Source: Archaeoglobus neptunius
GTDB lineage: Archaea > Halobacteriota > Archaeoglobi > Archaeoglobales > Archaeoglobaceae
Direction of reading: 5' to 3'
DNA: 60,359 bases
NCBI RefSeq assembly: GCF_016757965.1
Contig: NZ_JAEKIW010000016.1
Location: 1 to 60,359, forward strand
A model generated the notes under the pieces. The model was not told the DNA's origin. It did not search any database and saw only the letters and a program-made list of their open reading frames with translations. The translations under genes were made by a program, and so were the position numbers. Of this stretch, positions 1 through 60,359 are shown piece by piece; the stretch's first letter is position 1; each line of letters starts with the position of its first letter.

Positions 1-1492
1 TGTCGATCTCATCGTCAGAGTTGGGGAGATGGTCGAGAAAGAGGGTATAGTTGAGATGGACCTGAATCCCGTCTTCGTCTACGAGAATGGATGCGTTGTT
101 GCGGATGCGAGGATTGCTGTTGGGGAGCTAAAATCGTTCGATATGGAGATTGGTGACATCAGTTTCTTTTTTGATGCCGAGAGCGTTGCTGTGATTGGGG
201 CTTCAAGAAGCACCCTCAAACCCGGAGGAAGGGTGGTCAGCAATCTGAAGAATCTGGGTTTCGGAGGAAAAATCTACCCCGTCAATCCAAACGCTGACGA
301 AATACTTGGGTTTAAGTGCTATCCTTCGGTGAAATCTATTCCTGACAGCGTGGATATTGCCGTAGTTGCCGTCCCGTCCAGGAATGCAGGAGATGTGGTG
401 AGAGAGTGTGCGGAAAAAGGGGTCAGGGGGATCATTGTTCTGAGTGCCGGATTTGCAGAAGGTTGGGAAGAGGGAAAGGAGCTTGAACGGGAAATTGTCG
501 AGATTGCGAGGGAGAGCGGGATGAGGATAATAGGCCCAAATACGATGGGCATTCTCGACCCTGAATCCGGTCTCACGTCCTTTTTCAGCATAATTCGAAG
601 GATAAAATCGGGAAATATTGGAGTTCTGGCACAGAGTGGTGCAGTTGCGAACTTCATAATCCTCCCGTTATGGCACATTGGCTTCAGCAGAATAATTGCG
701 ATAGGCAACAAGTGCGATGTGAACGAGGTTGAAGGACTGAGATACCTTATTCAGGACGATAAAACTGACGTGATAGCAGTCTATCTGGAGGGATTCACCA
801 ACGGCCGGAAGCTATACGAAGTCATGAGGAGCTCAAACAAGCCGATAGTTGTGCTTAAATCAGGAAGAACCGAAGCTGGAAAGAGAAGTGCGATGAGCCA
901 CACAGCGTCAATTTCAACAAGCGAGGAGATTTTTGAGGCTGCATGCAAACAGGCGGGTGTTGCAAAGGTTTACGACTTTGAGCAGCTAGTTGACACGGTT
1001 AAAGCGCTATCCCTCCAGCCTTTACCAGAGGGGGACAGGGTGGGGGTTATCCAGCCATCAGGGGCCGAGTGTGTCATGTCCGCAGATGCTGTTGTGGAGA
1101 ATGGTCTGAGACTTGCAAAGTACTCCGAGAATACGGTGGAAAGAATCTACGAATTTGCTCCAGAATGGCACAGCATAAATAATCCGCTTGACCTCTATCC
1201 AATTGCTGAGAAGAGTGGGGACAGAGTTTTCAATGAGATCCTCAAAATTTTCGCCGAGGATGAGAATATCGATGCGATAGTTGCCGGGGTATTCATACCG
1301 AGCCTCATGACGCTCGGTTTTGACTTCTCATGGCTTAAGAAGTACGACAAACCTGTGCTCTTCACGATGAAGGACGATATTGAGGAGCTGAGAACAGCAA
1401 GGATTGAAATAGAGAAAAGTGGTGTGCCGGTATATCCAACGCCCGAGAGAGCCGTAAGGGTCTTGAAGTGGATGCTCTCAATTTCTATCTAG
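1..1492 (+). CDS. ADP-forming acyl-CoA synthetase, 3' part (truncated by window edge)
   Basis: The reading frame is open to base 2, so the gene begins upstream of the window; an ATG at 29 is probably internal. The first ~35 residues after it (VEMDLNPVFVYENG, then VVADARI) look like the end of an ATP-grasp (beta) domain. A CoA-binding Rossmann domain follows (VAVIGASR), then the succinyl-CoA ligase-like domain with the AMSHTAS segment, whose His (codon 899-901) matches the phospho-His of the alpha subunit in this family. Family role: reversible conversion of acyl-CoA, ADP and phosphate to acid, CoA and ATP. The order ATP-grasp then CoA-binding is inferred from this short N-terminal piece. It converges with the DtxR-family gene, the 3' ends overlapping by 8 bp. 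Substrate cannot be told. Confidence 0.85.
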   Translation, partial: VDLIVRVGEMVEKEGIVEMDLNPVFVYENGCVVADARIAVGELKSFDMEIGDISFFFDAESVAVIGASRSTLKPGGRVVSNLKNLGFGGKIYPVNPNADEILGFKCYPSVKSIPDSVDIAVVAVPSRNAGDVVRECAEKGVRGIIVLSAGFAEGWEEGKELEREIVEIARESGMRIIGPNTMGILDPESGLTSFFSIIRRIKSGNIGVLAQSGAVANFIILPLWHIGFSRIIAIGNKCDVNEVEGLRYLIQDDKTDVIAVYLEGFTNGRKLYEVMRSSNKPIVVLKSGRTEAGKRSAMSHTASISTSEEIFEAACKQAGVAKVYDFEQLVDTVKALSLQPLPEGDRVGVIQPSGAECVMSADAVVENGLRLAKYSENTVERIYEFAPEWHSINNPLDLYPIAEKSGDRVFNEILKIFAEDENIDAIVAGVFIPSLMTLGFDFSWLKKYDKPVLFTMKDDIEELRTARIEIEKSGVPVYPTPERAVRVLKWMLSISI

Positions 1493-2099
1493 CCCTTTTT
1501 ACAACATATATAGTGTTCGCAATATTCTTGTCAAGGGCAAACTGGGTATTCTCTATCTGAATGACGAATGCAGGATAAACCCTAATTACTCTTATCTCCA
1601 CACCCGGAATTATTCCTGAAGAAATCAGTGCCCTTGTTTCTCTATCATCTGCAATGATATACTTTATCTCTGCAACATCCCCGGGAGACAGTTCACTCAG
1701 CTTGTATATGACCTTCTCAACCTCAACCTCATTGATTCTGCAGCATTTTCCCTGCGGTATTTTTCTGCCATGGGGACAGAACTTCGGATGGCCGAGAAGT
1801 GTACAAATTGCTTCTTCCGCTTCATCATCGATTAGATGTTCGAACCTGCATGCATGCTCCTCCACCTCCTGAATTCCGAGAATATCTGCAAGCAATCGCT
1901 CTGCCAGCCTGTGAAGACGAACGATCTTCTCCGCCCTCCTTCTCCCCTCTTCTGTTAATTCCAGCTCCCCGCTTCTCACACTTACGAGCCCCTCGCTCTC
2001 AAGCTCCTCCAACAGTTTTTCATCCACAGTTGCTTTTTCACCGATTTCAAGTTTCATCCAGATATCCCTTAGAGCGTTCTCGATCCTCTCGCTCATCAT
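1485..2099 (-). CDS. DtxR-family iron-dependent repressor with C-terminal FeoA domain
   Basis: A metal-dependent repressor of about 204 residues: N-terminal winged helix (residues ~5-65), then the metal-binding dimerisation helix with EEHACRFEHLIDDE (H82, C84, E87, H88 line up with known DtxR ligand positions), a CPHGRKIP stretch, and a C-terminal SH3-like FeoA domain (~125-200). The frame runs upstream to 2180, but ATG 2099 is preceded by GGGGTGAT and overlaps the feoB stop codon, so translation is coupled to feoB. No separate feoA gene is seen, so the fused FeoA domain may serve the transporter or only the regulator. It probably represses its own operon through the palindrome at 4011-4030. 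Metal preference (Fe or Mn) is not provable from sequence; the linkage to feoB favours Fe(II). Confidence 0.88.
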   Translation of the reverse strand: MMSERIENALRDIWMKLEIGEKATVDEKLLEELESEGLVSVRSGELELTEEGRRRAEKIVRLHRLAERLLADILGIQEVEEHACRFEHLIDDEAEEAICTLLGHPKFCPHGRKIPQGKCCRINEVEVEKVIYKLSELSPGDVAEIKYIIADDRETRALISSGIIPGVEIRVIRVYPAFVIQIENTQFALDKNIANTIYVVKRAR

Positions 2100-4009
2100 A
2101 TCACCCCGAGCATGAGGGCTGTTAATGCCCCAACTGCAAATGCGATTACGACTGAGAGAATAAAAACTGCAACTCCCCACCGTATTCCTCTCTCCTTGCA
2201 GATAATTGTGAACTGGGCCACACAGGGGACGAAGAGTGTTAATGCAACCATCGCAACAACAATCTGGGAGTAGCTCATAGCTCCCTTGGTTGCGAGATCA
2301 AACAGTCCTGCTGCACCGTAGTCTCGCCTGAAAAAGCCGTAAAGGAATACCTCCGAAGTGCTTTCAGGCAGACCTATTGCGGTAACGGGTACGCTCAGAC
2401 CTGCCACTATTAAATCAAATACTCCTGTAATTCTCCCGATCCATATCGCCACGCTTATCAGTATAAAAATGGGCAGAACTTCCTTGAAGTACCATTCCAA
2501 TCTTGATACGGTTTTGTAGAAGATGTTTTTGATTTTTGGAATTCTTATTGGTGGTATCTCGATGAAAAACATGGGCGACGGTCCGGGGATGACCTTTGAG
2601 GACAGGTAACCCGCAATGATCAGCACTGAGGATACTACCCCGAGCCATATAAGCAGTGCTTTGAAATCCGGCGCTATTCCCAGCATGACTCCAAGCTGAG
2701 CGCTGCAAGGAATTCCAACTGCGAGAAGGATTGTCGCTATAACTCTCTCCTTCCAGGATTCGAGAATTCTTGTGACGATAACGGCCATCGTTCCGCAACC
2801 GGTTCCGAGCAAAAGAGGAATCACGGCTCTCCCGCTCATTCCTATCTTCTTAAACAGTCCGTCCAGCAGATAGGCAGTTCTGGGAAGGAGTCCGGAGTCT
2901 TCAAGGATTGAAAAGGCTATGAAGAATGTCGTAACTATGGGAAAAATTATCGCTATTGCGTATCTCAGTCCGAGAGTCACCACACCGTACTCACCACCGA
3001 TTAGCTCTCTGATCCAGTAGTTCGGAACATACTGGAGCAGGATACCGTTAACGATCGAGTTTACGTTATTCTCAAACCATGTTTCAATGAAATCAACAAG
3101 AATCTGGGCTCCGACGTATCCTGCAAGCAGGTATATGAAGGCGAGAGACAGCAGTGACAGAGGAATGCCGAAAACTGGATTCAGGGACAGCTCACCAAAC
3201 TTTCTCAAAAAGCTGTGCGGTACCTCCTTTTTTATCACAACGTCCTCCAGTATTCTTTCAGCATTTTCGTAAATCTCCTTCATCACCTCATAAGGAAGTG
3301 CGGGAGAGCTGGCCTTTTCAAGTATTATCTCATAATTTTCCTCTCCCTCAAGCAGCTTCTTAATTTCTGGATCTCTGAGAAGGAGAAGAACGGAGATCAT
3401 CCTCCTGCTGATCCTGTATTCTCCCTTAATCAGAGTCTCTATCTCCGAGATCAACTTCTCAATCGTCTCGCTGAATTGAATGACTTTAGTTTTTGACATT
3501 TTTCTTCCAGCACACTTCCTTATTTCCTCTTTGAGGTTGCCGATACCTCTCTTTTCAGTTGCTACAGTCTTGACCACAGGAATTGAGATCCTTTCGCTCA
3601 ACTTTTTCTCATCGATTTCAATTCCAAGGCTTTCCGCCTCATCGACCGCATTGAGGACGAGGATAACATTAAAGCCCGCCTCTATCAGTTGAAGGGTAAA
3701 GGGCAAAGCCCTCTTTATGTTCTTGGCATCAACAACATGGACTATGATGTCAGCATCTTCCATAAGCCTTCTTGCGACCTCCTCTTCTGCAGTAACAGGA
3801 ACCAGCGAATTCATTCCGGGAGTGTCGATGATTGTGAAGTTCTCCATCTTCGCCACGGCGATGTCAACCGTTGTTCCGGGATAGTTTGATATCGTTGCGT
3901 ATTTTCCTGTCAGAGCGTAAAAAAGTGCACTTTTGCCAACATTTGGATTTCCCACAAGCGCTACCCTTATTTTCCCTGGAATCTCTGGATTAACACCGTG
4001 ACATTCCAT
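2096..4009 (-). CDS. feoB: Ferrous iron transport protein B
   Basis: Membrane GTPase-coupled Fe(II) importer, about 637 residues. N-terminal G domain: G1 GNPNVGKS at residues 20-27, G3 DTPGMNS, G4 NAVD; then a helical insertion and a C-terminal half with many membrane segments, including the Gate motifs (LLPRTAYLLDGLFKKIGMSG, then LLGTGCGTMAV, and later FVPCVAQF). The frame extends 48 codons upstream to 4153, but that would overlap the divergent gene at 4104 and cover the promoter. ATG 4009 fits because the TATA box at 4028-4039 lies ~25 nt upstream, giving a leaderless message. First gene of an operon with the DtxR-FeoA repressor. Iron repression is inferred from the operator between TATA and start. 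Confidence 0.93.
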   Translation of the reverse strand: MECHGVNPEIPGKIRVALVGNPNVGKSALFYALTGKYATISNYPGTTVDIAVAKMENFTIIDTPGMNSLVPVTAEEEVARRLMEDADIIVHVVDAKNIKRALPFTLQLIEAGFNVILVLNAVDEAESLGIEIDEKKLSERISIPVVKTVATEKRGIGNLKEEIRKCAGRKMSKTKVIQFSETIEKLISEIETLIKGEYRISRRMISVLLLLRDPEIKKLLEGEENYEIILEKASSPALPYEVMKEIYENAERILEDVVIKKEVPHSFLRKFGELSLNPVFGIPLSLLSLAFIYLLAGYVGAQILVDFIETWFENNVNSIVNGILLQYVPNYWIRELIGGEYGVVTLGLRYAIAIIFPIVTTFFIAFSILEDSGLLPRTAYLLDGLFKKIGMSGRAVIPLLLGTGCGTMAVIVTRILESWKERVIATILLAVGIPCSAQLGVMLGIAPDFKALLIWLGVVSSVLIIAGYLSSKVIPGPSPMFFIEIPPIRIPKIKNIFYKTVSRLEWYFKEVLPIFILISVAIWIGRITGVFDLIVAGLSVPVTAIGLPESTSEVFLYGFFRRDYGAAGLFDLATKGAMSYSQIVVAMVALTLFVPCVAQFTIICKERGIRWGVAVFILSVVIAFAVGALTALMLGVI

Positions 4010-4010
4010 G

Positions 4011-4030
4011 AATTTAGGTAAGCCTAAATT
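4011..4030. promoter_or_regulatory. DtxR-like operator palindrome upstream of feoB
   Basis: AATTTAGG-TAAG-CCTAAATT: a perfect 8-bp inverted repeat with a 4-nt centre. Its core TTAGGTAAGCCTAA differs by one base from the first 14 bases of the classical DtxR box. It lies between the TATA box and the feoB ATG, overlapping the transcription start, where a bound repressor would block initiation. The downstream operon encodes a DtxR-family protein, so autoregulation is likely. Confidence 0.8.
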
Positions 4031-4039
4031 ATTTAAAAG
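4028..4039 (-). promoter_or_regulatory. TATA box of the feoB operon
   Basis: On the minus strand CTTTTAAATAAT, centred about 25 nt from ATG 4009, the usual archaeal TATA-to-start distance for a leaderless transcript. It partly overlaps the DtxR-like palindrome. Confidence 0.65.
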
Positions 4040-4103
4040 TTTTGGTTTATCTTTAAAAAATCCCGAACGGTAAATCTTTAAAATTGCCGTTCCAATAAAA
4101 AAT

Positions 4104-4562
4104 ATGTCCCGTAGGCCAATATATTTTGACACCATAAACATCGGTGAAAGCATCGATTCGGTTCCGAGAACAATAACTGAGACCGATGTTTGGACGTTTG
4201 CCTACCTGACTGCAGACTTCTTTCCACTCCACACCAATACTGAGTTTGCGAAGAGAACGGTCTTCGGACGCCAGGTAGCTCAGGGAATGCTCGTTCTCAG
4301 CATAGCTCTCGGAATGGTGGATCAGGTGATTCTCTCCAAATACGATGTTAGTCCGGTTATCGCATTTTTTGGCGTAAAGGAGGTCAGATTCCTCAGACCG
4401 GTTTTTATCGGCGACACCATAGCAGCCAGGGCGGAGGTTGTGGATAAAGAAGACCTCGACGAAAAAAGAGGCGTGGTCACATACCGGCTGGAGGTAAAAA
4501 ATCAGAAAGACGAGACAGTACTCACCGCCCTTTACTCTGCCCTCATCCGGAAAACTCCTTAA
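4104..4562 (+). CDS. MaoC-like (R)-specific enoyl-CoA hydratase family protein
   Basis: A 152-residue hot-dog fold protein of the MaoC hydratase family: TITETDVWTFAYLTADFFPLH carries the hydratase-2 pattern (Asp and His of D-x4-H in DFFPLH), followed by the GQVAQGMLVLS-like helix (RQVAQGMLVLS) and the VRFLRPVFIGDTI strand typical of the family. Predicted role: reversible hydration of trans-2-enoyl-CoA. TTTAAAAT at about 4074-4082 is placed for a leaderless ATG at 4104. Divergent from feoB and convergent with the acyl-CoA ligase, the 3' ends overlapping by 20 bp. Neighbouring acyl-CoA enzymes suggest a fatty-acid or branched acyl-CoA role; the substrate is not known. Confidence 0.8.
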   Translation: MSRRPIYFDTINIGESIDSVPRTITETDVWTFAYLTADFFPLHTNTEFAKRTVFGRQVAQGMLVLSIALGMVDQVILSKYDVSPVIAFFGVKEVRFLRPVFIGDTIAARAEVVDKEDLDEKRGVVTYRLEVKNQKDETVLTALYSALIRKTP

Positions 4563-6075
4563 GAATGGTCTCCTTTAACTTTATCCTGTCTGCCTTTCCG
4601 AGTCGTGTCAGGGGAATGGAGTCCATTATCAGCACTCTTCTCGGAACCTTAAAGTCAGCCAGCTCTCTTTTGCATGCTTCAATGATTTCAGCCTCGTTTA
4701 TCTTCTCTCCTGCCTTCGGCACCACCGCCAGCCACACGACTTCTCCGTAAATCTCATGCGGATAGCCGAAAGCAGCAGCAATACCGACTCCGGGATTTCT
4801 CATAACAACTTCCTCAATTTCCGAGGGCAGAACCGTGTAGCTGCCAACCCTTATAACTTCCTTTTTTCTTCCGACTATGTAAAGCTCCTCTCCTTTTTTG
4901 TATCCCAGATCCCCACTCACCCAGTATCCGTCTCTGAATCCCTTTTCCGTCTCTTCAGGCTGGTTGAAATATCCCTTGCTTACCATAGGCCCCTTTACCA
5001 GCACTTCTCCGATCTCCCCGTCCTTCAGCTCAACTCCACTGCCGTCGACAATTTTTATCTCAACGCCGTCAAACGGTATGCCCACGTATCCCTCCGTAAA
5101 CTTCGCCGGATCATCCTCTGGCTGCGAAAATGTGACGAACCCCGCCGTCTCGGTTGAACCATATCCAACTCCCACCTTCTCGCACCATGCCACCATTCTT
5201 CTGAGAAGCTCTGGATTGAGCTTTTCACCTGCAGTTACGAGGAGTTCAACCGATGGAAGGGGGACATTGAGGGAGAACAGAAGGGCAAACATCGTGGGAA
5301 CGGCTCCGAAAAAGGTTATCTTTTCCTCACTCAGTTCCCTCAAAACTGTGTCCGGTCTCCAGTGATCGACCAGAATCATTTTTGATCCGTTGACGACTCC
5401 CGTTGCAAGCAGCTCTGTCGTTCCGCCAACATGGCTGGGGGGTAGATGGACCAGGGTGGTCATTCTCTCTTCCCTGCCAACGTATCTCACCAGACTTTTC
5501 AGCTCTCCGATGGCCATCGAAATGATGTTTCTGTGGGACAGAAGGGTTGCTTTCGGAACTCCTGTTGTCCCTCCGGTGAATATTATCAGGATGTCATCAT
5601 CGGGGGACTGTTCCACCACCCGTTCCAGAGGCTCACCTTTCAGAAGTTCCTCAAATCCGGAGTCCAGAAAGAAAATTTCAGGATTGCCTATTTCCTCTTT
5701 TATTTCAGTTAAAGTCGTCTTTATATCGTTTTCCTGAAAGCTTTCTGCAGCCATCACGACCTCAGGCCTAGCATGCCTCAGAAATTTTCTCAGTTCAGCC
5801 GTCCTGTACCTCACGTCCATCGGAACGCATATGGCACCTATTTTGGAACAGGCCAGAAACGAGTAAACATATTCAGGACACATCGGTAGAACAGTGGAGA
5901 CCCTGTCACCTTTCTTCACTCCCAGACTCAGAAGCGAGGCTGCCAGCCTGTCAACGTTGTTCTTCAATTCCCCGTAACTGATTTCTTTTCCCTTAAACTT
6001 TATTGCCGGAAATCTTTCATCAATTTCTGCCCAGTGGTCAAGATACTGCCAGAGATAATCGAACTCGGGAACCAT
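4543..6075 (-). CDS. AMP-forming acyl-CoA synthetase (acyl-adenylate family)
   Basis: About 510 residues, the usual length for the ANL superfamily. The P-loop-like signature IIFTGGTTGVPKATLLSH (A3 motif), the GYGSTETAG motif (A5), YWVSGDLG (A7) and a C-terminal domain ending in PLTRLGKADRIKLKE, whose Lys is the usual adenylation Lys, are all present. It activates a carboxylic acid to acyl-AMP and then acyl-CoA. The frame reaches ATG 6105, but ATG 6075 is a better start, with AAAGG upstream and an AT-rich promoter-like stretch covering the first ATG. Acid specificity is unresolved; the MaoC gene next door points to fatty or aromatic acids. Confidence 0.87.
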   Translation of the reverse strand: MVPEFDYLWQYLDHWAEIDERFPAIKFKGKEISYGELKNNVDRLAASLLSLGVKKGDRVSTVLPMCPEYVYSFLACSKIGAICVPMDVRYRTAELRKFLRHARPEVVMAAESFQENDIKTTLTEIKEEIGNPEIFFLDSGFEELLKGEPLERVVEQSPDDDILIIFTGGTTGVPKATLLSHRNIISMAIGELKSLVRYVGREERMTTLVHLPPSHVGGTTELLATGVVNGSKMILVDHWRPDTVLRELSEEKITFFGAVPTMFALLFSLNVPLPSVELLVTAGEKLNPELLRRMVAWCEKVGVGYGSTETAGFVTFSQPEDDPAKFTEGYVGIPFDGVEIKIVDGSGVELKDGEIGEVLVKGPMVSKGYFNQPEETEKGFRDGYWVSGDLGYKKGEELYIVGRKKEVIRVGSYTVLPSEIEEVVMRNPGVGIAAAFGYPHEIYGEVVWLAVVPKAGEKINEAEIIEACKRELADFKVPRRVLIMDSIPLTRLGKADRIKLKETILKEFSG

Positions 6076-6196
6076 ATTCCAATTACCTTTAAAATTATTT
6101 AACATTTATTCGTTCTAATTTGTATGACCGAAGCCAGTGCTGGTGTAACATGGCATCTTTTCCCCATTAAAGTTTCTTTCTGCAGTTGAGTGGAGA

Positions 6197-6277
6197 AATA
6201 TTTATACTGTGTGGGTGAGAAGGAGAAAAAAATTTTAATTGATTATGACTACAATAATTACCATCACCATGGAGGTG
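6197..6277 (+). promoter_or_regulatory. Promoter and ribosome binding site of the sensor gene
   Basis: ATATTTATACT at about 6198-6208 is a good archaeal TATA box. A GGAGGTG Shine-Dalgarno sequence lies at 6271-6277, six bases before a TTG codon at 6284, and decides that start over the in-frame ATG at 6299. A leader of roughly 50 nt is implied. Confidence 0.6.
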
Positions 6278-6283
6278 TAAAAC

Positions 6284-7699
6284 TTGAACCTAAATGATAT
6301 GTTAAGGATACTTCCGGATGTTCTTGATGAGCTGAATGAAATTGTTTACGTATGCGATACAGACTGGAATATACTCTATGCAAACAAAATGGCCCGCAAA
6401 ATTCTTCATTATGAGGCAGGAAAAGTTAATCTGAGAGATATAATTGCAAAAGAATACCTGTCAACAGCACAGAAGAGATTTAACGAGATTTTGAAGAGCG
6501 GAAAACCTCTGGAAAAACCCGCTGAGTATTTAATCAAAACTAAAGACGGGAAAGACCTGTGGGTTGAGGTCAAAACGAGACCGATTTTTGAGAATGGAAA
6601 GCTCGTTGCAATCCTTGGAATTGCGAGAGATGTGACCGAGAGAAAGCTGCTGGAACTGAGGTTGAGAGACGCTGAGGAGAAGTTCAGGAAAATATTTGAA
6701 AATACGCCCAACATCGTCGTACTGATTGACAGCAAGGGAACCATAGTGGAGGCGAATCCGGCGGCCGTGAGAAGTGTTGGTATGAACCCTGTCGGTAAAA
6801 ACCTACGTGAGATATTTTCAAGAGAAGTTGCCGAGAGAAGACTCTCCCACATCAGAAAGGTGCTGAAGGATGGCAGATCGCTGACGGTGATGGGAGAAAG
6901 AGACGGCAGACATTTTTTGACACATATCGTACCTGTTGAGCTGAGTGGTGAAAAATACACCCTGCACATCGTACAGGAGATAACCCGGCTTGTGAGAGTA
7001 AACAACATGCTAGAGGTGATAAAGGAAATCAACAAACTGATGGTCTACGAGAAGGACAAAATGGAGCTTGTCAGTAAAGCTGCAGAGAAACTCAGACACA
7101 TCAGACACATGAACTGCTGGGTTGGAATCACAGAGGAAGACAGCGTCTTTCTGCCATCCATAGGATTGAGGACTACGGGTGATGACGTTAACTGCCTGAT
7201 CGAGGCTATCAAAACCGGACGTGAGGTGTTCAGGGAAGGAGAGGTGGAGGACTGCAGGAAATGCAGGTTTTACGGCGAGCACAGAACAATGTTCAGATGC
7301 GCATTACCGATGATGGTTAAGGAGGAGGTAAAGGGCGGTCTGGTTGTACAGGCGGAAAAAAGACCCTCGGACGATGAACTGGATCTGATTAAAACTCTTT
7401 CAGGAGACCTTGCGTTTGCCATAAAAGCAATTGAAATTGACGAGGCGGAAAGGTGGGCGTATGAGCAGATTAGCAGAAACATAGACCAGATGGCTTTTCT
7501 GGTTGACCGTATCAGAAATCCTCTGGCAGCGGCAAGAGGGTTCACGGAGATTTACGTCGAAGATGAAAAGATCAGGAGAAAGATAAACGAACAGCACGAA
7601 AGAATACTTGAGCTTGTACGACAGTTGGAGGACAGATGGGAAGAGTCCGAACGTGTGAGGAATCTGTTAGGAGATCTGGGAGGAGAAAAGGTGGGCTGA
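6284..7699 (+). CDS. PAS-PAS-GAF-like sensor with degenerate histidine-kinase dimerisation domain
   Basis: A soluble 471-residue signalling protein. Two PAS domains (~10-125 and ~130-235; the first ends with the PAC-like GIARDVTERK), then a GAF-like region (~245-380) with a Cys pair (DCRKC at ~325), then C-terminal helices (~390-471) with IRNPLAAARGF. That segment resembles the H-box of kinases (HELRNPL...), but the place of the phospho-His holds Asp (VDRIRNPL). No ATPase domain follows; the protein ends about 50 residues later. It therefore cannot be a standalone kinase by known mechanisms. Starts at TTG 6284. The receiver gene follows after one base. It may dimerise with a partner kinase or act by protein contacts. 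Confidence 0.75.
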   Translation: MNLNDMLRILPDVLDELNEIVYVCDTDWNILYANKMARKILHYEAGKVNLRDIIAKEYLSTAQKRFNEILKSGKPLEKPAEYLIKTKDGKDLWVEVKTRPIFENGKLVAILGIARDVTERKLLELRLRDAEEKFRKIFENTPNIVVLIDSKGTIVEANPAAVRSVGMNPVGKNLREIFSREVAERRLSHIRKVLKDGRSLTVMGERDGRHFLTHIVPVELSGEKYTLHIVQEITRLVRVNNMLEVIKEINKLMVYEKDKMELVSKAAEKLRHIRHMNCWVGITEEDSVFLPSIGLRTTGDDVNCLIEAIKTGREVFREGEVEDCRKCRFYGEHRTMFRCALPMMVKEEVKGGLVVQAEKRPSDDELDLIKTLSGDLAFAIKAIEIDEAERWAYEQISRNIDQMAFLVDRIRNPLAAARGFTEIYVEDEKIRRKINEQHERILELVRQLEDRWEESERVRNLLGDLGGEKVG

Positions 7700-7700
7700 T

Positions 7701-8054
7701 ATGAGGCGCAGAATTATGGTTGTGGAAGATGATGCCGCAGTTCTGGAGGCGGTGCAGATCATGCTGGGAAACAGGTATGATGTCATCACCGCCACCAACG
7801 GGGAGGAGGCTGTGAGATTGTACAGGATATTTAAACCGGAATTGGTTTTGATGGATATAGCAATGCCTGTCATGGATGGAGTAGAGGCTACAAAAGAAAT
7901 TCTGAAGTTTGATCCAGAGGCGAAAATAATAGGCATTTCCGCATACATTCGAAGAAGGGGTCAAGAACTGCTTGATGCAGGAGCCAAGGAAGTTATAGAG
8001 AAGCCTTTCACGAGAAAGAAGTTGATAGAGACTGTTGAGAAATATCTCGGGTGA
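7701..8054 (+). CDS. Single-domain response regulator (CheY-like receiver)
   Basis: 117 residues, receiver domain only. Key positions are intact: acidic pocket E9-D10-D11, phospho-acceptor D52 in LMDIAMPVMDG, S80, and K101 in EKPF. No DNA-binding or output domain follows. It lies one base after the sensor stop with GGTGGG upstream of its ATG, so the two are co-transcribed. Because the neighbouring sensor-like proteins lack an acceptor His and ATPase domain, phosphate must come from another kinase in the cell, or the receiver works with it as an adaptor. Target unknown. Confidence 0.88.
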   Translation: MRRRIMVVEDDAAVLEAVQIMLGNRYDVITATNGEEAVRLYRIFKPELVLMDIAMPVMDGVEATKEILKFDPEAKIIGISAYIRRRGQELLDAGAKEVIEKPFTRKKLIETVEKYLG

Positions 8055-8172
8055 GAAAATCTCTGGAAAATAAAAGGGGCACGAAAGATGGATTGTGGTC
8101 TGATGCAGCGAGCAAAACACATAATGTTGGAATGAGGTTTACGTAAAAATAATATATGGTTATTTTCAAGGT

Positions 8173-9483
8173 ATGCCTGTGAGAGTTCCTGATGATTCCA
8201 TTTCCATAAATCAGGCAATTAAAAATGCTGGGCCGGAAGAGATAATTTTAGTCAGGTCAGGTACTTATAATGAGACTCTCTACATAGACAAACCCCTTAT
8301 TTTAAGGTCGGATGGAGAAGTGACTGTAAATGGTGGTGGGGCCGACTGTGTTTTAAGGATTATCGCCGACAGTGTTAGGGTTGAGGGTTTTTCCATCGTT
8401 AACGGCATAAACGGAATATGTGTCGAGGCAAACGGCTGTGATATTATCAAAAACAAAATTGCAGGTTGCTCAACAGGGATAAGGATAGCGAATTCTGTCA
8501 ACATGAGAATTAAATCCAACGTTGTGGAAGGTGGAATTCTAATCGAGAATTCAAGAAACGCCGCAATAGTTGAAAACAGGATTAAAGGAGAACTGTACCT
8601 CCGCCGTTCTTATGACAACCAGATTCTCTCAAACACGTTTTTTGATGGTGGGCTTGGGTTGTGGGAGAGCTGGAGAAACAGAGTAGAGGGAAACACAATA
8701 AATGGAAAGCCTCTTGTTTATCTCGAAAATGCAAAAGGTGAAATTGTGACCGATGCAGGGCAGGTAGTGGCTGTAAACTGCCGCAACTTAACTCTAAAAA
8801 ATCTGAAAATTTCAAACGTTTCTACAGGAATTTTGATGTGGAACACAACCGGAAGCCTCATAGAGGGGTGTGAAGTGAAAAACTGCAGAATTGGAATCTC
8901 CCTGATTAATTCCAACGAGAATCTGTTCGTTTCAAATCTCGTTGAAGGGAACTGTTACGGAGTATATCTGATAGACTCGACTGGAAATGTCGTAAGGGAT
9001 ACAGCAGTGAGAAACAACACTTGCGATGTTTATTCAGACCAATTCAAAAAAATGGGCTTTTTTGAAAGTCCTGTTTTTATTCCTCTCGATGAAATAGAGC
9101 TTGAAGACGGGAGGAAGGTCAGACTTGTGGCCGAGGTTTATGGAGGGCCAGTTTCGGCAGACATCAAATCCATCATCTGCACCGAAGCTCAGAACCAGCT
9201 AATAGACGAGATTTCAAAGTTCTCTGAGGAAGTAAATTTCGACCACAAGGACCTCAACTCGGTTCTGGAGAGAACGATCAGAAATCCACAGCTAAAAAAA
9301 GAAATCGAGACACTGCTTGATATTATTGCCGATAAAATCCGCACTCCACTCACGGCCATCCTTCTAACACTCGAATCGTGGGGGGAGATTGATGAAGAAG
9401 TTGCCCTTTCTCTGATCAAAAAAAGTGCTGACAGGATAAAAAGATTTGTTGACAGTATCGGGAAGATGGTGGAGAGAAAATAA
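8173..9483 (+). CDS. Parallel beta-helix protein with C-terminal kinase-like helical domain
   Basis: 436 residues without a signal peptide or membrane segment. Residues ~10-300 are NosD/CASH-type right-handed beta-helix repeats (pattern N-x-I-x-x-N, e.g. SNVVEGGILIENSRNAAI). Residues ~350-436 are helical, with IADKIRTPLTAILLTLESWG, which resembles the dimerisation helix of the sensor at 6284 (IRNPLAAARGF). Here too the acceptor His is replaced (Asp-Lys) and no ATPase domain exists. AATAATATATGG near 8146-8157 looks like its own TATA box, with a near-leaderless ATG at 8173. Beta-helix proteins of this type are usually exported, so a cytoplasmic one fused to a signalling helix is unusual. Function unknown; a scaffold or sensor in the same pathway is my inference. 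Confidence 0.7.
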   Translation: MPVRVPDDSISINQAIKNAGPEEIILVRSGTYNETLYIDKPLILRSDGEVTVNGGGADCVLRIIADSVRVEGFSIVNGINGICVEANGCDIIKNKIAGCSTGIRIANSVNMRIKSNVVEGGILIENSRNAAIVENRIKGELYLRRSYDNQILSNTFFDGGLGLWESWRNRVEGNTINGKPLVYLENAKGEIVTDAGQVVAVNCRNLTLKNLKISNVSTGILMWNTTGSLIEGCEVKNCRIGISLINSNENLFVSNLVEGNCYGVYLIDSTGNVVRDTAVRNNTCDVYSDQFKKMGFFESPVFIPLDEIELEDGRKVRLVAEVYGGPVSADIKSIICTEAQNQLIDEISKFSEEVNFDHKDLNSVLERTIRNPQLKKEIETLLDIIADKIRTPLTAILLTLESWGEIDEEVALSLIKKSADRIKRFVDSIGKMVERK

Positions 9484-9558
9484 CGCAGATTTTTGATGTG
9501 AACTTTATAATGGGTTGCTTCGAACTGGAAAAATAGGGTAATAATAAAATAAAAAAAT

Positions 9559-9825
9559 TTACCAGTATCCCATCATCGGACAGCCGTGACCGCCGTAGTA
9601 GCCATACGGCACGTAATAGCCCTGCGGTTGCGTCTGATTTACATCGTATCCTTGGTAGCCCGGATATCCCATACCTCCGTACCCTGGCCCGTATCCGCCC
9701 ATCATGGGCATGCCGTATCCACCGTATCCCATGTATCCCATCATTCCCCAGGGCATTGCAGCCGCAACATACAGCCCTGCAGCAACTGCAAGGGCCACCA
9801 CGATTCCGACCTTCTTCCAGTCCAT
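9559..9825 (-). CDS. Met/Gly/Tyr-rich exported or membrane-anchored small protein
   Basis: 88 residues. N-terminal hydrophobic helix VGIVVALAVAAGLYVAAAM (~6-24) acts as a signal or anchor. The rest is low-complexity: repeated GYGG, MMG, GYGPGYGGMGYPGY, a short polar linker with Q/N, then GYYGGHGCPMMGYW at the end. Met clusters together with His and Cys (HGCPMM) are the kind of residues that bind Cu(I), and copper and cytochrome c genes lie nearby, but metal binding is only inferred. No family is recognised. The start has GAGGTGATGTGAG upstream, and an AACAGTGTT motif lies 16 nt upstream of the ATG. Composition makes remote homology searches unreliable. Confidence 0.7.
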   Translation of the reverse strand: MDWKKVGIVVALAVAAGLYVAAAMPWGMMGYMGYGGYGMPMMGGYGPGYGGMGYPGYQGYDVNQTQPQGYYVPYGYYGGHGCPMMGYW

Positions 9826-9840
9826 CTCACATCACCTCAA

Positions 9841-9849
9841 AACACTGTT
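9841..9849. promoter_or_regulatory. AACACTGTT motif, copy 1
   Basis: Near-palindromic nonamer (AACA-C-TGTT) 16 nt upstream of the Met-rich gene. The same motif or its complement occurs before ccmF (12898), the winged-helix membrane gene (14036) and cbiM (22641). Candidate shared operator. Confidence 0.4.
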
Positions 9850-9872
9850 AACGTCATGGGCAAAGTACCTTG

Positions 9873-10562
9873 TCAGTTAAAACGTCTATTTGAAAGGCTC
9901 CCCTTCATTTCAGAACGTTTCAATCGAGTCTGTGACGTTTCATTATCCGTATTGGCGTCCTTTACTGCCGTTATTAGTCTGAAAACGCTACCAAGCAGAA
10001 ATATTTGCTTTTCAATCCGAAATCCTGCCTTTCTTATGTTTTTGTCAGTTCGCCTGTTTATCTCTGGCCCGAAAAACCTGAAAAGAGGATTGAGGATGTT
10101 GAAGATTGCTGCGAGGATTCTGTTTTCTGGCAGCATGTGCTCTAAAAAGTAGGCCTTCCCGCCCTTTTTCAGAACTCTATACGCTTCCTTCAATCCCCTG
10201 ACCGGGTCGTCAACTGAGCAGAAAACGAAGGTCGAGTATACTATGTCGAAACTTTCGTCTTTAAAGGGCATGCGTTCAGCATCGGCAATTACGAGGTCAA
10301 CGATTTTACTTCCACTTTTCTTCTTCGCCCTGGCAATCATCTTCTCGCTTATGTCTATCGCAACAAAGTGGTTGTTCCGGTAGAACGGAATGTTTTTCCC
10401 CGTTCCGACACCGATTTCGAGTATTAAAGAGTTCTCATCAGCTTTCATTTCATCGAAAAGCAGTTTCCTCCACCTTTTGAAGTTAATCAGTTCCATCGGA
10501 GATTCCATCAGGTCGTACAGTGGAGCTATTCTATTGTACCTTTTAACGTCACTCTTCATCAT
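9873..10562 (-). CDS. Class I SAM-dependent methyltransferase in the ccm operon
   Basis: About 229 residues. The SAM-binding motif LILEIGVGTGKNIPFY, the acidic end of strand 2 (FVAIDISEKM), AERMPFKDESFDIVYS and VLKKGGKAYFLE mark a UbiE/PMT-like class I methyltransferase. Start ATG 10562 overlaps the end of ccmH (14 bases) with GAGGAG upstream, so it is translationally coupled; the longer frame to 10595 is less likely. The last ~25 residues are Arg/Lys/Ser-rich and unlike the domain core. Substrate unknown: a quinone, phospholipid or a maturation step could fit. The position in a cytochrome c maturation operon is notable but does not prove a role there. Confidence 0.78.
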   Translation of the reverse strand: MMKSDVKRYNRIAPLYDLMESPMELINFKRWRKLLFDEMKADENSLILEIGVGTGKNIPFYRNNHFVAIDISEKMIARAKKKSGSKIVDLVIADAERMPFKDESFDIVYSTFVFCSVDDPVRGLKEAYRVLKKGGKAYFLEHMLPENRILAAIFNILNPLFRFFGPEINRRTDKNIRKAGFRIEKQIFLLGSVFRLITAVKDANTDNETSQTRLKRSEMKGSLSNRRFN

Positions 10563-10959
10563 ACCACATCTCCTCCTCATAGTTAATTGTATCATCCGGA
10601 TCTCCCAGCCAGCTCGTTTTTCTTCGATTCAGTAGTGCGTAAACAATTATCAATCCTGCCACTACAACAATTCCCGGGTAGTACCAGAGACCCAGAAAAA
10701 ATCCTTCCTTTGGTGGTGTAGCGATGATGTTCCTGCCGTATTTTTCCTGAAGTGCTGAGATCACTTCGTCTCTGCTTGCTCCCGATGAGAGCATGCTTTT
10801 TATCTCGTCTCTCATCCTGTAGGACACTTCACAGTCGCAGTTTCTGAGTAACTTTCCACACCCACAGGCACAGAAAAGGTCTCCTTCAAGGTCCTCAAGC
10901 GCTGTAGCATAGACAGTAGGTATTGCGAAGAATAGAAATAGAACTGCTACTTTCTTCAT
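10549..10959 (-). CDS. ccmH: CcmH/CycL-type cytochrome c maturation thioredoxin-like protein
   Basis: About 136 residues. Signal peptide (KKVAVLFLFFAIPTVYA), then an exported domain with LFCACGCGKLLRNCDC, the archaeal version of the CcmH Cys motif, EIKSMLSSGASRDEVISAL, and one C-terminal membrane helix (~91-110) before a short acidic tail. In system I, CcmH reduces the apocytochrome Cys thiols for haem attachment. Start ATG 10959 sits one base after the ccmF stop with GGTGG upstream. The motif has four Cys in a CxCxC...CxC arrangement rather than the bacterial CxxC, so metal binding cannot be excluded. Confidence 0.85.
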   Translation of the reverse strand: MKKVAVLFLFFAIPTVYATALEDLEGDLFCACGCGKLLRNCDCEVSYRMRDEIKSMLSSGASRDEVISALQEKYGRNIIATPPKEGFFLGLWYYPGIVVVAGLIIVYALLNRRKTSWLGDPDDTINYEEEMWYDEE

Positions 10960-10960
10960 C

Positions 10961-12883
10961 TCAGCCACCACCCTTGACTTTCGCAACGATTCTCCTTGGA
11001 GTTAGAGAAACCAGTCCACCAGCAATCATAAGCACTGATCCATTCCAGATGAAACTCGTCAGAGGGTTAATCTTTACTTTGAAAATACCCTTTTCTTTTC
11101 CGAGTTTTTCTATTATGACGTAGATATCCACCAGCGGGTATCTTGAAATCCCCGGCTTTCTTATCACCTGACCCTGAACAACGTAATACTCTATACGAGG
11201 TTGAATCAGAGCTGAAATCCCATCTTTTACCACCTCTACATCAGAAAACGCCACCACTTTGTTTGATGTATTCTCAAAGTTGTAACCTCGGTATATTAAC
11301 TGGTAACCGTAAAATTCGACAGGCTGGTCTTTCCTTAGTTCCAGTATCTGCTCATGTGAATATCCCCAGTTCCCAACCACACCCAGGAACACAATTATGG
11401 CACCGAGGTGTACAAGGTATCCTCCATATCTCCTCCTTTTCAGGATTAAAATTTTTATAAAGCTCAGATTTCCGTATTCTCTTTTGAAAACGATGGCGTC
11501 TCTGATGTACTGATACCCCTGTAACGCCAGGGAGAACAGTGCGAACGTCAGAGCAATGAAATCGATCGCCCCCATCTTTGTCAGGTATCCGGCGATGAGT
11601 GATGCGGCTGAAACGACAATAAATACAGTTGAGAGTATTTTCAGCCTCTTTCTGTCACTTTTACGCCATTGAAGTCCAGCACAAAACCCGATTAAAGCTA
11701 CCAGTGAGAAGGCAACAGGTGAGACCGTTTGCAGGTAGTACTTTTCTCCAATTGACGACCTGTACCCCAGAAAAGCTTCTGTGAAAATTGGAAAAATTGT
11801 CCCCCAGAAAACAATAAGAGCGAAGGCAGTTAACAAAAGATTGTTGAGCAGGAAGCTTGCTTCTTTTGATACTGCACTCTCAATTACGTCAAAGCTCTGT
11901 ATCTCTCCTATACGTCTGTGCAGCAAAAGCAGAGAGAAAACGAAAGTCCCCGTCATAAGGAGGGTTATGGGTATGGAAATTGTACTCTCAGCAAATGCAT
12001 GAATGGAAGTAATCACTCCACTTCTGGTTATGAGGGTGCCGAGTAACACGAATTCGAAGCTTGTCAGAGCGAGCAGGAAGTTCCAGATTTTCATACCTCC
12101 TCTTGCTTCCTGTATCATTATGCTGTGGAGAAAGGCTGTGAGTGTAAGCCAGGGAAGCAGCGAGGCGTTTTCAACCGGATCCCATGCCCAGAACCCTCCC
12201 CATCCGAGAATGCGATAGGACCAGAACCCGCCCAGGAGGATTCCGGCAGTTAGGAAAAGCCATGAAATCAGTGCCCACTTCCGGGCTCTCAGTATCCACC
12301 TGTCGTCAAGCAGATAGAGACCGGAAATGGATAAAGCAAACGGGAATGCTGCAGCAGCGTAACCTGTGAATAGTACTGGTGGATGAAAAAGCATCTCATG
12401 TGTTTCAAGCAGCGGATTCAGGCCCAGGCCATGAGGTGGATTCGATTCGATAATCTTGAACGGATTTTGAAATGCCATGGTGAAAAATACCATGACGCTT
12501 AACAGCATTGCGAGAATGAGAGCAGATTGTGTCGTCAATCTATCCGGACGTTCCAGCTCTGTGAATATCAAAAGCATCACTGAAAAAATCCACGTCCACA
12601 GAAGAAACGAACCCTCGGAACCTGCCCAGATTGCAGAGATTTTGTAGTGGACTGGAAGCTCCGATGTCGAATGGGAATAAACGTATTCAATTGTGAAGTT
12701 GTCAGTCAGAAAGTAGTAGCCGAGAGTAAGCAGGGAAACCGTTAGGATAATAGCCGTAAGTCGTACTGGAGCTTTGTTCAGGTTTGTGTCTGCTTTTAAT
12801 GCCGACTCGTAAAAGGAGATGATTGTATAGGCGGAGGAGACTAAAGCTGAGTAGAGCAGCAAGCTTCCCGCTTCTATGGCCAT
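10961..12883 (-). CDS. ccmF: Cytochrome c haem lyase subunit CcmF
   Basis: 640-residue polytopic membrane protein. The haem-handling WWD domain WGGFWAWDPVENASLLPW (~235-255) is intact, preceded by HPPVLFTGYAA with a conserved His, and followed by multiple membrane helices and a C-terminal extracytoplasmic domain (~520-610) with a last helix. CcmF joins haem to apocytochrome c outside the membrane. It heads a ccmF-ccmH-methyltransferase operon; ccmA, B, C and E are not in this window. TTTAAATA near 12934-12942 is a likely TATA box, and AACAGTGTT sits 15 nt before the start. Multihaem c-type cytochromes in the organism are implied. Confidence 0.93.
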   Translation of the reverse strand: MAIEAGSLLLYSALVSSAYTIISFYESALKADTNLNKAPVRLTAIILTVSLLTLGYYFLTDNFTIEYVYSHSTSELPVHYKISAIWAGSEGSFLLWTWIFSVMLLIFTELERPDRLTTQSALILAMLLSVMVFFTMAFQNPFKIIESNPPHGLGLNPLLETHEMLFHPPVLFTGYAAAAFPFALSISGLYLLDDRWILRARKWALISWLFLTAGILLGGFWSYRILGWGGFWAWDPVENASLLPWLTLTAFLHSIMIQEARGGMKIWNFLLALTSFEFVLLGTLITRSGVITSIHAFAESTISIPITLLMTGTFVFSLLLLHRRIGEIQSFDVIESAVSKEASFLLNNLLLTAFALIVFWGTIFPIFTEAFLGYRSSIGEKYYLQTVSPVAFSLVALIGFCAGLQWRKSDRKRLKILSTVFIVVSAASLIAGYLTKMGAIDFIALTFALFSLALQGYQYIRDAIVFKREYGNLSFIKILILKRRRYGGYLVHLGAIIVFLGVVGNWGYSHEQILELRKDQPVEFYGYQLIYRGYNFENTSNKVVAFSDVEVVKDGISALIQPRIEYYVVQGQVIRKPGISRYPLVDIYVIIEKLGKEKGIFKVKINPLTSFIWNGSVLMIAGGLVSLTPRRIVAKVKGGG

Positions 12884-12897
12884 TCTATCACCTTTTT

Positions 12898-12906
12898 AAC
12901 ACTGTT
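12898..12906. promoter_or_regulatory. AACACTGTT motif, copy 2
   Basis: 15 nt upstream of the ccmF ATG, near the expected transcription start. It lies in the divergent region shared with the BlaI-like repressor gene, which makes that repressor a candidate binder. Confidence 0.4.
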
Positions 12907-12994
12907 ATCATTTTTTCACCTGACGTAAATTAGTATTTAAATTTTTTCATTTCGGAATGTAAAAGTTTAAATCTTTAAAAGCTAAAAAGGGAGC

Positions 12995-13342
12995 GTGGTT
13001 AGGGAAAAAAGGATAGAGGTGGACAGGATATCTCCTTTTTCTCCTCTCGAACGGGAAATAGTCCAGTATATATGGGAAAATCCCGGTTCGGGAGTTTCAG
13101 AGATCTCGAAGGGTGTAAGCGCCCCGATTTCAAGTGTTGCGGCGACACTTGATAGGCTTGTAGCTTCTGGATACGCATTGAGGAAAAGGGAAAAAAAGGA
13201 TGGAAGATACAGATTCCTGTATTATCCCACAGTTTCCCCGAAGGAAGCAGAGAAAAGAGTCGTGGAAAAGATTCTCGACACTCTCATGGAAAAATTTGGT
13301 GATCTGGTCATAGACTACTACCACAAAAAGGTGTTGAAATGA
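12995..13342 (+). CDS. BlaI/MecI/CopY-like winged-helix repressor
   Basis: 115 residues, GTG start with AAAAAGGGAG just upstream. The winged helix (~15-85) reads PLEREIVQYIWENPGSGVSEI, then SSVAATLDRLVASGYALRKREKK, typical of the BlaI/penicillinase-repressor family, and the C-terminal helix is a dimerisation helix. Divergent from ccmF and overlapping by 4 bp the next gene, a membrane metallopeptidase of BlaR1-like organisation. In bacteria such a pair senses a ligand outside and cleaves the repressor. Here the neighbours suggest control of cytochrome c maturation or metal/redox stress, which is inference. Confidence 0.8.
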   Translation: MVREKRIEVDRISPFSPLEREIVQYIWENPGSGVSEISKGVSAPISSVAATLDRLVASGYALRKREKKDGRYRFLYYPTVSPKEAEKRVVEKILDTLMEKFGDLVIDYYHKKVLK

Positions 13343-14007
13343 ATCTTTGCCTCATTTCATGTTTGGATGAATACGGGGCAACATTCTCTGGAATTGGTTT
13401 GGTGATAGCCGTAGCGGCGATCGGATACTTTAGAAGTAACGGTTTCGGGAAACTCAAGTATTACTGGGGTCTGAATGTGGCTTTAATCAGCCTGTTGCCG
13501 GTTCTTTACCTGGGGATGGATTGTGAGTTTTCACTGATAGTAAAACTATATGTTTTGTACGCTCTGTCTGCCCTCACACTTTTTTTGATTGCACCAGTGG
13601 TTTACAGGTGGTATCTGTCAGAGAAATACAGTATAGAAAGACTTTTGCACCTAGAGAGTTTTCTGAGAGATGTCTCGAGTTCGAAACGCTCAAGACTTTT
13701 CGTTTTTTCGTCCCAAATCCCAAAAGCCTTTACGCTCGGCAGAGATGTTTTCCTGTCTAAAGGTTTGCTTGAGATCCTAAACGAAGAAGAAATCAGAGCT
13801 GTAATAGCCCATGAGGCCTTTCATGTGAGGCAAAACAGGTACCCTCTCATCAGAAATTTGCGTGTGCTAACCTTTATTCCCGCTGTGGATTTTGAAAAAA
13901 TGGCTGACGAGTATGCAAATCGGCTGGTCGGTGAGATCGTAAACGAATCAGCGAAAAAGAAAATTTTGCTTTTTTATCTTGCTGAGGGAGGTCTGTACGA
14001 TTTCTAA
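13339..14007 (+). CDS. BlaR1/M48-like membrane metallopeptidase
   Basis: 222 residues. Membrane helices at ~17-32, ~43-60, ~66-90, then a cytoplasmic peptidase domain with zinc motif HEAFH (H158, E159, H162) and a downstream E186-x3-D190 (EKMADEYA) that fits the third ligand region of M48/M56 peptidases. KAFTLGRDVFLSKGLL is the usual pre-motif strand. No extracytoplasmic sensor domain is present, and it is shorter than BlaR1 or HtpX. The overlap with the BlaI-like gene suggests it cleaves that repressor, but a general protein quality role cannot be excluded. Confidence 0.75.
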   Translation: MNLCLISCLDEYGATFSGIGLVIAVAAIGYFRSNGFGKLKYYWGLNVALISLLPVLYLGMDCEFSLIVKLYVLYALSALTLFLIAPVVYRWYLSEKYSIERLLHLESFLRDVSSSKRSRLFVFSSQIPKAFTLGRDVFLSKGLLEILNEEEIRAVIAHEAFHVRQNRYPLIRNLRVLTFIPAVDFEKMADEYANRLVGEIVNESAKKKILLFYLAEGGLYDF

Positions 14008-14035
14008 AACCCTGAAAAAAGTCTAAAACTTTATA

Positions 14036-14044
14036 AACACTGTT
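14036..14044. promoter_or_regulatory. AACACTGTT motif, copy 3
   Basis: Directly follows TTTATA (TTTATAAACACTGTT) and lies 13 nt upstream of the ATG at 14058, so it would overlap the transcription start. Confidence 0.4.
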
Positions 14045-14057
14045 ATAGAGTAGTTTC

Positions 14058-14567
14058 ATGCAAAAAAACGAGAGGACGGGGTTACTGCTGGCCGGGCTGG
14101 GAATGATCCTTCTCGCAATTTACATTACCTACTCACCAACATCGCACCATTACATGATGATGGGACAGTATTATCTTGGTCTGCTTCCCTCTCTTTCCGG
14201 GATTGCTGGCATTATGTTACTTTTTGCAGGAGCTTATCTTATTCTCGTAAAAGGAGAGAGGGCTAAAATGGTTGCTGATCTGGAGGAAGGTTTGCAGGAG
14301 CCACCTGCAGTCGAAAACACAGAAACGAACCCGGTCGAGGACAGGCTCAAACTTGCCTCAAAGCTTCTCAACGATGATGAGGCGCTGGTGCTTGGGATAA
14401 TAGCGGATAATGAGGGCATAACTCAGGACTCGCTCAGAGCGAGAACGGAGTTCTCGCACTCAAAAATATCGATGATAATTAAGAAGCTGGAGGAAAAAGA
14501 CCTGATTTACAGGGAGAGGTTTGGAAAAACCTTCAAGCTATATCTGAGTGACTGGGTTAAAAATTGA
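14058..14567 (+). CDS. Membrane-anchored winged-helix protein
   Basis: 169 residues. Two membrane helices (~8-25 and ~43-64) with a short external loop rich in His and Met (SHHYMMMGQYY), a charged linker, and a C-terminal winged helix (~100-165: DEALVLGIIADNEGITQDSL, then SHSKISMIIKKLEEKDLI). The arrangement is known in many archaeal membrane-bound regulators. The HHYMMM loop could bind metal on the outside and pass the signal to the DNA-binding domain, but this is conjecture. It has its own TATA-like promoter with an AACACTGTT motif, shared with ccmF. Confidence 0.75.
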   Translation: MQKNERTGLLLAGLGMILLAIYITYSPTSHHYMMMGQYYLGLLPSLSGIAGIMLLFAGAYLILVKGERAKMVADLEEGLQEPPAVENTETNPVEDRLKLASKLLNDDEALVLGIIADNEGITQDSLRARTEFSHSKISMIIKKLEEKDLIYRERFGKTFKLYLSDWVKN

Positions 14568-14654
14568 TGAGAAATTAAGTTTTACTGTGTCAGTGCTGGT
14601 AAGGAGAGGGAGCATAAGGGAAAAGTGAGTCGGTGAGGACTGCAAGCTGCAACA

Positions 14655-15779
14655 TCAGGGACAGCTCTCAACTCCATAAAGCAGACACATTACCGGGTCG
14701 CATGAAAACAGATCTCCTGAATAAACAAGAGCACGATATCTGCAGCCACCTCTGCAATCGTCCATAAAGCTGCATGAGCATTTCAAATCTTCGATTTTCC
14801 AAATATGGTTCCTCTTCAATCTACTCCAGGACACCTCCAATCCTTCTCTGACATTCCCGACAGATTCATCAAAGAATCCGCATTTCTTAACAGATCCATC
14901 TGCATTTATCTCGCAGTAATGGGCTCCACAGCAGTATCCCGGACTGCTCACATGACCCAGATCTCCGAAACCGTAATCGGTCATGATTTTCCTGATTTCA
15001 ATTTCTGACGGAATCAGTTCTTTTTCAGTAGTGGGCACGTCTATGCTCCACCTGATTATTTTTGTCTTCTCCAACAGTTTTCTCATCTTCTCAAATTCGT
15101 CAACGTTGTATTTCGTTATCATCGTCGATACACTCACGTCTGTTATTTCAGAGAGCAGTCTTATATTTTCAGCAACCTTCTCCCATCCAAGACCTCTGAG
15201 TTTTTTATGCCCCTTGAGCCCGTCGAGACTGATCTGTACCTCGTCAACAAGCTCAGAAATTTTCAGTGCCGTCTCTTTGTTTATCAGATAGCCGTTTGTA
15301 AGAAGAACGACTCTCAGAGGATACTTTCTTGAATATTCGAGAAATCTAAAAATTTCAGGGTGTAAAAGTGGCTCACCACCCGAGATTATCAGCTTTAACC
15401 CGCCAAGTCTGTAAAAGTCATCTACAGCTTTTTTGAACGTTTCAAAATCCATGAAAACGTCCTTCTGTTTCACATAACAGTGCTGACACTTCAGATTGCA
15501 TTTCAATGTAATGTTCAAGAGCAGGTATCTCAGAGATGGTTCTTCCTGTTGATAGAATTCAATATCTCTGTGTTCAGAGCTCAGTTCAACGAGACCCTCT
15601 GACAGGAGGTATTTAAGGGTTTGACCGTCAATTTCCTGTCTTCTACCATCGCATTTCAATAAAAAATAAAAAGCTTCATCGTCTAACTCGTATAGCGTGT
15701 CAGATTTCGCATTGTAGGCGTAGAAATTATTTCCGAACTTCCTGAGCAGAGTTCTCTTTGCAAGACAGAGATACTGCAA
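14655..15779 (-). CDS. Radical SAM maturase with N-terminal RRE-like and C-terminal SPASM domain
   Basis: 374 residues. N-terminal ~70 residues resemble a PqqD-like peptide-recognition domain (YNAKSDTLYELDDEAFYFLL). The radical SAM core has CNLKCQHC (C94, C98, C101), then ISGGEPLLHPEIF. The C-terminal ~100 residues hold Cys-rich SPASM-type motifs (CGAHYCEINADGSVKKCGFF and CSCSFMDDCRGGC) for auxiliary Fe-S clusters. Such enzymes modify peptides or proteins. The start is a TTG, supported by GGAGGAG seven bases upstream inside the preceding small gene, which it overlaps by 53 bp. The substrate is unknown: it could be the 76-residue Cys protein encoded just before it, or a quinohaemoprotein or haem-pathway target. 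Confidence 0.85.
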   Translation of the reverse strand: MQYLCLAKRTLLRKFGNNFYAYNAKSDTLYELDDEAFYFLLKCDGRRQEIDGQTLKYLLSEGLVELSSEHRDIEFYQQEEPSLRYLLLNITLKCNLKCQHCYVKQKDVFMDFETFKKAVDDFYRLGGLKLIISGGEPLLHPEIFRFLEYSRKYPLRVVLLTNGYLINKETALKISELVDEVQISLDGLKGHKKLRGLGWEKVAENIRLLSEITDVSVSTMITKYNVDEFEKMRKLLEKTKIIRWSIDVPTTEKELIPSEIEIRKIMTDYGFGDLGHVSSPGYCCGAHYCEINADGSVKKCGFFDESVGNVREGLEVSWSRLKRNHIWKIEDLKCSCSFMDDCRGGCRYRALVYSGDLFSCDPVMCLLYGVESCP

Positions 15780-15957
15780 TTTCTATCTCCTCCAGTGTAA
15801 GTCGCCCCGTTTCAACAAAATATTTGAGAACTTTGAATCCTGCACACTCCAGGGCATCTCCGGGTTTGTAGAAATCGCATGCCAGGCAAATGGTCTCTCT
15901 GAAAATTCTATCAGCACGAGACATGGCACTTGCAGATTCCGGCCTTTCTCCTTTCAA
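15727..15957 (-). CDS. Small Cys-containing protein coupled to the radical SAM gene
   Basis: Up to 76 residues (TTG 15957), or 65 from ATG 15924; GGAGAAAGG lies far from that ATG, so the start is unsure. Core ETICLACDFYKPGDALECAGFK has C24, C27 and C38 (CxxC...C), with another Cys near the end (SLSCKE). The spacing resembles a small metal- or cluster-binding domain. I do not recognise the family. It overlaps the radical SAM gene by 53 bp and carries that gene's ribosome binding site, so expression is tightly linked. Options are substrate peptide, Fe-S carrier or accessory subunit. Confidence 0.6.
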   Translation of the reverse strand: MKGERPESASAMSRADRIFRETICLACDFYKPGDALECAGFKVLKYFVETGRLTLEEIEIAVSLSCKENSAQEVRK

Positions 15958-15998
15958 CCTTTTTTATTCTCACCATCATCACCCCCCTTTTGGCAACA

Positions 15999-16202
15999 TT
16001 ATTCTTTCAGGCTTGCCGCATATCCTACCTCCTGTACAGCCTGTATGTATTTCTCAACACTCTCATCTTCCGCAACCTCTATCTCTGCCTCGTTCAGGTT
16101 CACCTCGTTAACTCTGGCACCGGCCTTCTCAAGGGCGGCCTTAACTCTGGCTATGCAGTGCCCGCATGAGAGGCCGGACAGTTCCAGCTTCACCTTTTTC
16201 AT
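15999..16202 (-). CDS. copZ: Copper chaperone CopZ-like (HMA domain)
   Basis: 67-residue heavy-metal-associated domain: VKLELSGLSCGHCIARVKAA has the CxxC copper site (SCGHC), and the ferredoxin-like fold pattern continues to VQEVGYAASL. The frame extends upstream to 16256, but ATG 16202 has GGAGGTGATGGT before it. It follows copA by about 20 bp and is probably co-transcribed. It would pass Cu(I) to CopA. His in the CGHC loop is less common than the usual xxC loop residues, and could mean a slightly different metal affinity. Confidence 0.87.
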   Translation of the reverse strand: MKKVKLELSGLSCGHCIARVKAALEKAGARVNEVNLNEAEIEVAEDESVEKYIQAVQEVGYAASLKE

Positions 16203-16221
16203 ACCATCACCTCCTTTCTTT

Positions 16222-18405
16222 TTATTTAACCCCTCCAGACCTGACAGGAGGAACATATCTTTTCATCAGCAGCGAGTTGGTAACAACGCTGACGCTGCTC
16301 ATGGCCATTGCGAACCCGGCCCACTCGGGCCTGAACAGTATGCCGTAGAGTGGGTAGAGCAGTCCCGCAGCCATGGGAATCAGCACCGCATTGTAGATCA
16401 GAGCCCAGAAGATGTTCTGTTTGATCTTACCGAGGGTCTTTTCGCTGAGCTGTATTGCGGCAACAACGTCCTTCAGATCTTCCCTGATCAGAACTATATC
16501 GCCGCTTTCAATTGCGACGTCTGTCCCGCTGCCGATGGCTATACCGAGATCCGCCTGGGCAAGGGCGGGGGCATCGTTTATACCGTCACCGACGAAAGCA
16601 ACTATCTCTCCATCCTGCTGCAGCCTTTTAATTTCCTCCGCCTTCTCATGGGGAAGGACCTCTGACAGAACGTGGTCTATTCCCAGTTGTCTGGCAATGG
16701 CTTCTGCCGTTCTTCTGTTGTCTCCTGTGATCATGGCCACCTTCTTTCCCATTCTGTGGAGCTCCTCAACAACCTCTGCTGCATCGTCCTTCAGGGTGTC
16801 GGCGATTCCAATAACACCGGCAACGCTTCCATTCAGGCTCAAAATTACTGCAGTCTTACCACCCTTTTCCAGATCCTGCAGTATCCCGTCCAGTTCATTT
16901 ACCGCCACTCCGTTCTCAATCATCAGCTTTTTGTTTCCGACCAGAATTCTCTTGCCGTTTATCGAAGCTACCACTCCCTTTCCCGGCAGAACCTCGAACT
17001 TCTCCGGTTCATCAACCTCAATTCCTTCAATCTCAGCTCTTCTCACTATTGCCTCAGCTATTGGATGCTCACTCCTTCTCTCGGCTATGGCGGCAAGTCT
17101 GAGAACATCGTCTTTTCCCATACTGATGCTGACGACATCCGTTACCTCGGGTTTACCCCTCGTCAATGTTCCTGTCTTGTCAAACACAACCGTACTAACC
17201 TTTCCTGCAATCTCCAGAGCTTCACCATGCTTAATCAAAATCCCGAGCTCCGCCCCCTTTCCCATCCCAACCGCAAGCGCCGTTGGGGTGGCCAGACCAA
17301 AGGCACAGGGACAGGCCACGACCAGTACTGCTATAAGAGCTGTGAAGGCGAACAGAGAGGTTTGGCCGGCAATGAAGTACCAGTACACGAATGAGATAAT
17401 GGCTATACTCAAAACTGTGGGAATGAAGTAGGACACTATTCTGTCTGCAATTCTCTGTATCTGCGGTCTGCTGCTCATCGCTTCCTCCACAACCTTTATG
17501 ATCTGAGCTATCACTGTGTCTCTGCCAACCCTCGTTGCCCTCACCTTCAGCACACCATTTTTGTTTATTGTGCCTCCTATCACCTCATCTCCAGCACTCT
17601 TGAATTTTGGAACCGGTTCGCCCGTGATGGATGATTCGTCAACATAGCTTTCGCCTTCAACCACAACACCGTCCACGGGAATCATGTCTCCGGGCTTAAC
17701 CACCACGATGTCCCCAACTCTGACACTTTCTGCTTCCACCTCCACCTCCTTTCCATCTCTCAGAACCACTGCCTTCTTTGCCTTCAATGCTGCAAGTTTC
17801 CTAATCGCCTCACCGGTTCTTGCTTTTGCCCTGGCTTCAAGCGTTCTTCCGAGAAGCAGGAAGGCGAGAAGCATCACCGATGTTTCATAGAACGTGTACT
17901 CCGGGGGAAGGACACCCACTGTCGAGAGTATGCTCGCTGCAAAGGCACTTCCCACACCCATTGAGTACATAACGTCCATGTTGAGCGTTCTGTGCCTTAC
18001 CGATCTGAATGCTGAGAGGAACATCTCCCTTCCAGAGTACACCATAACTGCACTGGCGATGATCATCTGCAGAATGTCCGGAAGCGGAAGTTTGCCGTAA
18101 TTAGCTATCAGCAAAAACGCTCCCGCCACAGCAGCGAAGTACAGTCTTCTTAATCTTCCCGACTCATTTTCTTCTTTCTCACTCTCCACCTCAAGAACTT
18201 TGTAACCGATCTCCTCTATTGCACTTTTGATATCCTCTGCACTGGTCAATCTCGGATCGAAAACAACTCTGGCTTTTTCAGTGGATAGGTTGACGGTAAC
18301 ACTTTTGACTCCTTCAATATGGCTGACACGTGTTTCTATTGACTTAACGCACATCGCACAGCTCATTCCGCCTATTCTGAAATCCAGAACTTCCTCTTCA
18401 CTCAC
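16222..18405 (-). CDS. copA: Cu(I)-exporting P1B-type ATPase
   Basis: 727 residues. One N-terminal HMA domain with GMSCAMC, membrane helices, actuator motif SSITGEPVP, membrane metal site ACPCAFGLATPTAL (CPC), phosphorylation site DKTGTLTRG, SEHPIAEAI (His of the N domain) and GDGINDAPALAQADLGIAIG. CPC plus later helix residues (YNAVLIP with Asn-Tyr, MAMSSVSVV with Met-Ser-Ser) place it in the Cu(I) group P1B-1. It exports Cu(I) from the cytoplasm. GTG start at 18405. Divergent from the TRASH-domain regulator, with an inverted repeat between the two genes. Confidence 0.95.
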   Translation of the reverse strand: MSEEEVLDFRIGGMSCAMCVKSIETRVSHIEGVKSVTVNLSTEKARVVFDPRLTSAEDIKSAIEEIGYKVLEVESEKEENESGRLRRLYFAAVAGAFLLIANYGKLPLPDILQMIIASAVMVYSGREMFLSAFRSVRHRTLNMDVMYSMGVGSAFAASILSTVGVLPPEYTFYETSVMLLAFLLLGRTLEARAKARTGEAIRKLAALKAKKAVVLRDGKEVEVEAESVRVGDIVVVKPGDMIPVDGVVVEGESYVDESSITGEPVPKFKSAGDEVIGGTINKNGVLKVRATRVGRDTVIAQIIKVVEEAMSSRPQIQRIADRIVSYFIPTVLSIAIISFVYWYFIAGQTSLFAFTALIAVLVVACPCAFGLATPTALAVGMGKGAELGILIKHGEALEIAGKVSTVVFDKTGTLTRGKPEVTDVVSISMGKDDVLRLAAIAERRSEHPIAEAIVRRAEIEGIEVDEPEKFEVLPGKGVVASINGKRILVGNKKLMIENGVAVNELDGILQDLEKGGKTAVILSLNGSVAGVIGIADTLKDDAAEVVEELHRMGKKVAMITGDNRRTAEAIARQLGIDHVLSEVLPHEKAEEIKRLQQDGEIVAFVGDGINDAPALAQADLGIAIGSGTDVAIESGDIVLIREDLKDVVAAIQLSEKTLGKIKQNIFWALIYNAVLIPMAAGLLYPLYGILFRPEWAGFAMAMSSVSVVTNSLLMKRYVPPVRSGGVK

Positions 18406-18443
18406 AATGATAAATATAGGCTGACAACTAAATAAGGTTAATT

Positions 18444-18460
18444 TTTAACAAAGTGTTAAA
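18444..18460. promoter_or_regulatory. Inverted repeat between copA and the TRASH regulator
   Basis: TTTAACA-AAG-TGTTAAA: perfect 7-bp arms with a 3-nt centre in the ~100-bp divergent region. The Lrp-like TRASH regulator next door is the likely binder, so it may be a copper operator. Confidence 0.55.
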
Positions 18461-18506
18461 TGAAGACGGATAAAATTTATATTTTGTCAAGTTTAAAAAA
18501 TTGGCG

Positions 18507-19043
18507 ATGAAACTCGACGAATACGATCTCAAAATTATCAACATGCTCAAGGAGAACGCAAGAATGAGTATATCTGAAATGGCCAAGGCTCTTAATCTTA
18601 GCAGGCAGACTGTAAAATCCAGAATAGAGCGACTTGAAAAGGAGGGTATAATTACGGGATATACAGTCATGCTGTCATCCGCTCTTGAAAACGACAGTTC
18701 AGTCTTTTTGATCGTTGAGGCTGAACTGGAGAAACTGGAGAAGGTGGAGGAAATTGTCGAGATAAACAGAATCACAAGCAGGAGGTATCTCATAAGAGTT
18801 TTAATAAACGATATGAACGAGCTTGCGAGAATTATAGAGAGGACCGGATTTGAGGTTCTTGAAATACTACCGGTAATAGAAAGAGTGGTAAGAGACAGAC
18901 CTTTCAGGGCAAGAGTTCCATTCAAATGTGATTACTGCGGAAAGGAGGCTTTTGAGGAGCCTGTAATTTACAAATACCGCAATAAAGTCTATGTGCTCTG
19001 CTGCAAAACGTGCCTGCGAGAGTTCAAGACACTTATTTCCTAG
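18507..19043 (+). CDS. Lrp/AsnC-type regulator with C-terminal TRASH metal-binding domain (CopT/CopR-like)
   Basis: About 178 residues: N-terminal HTH (ISEMAKALNLSRQTVKSRIE), a middle ligand-binding-like region (~65-130), and a C-terminal TRASH domain with CDYCGKEAF, then YVLCCKTCLREF, which binds metal through Cys. Archaeal proteins of this kind sense copper next to copA. A TTG lies two codons upstream (18501), but ATG 18507 fits the TATA (TTTATATTTT, about 18477-18486) for a leaderless start. The regulated unit is probably copA-copZ and itself. Confidence 0.87.
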   Translation: MKLDEYDLKIINMLKENARMSISEMAKALNLSRQTVKSRIERLEKEGIITGYTVMLSSALENDSSVFLIVEAELEKLEKVEEIVEINRITSRRYLIRVLINDMNELARIIERTGFEVLEILPVIERVVRDRPFRARVPFKCDYCGKEAFEEPVIYKYRNKVYVLCCKTCLREFKTLIS

Positions 19044-19149
19044 GTATTTCGGGCATACCAGAAAAATTGCTGTTCCTGCAAACTTCAGGTTCGAAATCGG
19101 TAAGAAAATTTTAAGTTTGTCAACAACAAAAAAAGATGGGTGAGAGAGG

Positions 19150-19530
19150 ATGGAAATGTTTCAGACTGCAGACTGGAAAAAGGAGAAGCACGTTCCCGTT
19201 ATAGAGGTTGTTGGTGAGGCAGGAAAGAAGAGTCCGGTAGTGATAAAGGTGACAGTGGGAAAGGAAATTCCACATCCCAACACTACTGAACATCACATAT
19301 CGTGGATAGAGCTGTTCTTCCTGCCTGATGGGGAAAGGTTTCCGTTCCAGATTGGAAGGGCTGAATTTCTGGCCCACGGCGCATCCACCGAAGGTGCCAA
19401 TACAAGCACCGTGTACACCGAGCCGATAGCCCTTTTTACGTTCAGAACGGAGAAGGCCGGTAAGCTGATAGCCACATCTTACTGCAATATCCACGGATTG
19501 TGGAAAAATGAATACGAGCTGAGGTTTTAA
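19150..19530 (+). CDS. Superoxide reductase, neelaredoxin type
   Basis: 126 residues, 1Fe type without the N-terminal desulforedoxin domain. Ligands to the Fe(His)4Cys centre are visible: H14 (EKHVPVIE), H42 and H48 (HPNTTEHHI), C112 and H115 (CNIHGLW), with E12-K13 in the usual positions. It reduces superoxide to hydrogen peroxide without making oxygen, using rubredoxin or similar donors; a rubredoxin gene lies at 46445. TTTTAAG near 19107-19114 is a plausible TATA. Monocistronic; ends tail to tail with cbiT. Confidence 0.95.
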   Translation: MEMFQTADWKKEKHVPVIEVVGEAGKKSPVVIKVTVGKEIPHPNTTEHHISWIELFFLPDGERFPFQIGRAEFLAHGASTEGANTSTVYTEPIALFTFRTEKAGKLIATSYCNIHGLWKNEYELRF

Positions 19531-19531
19531 C

Positions 19532-20038
19532 TCAAAGATTTTCGCCGTACACAATAAAAATCGGATTCAACGGTCTGAAAGCCAGCCCTCCGGCAAGTTC
19601 ATAGCTTTTCGCAATATTTACCGCTATAATCTCTCTGAAAATTCCAAGCTCCCTCATTTTTCTGGCAACCAGTGTTACAACCTCGATCCTCGCAGCATTC
19701 ACAGCGATCCTCCGTGCATTGCAGATCTCAAGAATTTCTTCCACACCCCTGGTTCCGCCGATGAATACCAGATCCACGTCATATTCTTTTAAAAAGTCCT
19801 TTCCATCCATTTCCAAGATCACCACGTTCTCGAACCCCTCCAGATTTTTTCTCACATCCTCTGAAATTGTCAGGTCAATGGCAAAGACCTTCCTGACGTA
19901 GGGAGCAAAAAATCTGGTAACCGCACCACTTCCACATCCTATATCGGCAAAGACATCTTTCCTCGTGGGTTTCAACTTCGAAAATACCACACCTATCACT
20001 TCTTCTTTCGTAAATTTTCCCCTCTTTGTTTCTCCCAT
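19532..20038 (-). CDS. cbiT: Cobalt-precorrin-6B C15-methyltransferase (decarboxylating)
   Basis: 168 residues; start ATG 20038 with TGGAGGAATAG upstream, two bases before the cbiO stop (the longer frame to 20116 lies inside cbiO). SAM-binding motif FADIGCGSGAVTRFFA with acidic FAIDLT after strand 2 places it in the CbiT family, which methylates C15 and removes the C12 acetate carboxyl in the anaerobic B12 path. It ends the cbiMNQOT operon and is read opposite to the other ring-pathway genes at 23106-28227. Confidence 0.87.
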   Translation of the reverse strand: MGETKRGKFTKEEVIGVVFSKLKPTRKDVFADIGCGSGAVTRFFAPYVRKVFAIDLTISEDVRKNLEGFENVVILEMDGKDFLKEYDVDLVFIGGTRGVEEILEICNARRIAVNAARIEVVTLVARKMRELGIFREIIAVNIAKSYELAGGLAFRPLNPIFIVYGENL

Positions 20039-20039
20039 T

Positions 20040-20990
20040 CTATTCCTCCAGAATCTCCACATCAATCGGATATTTTTCCATCTTCTCCGCCATCCTTTCA
20101 ACGTCATCGCACACAAAGAGAACGCAGTATCCCTCGATTGCTTTTAGAACGGCCCTTTCGAAGACAGCATTTCCACTTATAATCCTGAACGAACGCTCAA
20201 TGCTGGCATCTCCGTTCTGCACGGCCACATAATCCACCTTTTTTACTGCATGATTGACCTGATCGCTCAGGATTACCTTTCCGAAGGCAAATGTTCTGAT
20301 TCCGAGTTTTCTTGCAATCCTGTAGTTGAACTTTTCCCCGCTCCAGACTATTCTGCCATTCTCCATGAAGTAAAATCTGTCTCCAACAGCTTTGGCCAGA
20401 TCAAGGTCGTGGGTTGAGACCACGACACCCTTCCCGTCACTTCTGAGTTTTTCGACAGTTTCCACAATCATCTCAAACCCATCACCATCCACATTGGCGG
20501 AGGGCTCATCCATAATGTAGTAATCGGAATTCATGGCCAGAGCTGAGGCTATTGCCAGCTTTCTCTTCTCACCACCACTTAACGTGCTGCAGAGTCTTTT
20601 TTCATACCCCTCTAGCCCAACAGCCTTCAGTGCATCTTTTACCACCTTTTCGAGATCATTCCCGCTCAATCCCAGATTTCTAGGTCCAAATGCTACATCC
20701 TGCCACACTGTTGGGGAAAGGATCTGGTCATCCGGATTTTGAAAGACGTAAAATACCTTCTTTCTCACTTTTAGAAGGCTTTTCCTGTCGTATTTTACTT
20801 CCTCTCCGTCAATCAATACCTTTCCGGACGATGGTTTCAGCAAACCGTTGAAATGCTTCAGTAAAGTTGTCTTACCGGCACCGTTCCTGCCCATCAAAAC
20901 CGTAACCTTACCCTTTTCTGCTATGAAATCGATGCCATTCAAAACTTCCCTATCCCTGTAGCTGAACCTCAGCTTTACGGCCTGAATCAA
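20040..20990 (-). CDS. cbiO: Cobalt ECF transporter ATPase CbiO
   Basis: ABC ATPase with Walker A MGRNGAGKTTLL, Q-loop FQNPDDQ, signature LSGGEKRKLAIA, Walker B YYIMDEPSA and H-loop STHD. About 90 residues beyond the ATPase core (from ~225) have no clear match and may couple to CbiQ or regulate. A TTG at 20990 overlaps the cbiQ stop (TTGA) with GGGTGG upstream, and is the most likely start; the frame runs upstream to 21041 inside cbiQ. Works with CbiM, N and Q in cobalt uptake for B12 synthesis. Confidence 0.93.
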   Translation of the reverse strand: MIQAVKLRFSYRDREVLNGIDFIAEKGKVTVLMGRNGAGKTTLLKHFNGLLKPSSGKVLIDGEEVKYDRKSLLKVRKKVFYVFQNPDDQILSPTVWQDVAFGPRNLGLSGNDLEKVVKDALKAVGLEGYEKRLCSTLSGGEKRKLAIASALAMNSDYYIMDEPSANVDGDGFEMIVETVEKLRSDGKGVVVSTHDLDLAKAVGDRFYFMENGRIVWSGEKFNYRIARKLGIRTFAFGKVILSDQVNHAVKKVDYVAVQNGDASIERSFRIISGNAVFERAVLKAIEGYCVLFVCDDVERMAEKMEKYPIDVEILEE

Positions 20991-21706
20991 AACAACCACC
21001 CTGCTGCCATCAGTCCGGTAATTATCAACACTGACAGCCAAACACCCCTGTTTTCTCCACCAAGCAATGGGTATTTTCCGTCATAACACCTGGTCTTCAT
21101 TGCCTCATCCATTATCTCAGACCTGTTCATTGCACGTATGAAAGACGAAAATGCCAGCAAGGAAGTCGTTCTTACCATACATGAAGCACTCCTGTACCCC
21201 ATTCTGACAGATGCTGCTGTATCCAGTCTGTAAATCTCTTCCATGAGAATCTGAATTGCTCGGTAAGCCAGAAACAGGATTTCGGTAATGAAACTGGGTA
21301 TTCTAAGTTTTGATAAAGATGAAACGAACTCGGGAATGGATGTTGTTATCACGAGAAAACTCATTATTGTAAAGGATGCCAGACTCCTGAGAAAAGTTTG
21401 CATGGCAATCTGGGCACTCCTGTTGCTGATAACCAGGAAACCGATGCGAAAAATTGGTTTTCCCTCAACTGTGAAAAGAATCACCAGTAACCCAGCCATC
21501 AGAAAAAGTAGAGGAATCCTCAGGATTTTGATGTAACTTTTCCAGTCCGCATAAATGGACAGGGCTGCAAATACCGCTAGCGCCAGAATCTGGGAAGCAG
21601 CACCAAACTGGATAATGATCAGGGACAGCAAAGAAAAATAAACTTTTAGATTTCCGTCGATAATCTTCCTTGAATTCATCTGTACGATTTCCAGAGTGTC
21701 ATGCAT
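20987..21706 (-). CDS. cbiQ: Cobalt ECF transporter transmembrane subunit CbiQ
   Basis: About 239 residues with several membrane helices (QFGAASQILALAVFAALSI, and others). The cytoplasmic coupling region AYRAIQILMEEIYRLDTA, with its Ala-Arg motif SVRMGYRS and a second SEIMDEAMKTRCY, is typical of EcfT/CbiQ. ATG 21706 overlaps the cbiN stop (ATGCATGA) with AGGGG upstream. The last residues (MAAGWLF) overlap the cbiO start. It links CbiM/N to the ATPase. Confidence 0.9.
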   Translation of the reverse strand: MHDTLEIVQMNSRKIIDGNLKVYFSLLSLIIIQFGAASQILALAVFAALSIYADWKSYIKILRIPLLFLMAGLLVILFTVEGKPIFRIGFLVISNRSAQIAMQTFLRSLASFTIMSFLVITTSIPEFVSSLSKLRIPSFITEILFLAYRAIQILMEEIYRLDTAASVRMGYRSASCMVRTTSLLAFSSFIRAMNRSEIMDEAMKTRCYDGKYPLLGGENRGVWLSVLIITGLMAAGWLF

Positions 21707-21956
21707 GGTTAAGTCCCCTGTAATACCCCAGGAAATAACCAATGATTAGAGCTCCAAACGCAGCCTGAAGGCTGAAAAGCATACTTTCGATCTCACTGCT
21801 TGGGGGCTCAAATACGGGACTGAACCAGGGCTGGTAGTCCGGGTTTATCTTGTTTATGGCATCTTCTGCCATGTCGTCGGCTCCGGCCCATTTCTCGGCG
21901 CTTACAATGGCTATTGAGGTTATGAGCAACACCAGAACTATAAGTGGCTTTTTCAT
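21699..21956 (-). CDS. cbiN: Cobalt transport protein CbiN
   Basis: 85 residues: N-terminal membrane helix (IVLVLLITSIAIVSA), external loop with WAGADDMAEDAINKI and PWFSPVFEPPSSEIESMLF, and a C-terminal helix (FGALIIGYFLGYY). This is the classic two-helix CbiN layout. It overlaps cbiM by 4 bases (ATGA). CbiN stimulates metal capture by CbiM. Confidence 0.93.
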   Translation of the reverse strand: MKKPLIVLVLLITSIAIVSAEKWAGADDMAEDAINKINPDYQPWFSPVFEPPSSEIESMLFSLQAAFGALIIGYFLGYYRGLNHA

Positions 21957-22606
21957 GCCTTGACCACCTCGAGGACATCGCTTCTCACTTCAATAATGTA
22001 GCTCACGAGCATCACAGCAACTATGCCCTCAAGAATGGCGAGTGGTATCTGTGTAACTGCAAATATCCCCATGAATGTTGCAGCAGACTTCACTATCCCT
22101 GCGATACCAGAGGTACTCGGAAAAGCAAGTGCAAGTTGCAGGGACGTCACAACGTAGGTTACAAGATCAGAGACCATTGCGGCAAAGAAAACCGCTGCCT
22201 TCATATTTGCGTTTTTTAACGCCTTATACGCAACCCATCCTGCAAATGGCCCTACAATGCCCATTGATGCTGTATTTGCTCCAAGTGTGGTTATACCTCC
22301 GTGGGCAAGAAGCAGGGCCTGATAGAGAAGAACTATCATGGAGAGAAATGCCGTAACGGCAGGTCCGAAGAATACAACAGCTACACCTGTTCCTGTTGGA
22401 TGCGAGCAGCTTCCCGTTACTGAGGGGAGTTTGAGTGCGGAGAGTACAAATATGAACCCTGCGGCTACTGCAATAAGGGATTTCAGTGTACTGTTTTCGT
22501 CCAGAAGTTTTTTGACCTTTATTGCACCGTAGACAACGACGGGCAGCGAGAATATATACCAGAATGCAGCCCATTCAACAGGGAGGTACCCCTCCATTAT
22601 GTGCAA
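21953..22606 (-). CDS. cbiM: Cobalt ECF transporter substrate-specific component CbiM
   Basis: About 217 residues beginning MHIMEGYLPVEWA, where the N-terminal Met-His binds Co(II) in this family. That start is a TTG at 22606, supported by GGAGGTGA five bases upstream; in-frame ATG 22612 and TTG 22621 would displace the Met-His and use no ribosome binding site. Membrane helices cover most of the length, with LPSVTGSCSHPTGTG matching the conserved His loop. Transcribed with cbiN, Q, O and T. TTAAATAAACACTGTT upstream is the promoter with an AACACTGTT motif. Confidence 0.93.
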   Translation of the reverse strand: MHIMEGYLPVEWAAFWYIFSLPVVVYGAIKVKKLLDENSTLKSLIAVAAGFIFVLSALKLPSVTGSCSHPTGTGVAVVFFGPAVTAFLSMIVLLYQALLLAHGGITTLGANTASMGIVGPFAGWVAYKALKNANMKAAVFFAAMVSDLVTYVVTSLQLALAFPSTSGIAGIVKSAATFMGIFAVTQIPLAILEGIVAVMLVSYIIEVRSDVLEVVKA

Positions 22607-22640
22607 ACACATCACCTCCAATTTTTTTGATTCTGACTCA

Positions 22641-22649
22641 AACAGTGTT
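22641..22649. promoter_or_regulatory. AACACTGTT motif, copy 4 (cbiM promoter)
   Basis: On the minus strand TTAAATAAACACTGTT, 34 nt upstream of the cbiM TTG; same order (TATA then motif) as at 14036. Written on the plus strand it is AACAGTGTT. Confidence 0.4.
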
Positions 22650-22800
22650 TATTTAAGTTTTTTGGAATGAAAATAAAGACGATCTTACTACATAAACAGA
22701 GAAATTGTAAAATTAACTTTATTTCGAATTCAAAAAATTTTAAAAACTATTCCACACCCTTTGAAGTGTGAGGTATGAACAAAAACCCACCAGTGAAAGC

Positions 22801-23121
22801 ATGGAATCTTCAGACTTCACATTAATGTTGCTACTTGGACTTCTGCCATCTCTGTCCACTATACGTTTGATTGCTAAAACGCAGGCTCGCCCCTCATTTC
22901 TGTTCGGTGGAGCCCTTCTCTCCATCGTATTGCTGATGACGTATCTGTCGTACAGGGCTTTCAGTCTTCCCGAGGCTTTCCACGGTAAGGAGGATTTCCT
23001 GCCAGGGTTTATAGCAACTGCAGGTATTCCAGTGTATTTGACAGATGTCTGCAGGTATGGGCTAAAAGGAAGGATCATGATTTCACCGAAGACGGGGGTG
23101 GTGAGTTGCTGTATGGGGTAG
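22801..23121 (+). CDS. Small putative membrane protein upstream of cbiL
   Basis: About 106 residues from ATG 22801 (frame open to GTG 22768). Three hydrophobic stretches (FTLMLLLGLLPSL, GGALLSIVLLMTYLSY, FIATAGIPVYLTDVC) suggest a small membrane protein; the C-terminus overlaps the cbiL start by 16 bp, so the gene would be coupled to it. The reverse frame (22740-23144) is less convincing because it lacks protein-like composition. No family is recognised. It could belong to the B12 operon as a small transporter or carry the cbiL leader. Confidence 0.45.
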   Translation: MESSDFTLMLLLGLLPSLSTIRLIAKTQARPSFLFGGALLSIVLLMTYLSYRAFSLPEAFHGKEDFLPGFIATAGIPVYLTDVCRYGLKGRIMISPKTGVVSCCMG

Positions 23122-23693
23122 GTATAGGACTGACAGAAGGCCATCTCACTCTCAGGGCAATAGAAGTTATAAAGAAAGCTGATGAGGTTATAGTTCCGGG
23201 AAAGATGGCTTATGAAATCGTCAAGAGCATAAGAGAGCCTAGAATTGTCGAGTTTCCTATGGGAGATAGTGAGAACGTCGTCAAAAACCTTGCAAGGGAG
23301 ATTTCAAATAGGGATGGGGAGAAAATTGCATTTTGCTGTCTTGGCGATCCTGTTTTTTACTCGACCTTCCATCATCTTGTAAATGAGGTCAGAAAGCTGA
23401 ACCCTGACCACAAAATTGAGATTGTGCCGGGAATAAGCAGCATATCGGTTGCACTGGCAAAAACAGAAACTTTTGTTGCAGATTCGGCCCTTATTACGAC
23501 GCAGGATTTAGAGGATACCGGCGTTGCCGTTGTACTGAAGGTTAAGAAACCCAGAGAAATTAAGAAGGAGCTCATTTCAAAGGGTTTTTCTGATTTCATC
23601 CTTTTGGAGAGGATGTTTATGGATGGCGAGAGAGTTTATCAGGATATGCCTGACAAGGCTAGCTACTTCAGCGTTTTGATTGCAAGAAGGTGA
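23106..23693 (+). CDS. cbiL: Cobalt-factor II C20-methyltransferase
   Basis: 195 residues of the SAM-dependent tetrapyrrole methyltransferase fold: LYGVGIGLTEGHLTLRA at the N-terminus, FCCLGDPVFYSTFHHL, and VPGISSISVALAKT. The start is a TTG at 23106 with GGGGGTGGTGAG directly upstream. The length is a little short for CbiL, which is usually 210-240 residues, but all motifs are present. It methylates C20 of cobalt-factor II. Confidence 0.9.
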   Translation: MLYGVGIGLTEGHLTLRAIEVIKKADEVIVPGKMAYEIVKSIREPRIVEFPMGDSENVVKNLAREISNRDGEKIAFCCLGDPVFYSTFHHLVNEVRKLNPDHKIEIVPGISSISVALAKTETFVADSALITTQDLEDTGVAVVLKVKKPREIKKELISKGFSDFILLERMFMDGERVYQDMPDKASYFSVLIARR

Positions 23694-23697
23694 TGGA

Positions 23698-24402
23698 ATG
23701 AAGGTTTACTTCGTCGGATTCGGACCCGGAAACGTTGAGCTGCTAACATTGAAGGCTTATAAACTACTGAAAGAGGCGGATTTAATAATCTACCCTGGAT
23801 CGATCATCGATGAAGATTTTCTGCGGGAATTCAAGGCCGAAAAGGTGAACAGCCATGGTATGTCCCTTGAGGAGATTACAGAAACTATTGAAAGAAATTT
23901 GAGAAAAGGAAGAAAGGTAGTGAGGGTGCAGAGTGGCGACCCGTCAATTTTTGGGTCTGTCTGGGAGCAGATCAGAGAGCTGAGAAAGAGAGGAATTGAG
24001 TGTGAGATCATCCCGGGGGTTAGCAGTGTTTTCGCCTCAGCATCTTCCCTTGGAATAGAACTGACCTCCCCTCTAACAGAGGGGGTTGCGATTGTAAGAC
24101 CGTCGGGTAAAACTCTGAAAAAAGATCATCTGGACGAGCTGGCCAGACTCCCCCTTACGCTGGTCATTCTGCTTGGAGTCGATAGGATAGAGTACATTGC
24201 AGAAAAGATTGCAGGGGTTAGGGGATGGGATGAACCGTGTGCAGTTGTGTTTCATGCTTCACGGAAGGATGAGGTTAGAATAGTATCGAATCTCGGAAAA
24301 ATTGCCGACGAGGTGAGGAAAAGGGGGATTAAGAGGACAGCCACGATAATTGTTGGAAAGGTTGTAGAGGGGTACAATGAGAGGTCATATCTCTACTCGT
24401 AA
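23698..24402 (+). CDS. cbiF: Cobalt-precorrin-4 C11-methyltransferase
   Basis: About 234 residues; ATG 23698 follows GGTGATGGA and lies 4 bases after the cbiL stop. MKVYFVGFGPGNVELLTLKA, IIYPGSIID and VVRVQSGDPSIFGSVWEQ and IIPGVSSVFASA are typical of CbiF/CobM. It adds the C11 methyl in the anaerobic path. The cbiG start lies inside its last codons. Confidence 0.9.
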   Translation: MKVYFVGFGPGNVELLTLKAYKLLKEADLIIYPGSIIDEDFLREFKAEKVNSHGMSLEEITETIERNLRKGRKVVRVQSGDPSIFGSVWEQIRELRKRGIECEIIPGVSSVFASASSLGIELTSPLTEGVAIVRPSGKTLKKDHLDELARLPLTLVILLGVDRIEYIAEKIAGVRGWDEPCAVVFHASRKDEVRIVSNLGKIADEVRKRGIKRTATIIVGKVVEGYNERSYLYS

Positions 24403-25099
24403 AATTGCCATCCTCTGCTTTAAAAAGGATAGAGATAAGCTCAAACCGCTAAAGGATATTCTTGATGAGAGATATTCTGCCGAGTTCATCTACTACTCGC
24501 AAGATATCTGGGATTCTCTCCTAAATTACGGGTGCATAATCGCATACCTGGCTGCAGGTATTGTCGTGAGAGGGTTATGCGGAAAATTGAAGGGAAAATG
24601 GGTCGATCCTGCCGTCATCGTTCTGGACAAGCCCTTAAAACATGCCGTTGTGCTGATGGGCGGACATCATGGCGGCAACGAAGTAGCGAGAGTTCTTGAG
24701 TCCGCAGGTATTGAGGCTGTGATAACAACTGCCATGGAGTTTTCTCACGGTCTAAGTGTTGGTGTAGGGTTCAGAAGGGATGTGGAAGCGGAAGATATCA
24801 TAAGGGCCATAAATCTCGCTCTTGAAGAGGTGGGTGCAGGAATTGAGGACGTCAGGGTAATCGCAACAGTAGAGGCGAAAAAGGGGAGTGTGATCGTGGA
24901 TGTTGCAGACAGGTTCAAGAGACCGCTCATTTTTGTCAGCGCAGAAGAGATAAACGCAATGGACATCAGAGAAACTGAGGCGGTAAAAATCGGAGTCAGA
25001 AACGTTGCAGAGGCCTGTGCGATTTTTAGCTCCAATACCGGAGAGCTTTTGCTACCTAAAAGAGTTTACGGAGGTGTCACCGTTGCCATTGCGAGGTAA
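24377..25099 (+). CDS. cbiG: Cobalt-precorrin-5A hydrolase
   Basis: 240 residues: YGCIIAYLAAGIVVRGLCG, then DPAVIVLD and MGGHHGGNEVARVL in the N-terminal and central CbiG domains, and a C-terminal CobE-like domain ending KRVYGGVTVAIAR. It opens the delta-lactone of cobalt-precorrin-5A and releases acetaldehyde. Overlaps cbiF by 26 bp and the next gene by 17 bp. Confidence 0.92.
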   Translation: MRGHISTRKIAILCFKKDRDKLKPLKDILDERYSAEFIYYSQDIWDSLLNYGCIIAYLAAGIVVRGLCGKLKGKWVDPAVIVLDKPLKHAVVLMGGHHGGNEVARVLESAGIEAVITTAMEFSHGLSVGVGFRRDVEAEDIIRAINLALEEVGAGIEDVRVIATVEAKKGSVIVDVADRFKRPLIFVSAEEINAMDIRETEAVKIGVRNVAEACAIFSSNTGELLLPKRVYGGVTVAIAR

Positions 25100-26414
25100 G
25101 CTGTATGTGGTTGGTATAGGTCCCGGAAGCAGGGCCATGATGACGCTGAGGGCAATGGAGGCCATAAGAGAATCCGAGTATGTGGTGGGTTACAGAACCT
25201 ATGTTGAGAGGATTTCTGATTTAGCTGAAGAAAAAAAGGTTATAACAACACCGATGAGAAAAGAGCTGGAGAGAGTCAGGATCGCAGTTGAGCTTGCAAA
25301 AAACCACGTCGTCTCACTGATAAGTGGAGGAGATCCGTCTATATACGGAATTTTACCGCTGGTAGTGGAGTATGTGGTGGAAAACGGGATAAATATAGAA
25401 ATAGAAGCAATTCCTGGAGTTACGGCGGTTTCTGCTGCATCCTCTTTGCTTGGATCTCCGATTTGCGGAGATTTTGCGGTTGTAAGTTTGAGCGATTTAC
25501 TGATTCCATGGTATGTCGTAGAGCAGAGACTTATCCACGCCTTGAACGGAAATTTCGTTATAGCGATCTACAACCCTTCAAGCAGAAGAAGGAAGAGAAA
25601 TCTCAGAAGAGCTGTGGAACTGATCAGAAAGTTCAGAGGCGATGTAACGGTCGGAGTTGTGAAAAATGCATACAGAGAGAGTCAAAAGGTAGAAATCAAA
25701 AGACTTTCTGAAATTGATGATGTGGATATGAGCACGATCCTCATCGTTGGAAACTCGGAGACCAGAGTTGTGGGCGGAACAATGTTCACTCCGAGGGGAT
25801 ATTCAAGGAAGTACGGGGTGGTGAGAAAGGAAGAGGTACCGAGGATGGGTGCGGTGACTGAAGAAGCCAGGGAGATTGCAAGGAGGAGCGAGGAGATACT
25901 GAAAGGTTTTCATGGTGAAGACGGGCTCAGGGGGGATATAGTAAGGAGATGCATAGCTACAACTGGAGATGTCGGGATAAAGGATTTTCTGAGATTTGTG
26001 GGAGATACAGAGGAGGGAGTAAGGGCGATAAAGGAGGGTTGCAGGATTATAACCGATGTCCACATGGTCAGGGTGGGGTTAAGGAGAGAGGCAATTTCCG
26101 CAGTTGACTTCGCCGATGGCAGTGAAACCAAAACAGCATCCGGGTTGAAAAGAATTAAAGAGCTTGTAAGGGACAGCGTAGTTGCAATCGGCAACTCCCC
26201 ATCTGCTGCTCTGGCTTTGTGTGATATTGCCAGTAGGTATCCGCCAAGGTTCATTGTAGCCACTCCTGTCGGTTTCGTTAATGCCGCTGAGTCCAAAGAG
26301 ATGATCAGACGCCTTGATATCCCGTCCGTGACGACTGAGGGGGCGAGAGGTGGTAGCGGCATCTGTGTGGCGATAGTCAACTGTTTGATTGAGCATGCTG
26401 AGAGACCCGATTGA
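25083..26414 (+). CDS. cbiHC: CbiH-CbiC fusion: C17-methyltransferase and precorrin-8 methylmutase
   Basis: About 443 residues and two enzymes in one chain. Residues ~1-240 are a tetrapyrrole methyltransferase of CbiH type (YVVGIGPGSRAMMTLRAMEA, LISGGDPSIYGIL, FVIAIYNPSSRRRKRNLRRA). From ~255 a CbiC/CobH domain follows, with ITDVHMVRVGLRR, VAIGNSPSAALALC and the end GARGGSGICVAIVNCLI. CbiH closes the ring at C17; CbiC moves the C11 methyl to C12. The start is a TTG at 25083 with GGAGGTG six bases upstream, inside cbiG. The frame is uninterrupted, so the fusion is real unless the assembly is wrong. Confidence 0.9.
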   Translation: MPLRGKLYVVGIGPGSRAMMTLRAMEAIRESEYVVGYRTYVERISDLAEEKKVITTPMRKELERVRIAVELAKNHVVSLISGGDPSIYGILPLVVEYVVENGINIEIEAIPGVTAVSAASSLLGSPICGDFAVVSLSDLLIPWYVVEQRLIHALNGNFVIAIYNPSSRRRKRNLRRAVELIRKFRGDVTVGVVKNAYRESQKVEIKRLSEIDDVDMSTILIVGNSETRVVGGTMFTPRGYSRKYGVVRKEEVPRMGAVTEEAREIARRSEEILKGFHGEDGLRGDIVRRCIATTGDVGIKDFLRFVGDTEEGVRAIKEGCRIITDVHMVRVGLRREAISAVDFADGSETKTASGLKRIKELVRDSVVAIGNSPSAALALCDIASRYPPRFIVATPVGFVNAAESKEMIRRLDIPSVTTEGARGGSGICVAIVNCLIEHAERPD

Positions 26415-27309
26415 GCTTTACGAGTACCCCCGGGAGTGGCACAACTGCGATGAAGAAATAGTGAGAAAGGTAAAATCAGGACTTTACATCCTTACGGAGG
26501 ACGGATTTTTGAGGAGGGGAATAACAACCGGTACTACAGCGTCTGCGGCCGTGGTGGCTGCGATATCTTCTTTGTACGAAGATGTTAAGAAAGTAAAGAT
26601 CACCACACCGGCAGGTATACCTGTGGATGTTAAGGTGGAGGTGGCTGGCGGGGGTTTTGCGAGGGTGAGAAAGTTCTCCGGAGACCACGAATTCGATGTG
26701 ACCGATGGACTTGTTATTGAGGCAGAGGTAACGGATGGCAGGGGGGTGAAATTCGGAGAAGGAGTGGGAGAATTCGTTAGGGGAGAAATAAAAAGAAAGG
26801 CTGTGAGTAAATCTGCTCTGATGCAGATTCAGGAGAATTTTCTAAGTTGTTCAAGAAAGTACGGTTTTACAGGGGGAGTAATGGTTTCAATACCCGAGGG
26901 CAGGAAAATTGCAATGAAAACTGGCAATAAAAGGGCTGGCGTAGAGGGTGGGATCTCGATACTCGGCACTACCGGGTTTGTGGAACCGTGGTGCAGGAGG
27001 CTTGTGGAAACCAAGCTCAAGATTGCAATGCAGTATGAAAAAATCACGATTACAACAGGTAGAAAGGCGTGGCTTTACTCTATCAGGAAATTTCCTGAAT
27101 ATCAGCCTTTTGTGTTCGGTGTTCATATCGATGAGGCTCTGGAACATCCGGGGGAGAAGGTAGTGGTTGGATTTCCGGGCATATTGTCAATATGGGCAGG
27201 GGGGAGAGACAAAATTTGGGAGAAGTGTAAAAAAGCGGGTGTAAGGGTGGAGGTAATCGGGGATGATCTGGATAATTGGATCTGGAATATGCAAAAAGCA
27301 GGTAACTGA
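26395..27309 (+). CDS. cbiD: Cobalt-precorrin-5B C1-methyltransferase
   Basis: About 304 residues; ATG 26395 overlaps the end of the fusion gene. LRRGITTGTTASAAVVAA, KITTPAGIPVDV and GGISILGTTGFVEPW are standard CbiD motifs. It methylates C1 of cobalt-precorrin-5B using SAM, though it is unrelated to the other methyltransferases. The C-terminal end overlaps cbiE by 47 bp. Confidence 0.92.
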   Translation: MLRDPIELYEYPREWHNCDEEIVRKVKSGLYILTEDGFLRRGITTGTTASAAVVAAISSLYEDVKKVKITTPAGIPVDVKVEVAGGGFARVRKFSGDHEFDVTDGLVIEAEVTDGRGVKFGEGVGEFVRGEIKRKAVSKSALMQIQENFLSCSRKYGFTGGVMVSIPEGRKIAMKTGNKRAGVEGGISILGTTGFVEPWCRRLVETKLKIAMQYEKITITTGRKAWLYSIRKFPEYQPFVFGVHIDEALEHPGEKVVVGFPGILSIWAGGRDKIWEKCKKAGVRVEVIGDDLDNWIWNMQKAGN

Positions 27310-27841
27310 GAGAGCTGCGGAATTAATACGGCAGGCCGACATCATCTGCGGTAGCAAAAGAGCCATCGATATTGTTGGGGTGAAAGATGATAGGGTCAGG
27401 ATTCTGAGAAAATTCAGTATGCAGGAGTTTGAGAGGTTGCTGGAAGAGGCCGCAGGCAGAAAGGTTGTAATCATCTCAACCGGTGACCCAATGGTTGCCG
27501 GGCTTGGCAGAATGCTGAGGGATTACGACGTCATTATAGAGCCAGGAATCTCGAGTGTACAGGTTGCCTTATCCAGGTTGAAGGTGGATCTGACGGAAGT
27601 CGCCGTTGTTGACTGCCATGCTAGGGAGTTTGATGAGGAGCTGTTTGAACTGGTAAGGTACAGACATCTGCTAATTTTGGCAGACAGAGGATTTGCCATT
27701 TCGAAGCTTGGAAGGAGAAGAGTTGTGATTCTCGAAAATCTGTGTATGGGTGGTGAGAGAGTTTGGGAGGGCATGGCTGTTGATGGAGAAATCATGTCTG
27801 ACCATGCCATCGTATTTGTTGAGAAGGAGGTGGTAGGATGA
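27263..27841 (+). CDS. cbiE: Cobalt-precorrin-7 C5-methyltransferase
   Basis: 192 residues: [20 protein letters not shown] in place of the usual GxGPG loop, [33 protein letters not shown] and [15 protein letters not shown] as in CbiE. ATG 27263 has GGAGG upstream inside cbiD. The first loop lacks the normal Pro (GSGICKK), which is unusual. Works after CbiD, together with CbiT (encoded at 19532 as a separate protein). Confidence 0.87.
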
Positions 27842-28227
27842 GGAAAGGTTTGCTTATTGTGGGCCATGGAAGCCAGCTCAATCATTACAGGAAGGTTATG
27901 GAGTTGCATAAAAAGAGAATTGAAGAAAGCGGCGCATTTGATGTGGTCAAAATCGCTTTTGCTGCAAGAAAAAGGAGACCAATGCCTGACGAGGCGATAA
28001 GGGAAATGGACTGCGATATAGTCTTTGTTGTCCCCCTTTTCATCTCTTACGGGCTTCATGTAACCGAAGATCTGCCTGACATGCTCGGATTTACGCATGG
28101 GGAGGGAATCAAAGAGGGCGAGTTCGATGGAAAGAAGGTTGTAATCTGTGAGCCAATTGGAGAGGACTATTTCGTTACATATGCTATCCTCAACTCGGTA
28201 TTCAGGATAGGGAGGGAGAAAAAATGA
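27838..28227 (+). CDS. cbiX: Sirohydrochlorin cobaltochelatase, small archaeal type
   Basis: 129 residues, the half-length CbiX(S) form that acts as a homodimer. IVGHGSQ has H10 and [14 protein letters not shown] has H74, matching the two metal-handling His of archaeal CbiX(S). It inserts Co(II) into sirohydrochlorin, the first committed step. Overlaps cbiE and the following gene by 4 bases each (ATGA). Confidence 0.93.
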
Positions 28228-28844
28228 CAACGGTTGCGATGTGGAGCGGTGGGAAGGACAGCTGTCTCGCAGTGTGGAGAGCTCTGAAGGAGGAGGAAGT
28301 GAACCATCTGATCTGCATGATGCAGCATGGAAAGGCAAGGGCACATGGTATCAATGCAGAGGTTGTAAAAGCACAGGAAAAATGCATCGGGATAAACATG
28401 GTGCTCGAGGAGACAACCTGGGAGGAATACGAAAGAAGACTGAAGAGTCTGTTTGGGAGACTCGGAGTCAGAAAAGCGATATTTGGCGACATTTATCTTG
28501 AAGAGCATAAACTCTGGATTGAGAGAGTCTGTAGTGAGGTGGATGTTAGGCCAGTTTTCCCACTGTGGGGTGAGAACACCAGAAATCTGGCTGAAGAGTT
28601 CATAAATGCTGGGTTTGAGGCGTACGTCATCGCTGCGAAGAAGGAGTTCAGGGATCTGCTTGGCAGAAGGTTTGACAGCGATCTTGTAGATGAATTGATC
28701 AGGAGAAACATCGACCCATGCGGTGAGGATGGAGAATTCCACACACTTGTCGTTGATGGGCCACTGTTCAGGAGAAGGCTTGAATTCAGCTTTACCGAAC
28801 CGTTTGAAAGCGAAAAATACTGGCATTTCGGGATAAAAGTTTAG
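28224..28844 (+). CDS. Dph6-like ATP pyrophosphatase (diphthine-ammonia ligase family)
   Basis: 206 residues of the PP-loop (adenine nucleotide alpha hydrolase) superfamily: [15 protein letters not shown] at the N-terminus, [14 protein letters not shown] and [19 protein letters not shown] near the end. In eukaryotes and archaea such enzymes form the diphthamide amide on elongation factor 2. Here it is the last gene of the B12 operon with a 4-base overlap to cbiX, which is not where a translation-factor gene is expected. Role in amidation of a corrin side chain or nucleotide loop is possible, but unproven. Confidence 0.82.
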
Positions 28845-28852
28845 CTGGCTAA

Positions 28853-28930
28853 ATGACGGACAGGTGGTTTCATGGTGTGAAGCCAGTTAAACACTCTACT
28901 GCTTTCTGGGCATCATTAATTTGGCTTTGA
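28853..28930 (+). pseudogene. Possible transposase fragment
   Basis: A 25-codon frame (DRWFHGVKPVKHSTAFWASL) that resembles short conserved blocks of some archaeal IS transposases. Nothing else of the gene is seen. It marks the left edge of the accessory island, but the assignment is weak. Confidence 0.25.
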
Positions 28931-28935
28931 TACCA

Positions 28936-29372
28936 TCAGGCGGTGAGCTGTGAAATGTGGACGGCCAGTTTCCCGTTTAATCGCTCGATGACTATGGCCG
29001 CACCTCCGGTAAGTCTCTCTATGCATAGGCACCTCTCATCTTTGACCTTGCCATCCACGACGACCTTCACACCCTGTATCTCCCGGCCTCGTTTGTTATC
29101 GGTTTGGAATCTATCCACTCCTTCGGACCTACGGTGTGGTTAGCTCTGTATATGATCTCCCCGCTTCCGGCTTTTGCTATCTCAATGTAAACGGTATGGC
29201 TTGCGTTATCTCTGTTGTGGATGCTGTAGTCGAGAGGGCCGACTGGAGCGGTGTAATACTCGATACTCACAAGGATGTACCCGACTACATAGGTCAAAAC
29301 CGGAAAGATGAGGATTTGAATGACCGGCAGTACTGTAAACGCAACAAGTGTGATTTTTATCCTCTCATTCAT
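28936..29372 (-). pseudogene. Frameshifted membrane-anchored protein with Ig-like exported domain
   Basis: Frame 1 (29372-29067) encodes an N-terminal membrane helix pair and an exported beta domain ending AGRYRV, then a TGA. Another frame carries on at once as KVVVDGKVKDERCL and ends at 28936 (LAVHISQLTA). Removing two bases (GT) from GGGTGTGAAGG at ~29071 joins them into one ~144-residue protein. The joined region (YRVKVVVDGK) reads like one beta-sandwich. So this is a broken gene or a sequencing error. Family unknown. It lies at the left end of the island. Confidence 0.55.
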
Positions 29373-29399
29373 AGTTTCACCGCAATAAATAATAAATTT

Positions 29400-30406
29400 T
29401 TATTTTACATTCCAAGGACTATGTGGGCCCCAGACACCAAACATGACCTCAACACCATGGTAGAGGCACCACTTCTCTGTCCCGAGCCAGGCATAGAAGT
29501 AGTTCATCACACACTCTCCTTGACACTGATCTGTGCACTCTCCGTCTTCAGCATCAAAATTGTGTGAAATTTCATGTTGCACAGCAGCATCGTTTGGATA
29601 ATTTGGGAACCAGGGCGGCCTACTTTCCGCAACGACAGAATGGTACAATCTATCCGAGCTATGGCTTTGTAGTAATCACTGTACCCAACCCACCCTATTA
29701 CCACGGTATTGTAAGTTCCGTGATCAATATCACTCTCGAAATCTTAAAGTGAGGGCGAAAGATTGTAATCTACCCCGCTCGCATCCCAGCAGTTGTAGCA
29801 GCCACCACGTATGATGTCAACAAAAAAATCACGCTCAAAAGGCTCAGTTCCGGAAACAACGTCATCCCAGTGTACACCTCCTGCCGGAGCGTGCTGATCG
29901 TCGCTGGCTGAGTACGTGATCACAAATATCTTCCCGTTCTCATCAGCGTAGGGTGGGCTAAGGGGGTTACCGGGACCGCTGCATCCCTTACCGTCTGCAA
30001 AGCAGGCTCTGTCAAACACGAGCTCTCCTTCAGCAGCGAGTTTTCTCATCTCATCGACACTCAGCTTCTTACCTGTCTCTTCTGGAAGGTAGCCGTATTT
30101 TTTCTTGAACTCTTCTTTGAGCTTTTCGTCAAGTTTGGATGCCATTTCACCTCCGATGATCAGATTATAGTCGGGGTGCAGCTTTTTCAGCAACTTCAGA
30201 ATTTTCCGCTACGAGTATCTTGGCTTTCATGTCGTTTTAAGTTCATCAACGGTCAACTCACCATCTTCGAGAGCTTTTTCCACAGTTTCACGGATCTTGT
30301 CATCTTTAATTTCGCCAATCTCAATCAGATCGGATCTGTTCTCGAATGTTGCCGAAACCACGGCTATGGACACTGCAAGCAATACGATCATTGCCTTTTT
30401 TATCAT
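29400..30406 (-). pseudogene. Decayed secreted metzincin-like zinc protease
   Basis: ATG 30406 opens a signal peptide (MIKKAMIVLLAVSIAVVSA) and ~58 residues to a TGA; the sequence resumes in other frames (DMKAKILVA; then RKILKLLKKLHPDYN from ~30210). That frame continues to a TAA at 29744, beyond which the same frame reads sensibly (DFESDIDHGTYNTVV, then IGWVGYSDYYKAIAR). A last shift near 29655 leads to HEISHNFDAEDGECTDQC and VMNYFYAWLGTEKWC. HExxHxxxxxD fits a metzincin with Asp as third zinc ligand. In all, about three frameshifts and one stop. Reassembled length is ~330 residues with a prepro region. It lies beside the caspase-like genes and may once have belonged to that system. Confidence 0.6.
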
Positions 30407-30573
30407 GCAAATTCCAATGTTTACATGAAGCGGAGAAATAAAACTGGGAAATTTTTCAGATTGGAATGTTCAAACCGTTCAAAACCAAAGCATTAGTGTT
30501 GTTCAATCGTTCAATAAGCGCCGAGGAGGGGCGCAGTGACGTAAATACCCAAATGGAGAGGTTTGGTTGAGGA

Positions 30574-30987
30574 GTGAAATTATTTCAGGATACAGAGGCT
30601 TATGAGGAGCTCACAGGATTTTTGGCTTGTGAATTTCGGACAGAATTCACGACGGACATATACGAACCTGACGAAAGTCCAGACTGGGGTCCCGAAGAGG
30701 AGATGCTCACGTCTGGGCGTCGTTTCGAGAAGAAGGAGTTTAGGGAGCCGTATTCTGCTACGGAAATGGGGCTCATTTACGTAAATCCAGCCGGACCTGG
30801 AGGAGTGTCTGATCCAAAAAGGTCCGCTGAGGAAATACGGTACATTTTTGCCAGGATGGGAATAAACGATGAGGAGACAGTTGCGTTAATAGGAGGAGGT
30901 CACGCATATCTCACACCCAGCTTTTCGGTTCAAAAAATTAGGGCAATACAGCAACGATTCGTCCGTCAACTTCTCCCGAATCTTTAA
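30574..30987 (+). pseudogene. Remnant of catalase-peroxidase (katG)
   Basis: A 137-codon frame whose residues 28-110 match an internal block of Kat[14 protein letters not shown], then [13 protein letters not shown] with the Tyr of the KatG Met-Tyr-Trp cross-link region, then [17 protein letters not shown], ending at the proximal-haem-ligand region (normally GGHTFGKTHG). After His110 the similarity stops (AYLTPSFS), and the frame runs 50 bp into the 3' end of the opposite gene. Full KatG is over 700 residues, so this is a short internal fragment with no function as a peroxidase. It is a sign of insertion or rearrangement in the island. Confidence 0.8.
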
Positions 30988-31822
30988 TCCCGTCATACTC
31001 AACCGCGTATTTACCATGAAGCCTGTAAACCGGCAGTATGCCGTCTGGAGTGATTGTGTAAACGAGCGAGACATTGGTGATCGTTAGCTTCGTGAAGGCG
31101 ATGTTGCTTAAATACCAGTCATCCGCCTTGACATCCCCCTTAACCCTTTCAGCCAGCTTTTCCGGGATGTCCACGACCGGAAGAACTTTATACCTGCCTT
31201 TGGGCTGAACATCCTTTAGGAGCAACCCTTCGACACTTCTAACCCCAGCTTTGTCGAATTTCACAAACACGCCGATGTTGGATGAAAAGCCGTTAAAGGT
31301 TCTGGCGAAGAAAGTTCCGTGCTCCTTTTTGATTTCTTTATATTCATAATCGAGCAATCCCGAGCTTTTGAGAAAAGTTGTTGCCTCCCTCGGGGTTTTG
31401 AAGATCACCCTGAAATATCCAGTTGATGCGTAGTACTCGAAATTCAATTTATCGTCATTGTAAAGATAGGCCTTCGTAACTTTGTTGTAGTACAGTTTGT
31501 CTGCAGACACACCAAAAGATTTAGCCATCCTGAACACTTCATCCGGTTTCTGGTAAACTTCGTAGCTGTACACTTCGATCGTCTCTGGCACCTTCAGATT
31601 TTTGACGTTTTCAACCAGCTCAATCGTGAACGGGAAAGGGTTTTTGTCCTTCACCTCTATCACACTTCCGTTCGGAAGATTGTAGTAAACCACCGGTCTC
31701 AGTATCGCAGTTTTTTCTGGATCGATAAGGTTGAACTGTTCGGCATCTGGAAAGGGCAGAAAGTGGAAGGTCAAAATAGCCAGTGCAACAACCACAATTG
31801 CAACGATAATGTGCTTCTGCAT
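30938..31822 (-). CDS. Membrane-anchored propeptide-like protein of the protease island
   Basis: 294 residues. N-terminal membrane anchor ([18 protein letters not shown], ~5-22), then an extracytoplasmic part with a PepSY/propeptide-like alpha-beta pattern, including a segment near 120-160 ([17 protein letters not shown]) and a C-terminal block ([15 protein letters not shown], then [10 protein letters not shown]). It begins 4 bases after the stop of the frameshifted caspase-like gene with GGGTGAGAAC upstream, so they form an operon. The protein resembles in outline the 33176 gene product. Function: perhaps inhibitor or chaperone of the peptidase; no firm family call. Confidence 0.65.
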
Positions 31823-31826
31823 GTTC

Positions 31827-32592
31827 TCACCCTACCCAGCCCGTAACGATTATCTTTTCCCCATCAACCGGCACTCTTTCTAAGCTGTACAGATAGTTGT
31901 TTTCAAGTACATCTGAGTTCTCGGCTATGATCCTCGCCCTGTTATTGTTATGCACACCGTCCGCCTTGAGAAATGTGCTGAAAAACGCATTCTCGACCTT
32001 CTCTCTACTATAACCACCTGTCCCCGTCAATCTGTAAGCCAATTCCGGAAAATCGGCGTTACTGATTGTTGCGGTGCTGGCGAAACCTAAAACCATGTGT
32101 ATTCCCTGCAAAGATTGGAGCCACTCCGTAACATACTCATCCTCCAGAATGCTGCACTGTATTATGAAGGTCCACACACTGTATCCAAAACCATCTGGAC
32201 TGGAATAACCCAGTCTAATATCATCTGGAACTGCACAGCCTTTGTCTGCAAATCCTATTGCACTCTTTTTTGTACCATCTGGATAAACTACAACGCAACC
32301 ATGCCCCAGCACTAAGGACAACTCTGTCCAGTCGGCGTAATTGTTGTCTCTCCCACCATTTTCTTCCTCAGTCCACATATATGGTCCGACTTTTGGGTAA
32401 TCTCTTAAAAAGTGTTGAATCCATCCAGTTTCATCTGATATTATCTCTACGAACTGTCTTATACTGTTGAACCATACATCATTTGGGTCTTCTGAGAAAG
32501 ACATCGCCGCTCCAACATCGTAAGCTAATGTCGTTACCTATATTACATAAGATTGCCAACATTGCGATGCATACCTTAACTCTCCCGGTCAC
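31827..32592 (-). pseudogene. Caspase-fold (DUF6345-like) exported peptidase, apparently frameshifted
   Basis: GTG 32592 with GGTGGTGA just upstream opens a signal-peptide-like frame (KVCIAMLAILCNIGN) that stops after 37 codons. A different frame resumes near 32535 (TLAYDVGAAM) and runs to 31827; its first ATG is 32504. The main frame, 225 codons, has LSLVLGHG (His68 from ATG 32504) and TFIIQCSIL (Cys117), a His/Cys dyad as in clan CD peptidases, followed by LQSLQGIHMVLGFAS. This layout recalls DUF6345 proteins of archaea. So an exported caspase-like peptidase, broken by a one-base-type shift after the leader, or using frameshifting. The 45-bp repeat at 32637 precedes it. Confidence 0.55.
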
Positions 32593-32636
32593 GTCACCAC
32601 CCTGATACCTGTTAACTTTATGCTATTTAAAATTAT

Positions 32637-32681
32637 CGTTAAGCTTTTATTTTAACATTAAGTAAAATGTTGAACGTTAAG
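32637..32681 (-). repeat. 45-bp island repeat, copy 1
   Basis: Plus strand reads CGTTAAGCTTTTATTTTAAC, then ATTAAGTAAAATGTTGAACG, then TTAAG. A second GCTGAACGTTAAG follows at 32688-32700, and then CGATCTGCTTAA. On the minus strand the repeat is followed by CGATAATTTTAAATAG, a BRE/TATA-like element, then the caspase-like gene. One base (T for C) differs from the other two copies. Confidence 0.9.
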
Positions 32682-32802
32682 GTGTTAGCTGAACGTTAAG
32701 CGATCTGCTTAACAGCGGTAATCTACATCCGCAGGATAGCAGTTCAACTCCCTGAACAGACGGAGCACTTACATTATGCTAAAAAGTTACCACAACCAAA
32801 AA

Positions 32803-33186
32803 TCAGCCGCAGGCCTGCTCGAACAGCACATCCACATCACTTCCATTTAACCCGTAGCAGTACCATCCCTCCCTGAGAACAGCAATAACGCCCATCTTCC
32901 CGCTCTTGAATATCAGAACCTTTTTGACGTCTCCTGACTTGTACTCTACCTCAATCCACCCCGTGTTGTTCTTCAGCCACTTGTAGTACTCGTCATCTAT
33001 CATCAGCGTCAGAATGCCGAGATCTTTCGACAGTGCATCATCGACGAAGTTCAGGACGACATCCTTTTTAGGATCACACAGGTTCGATGACACCTTCACG
33101 TTTTCGGATCCGTGCATTACTACCAGTGCTATTAAGCCAAACGCCAAGCTCAGGCCAACCAAAATTAAAAGATGTTTAGCCTTCAC
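32803..33186 (-). CDS. Small membrane-anchored protein of the protease island
   Basis: 127 residues from GTG 33186; that codon overlaps the end of the previous gene and has GAGGAGG 8-10 bases upstream, so the longer frame to 33345 is rejected. One N-terminal helix (HLLILVGLSLAFGLIALVVMH) then an extracytoplasmic domain with two Cys (SSNLCDPKKDVVLNF and GWYCYGLNGSD) plus a final Cys (EQACG). No family is recognised. Last gene of the second repeat-headed operon. Confidence 0.65.
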   Translation of the reverse strand: MKAKHLLILVGLSLAFGLIALVVMHGSENVKVSSNLCDPKKDVVLNFVDDALSKDLGILTLMIDDEYYKWLKNNTGWIEVEYKSGDVKKVLIFKSGKMGVIAVLREGWYCYGLNGSDVDVLFEQACG

Positions 33187-33904
33187 CGCTCGTGACCTCC
33201 TCGAGTTCCGAGATCGGTACGGCTGGAACGATCTTTCCGATTTCCACTCCCTCATGCACGCATCTGATGGCGTAAGCCGGGTAGATGTATGTTCTGTCAC
33301 CCTCCGGCAGCGGGACGAAGTAGACGAGTTCGATTGACTTAACATTGCACCCCTTCAACTCCTTTACTGCGACATCTCTGTCCAGTATCCCGACCTTTCC
33401 CACAGCCTTCACGTTCCACAACTGGGTTATCACTCCACTCACACCGTTACCGCTGAAGTACACCCTAACCTTTGCCCCCGGACCGAAGAGCTTGATTCCT
33501 TTGTAGTACATCTGGAAGTTCACGTGTTTGTTTGTTATACACTTCCTGATGGTTCCGTTTCTGTACGCGAAAATCTTTCCGTCCTCTGCGATTCCACTGA
33601 ACTCGTAGCTGAGTTTCGGCTCCAGCTTTAGTTTGGCCAGATAGTTTCTGGCAGCAGATGCGTAATCAACCTCGTCGAAGTCTTCGCACTCGAACGCATC
33701 TTTGGAGAAGTACTTCAGGTACCCCTGTTTGTATTCAAAAACATCTGACTTCTCTACGCCAAGCTTATCGGAAAGTTCTTCAGCGCTGATATCTGGTGGT
33801 AGTATTACCAAAACTTCCATTTCTTTGCTTTCGCCCCAATAATTTCCAGCAGCAACCACTACAAGCAGCAAGCAGAGCGCAAGTCCGGCAACGAACTTCC
33901 TCAT
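33176..33904 (-). CDS. Exported propeptide-like protein of the protease island
   Basis: 242 residues with a signal peptide (KFVAGLALCLLLVVVAAGN). The mature part includes YASAARNYLAKLKLEP, then VNFQMYYKGIKLFGPGAKVR, VYFSGNGVSGV, and EGDRTYIYPAYAIRC. This looks like the propeptide or PepSY-type module that precedes the catalytic domain in secreted archaeal peptidases. Here it stands alone, downstream of a small exported protein, which suggests that pro- and catalytic domains are made as separate chains. GGTGG upstream of the ATG 33904. Confidence 0.6.
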   Translation of the reverse strand: MRKFVAGLALCLLLVVVAAGNYWGESKEMEVLVILPPDISAEELSDKLGVEKSDVFEYKQGYLKYFSKDAFECEDFDEVDYASAARNYLAKLKLEPKLSYEFSGIAEDGKIFAYRNGTIRKCITNKHVNFQMYYKGIKLFGPGAKVRVYFSGNGVSGVITQLWNVKAVGKVGILDRDVAVKELKGCNVKSIELVYFVPLPEGDRTYIYPAYAIRCVHEGVEIGKIVPAVPISELEEVTSGEG

Positions 33905-33913
33905 TCTACCACC

Positions 33914-34192
33914 TCAGCACTCCCAGTAGCCATACACTAAGCAGGAAGGCGGATTTTCATCGTCTCCAACACTTCCGAATCCCGGGAGGTAGTCGTTCTG
34001 GTTGCTGCATGTGGATATGTAAGCTGCTCTAACGTTGCTTCCGTGTCCGTTGTATTCCTCCACCCACTCTACTCCTACTTCTCTGTTATTTGTGTCGTCT
34101 GCCATCGCAGTTGTCAAAATCGCTGGTACAACTAATATGACGATCCAAATCTTCGGTCTTTTGACCGTATCACTACCCAGATATATGTTCAC
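33914..34192 (-). CDS. Small exported Cys-containing protein, N-terminal piece of a DUF6345-like domain
   Basis: 92 residues from GTG 34192. Hydrophobic leader (KIWIVILVVPAILTTAMADD), then ~60 residues: REVGVEWVEEYNGHGSN and AAYISTCSNQNDYLPGFGS, ending SCLVYGYWEC. The VGVEWV start recalls the N-terminus of DUF6345 peptidases, but the catalytic His/Cys part is missing. It is therefore either a truncated peptidase or a small secreted peptide with three Cys. The repeat at 34213 lies 20 nt upstream. The predicted TATA (TTTATATG near 34200-34207) is closer to GTG than usual, so the exact start is uncertain. Confidence 0.5.
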   Translation of the reverse strand: MNIYLGSDTVKRPKIWIVILVVPAILTTAMADDTNNREVGVEWVEEYNGHGSNVRAAYISTCSNQNDYLPGFGSVGDDENPPSCLVYGYWEC

Positions 34193-34212
34193 AATGTAGC
34201 ATATAAATCTAT

Positions 34213-34257
34213 CGTTAAGCTTTTATTTTAACATTAAGTAAAATGCTGAACGTTAAG
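34213..34257 (-). repeat. 45-bp island repeat, copy 2
   Basis: Begins CGTTAAGCTTTTATTTTAAC and ends GCTGAACGTTAAG; the identity with copy 3 is complete over 45 bases. The following 12 bases CGATCTGCTTAA are shared with copy 1 and form TTAAGC-GATCT-GCTTAA, an inverted repeat. On the minus strand it is followed by CGATAGATTTATATG, a BRE/TATA-like element. Confidence 0.9.
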
Positions 34258-34438
34258 CGATCTGCTTAATCACTATGGCACTCACATGCTCTGGGAGTTC
34301 AAGGATCTCCGAAACTGCTGCTTCGTCAAAAGCACCAATCCACACAACCTCTAATAACTTTACATCCGAACAAATCTGCAACGTGAGGAAGCTACCAACA
34401 AGGATATACTGAGAATATTGAAGCTATGGCTCAAATGA

Positions 34439-34576
34439 AAGAGAAGAGCTGATAAATTTGGTTCAGTTGATGCAGTTGTAAGATGGCATAATGAAGTTAA
34501 GCCCCACAGAAGTCTGGATGGGATGAGCCATGCAATGTGTTCTGGTATAAGCTTTCATAGATTATGTGGTTTGTAA
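34439..34576 (+). pseudogene. DDE transposase remnant (3' end)
   Basis: A 45-codon open stretch (KRRADKFGSVDAVVR, then WHNEVKPHRSLDGMS) matches the conserved C-terminal block of IS481/IS3-like integrases (YN-x-x-RPH-x-SL). It is blocked by TGA upstream (34436) and ends at TAA. No terminal repeats were seen. The stretch 34258-34648 holds only this remnant and no intact gene. Confidence 0.55.
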
Positions 34577-34648
34577 GGAGGTGGTTTGGTGAAGAGAAAG
34601 TGTAAAATTCAATCAGACCCCGTCCGCATACAGTTCGTGCTCGTATAT

Positions 34649-35089
34649 TCACGGTAACACACCTCCCAAGGCAATATACACGAAACTCGAAATCGTATTC
34701 GCGAGAATCCAAGAGACGGACAAGGTCTTTTTATCCACGCTGAGAAATGCTAATGACGAAAGACTGGCAAGAACTAATCCTTCAACAGCGCAGATAAACC
34801 CCAGCAGAAAGTAGGAAGTCAAATCTGCTGGTACTGAAAACGTCTTGTAAAGCGTGTATGGAATTCTGGATGCAAACACAAGGATGAGAAGCGAGAGAAA
34901 ATCAGTTAACACGAGTAATATTGTGATGGGTGGAAGTCTTCTATCGTTGAATTCCGCATTAAACAGCCGCGAATATACCAGCAGAAAGAGTGTGTTGACA
35001 ACGTAGGATGACGATGGTAGTAAAGCCACGTAAACAGCAAATGGAAGCGGGATTGCAGGGATTAAAAAGTTGAAGAGCATAAATTTCAC
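34649..35089 (-). CDS. Integral membrane protein, four helices, island operon 3
   Basis: 146 residues (GTG 35089 or ATG 35080). Four hydrophobic stretches: FLIPAIPLPFAVYVALL, LPPITILLVLTDFLSLLILV, SYFLLGFICAVEGLVLASL, and ILANTISSFVYIALGG. No family recognised. Organisation (~145 residues, four helices) is like the 35762 gene product in the same operon. Possibly a membrane partner or exporter component for the secreted proteins. Confidence 0.6.
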   Translation of the reverse strand: MKFMLFNFLIPAIPLPFAVYVALLPSSSYVVNTLFLLVYSRLFNAEFNDRRLPPITILLVLTDFLSLLILVFASRIPYTLYKTFSVPADLTSYFLLGFICAVEGLVLASLSSLAFLSVDKKTLSVSWILANTISSFVYIALGGVLP

Positions 35090-35129
35090 TTAAATGTATA
35101 TGTTGCAGTTCCCAACCTCCCTGTCCAAA

Positions 35130-35765
35130 TCACAGAACCATGCGGCGTTGTTCGCTTCGACTCTTGCCCAGACACTCCTCTATGCACTTTGCACTGTAGC
35201 ATTTCTTTGCTACCAATTCCCCCTCAACCACCGTCCAGCCTGCCACAACTTCTACATCCACAACATCCTGATAGCACTCCCACCATTTGACCTTCTTCTT
35301 CCAAATTCCCCTCTCCTCCCACCACTCATTGTAGCCAACGAGCCTGATCTTGATTGATGTGTTGCAGGTGGAGTAGATGTAGGTGGTGTAGGCACTCCCT
35401 CCTCCGAACCTCGGACGGAGTAGGAAGGCGTTGCTGAGATTTATCGGCTTCTCTGAGAGTGCGTACGCCTCAAAATCACCCTCTATTTTAAGCATTCTCC
35501 CGTATTTGGTGTCAACGATCGACCAGTTCTTAGGAGCGTTGACGACGTCGGCAAACTCCAACACCCTGCCATCTCTGGCCGGAATCGGAACGTAGAGTGT
35601 GCAGTTTTTCTCGCCTACTTCAACTTTGTACACGTACACTTTGAAGATTGCTCTGGCAGATATCAATTCGTCCGCCTCTGATGCGTAGTAGCTCACCGCA
35701 AAGATTGTAGCGAAGGCGAGGGCGGAGAGTACGGACATTACAGCGTACTTTCTCCTCGAGCTCAT
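35130..35765 (-). CDS. Membrane-anchored exported protein of island operon 3
   Basis: About 211 residues from ATG 35765, which overlaps the preceding stop by 4 bases (ATGA); the longer frame to 35876 is rejected. One N-terminal helix (AVMSVLSALAFATIFAVSYY), then a beta-rich outer domain (IFKVYVYKVEVGEKNCTLYV, then GRMLKIEGDFEAYALS), and a Cys-containing tail (KKCYSAKCIEECLGKS) that could be disulphide-bonded or bind metal. No family is recognised. Confidence 0.65.
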   Translation of the reverse strand: MSSRRKYAVMSVLSALAFATIFAVSYYASEADELISARAIFKVYVYKVEVGEKNCTLYVPIPARDGRVLEFADVVNAPKNWSIVDTKYGRMLKIEGDFEAYALSEKPINLSNAFLLRPRFGGGSAYTTYIYSTCNTSIKIRLVGYNEWWEERGIWKKKVKWWECYQDVVDVEVVAGWTVVEGELVAKKCYSAKCIEECLGKSRSEQRRMVL

Positions 35766-36193
35766 TCTATCATCTTCGGATGTGCGATGAACACCTCGCC
35801 GTGAAGCTGCAGGGCGATTACGTCGAGGATCAAGCCCGCGATGACCCAGAAGATGATGACTTCCAAGTGGTTGCACTTTTTGTAGGCGAGGCTGGCGGCG
35901 ACGCCAAGGATCGCGTTCACTGGGATGCCAAGAAATGTTGCAGCCACCTTTTCCGAAAGCACCCGGCCGAGCGCTATGAGCGGGTAGGTAGTCGCAACCA
36001 TGACTGCGAAGTGAACGAAGATTGTTACCGCGAGGACAGCGGGCAAGCGTTTTGTTTGTAGCTCGACATTTCTGATGGCTGCGAAGGCTGTGATAAACGA
36101 TGTGTAGAGGAGCGCTATCGAGATGGCGTAGATCACCACGCCCGCTCCGCCAATCAGATTAAGGAAGTTGGATAAGTATATCTCGAGCAGCAT
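35762..36193 (-). CDS. Integral membrane protein, four helices, island operon 3
   Basis: 143 residues; starts two bases after the peptidase stop. Helices: FLNLIGGAGVVIYAISIALL, LPAVLAVTIFVHFAVMVAT, FLGIPVNAILGVAASLAY, and VIIFWVIAGLILDVIALQL. No family recognised. Transcribed with the peptidase upstream and the anchored protein downstream. Confidence 0.65.
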   Translation of the reverse strand: MLLEIYLSNFLNLIGGAGVVIYAISIALLYTSFITAFAAIRNVELQTKRLPAVLAVTIFVHFAVMVATTYPLIALGRVLSEKVAATFLGIPVNAILGVAASLAYKKCNHLEVIIFWVIAGLILDVIALQLHGEVFIAHPKMIE

Positions 36194-36195
36194 GG

Positions 36196-37464
36196 TCAGA
36201 TGTAGATGTTACAGTAACCTTTTTCGCTGTCGAGGTTGCAGTCCTTCTTCCAAACAGCCGTGTTCGCTGCGATCCTCGCCTCGTGGGCTGTTTTCTGATA
36301 GGCTACGTTAACGTTCCCTGTCGCCCAGTCCCAGAACCTGCCGGCCCAGTCTGCACAGGCCGAATACCCCCACCAGTACTGGATGTCCGCTATCTCGCCA
36401 GATGCACCTATAACACATCCCACTCCGTTCTGAGCAAGCCTGTCCCCAAAGCTGTTTCCACCAGCGTAGCATGCTGAGACCACGAAGAGTCTTGTCTGCC
36501 TGTTGTTTGCTATGTCATTCGTGCAGTATGTACTGCTGCTTCCAGTCCCTCCCAGAGCTATGCAGTAGCGGTTTCCATGTCCGGAGTAGTAAACTGCTTC
36601 AAAATGGCCAAGAATGTAGTTCACGGTGCTGTCACTACTTACTACATCGTAATCATCTGCATCGTCATCCCACGACCAAGGATACCAGTAACTATACGAA
36701 GTCTCCATCGAAGCTTCAGCAGCGTCAATGTCGTCCTTGCACATTTCGTCGTCAGCTCTGAAAACAGCCCCCTGATCATTGTCTATTCCTTTCGAATCTG
36801 CCTTGGACTTAATTTCTCCCACCCAAACCTCGCGCTCAAGCTTTCCGAAATCCACCGTCGTTTTATACTTCTCCGCCATAATCCTCTTCATTTCATCGCT
36901 CACGATTTTTCCACTAACAGCATCCACAGCATCACCGTCGGTAAACCACACGACACCGAAGCCGGGAACTATGTAGAGCTTCGCATCTCTCGCTTTTGCG
37001 ATTTTCAGAACCTCTTCCTTCTTCAGTTTAACGACTTGTTCAACCTTTACTTCTTCGACGGGTATCTTCCTGTAAGCTGCGATCTTGCCCGTCATCCTGT
37101 TCACAACAACGTAGCAGTCCTCGCCGAAAACGGCTATTCCATTAACCCGTCTCTCAAATTGAATGTCGTAGTCGTAAGGATTTTCAGTAACCCTGACGAG
37201 CGTGTAAGCTTCACCACACAGCTCTTCAGCCATCTCAATCGCCTCATCCTTCGTTATGGATGGTTTGCCATCCAGATTCTCGTTGATGGCTGTGTGGTTG
37301 AAGTAGAGGATCGTCTGGTTGGTTCTCATATCGACAAGCATGTAGCCGTGCTCGTTCGTGATAGCTTTAACGGGAATTCCTGCGTAAAAGTCCGTTTTTG
37401 TTGCCAGTGCATTTGGCACGGCTACGAGCGCCAGTATAATCAGTCCCAACTTCGCTTTATTCAT
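36196..37464 (-). CDS. Secreted clan CD (caspase/gingipain-like) cysteine peptidase with propeptide
   Basis: About 422 residues from ATG 37464. Signal peptide (KLGLIILALVAVPNALA), a PepSY/YcdB-like pro region (~30-200; SITKDEAIEMAEELCG, then GIAVFGEDCYVVVNRMTGKI), and a catalytic part with VYYSGHGN (H296) and LFVVSACYAGGNSFG (C332), the His-Gly...Ala-Cys layout of clan CD. The last ~50 residues (KTAHEARIAANTAVW) have no clear function. Twelve or so Cys occur, including several that could form disulphides. A TATA (AATTTAAGT) beside the repeat at 37499 fits a leaderless start. Target unknown: self-processing, nutrient or competitor proteins. Confidence 0.75.
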   Translation of the reverse strand: MNKAKLGLIILALVAVPNALATKTDFYAGIPVKAITNEHGYMLVDMRTNQTILYFNHTAINENLDGKPSITKDEAIEMAEELCGEAYTLVRVTENPYDYDIQFERRVNGIAVFGEDCYVVVNRMTGKIAAYRKIPVEEVKVEQVVKLKKEEVLKIAKARDAKLYIVPGFGVVWFTDGDAVDAVSGKIVSDEMKRIMAEKYKTTVDFGKLEREVWVGEIKSKADSKGIDNDQGAVFRADDEMCKDDIDAAEASMETSYSYWYPWSWDDDADDYDVVSSDSTVNYILGHFEAVYYSGHGNRYCIALGGTGSSSTYCTNDIANNRQTRLFVVSACYAGGNSFGDRLAQNGVGCVIGASGEIADIQYWWGYSACADWAGRFWDWATGNVNVAYQKTAHEARIAANTAVWKKDCNLDSEKGYCNIYI

Positions 37465-37498
37465 GATCACACATAGCATAGCGAGAACTTAAATTTTT

Positions 37499-37543
37499 CG
37501 TTAAGCTTTTATTTTAACATTAAGTAAAATGCTGAACGTTAAG
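37499..37543 (-). repeat. 45-bp island repeat, copy 3
   Basis: Same 45 bases as copy 2 (ends GCTGAACGTTAAG). On the minus strand it is followed by CGAAAAATTTAAG, a BRE/TATA-like element, then the peptidase gene. It lies 24 bases after the regulator stop codon. Confidence 0.9.
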
Positions 37544-37563
37544 CGAATTACTTAACGTTCAGC
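37531..37563. promoter_or_regulatory. Perfect 13-bp inverted repeat (candidate regulator site or terminator)
   Basis: GCTGAACGTTAAG at 37531-37543 and CTTAACGTTCAGC at 37551-37563 with 7 bases between. One arm is the end of repeat copy 3. It lies between the regulator stop and the peptidase promoter, so it may be an operator, a terminator for the regulator, or both. GCTGAACGTTAAG occurs at 32688 and 34245 too. Confidence 0.6.
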
Positions 37564-37566
37564 TAA

Positions 37567-38301
37567 TCACTTAATTTCCCGCGATATCGACCTGTAATAT
37601 TCAAAGAGCCTCAAGCCCCATCTCACAGCATCTTCCGTCCTGCAAATCAGGATGTTCTGGGCATCGTAAACCCCGTCAAGCCTGTACAAGGCTAAAGCAA
37701 AGCCTCTTTCAGCCACAACGAAAGCGAGTCTGACGTTATCGCAGACGTACATTTTTCCCCGCTTTAGGAACTCGTTCAGCTTGGCTTTAGCTCTCTCAAC
37801 CACTACATTGAAAACGTCCTTGGTTAAGACCAGTTCCACATTTCTGCCATCAGTCAGACTTGCGAAAAACTCTGGAAACCTCTCGTGATATACTGACGAC
37901 AGACCCTTGACCCAGTCTGAGTCAGCTAAAATTCCCTCTACTTCCCCGAGCTCGTAGGGATTCTCTCTCACGTTTATCCGGCATCCGTCGAGCATGTAGA
38001 TGTTCTCAAATATCTCCGTCGGGATCGCTGATAACTCGTGTTCAATGAAAAATCTTCCTGCAGCCTTGACAACCCGTTCAAACTTCTCCAATCTCGTGCC
38101 GAATTCAAATAAGATCTGTCCCAGCTTGGACGTCCTGTAAACTCCACTTCTCATCCTTTCCACGAGTCCGAGCTCCAGTAGGGGCTTGAGGTGGTGCAGC
38201 GTCGCCTGCTTTGATTTACCAATCAGCTCCGACAGCTCGCCAAGGTTTCTGGGATTTCTCAGCAACCACAGCATCTCGATTTTTGGTGGTCCAAGGGGCA
38301 T
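37567..38301 (-). CDS. Winged-helix transcriptional regulator (archaeal DUF1724-type)
   Basis: About 244 residues from ATG 38301. N-terminal ArsR-like winged helix (PPKIEMLWLLRNPRNLGELS, then ATLHHLKPLLELGLVERM), then a ~150-residue C-terminal domain (NVELVLTKDVFNVVVERAKA) as in many archaeal regulators of the methanogen/Archaeoglobus type. The frame opens upstream to 38349, but TATA-like AAATTATAAG at ~38323-38332 fits a leaderless ATG 38301. It is the only regulator in the island and lies next to a repeat copy, so it is the best candidate to bind the 45-bp repeats. Confidence 0.75.
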   Translation of the reverse strand: MPLGPPKIEMLWLLRNPRNLGELSELIGKSKQATLHHLKPLLELGLVERMRSGVYRTSKLGQILFEFGTRLEKFERVVKAAGRFFIEHELSAIPTEIFENIYMLDGCRINVRENPYELGEVEGILADSDWVKGLSSVYHERFPEFFASLTDGRNVELVLTKDVFNVVVERAKAKLNEFLKRGKMYVCDNVRLAFVVAERGFALALYRLDGVYDAQNILICRTEDAVRWGLRLFEYYRSISREIK

Positions 38302-38368
38302 TGATCTTAGTTGTGAACAAAACTTATAATTTTTGCTGACAAGTGTCAAAGTCCGGCACCGCTACCAC

Positions 38369-39742
38369 TCACTGCCTGCTGACGATCATTGGGTATTTTA
38401 CCACAGCAATACTCGCATCCTTCCCGTGCTGCTCCTGAGCCATCTCTACAGCGTCCTCAACTGTGGGTGCGTGAAGGAATCCAATGTGCTCTGCGAGCTT
38501 CGGATTCTCGATTCCTGCCACAATTACCCTTCCAGCATGTTTCAGCCTTTTAAGCGGGAAAGTCGCCATCAGGCCGTGAACGGGATGGAAGGAGTAGTGG
38601 TTGCGGTATTTTGAAATGTATTCGGTGTGACTGGCAAAGTGGTTTTCGTATCTCTCCATGATTTCGTACGGATCCCTCAGATCACCAAGTATCTCCCAGA
38701 TCTCGGGATATGGGGCATGGGCTGTCCTGTCCCACTGATCGGGACATGGGGTGGCAAGGATAACATCGCAGCCTTTCTTTCCCAGTCCCTCCACTACTCC
38801 ACCGAGATAGCCCAGACCCGTTGAAAGCAGTGTTAGTACGGGGTTCATCTTTGAAAAGGCCGCATACGGACTCCACTCTGGAACTCCATAGCACACGACA
38901 TCTACCTTTTCCTTGAGCAGATCCCTTCGCCTCTTAGCTCTCCTCCTCCAGATTTTCAGAACCTCCTCTCTGCACCTGTCAATGGTTCCGGAAAACACAG
39001 CGTGAACCTGAAGAGGATTTGCCATAACAGTCTCAATCTTGAAAATGTCCCTCCTTATTTCGGACTTAACGACCTCACCCATTCTGTTCAGGATATCGTG
39101 CATCATGTTTCTCTCAGCAGACATGGACATGTAGTCCGGAGTGTGGTGGCACCGTATTGTCTCCCATGTGGCAAGACCAACGCAGATGGACTTCCACCCA
39201 CCGTTGAAGGCAGATGCGAAGGTGTTGACGTATATGGTGAGATCGGAGTCAGCAACGGCCCTGTTTATCTCCACGGGATAACCGTCTTGAGTTTCTCCAA
39301 GCTTCACGATTCTCCTCCTATCCTCGGCGTCGTGACAGTAAATTCTGCCTGAGAACATCTTCACCACATCACCGAGTATTTTTTCAACCTCCCATATTCT
39401 GAACTTCCTGTGAAGAGCATTGGCACATAGAAGGCTGACGTCCTTCATATCAACTCCTGCGGCCTTCAGTTCTCTGACAGTTGCTTTCAGTGCAGTGTTC
39501 CACACAGGAGCATAGCAGGGCACTGTAGGATCGTCAAAGGCAATGGTAATTTTCCATCCTTTCTTTGCCACATTTCTGAGCGGCTCGGTATCAAGGGGGT
39601 AACTGATGCCGTTTAATATCTCCTTTTCCTGGTTCTCTACAGGGCTGAGCTTTGAAAACCCGTATCCGGGAGATATGGTCTTTGCATGTTCGGGAAATTC
39701 CGCCTCAACCCATCGATTCCCGAAAGGCAGCGAAATTTTCAT
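38369..39742 (-). CDS. LarA-family (nickel-pincer racemase-like) protein, divergent
   Basis: 457 residues with the LarA/DUF2088 two-domain layout. ITIAFDDPTVPCYAPV is the N-terminal substrate loop, ANALHRKF has H111 (LarA His108 region), and SAFNGGWKSICVGL has K184 at the cofactor-Lys position. The His expected just before (LarA His174 region) is not apparent (VNTFASAFNGG). So a related enzyme with perhaps different chemistry. No larB, C or E is nearby. Divergent from the NifU-like gene across ~110 bp. Confidence 0.75.
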   Translation of the reverse strand: MKISLPFGNRWVEAEFPEHAKTISPGYGFSKLSPVENQEKEILNGISYPLDTEPLRNVAKKGWKITIAFDDPTVPCYAPVWNTALKATVRELKAAGVDMKDVSLLCANALHRKFRIWEVEKILGDVVKMFSGRIYCHDAEDRRRIVKLGETQDGYPVEINRAVADSDLTIYVNTFASAFNGGWKSICVGLATWETIRCHHTPDYMSMSAERNMMHDILNRMGEVVKSEIRRDIFKIETVMANPLQVHAVFSGTIDRCREEVLKIWRRRAKRRRDLLKEKVDVVCYGVPEWSPYAAFSKMNPVLTLLSTGLGYLGGVVEGLGKKGCDVILATPCPDQWDRTAHAPYPEIWEILGDLRDPYEIMERYENHFASHTEYISKYRNHYSFHPVHGLMATFPLKRLKHAGRVIVAGIENPKLAEHIGFLHAPTVEDAVEMAQEQHGKDASIAVVKYPMIVSRQ

Positions 39743-39855
39743 GAAAAATATTTACAGAGTAGAAGATTAAACTTTCGGAACATCTTTAGCCTGGAAACAT
39801 TCAGTCTTGATATCGACACCAAAAACTTATTATTTCTGGGTGAAGAATTGAAATC

Positions 39856-40089
39856 ATGTCACTACGAGAGAAAGTGGAAGAGGTTGTCGAGAAGGACATA
39901 AGACCCGCTCTGATGAGAGATGGAGGAAACATCGCAGTAGTTGATGTTGACGAGGAAACTGGCACAGTAAAAATTCAGCTTCTGGGTGCATGCGGCGGAT
40001 GCCCGATGTCAATGATCACTCTCACGGCATTCGTTGAGAGGCATCTCAGGACCAAGGTTCCGGAAGTCAAGAAAATAGTACCTGTTTAA
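39856..40089 (+). CDS. NifU C-terminal domain-like Fe-S scaffold
   Basis: 77 residues, the Nfu-type domain only. LGACGGCPMSMITL has C46 and C49 that bind a 4Fe-4S cluster between two chains. It would carry Fe-S clusters to apo-proteins. A TTATTT TATA-like stretch lies upstream near 39827. It precedes an unknown zinc-ribbon gene and a VIT-type transporter. Confidence 0.9.
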   Translation: MSLREKVEEVVEKDIRPALMRDGGNIAVVDVDEETGTVKIQLLGACGGCPMSMITLTAFVERHLRTKVPEVKKIVPV

Positions 40090-40090
40090 T

Positions 40091-40507
40091 ATGATAAGGC
40101 TGATCGAGCCTTTGAAGAAGGTAATTTTAGAGGATACTGTATACGAGTGTGAGGAAGTTCAGGAACAGCTTTTTGGTGGGTTCTGTGACTGCGGGGGACT
40201 GATGTTTCAGAAACTATGGTTCGAGAAGAATGGGGAAAAGATACTTATCTCAGAATGCGAAAAATGCTGGAAGAATGAGGCTCGAATCTTTGTTAACTTC
40301 AATTTTGTGGGGAAGCAGGAAGTGGAAGTTCTTGGCAGATACGAACTAATTGATTTCCTGAAGAATCTGCTCACAAAAATTGAATTCGAAGCTTTACTGA
40401 AAAAAGCCAGGGACAGCAGTTTTCAATCCATGGCTTTGTCGAATGCCAGGAAAAAACTGTCGTCTATGAATTTTAATTTTGAGGAAATACTTAACGTAGT
40501 GCGATGA
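40091..40507 (+). CDS. Uncharacterised protein with a CxC...CxxC zinc-ribbon-like site
   Basis: 138 residues beginning one base after the NifU-like stop. C32-x-C34 (GGFCDCGGLMF) and C56-x2-C59 (SECEKCW) look like a metal knot. The rest is helical (GRYELIDFLKNLL, FEALLKKARDSSFQ). I do not recognise the family. Its place between Nfu and an iron/manganese-type transporter suggests metal biology. Confidence 0.7.
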   Translation: MIRLIEPLKKVILEDTVYECEEVQEQLFGGFCDCGGLMFQKLWFEKNGEKILISECEKCWKNEARIFVNFNFVGKQEVEVLGRYELIDFLKNLLTKIEFEALLKKARDSSFQSMALSNARKKLSSMNFNFEEILNVVR

Positions 40508-41097
40508 GGGAAAAAATAAGGAAGTACAGGGAGGATTTGAAACTTTACAGCGAGATGACCGACATAACCTCGGTGTCCAGGAGATATTTCGTTATAGGTT
40601 TCTTTGATGGGGTTCTTACGGTTCTTGGGCTGATAATCGGTGCACATATGGTTGGTGAGATAAGCTCGAGACTCATAATCTCTGCAGGAGTCGCAGCGGC
40701 ACTGGCTTTGGGAATCTCAAGCTCGTGGGGGGCTTTTGAGGCGGAAAGGATTGAACAAAAAATTATCAAGGATGAAAAGGATAAGGCCCTGCTTGTGAAC
40801 TCCAGAGAGTGTACGATCGACAGAGCGCACAGGTTTGCGGCTTACGTATCCTCACTGGTTCACGGAATTGCCCCCATAATTGCTGCAATGATTCCGATAG
40901 CCCCGTACGTGTTCTTACCCTTAGATGAAGCCTTTGTGGCTTCTGTCTGCCTGGGCTTTTTCAGCCTTTTCGTTGTCGGGGCGGTGATGGGAAAAATCGC
41001 AAGGTTTAATGTGATTTTGAGCGGTTTGAGGATGCTTCTGGCGGGAGTTCTTACGGCTGTCATAGTAACCCTGCTTAGCCCAAGCCACTTCATATGA
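40504..41097 (+). CDS. VIT1/CCC1-family transporter
   Basis: 197 residues overlapping the previous gene by 4 bases. Membrane pattern FFDGVLTVLGLIIGAHMVG with the conserved FDG-LT-LG block, then ALALGISSSWGAFEAERIE (Glu-rich helix), and LVHGIAPIIAAMIPIAPYVF. The family moves Fe(II) or Mn(II) out of the cytosol. Probably co-transcribed with the NifU-like gene. Confidence 0.82.
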   Translation: MREKIRKYREDLKLYSEMTDITSVSRRYFVIGFFDGVLTVLGLIIGAHMVGEISSRLIISAGVAAALALGISSSWGAFEAERIEQKIIKDEKDKALLVNSRECTIDRAHRFAAYVSSLVHGIAPIIAAMIPIAPYVFLPLDEAFVASVCLGFFSLFVVGAVMGKIARFNVILSGLRMLLAGVLTAVIVTLLSPSHFI

Positions 41098-41128
41098 AAC
41101 ATTTTTTAATTCTCCCCCAACTTAGCAC

Positions 41129-41614
41129 ATGGGAAGAGCCTGGAAGTTTGGGAATGACATTGACACGGATGTGATCATTCAGGGAAAGTACCTTGTTATA
41201 AATGATCCCGAGGAGCTGGCAAAACACGTATTCGAGAATCTGAGACCTGAATTTGCCAGTGAGGTAAAGAAGGGCGATTTTGTTGTTGCCGGAGAGAACT
41301 TCGGATGTGGGAGCAGCAGAGAGCATGCTCCACTGGCACTGAAAGCTACGGGAATTGAGGCGGTGATAGCAAAATCATACGCAAGGATCTTCTTCAGGAA
41401 CGCAATAAACATCGGTTTGAAGGTTATTGAATGCAGAGATGCCGATAAAATAAATGACGGGGACGATATTGATGTGGACTACGAAAGGGGGGTTGTTTTC
41501 AACAGAACCAGAGATGAGAAGTATTCAATTGCCCCGCTGCCGGAGTTTCTGAGGGATATACTGGACAAGGGAGGTCTTGTTAATTTTGCACGGAGTCTGA
41601 GGGATAGAGCATGA
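41129..41614 (+). CDS. leuD: 3-isopropylmalate (or citramalate/homoaconitate-type) dehydratase small subunit
   Basis: 161 residues: [15 protein letters not shown] and [19 protein letters not shown], the swivelling-domain motifs. It needs a large subunit (LeuC), not in this window. It overlaps leuB by 4 bases, so leucine (or isoleucine by citramalate) synthesis is the likely path. Confidence 0.88.
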
Positions 41615-42591
41615 AAAGAATTGCCGTTATACCCGGGGATGGTATTGGAAATGAAGTGATGGAAGCGGCTATGCTGATTCTGGAAAAGCTGGATCTCCCC
41701 TTCACCTTTGAGTATTACGATGCCGGAGATGGGGCTCTTGAGAGGTACGGTAAAGCTTTACCCGAAGAGACTCTTGAAGCGTGCAGAAGGAGTGATGCGG
41801 TTCTGTTTGGTGCAGCGGGTGAAACCGCTGCCGATGTAATTGTCAGGTTGAGACAGGAACTCAATACATTTGCAAACATCAGGCCGGCCAAAGCCATAAA
41901 GGGGATAAGGTGCCTCTATCCGGGGCTCGACATTGTGGTGGTAAGGGAAAACACCGAGTGCCTCTATAGGGGCTTTGAGTTTGAGTTTGATGGGGTGGCT
42001 GAGGCAGTCAGGGTGATAACGAGAAGGGCCTCGGAAAGAATTGCGAAGTATGCGTTCGAGCTTGCAAAGAGGGAAAGGAGAAAAAAGGTTACCGCATTGC
42101 ATAAGGCCAACGTAATGAAGAAGACATGTGGACTTTTCAGAGAGGTGTGCAGGGATGTCGCTTCTGAGTATCCGGATATAGAGTTCAATGATTATTACAT
42201 CGATGCCGCCTGCATGTACCTCGTGATGGATCCCTTCAGGTTTGACGTCATTGTGACGACCAACATGTTTGGAGATATTGTCTCGGATCTTGCGGCAGGA
42301 CTGGTTGGTGGGCTTGGTTTGGCCCCTTCTGCCAACGTTGGTGAGAAAAATGCGATATTTGAGCCTGTGCACGGTGCGGCTTTCGATATAGCAGGCAGAG
42401 GCATTGCGAATCCAACGGCAATGATTCTCACAGCATGCATGATGCTCCGGCATTTCGGGTATCTTGACGAGGCAAGAAAGATTGAAGAGGCTGTGGAGAG
42501 GGTTATAGAATCTGGAAAAACAACTCCCGATCTTGGAGGCAATCTGAAAACGATGGAATTTGCTAACGAAGTTGCCCTTCTGTTGGATTAG
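41611..42591 (+). CDS. leuB: 3-isopropylmalate dehydrogenase (isocitrate dehydrogenase family)
   Basis: 326 residues: IPGDGIGNEVMEAA, VVRENTECLYRG, and NMFGDIVSDLAAGLVGGLG, all active-site regions. AP-rich GLAPSANVGEKNAIFEPVHG places it in the decarboxylating dehydrogenase family. The substrate, isopropylmalate rather than isocitrate or homoisocitrate, is inferred from the LeuD neighbour. Confidence 0.88.
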   Translation: MKRIAVIPGDGIGNEVMEAAMLILEKLDLPFTFEYYDAGDGALERYGKALPEETLEACRRSDAVLFGAAGETAADVIVRLRQELNTFANIRPAKAIKGIRCLYPGLDIVVVRENTECLYRGFEFEFDGVAEAVRVITRRASERIAKYAFELAKRERRKKVTALHKANVMKKTCGLFREVCRDVASEYPDIEFNDYYIDAACMYLVMDPFRFDVIVTTNMFGDIVSDLAAGLVGGLGLAPSANVGEKNAIFEPVHGAAFDIAGRGIANPTAMILTACMMLRHFGYLDEARKIEEAVERVIESGKTTPDLGGNLKTMEFANEVALLLD

Positions 42592-42623
42592 ATTTAAATA
42601 GTAAAGCCTGACTAATTTTTTTC

Positions 42624-43646
42624 ATGAGCTACGAAACTCTGATGATGAAACTTGGGTTTCCGGAGTCAGTGTATCTGAGAAAGATTCTGGAATACCTCAT
42701 GGATGAGGAGGCTGCCAAAGTTGCTGCTGCCCTGCCCGGAAGCCCGGAGGAAGTTGCGGAGAAACTCGGAATGGATGTCAGCAGAGTGAAGGAGATTCTC
42801 GAGGATCTTTTCTTTAAGGGAGTTGTATTTCCAAAGGACTTCCAGAACAGAAACTACTACCGCTTTGCAAGAGATCTTATTCAACTTCACGATGCAACAC
42901 TAGCCTCTAAGCACATGAAAGACCCTGAATTTGCGAAATTGTGGAAGGAGTTTGGTGAGAAAGAAGCACACGCAAAAATGGGACAGCTTCTGGCGATAGC
43001 AGATTTTAAGGTGTGGAGAGTTGTTCCGGCTTACAGAGCGATAAAGGATTTGCCGGACGTACTTCCACAGGAAAATATAGTTGAGATGATCAAGGCACAG
43101 GATAAAATTGCTGTCGTTCCGTGCTCATGCAGGAATGTAACACATCTTGCCGGAGATGGCTGCAGTCACACGAACGAGACGTCACTCTGGCATTGCATTC
43201 AGTTTGGCAGAGGTGCCGAGTACGTGGTGGCCAGAGGTTCCGGAAAAGAGATAACGGTTGAAGAAGCCCTAGAGATAATTGAAAAAGCCGAGGAGGACGG
43301 TCTAATTCATACATGGCCCAATACAGGGAAGATAGTTGACAAGAGGGTAACGGTTAACTGCAACTGCTGTGAAGACTGCTGTGAGTTCTTCCTTTCTGCG
43401 AAATACGGCAACGTCCCCATCGAGTCCATGCTTGAAAAAAGTCGATACGTTGCGTACGTTGATGAGGATCTCTGCATAGCATGCGGGGTCTGTGAGGAAC
43501 GCTGTCAGTTCAACGCCATTGCAGTAGATGATGTGGCCAGGGTCGACGAGGAGAAATGCTTCGGATGTGGCGCCTGTGTTGTCGGCTGCGAGCAGGAAGC
43601 GATGAAAATGAAGGCTGTCAGACCGCCCGAACACATTCCAACCTAA
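42624..43646 (+). CDS. Winged-helix and bis-4Fe-4S ferredoxin protein
   Basis: 340 residues. N-terminal HTH-like part (SPEEVAEKLGMDVSRVKEIL), a central region with Cys (AVVPCSCRNVTHLAGDGC and NCNCCEDCCEF), and a C-terminal ferredoxin domain (CIACGVCEERCQFNAI and CFGCGACVVGC). Similar proteins are found in anaerobes near electron-transfer or methyl-transfer genes. Function is unknown; it may be a redox-sensing or electron-carrier protein. TTTAAATAG lies upstream near 42594. Confidence 0.75.
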   Translation: MSYETLMMKLGFPESVYLRKILEYLMDEEAAKVAAALPGSPEEVAEKLGMDVSRVKEILEDLFFKGVVFPKDFQNRNYYRFARDLIQLHDATLASKHMKDPEFAKLWKEFGEKEAHAKMGQLLAIADFKVWRVVPAYRAIKDLPDVLPQENIVEMIKAQDKIAVVPCSCRNVTHLAGDGCSHTNETSLWHCIQFGRGAEYVVARGSGKEITVEEALEIIEKAEEDGLIHTWPNTGKIVDKRVTVNCNCCEDCCEFFLSAKYGNVPIESMLEKSRYVAYVDEDLCIACGVCEERCQFNAIAVDDVARVDEEKCFGCGACVVGCEQEAMKMKAVRPPEHIPT

Positions 43647-44521
43647 TTTTTAAAGTCTTCAAGTGTGTAACAGCCGATTCCTTCCGAGTTCAGGTATTTC
43701 ATAAGGAATTTTGAGGGCTTTCCGTGGTAAAACACAACCGTTTCCGGATTGCAGTGGTGAATCATTTCAAGCAACCCTCTGTAGTCGAGATGATCGCTGA
43801 GAGTAATTTTCGGCCATCTGTAGAAGTTCTGAGCAGTAAGAATGTACCCTGAACCGTATTTGGGCAGATTACGTGGCGATGCAATCAGAGAACCGCTTTC
43901 ACTGCACTCAATGCCCACAGCTCTGCAGATCCTTGCAATCTTCTCTTCTGCCCTAACATCAAAGCCCTTCTCTGTAAGAATTTCCGCAACTCTCTGGGCT
44001 TTTCCAATCGGATATGCTCCAAAAACAGTTTTGTCAGAGGCATGCTCTACCAGCCTGTCAATCTCGTCCTCGAATATCTGTGATGGATGGCTGTAGGTGG
44101 CCTCTGTAATAAGAATTCTGCAGGAGGGAAGTTTTGAGAAATCCTTGACATCGCCAGTTATCAGAACTTCGCATTCTGCAAAAAAGAAGGCGGTCGAACC
44201 GTGCATGTGGTGTGTTGGATATGTTTTAACTTTATGTCCATCAATTTTCAATCTCTGTCCAGTTGAGAACGTTATTCCGCCAAAGGATTTCTGTGTATCT
44301 GCCTCAAGAATTTTCGCAGTCTCCTCGCTTGCTATTGCCCTAGAATTGTTCATGTTTCTCTGACCATAGTGGTCGGAGTGAGCGTGGGTTACGATGTTCC
44401 ATCCGGTTTTGCCTGGGGATGAGTCTATGTGGAATTCAGAGCCCTCAAAATCAATAGTAATGTGTGGTCTGTAACCTCTTCCGTACTTCCGCCTGTAAAT
44501 TACAATCTCGTCGAATATCAC
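43643..44521 (-). CDS. MBL-fold (metallo-beta-lactamase) nuclease-like protein
   Basis: 292 residues. Zinc motif THAHSDHYG, then YPTHHMHGSTAFFF, LITGDVKDF and a late His (VVFYHGKPSK). It resembles archaeal beta-CASP or DNA-repair-type exonuclease relatives (SNM1/Ysh1-like), but without a full beta-CASP insertion. Possible DNA or RNA nuclease. Convergent with the ferredoxin-type gene. Confidence 0.75.
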   Translation of the reverse strand: MIFDEIVIYRRKYGRGYRPHITIDFEGSEFHIDSSPGKTGWNIVTHAHSDHYGQRNMNNSRAIASEETAKILEADTQKSFGGITFSTGQRLKIDGHKVKTYPTHHMHGSTAFFFAECEVLITGDVKDFSKLPSCRILITEATYSHPSQIFEDEIDRLVEHASDKTVFGAYPIGKAQRVAEILTEKGFDVRAEEKIARICRAVGIECSESGSLIASPRNLPKYGSGYILTAQNFYRWPKITLSDHLDYRGLLEMIHHCNPETVVFYHGKPSKFLMKYLNSEGIGCYTLEDFKN

Positions 44522-44572
44522 CTTTTCGCATTCTCGGCAAGATTTATAACCCCTTTCTTTTAGTAACTGTAA

Positions 44573-45055
44573 ATGCGATTGAAAGAGTTTGAGGAAGAGG
44601 TCAGGAGTCTTTTCGATGAAAATCTTGTGGAGAGAGCCAAGAATCTGAAAAAGACGGGAAATATATTCAATCCTATTTTCTATCTGTTTTTCACGAGGCT
44701 CGTGGAGCTTTCGGCAATCATTAATGGAATTGTAATGCCCAACAGGTATGAGCTTGAGGAACTGTTCAGGACAAGGAAGGATTTTTTGCAGATAGATTAC
44801 GGCACGATAGGTGAGACAATAAGGAGAGCGTGGCTGTTTGAGAGGGAGAGAGGAGTGGAGTTAACGTTCAGTAACAGCGTGGAGGACATGCTTTACGTCC
44901 TCTACAGGATGGGGAAGCTGCAGGGCAAGCTTGATGGTATAATACTGAAATACGCTGAGTGGGACAAGGAGAAGCTTGCCGAACTGTACTTCACGATCCT
45001 TCAGATACTGATCGAGCTGGAGGATAGGATTAACAGAGAAATAAAGGGGGATTAG
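44573..45055 (+). CDS. Uncharacterised helical protein
   Basis: 160 residues, nearly all alpha-helix. Includes NPIFYLFFTRLVELSAIING and ILIELEDRINREIKG. A TTTATAACC stretch upstream (~44546) gives a leaderless start at ATG 44573. Overlaps the HypE-like gene by 4 bases at its 3' end. No motif recognised. Confidence 0.65.
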   Translation: MRLKEFEEEVRSLFDENLVERAKNLKKTGNIFNPIFYLFFTRLVELSAIINGIVMPNRYELEELFRTRKDFLQIDYGTIGETIRRAWLFERERGVELTFSNSVEDMLYVLYRMGKLQGKLDGIILKYAEWDKEKLAELYFTILQILIELEDRINREIKGD

Positions 45056-46380
45056 GCTCTCGCAAGCCTTTCAAGAACTTTCAGTTTCTTCTCGATGGCT
45101 TTTTTAACCGCTTCATCCACTCTTCTCTTCATATCTCCAAAATCTGGTGGTTCCTCCTCTCCAACAACTTTCTTCAGCGGTGTATAAGCAGATTCTCTGA
45201 ATCTCGGTTTTATCTCTCTCCTTTCCCCACCTTCAATCAGGTACGCTCTGGGACCATCTCCGCTCTCTTCAACCCACCCCACCTTTCTTATGTTAACTCC
45301 TGCACCTTTCACGGCTTTTATTACATCTTCAGCAGTTTCCTCATCGCACACGATCATCAGCGAGTCTATAGAAACGCCGAGAAAGTCTATTTCGAGCTCC
45401 TCCAGCATGCTGAGAACTCTCGGGTTTACGCATTTTCTGAGCTCATCAAAGTCGAATACCAGCGACTTTCCGGAAACCTTTGCTATTTCCTCAGCATCAC
45501 CTCTGATTCCACCATTTGTTACGTCACTCATCGAGTGTATTCTTTTCACGAGATTCTGGGAGAACACCGCCCTTACCGCCCTGATGAAGTCCAGATTGAT
45601 GGTCTCATCAACCACATCGTGCATGCCGTAGTAGATGGCCGTGGTTGCAACGGTTCCGCCTCCAGCCCCTTCAGTTAGTAAAATAACATCTCCGGACTCC
45701 ACATTTTTTCTGGGTGTAATATAGCGGGAAACTCCAACACATCCCACACCGCCGGTCATTCTCTCTCCGATTACCATATCTCCTCCAATCCTGAGCGTAC
45801 TACCGCTTACCAGTGGAACTTCTGTGGCCTCGCACACTGCAGAAATGCCTGCAATGTGATCGAATATCTTGCTGACATCCCCATCATCAGCGATGTGTAT
45901 GTCTGAAAAAACGGCCACAGGCTCAGCCCCCATCACGTAAACGTCTCTCATCGCTGCCCTTGTTACATGAAATCCAGCTATGAAAGGAAACTCGCTCAGT
46001 CTTGAATGAATTCCGTCAATCGCAACGCTGATGTATAAATCCCCGAACTTGACAACTCCTGCATCGTCCAGATCCTTCGATGATACGACAGCTCCGGAAC
46101 TTCCAATCACTTCAGCAATCTTCTCATGAACGTAAAAATCACCTCTACCCCTTGAACCAACACCAAACCTTCCCATCGTCACTCCCGATTTGTAGTAGTC
46201 GAGGAGATAGTTTGATTTGCCGTATGCGTTTTTAACCTCCACGATAACGGCTTCGGCCCACCTTTTCGCCCTATCCATATCCCAGTTTTTGATCTCCGCT
46301 ATTCTTTCTGCAAGCAGCTCTTTCACCCTGTCTTCACTCATTTTTTCAAGCATTCTTCTTGCGTACCCCTCAATGTCCAT
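45052..46380 (-). CDS. AIR synthase/HypE-related (PurM-like) protein
   Basis: 442 residues: VSSKDLDDAGVVKFGDLYISVAIDG in the ATP-binding N-domain, then SDVTNGGIRGDAEEIAKVSG and VGVSRYITPRKNVESGD, as in the archaeal COG1973-type relatives of HypE. An N-terminal ~60 residues of helices and a C-terminal charged extension add to the core. The exact reaction is not known. Family members with ATP may make activated intermediates for cofactor or purine synthesis. Confidence 0.75.
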   Translation of the reverse strand: MDIEGYARRMLEKMSEDRVKELLAERIAEIKNWDMDRAKRWAEAVIVEVKNAYGKSNYLLDYYKSGVTMGRFGVGSRGRGDFYVHEKIAEVIGSSGAVVSSKDLDDAGVVKFGDLYISVAIDGIHSRLSEFPFIAGFHVTRAAMRDVYVMGAEPVAVFSDIHIADDGDVSKIFDHIAGISAVCEATEVPLVSGSTLRIGGDMVIGERMTGGVGCVGVSRYITPRKNVESGDVILLTEGAGGGTVATTAIYYGMHDVVDETINLDFIRAVRAVFSQNLVKRIHSMSDVTNGGIRGDAEEIAKVSGKSLVFDFDELRKCVNPRVLSMLEELEIDFLGVSIDSLMIVCDEETAEDVIKAVKGAGVNIRKVGWVEESGDGPRAYLIEGGERREIKPRFRESAYTPLKKVVGEEEPPDFGDMKRRVDEAVKKAIEKKLKVLERLARA

Positions 46381-46444
46381 CGTTAATGGACGGTCTGCAG
46401 GGTTAATAAGCTGTTTGCCGTTCCAAAAATATAAAAAATAGGAT

Positions 46445-46609
46445 TTAGTCTTCTATCTTCTCGAACTGGTCTTTGGAAGCTCCACAAACAGGACAGACCC
46501 AGTCATCCGGCAGGTCCTCCCACCTTGTTCCGGGAGGGACGTCACTTTCCGGATCCCCCTCGGTCTCGTCGTAAACGTATCCGCAAACCGTACACTGATA
46601 CTTTGCCAT
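46445..46609 (-). CDS. Rubredoxin
   Basis: 54-residue rubredoxin, too short for many gene callers: [19 protein letters not shown], then [15 protein letters not shown]. The four Cys (C6, C9, C39, C42) bind one Fe. ATTATAAT near 46631-46638 fits a TATA box, with a short leader to ATG 46609. It is a likely electron donor for the superoxide reductase at 19150. Confidence 0.95.
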
Positions 46610-46680
46610 GGGACTTCATGGTTGTTTACCATTATAATCCTTTCGTTTAACTCAAATAACGCAGGGTCGTTTTCCTAACA

Positions 46681-47805
46681 ATGGAAAAAGTTGTGGTGGT
46701 GCACTACGGAGAAATAGCCACAAAGGGGAAGAACAGAGAATTTTTTGAACGAAAGCTGATTAATGCGATTAAAAGAGCTACTGGCAGGAAAGTCAGGCGT
46801 AAATTCGGGAGAATTGAGGTTGAATATGCGGATAGCATTGCTGAGAGGTTAAAAAAAATTCCGGGAATTAAGTACTTCGGTGTTGGGGTTAAGACCGGTA
46901 CTGATATCGAGGAAATCAAGAAAGCAGCTATCAGAAGCCTTCCTGACGAGTTCAATTCGTTTAAGGTTGAGACTTCAAGAAGTAACAAGAATTTCCCTCT
47001 AAATTCGATTGAGATCAACAGAGAGGTCGGTGCTTACATAGTTGAGAGGACCGGAAAAGGTGTCAATCTCAGAAACCCGGATGTGACAGTTTGGATTGAG
47101 GTTTGCGATCGGGAGGTGTATGTTTACACCCGGAAAATTTCGGGGGTGGGTGGACTGCCTGTGGGAGTTGCGGGAAGGGTCGTTAGTTTGGTATCTGGGG
47201 GTATAGACAGTCCCGTTGCCTCGTTCATGGCCATGAAAAGGGGCTGCGAGATTGTAGCTGTTCACTTTTTCAACCGCACCATGCACTCACCTAAAGTAAG
47301 GGAAAAGATAAAAATTCTTGCAGAGAAGCTGGCAGAGTATCAGGGAGAGGTAAGGCTGTATATGGTTCCTTTCTATGAAATTCAGCTTGAGATTATAAAG
47401 AACGTTCCGGCAAGGCTGAGGATGATTGTATACAGGAGGAGTATGATGAGGATGGCGAACATGATTGCGGAAATGGAGGGCTGCAAGGCGGTTATAACCG
47501 GAGATAACCTGTCTCAGGTTGCGAGTCAGACTCTGGATAATCTAAATGTGATATACTCCGCATCGAAGCTGGCGGTCTTACCACCGCTGATCGGTATGGA
47601 CAAGGAGGAAATAATCGAGATTGCGAGGAAGATAGGGACATACGATATATCAATCCTGCCTTATGATGACTGCTGCTCATTCATGATTGCGAGACATCCG
47701 GAAACCAGGGCGAATCTTGAGGACGTGACGAAGTATGAAAGCTTTGATAGGCTGGAAAGGGAAGCAATTGAGAAAAGCGAGGTGGAAGACGTAAGGGTGT
47801 TCTGA
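46681..47805 (+). CDS. thiI: tRNA 4-thiouridine synthase / thiamine sulfurtransferase
   Basis: 374 residues: THUMP region ([20 protein letters not shown]), then PP-loop [20 protein letters not shown], and [15 protein letters not shown]. The C-terminal rhodanese domain of E. coli ThiI is absent, as is normal for archaea. It inserts sulfur in tRNA U8. Overlaps mptE by one base. Confidence 0.92.
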
Positions 47806-48401
47806 TGAAGCTCGAGATGTGGTTGAAGATTTACGAGGCCATTCTTGCTGATTTTGAATTCAGCAGGGAGGAAGATGAGAAGGCGGCGAGGTTGATGGAA
47901 TCACTCGGGAGAGGAAAGTTGCTCGACAAAAGCGTACTTGAAATTATACGTGGAAAAGAAGTGGCAGTGATCGGTGGTGCATATCGGGGTGAAGGGGTGG
48001 AGGAGAAGTTCAGAATCACAGCCGGTAAGGCAATCAATCTCGTGGACTTCGTACCAGACATTCATGTTACGGACATGGAGGAGGATGATAAAACCCTCGT
48101 AAATCTTGAGAAAAATGGATGTCTTTTAGTTTTGCACGCTCACGGTGACAATGTGGACAGAATAATGTCTGTTGTACCAAAAATCGGGAGATTCGTAGGG
48201 ACAACACAGAGCATTCCGTTCAACAGAGTATACAACTTTGGTGGATTCACTGATGGTGACAGGGCGGCAGTAATCGCAAAAAGGTTTGGAGCGAAAAAGA
48301 TAAAGCTTTACGGATTCGATTTTGAAAGGGCAGACACTGAGGTAAAGAAGAAAAAGCTCAAATGGGCAAGGATAATTCTCCGAAAGGAGGGGATCATATA
48401 A
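47805..48401 (+). CDS. mptE: 6-hydroxymethylpterin diphosphokinase, archaeal MptE
   Basis: 198 residues of the DUF115 family: VAVIGGAYRGEGVEE, CLLVLHAHGDNVDRI and VYNFGGFTDGDRAAVIA. This archaeal enzyme acts in tetrahydromethanopterin synthesis. Its TAA stop (48399-48401) is followed at once by the tRNA gene. The tRNA promoter must lie within or across the gene end. Confidence 0.92.
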   Translation: MKLEMWLKIYEAILADFEFSREEDEKAARLMESLGRGKLLDKSVLEIIRGKEVAVIGGAYRGEGVEEKFRITAGKAINLVDFVPDIHVTDMEEDDKTLVNLEKNGCLLVLHAHGDNVDRIMSVVPKIGRFVGTTQSIPFNRVYNFGGFTDGDRAAVIAKRFGAKKIKLYGFDFERADTEVKKKKLKWARIILRKEGII

Positions 48402-48473
48402 GGGCCCGTGGGGTAGTGGATATCCTGGAGGTCTCCGGAACCTCCGACCCGGGTTCAATTCCCGGCGGGCCCG
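48402..48473 (+). tRNA. tRNA-Arg (anticodon CCG)
   Basis: 72 nt. Acceptor GGGCCCG pairs with CGGGCCC; anticodon stem GAGGT/ACCTC with loop CTCCGGA, giving anticodon CCG (U33 present); T arm CCGGG-TTCAATT-CCCGG. Discriminator G; CCA not encoded. D arm GGGT... with loop AGTGG. It starts one base after the mptE stop codon. No intron. Confidence 0.93.
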
Positions 48474-48480
48474 CTTTTTT
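48474..48480 (+). terminator. Oligo-T terminator of the tRNA
   Basis: CTTTTTT directly after the tRNA, an archaeal-type T-rich terminator. Confidence 0.6.
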
Positions 48481-48500
48481 ATGGTTGAGCAGTTTTGCAG

Positions 48501-49523
48501 TCAGTCAAACTTCAGAATCCTTGGCACGTTCTCATTATAGGGTGGATATATTACCCCGAACTCCGTGATCAATGCCGTGACATTTTTCAGCGGTGTTGGA
48601 TCGAAAGCGGGATTGTACACATTCACGTCTGGCGGGGCAAGAATTCGATTTCCGCAGTAAATCAGTTCTTCTCTCCCTCTTTCCTCAATAACTACCTCAT
48701 CAGCTTTTCTCCCCCAGTCGAAGGTTGCTTTGGGTGCAGCAACGTAAAATGGGACTCCATGCTCTTTAGCTACAACAGAAACAGTGTATGTTCCGATCTT
48801 GTTAAACACGGCATCCCTGACGATTCTGTCCGCTCCTACAATAACCTTGTCGATCATACCCTTCTGCATGACTATCCCAACCATTGAGTCGGTGATGAGC
48901 GTTACATCGATTCCATCCTGCATCAGCTCCCAGCATGTCAGTCTTGAACCCTGATTGAGAGGTCTTGTTTCGCAGGCTATGACTCTGATGTTCTTTCCCT
49001 GCTCGACAGCACTCCTCACAACCCCCAGTGCAGTCCCCCAGTCTACAGTTGCAAGTCTGCCAGCATTGCAGTAAGTCATGACAGTATCACCATCTTCCAG
49101 CAGTTCTGCTCCATACTCACCCATCTTTCTGTTTCTCTGTATGTCCTCCTCCGCAAGCTTCTCTGCTTCTCTCAGTGCCAGTTTTCTTATGTCATCCACA
49201 CTCTCTCCTGTGAGGGCAACCTTTAGGACTCTCTCGATACCAACAAAAAGATTTACGGCGGTTGGTCTGGTCGATGCCAGAAATTCTGCGGCCCTCTTCA
49301 GCCACCTCTTCATCTCTTCCACATCCTTGAAGTCTCTCTCATGGGCAGCGAGGGCTATTCCGTAGGCTCCAGCAGCTTCAAGTGCCGGAGCTCCCCTCAC
49401 TGCAAGTCTCTTTATGGCATCTCCAAGCTCTTCAACTTTTTTGCAGGTTATAACCTCAAATTTTTCCGGAATTTTCGTCTGGTCTATCAGCCTGACACCA
49501 TCTTCCCAGAATATGGATCGCAT
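48501..49523 (-). CDS. mtnA: Methylthioribose-1-phosphate isomerase / eIF2B-alpha family sugar isomerase
   Basis: 340 residues: AVRGAPALEAAGAYGIALAA, TYCNAGRLATVDWGTALGVV (catalytic Cys), and VIVGADRIV (Asp). Motifs match MtnA rather than an initiation factor. It may act in methionine salvage; archaeal relatives also act on ribose-1,5-bisphosphate, so substrate is not certain. Convergent with the tRNA gene. Confidence 0.85.
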   Translation of the reverse strand: MRSIFWEDGVRLIDQTKIPEKFEVITCKKVEELGDAIKRLAVRGAPALEAAGAYGIALAAHERDFKDVEEMKRWLKRAAEFLASTRPTAVNLFVGIERVLKVALTGESVDDIRKLALREAEKLAEEDIQRNRKMGEYGAELLEDGDTVMTYCNAGRLATVDWGTALGVVRSAVEQGKNIRVIACETRPLNQGSRLTCWELMQDGIDVTLITDSMVGIVMQKGMIDKVIVGADRIVRDAVFNKIGTYTVSVVAKEHGVPFYVAAPKATFDWGRKADEVVIEERGREELIYCGNRILAPPDVNVYNPAFDPTPLKNVTALITEFGVIYPPYNENVPRILKFD

Positions 49524-49563
49524 GCGGGTAATTCTTACGATACTATTTCTTTGTTGCGCTTCA

Positions 49564-50169
49564 TCACTTCAGAACTTTTCCCGTCATTTCTGCCCACAGC
49601 CTCAGATCGAGCTCGGCAAGGCTGATTCTTCTTTCTTCGGCGATGTCTCTCAGTATCTTTTCAATTTCAGCATACTTTCTGACTGTCAAACTTCCGTATT
49701 GCTCGATGTATTCGTTTTCTGTAAGCCACCTCAGTATATGGCGGTCTATAATCGCCACATCATCTCTTCCAACGTTCCTGAGGTAGTGGCTGGCCTCCTT
49801 CATCCCGAGGCCTTTTACCTTTAGGAGCCGTTTCCTTGCTGCAGCAGTGCTAAGCTGAAGAGCCCTCTCCACCAAATTGAAATTGCGAAAAGCCTCTCTG
49901 ATATATTCTGTTTTCCTTCTCCAGAATCTGACTCCGGCCTTTCTGAGAGCGGATTGAATGTTATCACTCTCCAGCAGCGTCTGAAATTTTAAACCTGCCG
50001 CTGCAGATGAGTTGGCAGTGGATATGCAAAATGCAAGCTCGTTTTTCAGGTCGGCTTTAACCTTGAGATCCAGAAAAGGCCTGAAGTCAAAAATGACCTC
50101 TCCCTCTCTACCGAGAGTTTCAAATTCTGCCAGTCTCGACTTTATGGCCTTCCCAAGATCAAAGAACAA
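49564..50169 (-). CDS. 8-oxoguanine DNA glycosylase/AP lyase, Ogg2 type
   Basis: About 201 residues from TTG 50169, which lies inside the fdhD end with GGTGA upstream. HhH-GPD region: LLKVKGLGMKEASHYLRNVG, then VAIIDRHILRWL with the catalytic Lys and Asp. The C-terminus ends in helix LRLWAEMTGKVLK. It excises 8-oxoguanine. Confidence 0.85.
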   Translation of the reverse strand: MFFDLGKAIKSRLAEFETLGREGEVIFDFRPFLDLKVKADLKNELAFCISTANSSAAAGLKFQTLLESDNIQSALRKAGVRFWRRKTEYIREAFRNFNLVERALQLSTAAARKRLLKVKGLGMKEASHYLRNVGRDDVAIIDRHILRWLTENEYIEQYGSLTVRKYAEIEKILRDIAEERRISLAELDLRLWAEMTGKVLK

Positions 50170-50842
50170 GGGCGTCACCAACGACGGCAATGTTTGTGGC
50201 AAATGATACCGCTGAAACACCGCTTTTCTCACACACGTCTATTGCAGAGTCCAGAATTGCGGCTTTTGACACAATTAGCGGTATTCCAGCTCTTGCACAT
50301 TTCATCGCCATTCCCCTCGATATTCTCCCGGAAATGAGCAGGAACGTCTTTTTGAGTCTTATTCCGTTGAGCAATGCTGCTCCAATAACCTTATCAACTG
50401 CATTGTGTCTACCAACATCGTACCTTCTGTACAGCAAGCCATCTTTTCCCACTATGGATGCGACATGATACCCTCTGGTTCTCACGTATTCCTCAATTTC
50501 CAGATACTCGAGGGATTTTTTAATCTCGTCCATTGTAAATTTCGCTTCAGCCTCAACCTTCGGTATTTTTTCCTGCTCTCTGTAAACCCCAATACAGCCC
50601 GAAGACCTTATTGTGGTGCTGCTTTGGTTTCCGTTCAGCTTTACAAAGAGAACATCGTTATCTATATACGAAAAAATTATTTCATCGATTGATTTTACGA
50701 TCCCCTCGGATACGAGAAATCCTACGGCCAGTTCTTTCAGGTTCTCAGGGGTGCACATTATGTGGTATGGGGTTTTACCAGCGAACAGTGTAATTTTGGC
50801 CTCCTTCGCCAGCTCAAGGGGTTTTCCAATTTTTTTAATCAC
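50159..50842 (-). CDS. fdhD: Formate dehydrogenase accessory sulfurtransferase FdhD
   Basis: 227 residues. LKELAVGFLVSEGIV, SSGCIGVY (one Cys; E. coli uses CxxC), YDVGRHNAVDKVIG and LISGRISRGMAMK are typical. It transfers sulfur to the molybdenum cofactor of formate dehydrogenase-type enzymes. Only one of the pair of active-site Cys is seen. It may serve the molybdoenzyme at 52746. Confidence 0.9.
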   Translation of the reverse strand: MIKKIGKPLELAKEAKITLFAGKTPYHIMCTPENLKELAVGFLVSEGIVKSIDEIIFSYIDNDVLFVKLNGNQSSTTIRSSGCIGVYREQEKIPKVEAEAKFTMDEIKKSLEYLEIEEYVRTRGYHVASIVGKDGLLYRRYDVGRHNAVDKVIGAALLNGIRLKKTFLLISGRISRGMAMKCARAGIPLIVSKAAILDSAIDVCEKSGVSAVSFATNIAVVGDALVL

Positions 50843-50921
50843 ATCATCTTGCCGAGGTAGGAATTAATAAACTTCACTTTTCAGAATAAGGGTTAAATAT
50901 AACGAATAAATTTGGTAGAAT

Positions 50922-52067
50922 ATGGATAGGAGGTTCCTGCTCTTTGTCCTGTTTGGCACGCTGGCCACTTCCACCATGATGAATGCACCGGCCATATTCG
51001 TCGGTTATGGACTGGTTTATCTCGTGATGCTTCTTGCTTCGTGGCTGTTCAACCCAAAAAAAGCCTTTTTCGCGGTGTTGCTTAGCACCCTGTTATCGTT
51101 ACCGATTCTGCTGATGACAAAAGCCGTTTTTGTGGAGGTGGCAGTTCTCAACGTTATTGTGAGAGCTCCAATTGCTTATGTGGCGTCATATGTAAGGTGG
51201 CGGAACGGTTTGCTCTCCTCAACCTTTACCCTGTCGGCACTTGAAACTTTCACTGCACTTCTCATCGCAATTCTATACTTCGGAGATGATGGCATACATG
51301 CGTCTCTCTCCATTTTCGGAATCCTGCTTGCACCTTTCGGATACGTGGTATACATGGCGATAGAAAACGGGGAGAAACTCAAAGCCACAGCGGGATTGTT
51401 TGCAGCATTTCTCTTTTACCTTTCACTGGTAACGTTTCCGGTTTTAGTCACCGTATTTTCATCCCTGCTTGCAGTTCCCCTTCTGACAAGGCGATCCAGG
51501 TCTCTGCTTGCACTTACTCTGGTTTTGCTCTTTGCGTCCTCTGCCTACGCCCTGACAGCAGATGACGGATTCAAAAACAACCTTAAGATTTCACTCTACC
51601 CGTTCAACCCCAAAAGCTGGAGTGAGGAGAGATGGAAACAGGAGAGCGGACTCTGTCCTGAGATGAGCGACGTCTTTGTCAACACTCACACGCCGGAAAG
51701 GCTTAGAATTATTGGAAGCTGCATAGAGATTACAGGAATTGTGAAAAAACCACCGTTTGTAGCAGGAGATGGCGACTACTGCTTTGATATCATCCCGGAT
51801 AATAAAAACGCTCTCGGCATTGGGAACTACGTTCTGAGGAGGGGGGCACTGCACGTGGAGGTGGTTCCGAGGGATCAGATTGAGGTCTTAACGCCAGTTC
51901 AGGGTGTCTGTCCCGGCGATCTGGTGAAGGTCAGGGGAGTCTGGGTTGTCGACACAGATCACGGTATGTGGACGGAAGTCCATCCGGCATTCAAGATTGA
52001 AATCCTGAAATCTGGAGCGGATAGGCGGTGGCCTGAGTGTGTGATCGGGAAGGAGTTCGAGGAGTAA
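50922..52067 (+). CDS. Polytopic membrane protein with C-terminal outer domain
   Basis: 381 residues. About seven membrane helices in the first ~210 residues (e.g. GYGLVYLVMLLASWLF and SLPILLMTKAVFVEVAVLNV), the last of which (LALTLVLLFASSAYA) ends like a signal sequence. A ~165-residue beta-rich domain follows with CPGDLVKVRGVWVVDTDHGM and WTEVHPAFKIEIL, a phrase seen in OB-fold-like exported domains. Function unknown. Its ATG has GGTAGAAT upstream. Confidence 0.65.
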   Translation: MDRRFLLFVLFGTLATSTMMNAPAIFVGYGLVYLVMLLASWLFNPKKAFFAVLLSTLLSLPILLMTKAVFVEVAVLNVIVRAPIAYVASYVRWRNGLLSSTFTLSALETFTALLIAILYFGDDGIHASLSIFGILLAPFGYVVYMAIENGEKLKATAGLFAAFLFYLSLVTFPVLVTVFSSLLAVPLLTRRSRSLLALTLVLLFASSAYALTADDGFKNNLKISLYPFNPKSWSEERWKQESGLCPEMSDVFVNTHTPERLRIIGSCIEITGIVKKPPFVAGDGDYCFDIIPDNKNALGIGNYVLRRGALHVEVVPRDQIEVLTPVQGVCPGDLVKVRGVWVVDTDHGMWTEVHPAFKIEILKSGADRRWPECVIGKEFEE

Positions 52068-52114
52068 AGTTGGAACGTCTAAAAGTTTATAATTGATTGT
52101 TTGCAGTAATTTTC

Positions 52115-52681
52115 ATGGATGAAATTGAATTTGCCACCAGGCTCCACGGCCATCTCAGCCCGGGCGTAGCCTTGGGAATAAGGATGGCCAGAATAGCGTA
52201 CTCCAGGCTTAATGTGGGCTTTCGGGGAAAAGGTCTTGTCGGAATTGCTGAAACCAGCATGTGCATCCCTGATGCGCTTCAGATTGTTGCCGGAACAACC
52301 CCGGGAAACAGAAATCTGGTGGTCAGGGATTACGGAAAGCTTGCCCTTTCCATTGTGAGGTTCGATACAAAAGAAGGATACAGGGTGGCGATAAGAAAAG
52401 AAGCCGCCAGCGAATCTGAATTGATCAGGAAGTTTTTATTCAGGCTTGGGAAGCTCAGCAGGGAGGATGAGAAAGTGCTTGCAGAGGAGTTTCTTTCGCT
52501 CGATGAGAGGTTTTTTGATGTTAAAAAGATAAGGCTGACAATTCCGGTAGGGGGGATCAAGGAACCGATAGTTGAATGCGAGGTTTGTGGGGAACTTCAG
52601 CCTGCTGATTACGTTGTTGAAAAAGACGGTGGGAGAATCTGTTTTACCTGCAGTGGTGATGTGTATTTTGAGGTAATTTAA
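52115..52681 (+). CDS. FmdE-like protein
   Basis: 189 residues from ATG 52115. RLHGHLSPGVALGIRMARIA is the FmdE motif with Ser in place of the usual Cys (LCPG), then ETSMCIPDALQIVAGTTPGN and VRDYGKLALSIVRF; C-terminal zinc site CEVCGE and CFTC. FmdE proteins sit near molybdenum/tungsten formylmethanofuran dehydrogenases, but their exact job is not clear. Ser replacing Cys makes metal binding there doubtful. Confidence 0.8.
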   Translation: MDEIEFATRLHGHLSPGVALGIRMARIAYSRLNVGFRGKGLVGIAETSMCIPDALQIVAGTTPGNRNLVVRDYGKLALSIVRFDTKEGYRVAIRKEAASESELIRKFLFRLGKLSREDEKVLAEEFLSLDERFFDVKKIRLTIPVGGIKEPIVECEVCGELQPADYVVEKDGGRICFTCSGDVYFEVI

Positions 52682-52745
52682 CACCGAAAATTTTAGGGAT
52701 AATTGTTAAAAAATTGCTTGCCAAAGTACAATTGGGGGTGATCTG

Positions 52746-55442
52746 GTGGGTTTAAGTAGAAGGGATTTTCTTAAAATTACCGCCCTTAGCAGTGCTGTTC
52801 TGACGGGTATGCAAACAGAATATTTCAGAAAGGCCATTGCTCAGCAGAGTCCGGACGAAAAGTTCGAGATTGTAAGGTCTGTTTGCTCACCAAACTGCAC
52901 TGGAGCATGTGCATTCGATGCAATGGTTTATAAGGGAAGGATTGAGACCCTCACCCAGTCGGCCGACTATCCTGAGCCAGAATACAATCCTCGAGGATGC
53001 CTGAGAGGGCAGTCAATGGTGAACCTCATTTACGGTCCTGACAGGCTAAAGAGACCGCTGATCAGGGCAGGAAGGAGAGGGGAGGGTAAGTTCAGGGCTG
53101 TAAGCTGGGATGAAGCTCTCGATTACGCAGCAGACAGGCTGGCTGAAATAATGAGAAAATATGGGCCGGAATCTGTAGCCGTATCCGTGCAGGTTCCTGG
53201 AACCGGGTACGTCCACAAGGGGGCTCTTGTCAGACTGGCGAGCATGTTTGGCTGGAGCGTGATTCATGGCTACACGATGAACGGAGATCTCCCGGCCTTC
53301 TGGTCCCAGACCTTTGGTGTTCAGACGGAGGAATTTGAGTCCCTCGAATGGATGAAATCGAGGTACATAGCAGTATTTGGATCAAATGTGATGGTAACAA
53401 GACTTCCAGATGCCAAATTCCTCACCTTGGCAAGGGAGAGGGGGGCGAAGCTCATCGTGGTTGATCCGAACTTCAATCCAACGGCAGCGAAGGCTGATGA
53501 GTGGATTCAGATAAACCCCTCTACAGACGCAGCTCTGGCCCTGGGCATTGCTCACGAGATAATCAGGCGAAAGCTTTACGACGAGGATTTTGTGAAAACG
53601 TACACAGATCTTCCCATTCTCGTCAGGCTGGATACGAAAAAGAGGCTCAGGGCTTACGATGTAAGGGGGATCCAGGATGAGGCGGAGAAGCTGAAAAGCA
53701 GGATTCCTGAGTACAGGGATGTATTCGTTGTGTACGATGAGAAGAGAGGCTTTGTTCCTGTCGATCCGGAAACGCTGGAGAGGAACTTCAATCCGGTTCT
53801 TGAGGGTGACTTCGAAGTAGAGTTGGTGAGTGGGGACGTCGTGAAGGTTAAACCCGTATTTCAGCTTCTTAAGGAGGAGCTGGCTGGCTATACTCCAGAA
53901 AAGGTTGCTGAAATCATCGTTCCACCAAACAGAGAAAGAAGAGATTACGTTGAGATCCTAAGAAGGCTGGCGGTTGAAATGGCTACGGTTAAACCGCTGC
54001 ACATCATTTACGGTGCGAGTAATTACCAGTGGTTCCATGGGGACCTTAAAGGTAGGGCCCTCTCGCTGATAGTGGCGTTGACGGGTAACGTAGGGAAAAG
54101 TGGGGCCGGAATATCTACCTATGCCGGGCAGTTCAAGATTCGCTGGCCGATCGGAGTTTGGTGGAGCTTTAAGGGTAGGAAAAGCAAATGGGTTACGTAT
54201 CTCCTATGGATGAACAGAGAATACAGACAAGGTGAGGAGTTCAGGAAGTACAACAGGGAAACACCCTACCCTGAAAACGATGTTAAGGCCTTTGTTTTCG
54301 GCTGGAACAATCCGTTCGATCAGCATAATATGGCCAACAGGATGATTGAGTACGCTGAGAAAAACGATCTCGAGTTTATCCTCGCCATTGATTTCCAGAT
54401 GACGACGTCCTGCAAGTGGGCCGATGTGGTTCTCCCCGGAGTTGCATGGTACGAGAAGTACGAGCTCACGGCCACGATTTTGCATCCTTACGTGCAGATC
54501 CAGAAACCGGCAATCGCGCCGTTGTTCGAGTGCATGCCTGAGATCTGGATCATAAAGGAGCTGGCAAAAAGACTGGTGGAGAGATGGGATGATGAGGAAC
54601 TTAAGGGGAGTGTGGCGGAATTCTATCCGGACCCGCAGCTATTCGTGGAAGAGGAGAGAGCAAGATCCAATGGAGAGTGGAGTCTTGGCCTTGCGAGAGA
54701 GATTGCCAACAAAGCCTCTTTAAAGGCGATCGATCTCATGCTCGAAAAAGGGGGAGAGCTGGTTGAGGGAATAACTCTTGAAAAGCTGATGAAAGGACCT
54801 GTCCGGCTCAACCTGCCCACACCCAATAGACGGCAGATTCCATTCTGGGAGCAGATAAATCTGAAGAAGCCGTTTCCACCACAATCCTTCCCTGTTCCCA
54901 TATCGAAAACTGCTAGATTCGTCAAAAGCGGTAGAATAGAGTTTTACAAGGAAGAGGACGTCTTCATAGACTTTGGAGAGACTCTTCCGGTACACAAGGA
55001 ACCGTTCATCGATACCGAGTATAAAAGGAATCCGGAAGCGGCGATGAAATACAGGTATGTCTACGTAACGAGAAATGCTCTCTACAGGGTTCATTCCACT
55101 CACAGCAACAACATAACAATGCTCGAACTGCAGGACTACAAACCCAGGGTCTGGATGAATCCGGAGACTGCAAGGGAGAAGGGGATAGAGGAGGGAGACC
55201 TCGTTGAAGTCTACAACGATCGTGGAAGCGTCACTGGATATGCGGTCATGGATGCCGGCATTCATCCCTCCGTGATAGTTTTTGAGCAGGGGTGGTGGAG
55301 CAGATACCTGAGGGGGAGGTCGTACAATACCCTCACATATCCGTGGATCAAGGCAACACATCTCGCTTACTTTGTTCCCGGCATATGGGAGCCAACGACG
55401 GCGTGGAATGAGGCTGCATGTGATGTGAGAAAGCTGCAGTGA
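52746..55442 (+). CDS. Type II molybdopterin oxidoreductase catalytic subunit (Tat-exported)
   Basis: 898 residues; GTG start with GGGGGTGATCT upstream. Tat signal (SRRDFLK at 4-10, hydrophobic to ~22). 4Fe-4S motif C47-x3-C51-x3-C55-x29-C85. YTMNGDLPAFWSQTFG has D181 at the Mo-ligand Asp position of the NarG/DdhA/SerA/ClrA (type II DMSO reductase) group. Domains in order: Fe-S, MGD-binding halves, and C-terminal MGD cap (~770-898). Likely substrates include nitrate, chlorate, perchlorate, selenate or a sulfur oxide; sequence does not decide. Archaeoglobus has a related gene set implicated in (per)chlorate reduction. Confidence 0.92.
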   Translation: MGLSRRDFLKITALSSAVLTGMQTEYFRKAIAQQSPDEKFEIVRSVCSPNCTGACAFDAMVYKGRIETLTQSADYPEPEYNPRGCLRGQSMVNLIYGPDRLKRPLIRAGRRGEGKFRAVSWDEALDYAADRLAEIMRKYGPESVAVSVQVPGTGYVHKGALVRLASMFGWSVIHGYTMNGDLPAFWSQTFGVQTEEFESLEWMKSRYIAVFGSNVMVTRLPDAKFLTLARERGAKLIVVDPNFNPTAAKADEWIQINPSTDAALALGIAHEIIRRKLYDEDFVKTYTDLPILVRLDTKKRLRAYDVRGIQDEAEKLKSRIPEYRDVFVVYDEKRGFVPVDPETLERNFNPVLEGDFEVELVSGDVVKVKPVFQLLKEELAGYTPEKVAEIIVPPNRERRDYVEILRRLAVEMATVKPLHIIYGASNYQWFHGDLKGRALSLIVALTGNVGKSGAGISTYAGQFKIRWPIGVWWSFKGRKSKWVTYLLWMNREYRQGEEFRKYNRETPYPENDVKAFVFGWNNPFDQHNMANRMIEYAEKNDLEFILAIDFQMTTSCKWADVVLPGVAWYEKYELTATILHPYVQIQKPAIAPLFECMPEIWIIKELAKRLVERWDDEELKGSVAEFYPDPQLFVEEERARSNGEWSLGLAREIANKASLKAIDLMLEKGGELVEGITLEKLMKGPVRLNLPTPNRRQIPFWEQINLKKPFPPQSFPVPISKTARFVKSGRIEFYKEEDVFIDFGETLPVHKEPFIDTEYKRNPEAAMKYRYVYVTRNALYRVHSTHSNNITMLELQDYKPRVWMNPETAREKGIEEGDLVEVYNDRGSVTGYAVMDAGIHPSVIVFEQGWWSRYLRGRSYNTLTYPWIKATHLAYFVPGIWEPTTAWNEAACDVRKLQ

Positions 55443-55451
55443 GGTGATGAT

Positions 55452-56201
55452 ATGGTCAGATACGGCATGGTTATTGACCTCAATCGGTGCATAGGATGCA
55501 GGAGCTGTGCAGTTATCTGCAAGATCCACAACTCGCTCCCTCCCGGCACCTGGTGGCACAGGGTGGAGACAATAGGGGCTAGGGAGCATCAGGTTTCTGT
55601 CGGGGAATTTCCGAACCTGACCGAGGTTTTCCTGCCGGTTCCGTGCATGCACTGCGACAACCCTCCGTGTGTGAAGGTCTGTCCTGTCGGAGCTACATGG
55701 AAGAGGGAGGATGGCGTTGTGCTCGTCGATTTTGAGAGGTGTATAGGTTGCAGGTACTGCATGACTGCCTGTCCCTATGGCGTGAGACAGTTCAACTGGC
55801 AGGACAGCGAGGAGAGCTTTAAGGAGGGTTTCAGGGTTACGGGATTTGAAGAGGGGTTTGTTGAAGGTTACAAATACGGATATCCGGTCGATCACAGAAC
55901 AAAGGATGGGAGACTCGTATACACGCCTGAGAGACCAAGGGGTGTTGTGGAAAAGTGCACGTTCTGTGTTCAGTATATTGATCAGGGGTTGAAACCGGCA
56001 TGTGTGAGGGGTTGTCCCGGAAACGCCAGAATCTTTGGAGATCTTGACGATCCCACCAGTGAAATTTCGGTAATACTCAAGGACAGGCCGTATGTGAAGT
56101 TGCTGGAGGATATGGGGACGGAGCCAAAAGTATTCTACATACCACCTGTGAGGAAGGAGAGGGGAGTTGTGAGATACTCTGCGAGTATGGAGGAGGATTA
56201 A
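55452..56201 (+). CDS. 4Fe-4S electron-transfer subunit
   Basis: 249 residues with four Cys-rich motifs: CIGCRSCAVICK, CMHCDNPPCVKVCP, CIGCRYCMTACPYG and CTFC...C...CPGNA. The first three are of the DMSO-reductase beta type. It takes electrons from the NrfD-like anchor to the Mo subunit. Starts 9 bases after the catalytic subunit. Confidence 0.92.
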   Translation: MVRYGMVIDLNRCIGCRSCAVICKIHNSLPPGTWWHRVETIGAREHQVSVGEFPNLTEVFLPVPCMHCDNPPCVKVCPVGATWKREDGVVLVDFERCIGCRYCMTACPYGVRQFNWQDSEESFKEGFRVTGFEEGFVEGYKYGYPVDHRTKDGRLVYTPERPRGVVEKCTFCVQYIDQGLKPACVRGCPGNARIFGDLDDPTSEISVILKDRPYVKLLEDMGTEPKVFYIPPVRKERGVVRYSASMEED

Positions 56202-56202
56202 G

Positions 56203-57408
56203 ATGAGAAAGATAGTTTTTGCCGTGCTGATTGTAATTGCCATCGCTGGAATTGCTGCGTGGATTTACCAACTGCAGACGGGACTTATAGTTACGAACAT
56301 GAGAAATCCGTTCTCATGGGGACTTTACATTGCAATGTGGGCATTTTTTGTGGGGACTGCTGCAGGCGGCCTTGTGGTTTCTTCGGCCATCTATATATTC
56401 GGTGCCAAGGAGTTCAAGCCCATAGCACCCGTAGCATCTACAACGGCCTTCATCTTCGCTGTTGGGGCTATGGTGATGATTCTTCCCGATCTTGGCAGGG
56501 TGGACAGGATATTTAACATGTTTCTCTATCCCAACTTTCAGTCCATGCTCCCCTGGGATCTGGTTGTGCTGTCTACCTACGCCCTTCTTTCTGCCATCTA
56601 TACTTACGTTCTTCTCATGCCAGGAATAGCGGAGAGGGGAATTCTTGGATTTGGGGTGGGAGGTAATGTTGAGGATCTGAAAGCAAGGTCTGAGAGATAT
56701 GCGAAAATCCTTGCTCCAATCGCCCTGCCATTCGCAATTCTCATACATACCGTTACAGCATGGGTTCTCGCAACCCAGCTCTCCCGTGCCTGGTGGTATG
56801 GTGGTCTGCTTGCACCGACTTTTATAGCTGCAGCCATCGCTACGGGTCCTGCTGTTGTAATACTTGCCAGCCTCCTCGTACACGGGTATCCGGATAGGCT
56901 AAAAAATGCATACGGATTGCTTGCAAAAATATCCGCAGCATCCTCAGCAGCTCTGCTTTTCATGTACTACAACGACTTTGTAGTGAGATACTGGTGGGGA
57001 AAGGGACTTGATTTCGATGCACTGGCAATTGTTTTCAGAGACTACATTTACATACACTTTCTCGAAGTGTTTTTCATCATACTCTCCATTGTGCTGCTAG
57101 CAAAAGCCAGAAGTGCTGCAAGACTTGTGGCCGGAAGCCTGTCGGTGAACATGGGAGTCCTCTTCCACAGATACCTTCTTATGCCACCATCATACAACGT
57201 TATGCCCTTCCAGATAGAGGGCTGGTCTTATCCGATAGCTGTCGGTGAGCTGAGGGGCTCGCTGATGAACCCGCTTCCTGTGTTTGTTGACCACTGGGCT
57301 TACTCGCCATCTCCCGTTGAGATCACGATCGCTGCAGGAATCACCGCAATTCTTGTTCTCACCCTTATGCTGCTTCTGAGAATACTGCCTGTGGATGTGG
57401 AGATATGA
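56203..57408 (+). CDS. NrfD/PsrC-like membrane subunit
   Basis: 401 residues, about ten membrane helices (e.g. VFAVLIVIAIAGIAAWIY, GLYIAMWAFFVGTAAGGLVV). It would oxidise menaquinol and pass electrons on. Catalytic subunits of type II usually pair with a haem-b gamma chain; here an NrfD protein is used instead. Overlaps the chaperone gene by 4 bases. Confidence 0.9.
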   Translation: MRKIVFAVLIVIAIAGIAAWIYQLQTGLIVTNMRNPFSWGLYIAMWAFFVGTAAGGLVVSSAIYIFGAKEFKPIAPVASTTAFIFAVGAMVMILPDLGRVDRIFNMFLYPNFQSMLPWDLVVLSTYALLSAIYTYVLLMPGIAERGILGFGVGGNVEDLKARSERYAKILAPIALPFAILIHTVTAWVLATQLSRAWWYGGLLAPTFIAAAIATGPAVVILASLLVHGYPDRLKNAYGLLAKISAASSAALLFMYYNDFVVRYWWGKGLDFDALAIVFRDYIYIHFLEVFFIILSIVLLAKARSAARLVAGSLSVNMGVLFHRYLLMPPSYNVMPFQIEGWSYPIAVGELRGSLMNPLPVFVDHWAYSPSPVEITIAAGITAILVLTLMLLLRILPVDVEI

Positions 57409-57875
57409 AAGAGTTCAAGCTTTTTTCAATCCTTTTTTCATATCCAGACGATGGGAAAATAAAGACTGCACTGGATTTGTCCAGGGAACTGGGATTCCGG
57501 GAAATAGAAGAGCTGCTGAAGAGTGTCAGTCTTCGGGAGCTTGAGGTGGAGTACACCTCGATATTCGTTTCTGCCCATCCTTCCATCCCATGCCCACCGT
57601 ATCAGTCCTTTTTCGAGGAAGGGAGCGTGTATGGCAGGTCTTCGGTCAGGATGAGGGAACTGTACCGTGACTTCGGTCTGGAATACATCTATGAATCTGA
57701 ACCTGCAGATCACATTTCCGTGGAGCTGGAGTTTCTCTCGATCCACCCGAATCTTGTGGATGAGTTCAGAGAGTGGTTCGAGAGATTTGCTGAATGTGTG
57801 AAAAGGAGGTCAAAGCTTTACCGACCTATTGCTACTGCGTTTATGAATTTTCTGGAAAGTCTGAATCAGTCGTAG
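57405..57875 (+). CDS. TorD/DmsD-family chaperone
   Basis: 156 residues. LEVEYTSIFVSAHPSIPCPP and EPADHISVELEFLSI are family motifs. It would hold the Mo subunit until the cofactor is in place. Convergent with moeA, overlapping by 10 bp. Confidence 0.87.
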   Translation: MKEFKLFSILFSYPDDGKIKTALDLSRELGFREIEELLKSVSLRELEVEYTSIFVSAHPSIPCPPYQSFFEEGSVYGRSSVRMRELYRDFGLEYIYESEPADHISVELEFLSIHPNLVDEFREWFERFAECVKRRSKLYRPIATAFMNFLESLNQS

Positions 57876-59053
57876 AGGTTAACCTCCACTTCTTCACCTT
57901 TTTTCAGATCTCTGTCGGTTACAACGAATCCGTCGGAAAGCGTGCTTCTTGACATTGCGGAGACAAGACTAACTTCATATCTGTCGTCCGGAATTATCGA
58001 TACGTGTGAGTGTCTGAAACCTGCCGGAAATGCGTAACCGTTCTCGATCTTAACAAAGAGGTAATAGCTGAATCCCCTGGTGGGTAGTATAACGTCTGCG
58101 GCAATTTTCGCCCTTACTTTTGGAAATGGTCTGTTTCCGAGGAAGTACCTTCTTAAGGATAGCATTGCGGTAAAAGCTCCGGCAGGTTTACCCGGAAGGG
58201 CGAATACGGGCTTTTCTTTCACTACAGCAACAACCATGGGCTTACCGGGTCTCTGTCTTACCCTGTAAAGCAGCAGATCGCCCATTTTTGAAAGAACTCT
58301 GATGATGTAGTCCTTCTTTCCGACACTTACACCTCCGCTCGTAAGAACGACGTCATAATCTTCAACTCCTCTCTCGATCATCTCTCTAACCTCTGACTCA
58401 TCATCTCCAGCCGTACCAAGAAACTCGACTTTGCATCCCCATTTTCTTAAAAAAGCCATTATCATCGCCGAATTTGAATCTCTGATTATACCCTTTTTTA
58501 TCTCGTCACCATTGGAAAATACAGCCGCTCTCAGCCTTCTGTAGACCCTCACGTGATCAACCCCTGCACTCTTCAGAGCAGCGATTTCCTGGGGATTCAG
58601 CACGACGTTTTTACTGAGTATGATGTCTCTAGCCCTGATTTCGCTGCCTCTCTTTAGTACGTACTTCCCCCTATCCACATTCCCGGTTATGACCATGATA
58701 CCGTTCTTTTCGGCAGTTATCTCCACCTTAACCACAGTATCAGTGTTTAAAGGCATCCTGGCTCCGGTGGTGATGTAGTAGCACTCGTCATCTCCAGCCC
58801 TGTAGTCATTCAGGTCTCCTGCATAAATTTCGCCCACAACCCTGTACTTCCTTCTCCCGAACTTCACAGCATATCCGTCCATCGTTGCAATATCGAACTG
58901 TGGTAGATCAAGTGGAGATTTAACATCCTCTGCAAGCTCTCTTCCAGCAGCATCCTCGACTCTAACGAGTTCGGTATCTCTGCGGTAGTAGTATCTTGAC
59001 CTCAGTTCCTCGACAATCCTGGCAGTCTCATCGATCGTGACGAGTTCTCTCAT
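57866..59053 (-). CDS. moeA: Molybdopterin molybdenumtransferase
   Basis: 395 residues: LPQFDIATMDGYAVKF, ITTGARMPLNTDTVV, SGGVSVGKKDYI and ALPGKPAGAF. It ligates Mo (or W) into molybdopterin and so could mature the enzyme at 52746. Confidence 0.93.
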   Translation of the reverse strand: MRELVTIDETARIVEELRSRYYYRRDTELVRVEDAAGRELAEDVKSPLDLPQFDIATMDGYAVKFGRRKYRVVGEIYAGDLNDYRAGDDECYYITTGARMPLNTDTVVKVEITAEKNGIMVITGNVDRGKYVLKRGSEIRARDIILSKNVVLNPQEIAALKSAGVDHVRVYRRLRAAVFSNGDEIKKGIIRDSNSAMIMAFLRKWGCKVEFLGTAGDDESEVREMIERGVEDYDVVLTSGGVSVGKKDYIIRVLSKMGDLLLYRVRQRPGKPMVVAVVKEKPVFALPGKPAGAFTAMLSLRRYFLGNRPFPKVRAKIAADVILPTRGFSYYLFVKIENGYAFPAGFRHSHVSIIPDDRYEVSLVSAMSRSTLSDGFVVTDRDLKKGEEVEVNLYD

Positions 59054-59458
59054 TGAATCCCTTTTTATTTATTGTGCTTAAAGATGTTGTGTCCTGACCT
59101 TCTGACGTTAAATACATGTAAAAAGTCAAGGGCAAAAATTGGCCAAATAGGATTTGGATTATCAGAATAAAGCTGCACCTCGGAAATACACAGTGCTTCT
59201 GACAGCGAGATTAAGCCTTAGGATGCTTCCTGAAAGATAACGCCTTCAGTGTGCCTGCTGAAGCATCATCGAGTTCATGCAGGGAGGGACGTTAACTTAA
59301 GGAAATGGTTCGTGGAATGCCATTTCGACGAGGATGAGAGGCTGAGGATCATAAGACTCCACATCGTGAAGCAAGAGGTTCTAACTCTATGAAACTTCCA
59401 AGAGACATGAGCGGTGAATTAGAAAGTTTTTCGAAATAATGGTGTTAATGACGTTCTA
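59054..59458. other. About 400 bp without a recognisable gene
   Basis: A plus-strand stretch near 59288-59392 reads NLRKWFVECHFDEDERLRI without stop, then ends, but no start or family is clear. It could be part of a broken gene. No repeats or RNA genes were found here. Confidence 0.3.
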
Positions 59459-59560
59459 ATGGTCGGGCTTAGAGATTGCATCATGGCGCACAACACAAGA
59501 AGCTTGGACGTTCAGAAATGGGATGGAAAACGTTTTGAAGAGTTGTGGGGGGTTGGAGAT

Positions 59561-59881
59561 ATGACAACCATTTTCATAGATATTGAAAAAGAGATTGCGC
59601 CAATTGTAGGATCAAGAGATGTTGTAAAAGCTTTCGAAAGAAGAATGGATACTGCGAAAAAGATAATACTGGATTTCAAGAACGTCGAATTCGCTTCGAG
59701 GTCCGCTGCGCATGTGTTGTTGGAATATAAGAGAAACAATCCAGATAAAGTTATCGAGTTTCGCAACATGAATCAATCTGTGGAGAAGATGTTTTATCTG
59801 GTAGAGGCACAATTAGAGGGGCGCGCAAATAAAGACAAATTGAAATCTGTAGGCATAGAAGTTATGGAGCTTGTGGCGTAA
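59561..59881 (+). CDS. STAS-like (DUF4325-type) protein
   Basis: 106 residues from ATG 59561, which has GGAG upstream; the frame runs back to 59459 without a good start. KIILDFKNVEFASRSAAHVL matches the STAS-like strand-helix with the Ser of this family. Such domains are small signalling or partner modules, often encoded with ATPases or phosphatases. It differs in AT content from its left neighbours. Confidence 0.65.
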   Translation: MTTIFIDIEKEIAPIVGSRDVVKAFERRMDTAKKIILDFKNVEFASRSAAHVLLEYKRNNPDKVIEFRNMNQSVEKMFYLVEAQLEGRANKDKLKSVGIEVMELVA

Positions 59882-59887
59882 CATTTC

Positions 59888-60259
59888 ATGCTAAGAAGTA
59901 TGAAAAGAGTTAGTGTCACAAATTTCGATGATGTTAGTTTGCTTCAGCAGCTGAGAAACATTTACAAAATTTTTAAAGGAAATGGGATGGATGAACGGCT
60001 TTTGTTTGACATGCAGTCTACTACGTGGGTTGTGCCGTTATTAGTGTTACCGATAGCTACATACGAGACACAAAAAGTGAATATGAGTTGCCGAGAAATC
60101 AAAATGTCAGAAGTGATTGATTTTCCGGATGGCATTTCACCCTCGAACAAATTGAAAACAGAGGTGGAAGTTCATACATCCCGATCTGCGTTCTTTACAA
60201 ATACAACCAAGAGAGGAAGAATTTACAGTCGAAGGCTGATGGAGGAATTGTTTGGCTGA
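59888..60259 (+). CDS. Second small protein, possibly also STAS-like
   Basis: 123 residues, 6 bases after the STAS-like gene. RLLFDMQSTTWVVPLLVLPI resembles a strand-helix like that of the neighbour (STAS-like with TW replacing the Ser helix), then PDGISPSNKLKTEVEVHTS. The assignment is weak. The pair may form a two-part module. Base composition is AT-richer than the molybdoenzyme operon. No downstream partner is visible within the last 100 bases. Confidence 0.45.
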   Translation: MLRSMKRVSVTNFDDVSLLQQLRNIYKIFKGNGMDERLLFDMQSTTWVVPLLVLPIATYETQKVNMSCREIKMSEVIDFPDGISPSNKLKTEVEVHTSRSAFFTNTTKRGRIYSRRLMEELFG

Positions 60260-60359
60260 GTTTATCGTTACAACCCTTAAAGACTTCGTCAAAAATTCGC
60301 CACCGTTTAGTTAGACTTCTTTTTGTGGGTAAATTTCTGGAAATACAGTTCAGGCAGTA

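Follow-up and report, generated by a model that had tools for sequence, protein, structure and literature searches.

We found that three promoters in the analysed window, a 60,359-nucleotide stretch of the Archaeoglobus neptunius genome, each carry 12-bp near-palindromes (CTKAACGTTMAG) that are arranged as a ladder with a pitch of exactly 19 bp, that the repeat is confined to this locus in the genome, that it is conserved across species in register with the TATA element, and that it is linked to the gene of a FilR1-type winged-helix regulator. On comparative sequence grounds it is highly probable that this adjacent protein and the ladders make up one regulon, counting activator and repressor versions together. 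We further propose, with a probability of about 0.6, that the ladders are bound cooperatively by FilR1-type dimers, which would jointly activate three operons headed by genes of secreted caspase-like proteins or by relics of such genes.

The initial annotation had described three copies of a 45-base repeat in the same direction, one base different in the first, each directly 5′ of a BRE/TATA-like element that is followed by a minus-strand gene or gene start, and the sequence bears out both the copies and their placement. The 45-mer, CGTTAAGCTTTTATTTTAACATTAAGTAAAATG[T/C]TGAACGTTAAG, starts at 32637, 34213 and 37499, all on the plus strand, and copy 1 departs from copies 2 and 3 by a single base change. 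The repeat had also been read as a regulatory site in itself; it holds up as an upstream element, but the functional unit appears to be the 19-bp-pitch palindrome ladder, of which the 45-mer is only the TATA-proximal portion. Clear rungs number four at copy 1, three at copy 2, where an additional half-site lies farther upstream, and four at copy 3 (Table 1). Scored as letters of 12 matching the consensus CTKAACGTTMAG, the rungs reach 12, 11, 10 and 10 in ladder 1, 12, 10 and 9 in ladder 2, and 12, 12, 10 and 9 in ladder 3. The last rung of each ladder abuts or overlaps the BRE/TATA, and ladder 3 starts directly after the stop codon of the regulator gene. By inspection, the TATA of ladder 3 lies ~30 bp 5′ of the ATG at 37464, which suggests a leaderless transcript and makes this ATG the likely start of the 427-aa gene.

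Occurrence of the repeat at many unrelated genes or inside IS elements would have spoken against a local regulatory site, but neither was seen. A search of the whole 2,115,826-base genome with a 33-bp core (≤3 mismatches) returned only three places, all at this locus, and the control returned no matches. Outside the locus, the 60-kb window held no further site pairs at the 19-bp pitch. Matches to CTTAACGTTCAG, those at the locus included, numbered 8 forward and 8 reverse genome-wide, compared with control counts of 3 and 5. Since the lone matches are near chance once the locus is set aside, and the five that were inspected all lie inside genes, we do not call a wider regulon.

Table 1. Coordinates of the ladders, the regulator gene, the genes behind the ladders and the frame-disrupted genes. 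Positions are those of the window except where a contig of a relative is named; percentages are identities to the G007 ortholog.
Feature	Coordinates	Strand	Remarks
Operator ladder 1	32632..32700	-	rungs 32689-32700, 32670-32681, 32651-32662, 32632-32643; runs into BRE/TATA CGATAATTTTAAATAG
Operator ladder 2	34208..34257	-	rungs 34246-34257, 34227-34238, 34208-34219; then TATA ATTTATATG
Operator ladder 3	37494..37562	-	rungs 37551-37562, 37532-37543, 37513-37524, 37494-37505; then BRE/TATA CGAAAAATTTAAG
FilR1-type regulator	37567..38301	-	N-terminal ArsR-like winged helix and FilR1_middle domain
427-aa secreted caspase-like peptidase (predicted)	36196..37479	-	His301/Cys337; YcdB/PepSY-like N-terminal region
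143-aa predicted membrane protein, caspase-like operon	35762..36193	-	ortholog in same G007 operon (44%)
248-aa ORF, caspase-like operon	35130..35876	-	ortholog in G007 (36%)
146-aa predicted membrane protein, caspase-like operon	34649..35089	-	ortholog in G007 (70%)
92-aa secreted protein	33914..34192	-	GHG...STCS motif kept; counterpart disrupted in G007
242-aa secreted protein	33176..33904	-	propeptide (FTP)-like resemblance weak (E = 0.16); ladder-preceded ortholog in G007 (65%)
Third gene of 92-aa/242-aa operon	32803..33187	-	~128 aa from GTG near 33187; ortholog in G007 (66%)
225-aa DUF6345 protein	31827..32504	-	caspase-like GHG...QCS motif; frame out of register with signal-peptide frame after ladder 1
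294-aa secreted or membrane protein	30938..31822	-	downstream of 225-aa gene
Frame-disrupted 225-aa gene, G000	31827-32620	-	out of frame with signal peptide
Frame-disrupted 427-aa gene, G004	L066 3895-4080		signal peptide out of frame
Frame-disrupted 92-aa gene, G007	L012 3505-3740		

Searching relatives, a check put forward with the initial annotation, recovered the ladder at promoters of three further Archaeoglobus genomes. A set of 36 related genomes was searched with a two-site pattern at the 19-bp pitch, allowing ≤2 mismatches. Matches fell in G000 (the window genome), G004 (the MAG S5B4_HD70, JAPDIW010000017), G006 and G007 (Archaeoglobus sp. UBA230, DAVR01000050), all of the same genus, and one weak pair of sites was matched in G012; the reversed-pattern control gave one match in G004, two in G041 and otherwise nothing. 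Ladders were present in four of the eight genomes searched for Archaeoglobus, at eight promoters altogether, five of them outside G000 (three in G007 and one each in G006 and G004, where contig ends restrict the view). All eight are anchored beside BRE/TATA in a fixed register, one with a 1-bp shift, and so have the layout of an upstream-activated promoter, in which repeated or palindromic sites lie directly 5′ of BRE/TATA in fixed register. In ungapped promoter alignments between species, anchored on the core, identity was 0.47-0.95 across the stretch that begins 60 bp before the anchor and ends with the TATA, and 0.22-0.32 farther upstream. Because the 427-aa proteins of G000 and G007 share only 65% identity, we read the conservation of ladder and TATA as selection, not recent common origin. 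In G007 the orthologous 242-aa/128-aa and 427-aa operons stand in a different order, each with its own ladder in unchanged register with BRE/TATA, and the third G007 ladder precedes three paralogs of ~400 aa. A 409-aa-type gene follows the G006 ladder, and the one in G004 lies before a 427-aa gene (83% identical). That the ladder was kept in related species despite this gene reordering argues for a real local control circuit.

A regulon under the winged-helix protein encoded at 37567 had been proposed at the outset, and comparison between genomes supports it with one gap, in G004. The protein has the FilR1-type order of an ArsR-like winged helix (HTH_5, E = 1.6e-7, residues 29-64) followed by a FilR1_middle domain (PF08350, E = 9.8e-27, residues 136-254), both above their curated cut-offs; no receiver (REC) domain was among its Pfam/NCBIfam matches, and it stops at the middle domain. 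Its gene likely starts at the ATG at 38301 and is leaderless, and its own promoter lacks a ladder, making autoregulation through a ladder site unlikely. Close orthologs (58-66% identity) were found only in G006 and G007, and in each of the three genomes with a close ortholog (G000, G006 and G007) the regulator gene is immediately followed by a ladder, the gene behind which is the 427-aa caspase-like gene in G000, the 92-aa/242-aa operon in G007 and the 409-aa type in G006. These three regulators share the recognition region SKQA.L.HLKPLL, a helix-turn-helix segment, which differs in the homologs of 44-45% identity that have no ladder nearby. We found no ladder near FilR1-type homologs of lower identity (at most about 45%), and saw no ladder of another sequence near the distant homologs of G010, G011, G017, G020 and the paralog in the window genome itself.

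Two relatives depart from this pairing. G005 (a single contig of 2,178,400 bases) is A. fulgidus-like and matches A. fulgidus DSM 4304 in size. Its best regulator match is truncated (162/260 residues), and its caspase-like promoter retains the core CGAAAAATTTAAG with a single degraded rung, so that regulator loss and ladder loss coincide there. For G004, no close regulator ortholog was found in the assembly despite the ladder before its caspase-like gene. The contig starts ~3.7 kb upstream, leaving an assembly gap as a possible reason; the regulator's upstream neighbour in the window, used to locate the regulator's place, had no match in G004.

The initial annotation had placed a caspase-like peptidase, a small DUF6345-like protein with partners and a second caspase-like peptidase with membrane proteins behind the three copies. 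Three operons do lie there, but decay has reached some of their lead genes, with the 225-aa gene out of frame with its signal peptide and the 92-aa gene relic-like. The 225-aa protein proved to be a DUF6345 protein (PF19872, E = 1.9e-9, passing the cut-off), but the small 92-aa protein fails the DUF6345 cut-off (E = 0.14). In the latter, GHG and STCS lie close together, and what is left is probably the remnant of a DUF6345/caspase-like gene. It is the motif YYSGHG...VVSACYAG that makes the 427-aa protein caspase-like, since it has no significant Pfam caspase match. The clan CD His-Gly/Ala-Cys dyad motifs, YSGHG and ACYA, are invariant in six homologs (from G000, G004, G005 and G007), consistent with a predicted peptidase; the sole hint of Pfam C14 (E = 0.039) came from a G004 paralog. 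The N-terminal region of the 427-aa protein matches DUF4901 just under the cut-off (E = 2.4e-5), and a pairwise comparison of this part with the 242-aa protein was not significant (E = 0.82). The AlphaFold model of the 427-aa protein, built from six sequences, has a mean pLDDT of 41 and is too poor to use, and the model of the 242-aa protein has a pLDDT of 38. Within the operons, the true start of the 248-aa ORF is likely internal, at about 35766, and the third gene of the 92-aa/242-aa operon is also listed as a 180-aa ORF reaching 33345. A sequence similar by eye to the 294-aa protein occurs in G004 (L066, about 762-1483), split over two frames.

We also observed a ~400-aa secreted family (L012 10530-14286; L092; L093) that gave no significant Pfam match; three members stand in tandem behind a G007 ladder, and the family is present in G004, G005 and G006 and absent from G000. 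On the minus strand of G005 (L078 7993-10464) there are two caspase-like paralogs with membrane-protein partners, in the first of which the N-terminal frame has been lost.

Several archaeal regulators offer comparisons. FilR1 of Methanosaeta harundinacea, which binds promoters and activates its targets in a reporter assay in E. coli (PMC3991700), shares its ArsR-like N-terminal winged helix and its middle domain (DUF1724) with the 37567 protein, but it also has a receiver domain, belongs to a two-component pair of which none is seen beside the 37567 gene, and is concerned with methanogenesis genes, whereas the neighbours here are secreted caspase-like peptidase operons. At the fla promoter of Methanococcus maripaludis, the winged-helix activator EarA has four tandem sites directly 5′ of the BRE, a weak element to which it has been suggested to recruit TFB (PMC5512572). 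This layout is that of the ladder promoters, although the EarA sites are six bp long and not 12-bp near-palindromes at a fixed 19-bp pitch, the two proteins belong to different families by their domain matches, and the ladder serves three promoters. TFB-RF1 of Pyrococcus furiosus and Ptr2 of Methanocaldococcus jannaschii likewise use palindromic or multiple sites just 5′ of the BRE and recruit TFB or TBP (PMC5937170, PMC5512572); their sequences (TCTG-N5-CAGA for TFB-RF1) and targets differ from those of the ladder. From Archaeoglobus itself, the A. fulgidus heat-shock regulator HSR1 is also a winged-helix protein with a palindromic site, CTAAC-N5-GTTAG (PMC9133787), but the sequence and arrangement of that site are unlike the ladder, and HSR1 is autoregulatory and shares its operon with a small heat-shock gene, whereas the promoter of the 37567 regulator has no ladder. 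The open-access literature yielded no published operator for FilR1-type regulators that lack a receiver domain, and nothing on DUF6345. We suggest that the ladder regulon is apparently an undescribed case of a known and fairly conventional archaeal local control circuit.

In our model, dimers of the 37567 protein would sit on the CTKAACGTTMAG rungs at the 19-bp pitch and load cooperatively along the ladder down to the rung that overlaps the BRE. Upon binding of a signal by the FilR1_middle sensor domain, the stacked dimers would help TFB/TBP settle on the core promoter, which would place three operons, comprising secreted caspase-like peptidase genes or relics with exported and membrane partners, under joint control. 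The same regulator and ladder could instead act in repression, with a filament nucleated on the rungs covering the BRE and blocking TFB until a signal releases it. We regard this as possible but the less probable mode. The last rung, CTTAACGA..., covers part of the BRE and extends up to the TATA, a geometry that would suit a repressor as well, and CTTAACGA is intact and in register at five of the eight promoters; HSR1 is itself thought to repress by promoter blocking (PMC9133787). However, the rungs that match best are found one to two pitches farther upstream than those near the BRE, most promoters have their weakest rung next to the TATA, and the arrangement follows that of EarA, with four sites directly 5′ of the BRE, and of Ptr2 and TFB-RF1 (PMC5512572, PMC5937170). 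On account of this layout, we favour activation by about 2 to 1 over repression. The broken state of some target genes sits oddly with a maintained regulon, and the G004 ladder without a close regulator ortholog also speaks against the model. That same ladder is what speaks for another transcription factor as the binder, the FilR1-type neighbour then being incidental, since the gene directly before it encodes a MarR-like winged-helix protein with a membrane anchor. We consider this unlikely given the FilR1-type gene beside a ladder in every genome with a close ortholog, and we reject the G004 membrane protein as the binder in G000, which carries three ladders and has no ortholog of it (best match 36%, E 8e-6).

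Two further accounts were weighed. Recent duplication of the promoter and leader by recombination, the repeat itself not being selected, could explain why even spacer letters are nearly identical within genomes (0.93-1.0 near the core) and why the G007 427-aa leader is of the 92-aa-gene type, unlike those of G000 and G004. Yet the ladder stays in register between species whose flanks are random, and changes within rungs mostly keep to the alphabet CTKAAYRTTMA; duplication accounts for copy number, not for conservation, and is very improbable as the main cause. Least credible, to the point of being negligible, is an origin as a mobile-element or CRISPR-like repeat, or a role as terminator hairpin of the regulator gene. 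There is a decayed integrase-core fragment beside ladder 2 (about 34415-34560, plus strand; PF13683, E = 0.01), and past the regulator stop codon a 25-bp inverted repeat is present in ladder 3, but a close inverted repeat occurs at ladder 3 only and the repeat always abuts a TATA. With all three copies at the locus, none elsewhere in the genome and no match to the two-site ladder core in viral contigs, we rejected a mobile or CRISPR-like origin. The fragment by ladder 2 is an rve_3-like transposase remnant, VRWHNEVKPHRSLDGM.

Activation by the FilR1-type protein, our preferred reading, and repression by it can be told apart directly in vitro with archaeal TBP, TFB and RNA polymerase, given the fixed 19-bp pitch and the BRE overlap. 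The locus supplies a specific site, an adjacent candidate binder and eight natural promoter variants, and the ladder offers a starting point for learning when Archaeoglobus produces these secreted caspase-like proteins, its predicted peptidases.

Frame disruption at or near the junction of signal peptide and mature protein was seen in three ladder-led genes (Table 1), where assembly errors are possible. The G007 427-aa leader matches the 92-aa-gene leader over 121 bp at 72% to G000 and over 123 bp at 83% within G007, and the 427-aa leaders of G000 and G004 are alike (77% over 193 bp), so that on at least one occasion the promoter has probably travelled together with the signal-peptide sequence. 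Because leaders appear swapped between 427-aa and 92-aa genes, we tentatively raise the idea that ladder, core promoter and signal peptide may form an exchangeable expression-and-export cassette before fast-evolving secreted peptidase genes. Swaps, probably by ladder recombination, would leave frameshifts at the junction, and the locus would be a site of regulated diversification for secreted caspase-like proteins. Elsewhere in the window, at 29400-30406 on the minus strand, a secreted protein is apparently split over several frames, and its last piece carries HEISHNFDAED, which is zinc-metallopeptidase-like (Reprolysin_5, E = 0.0064). Relatives of the pieces neighbouring this fragment lie at the end of a G007 contig (L012 14367-14959).
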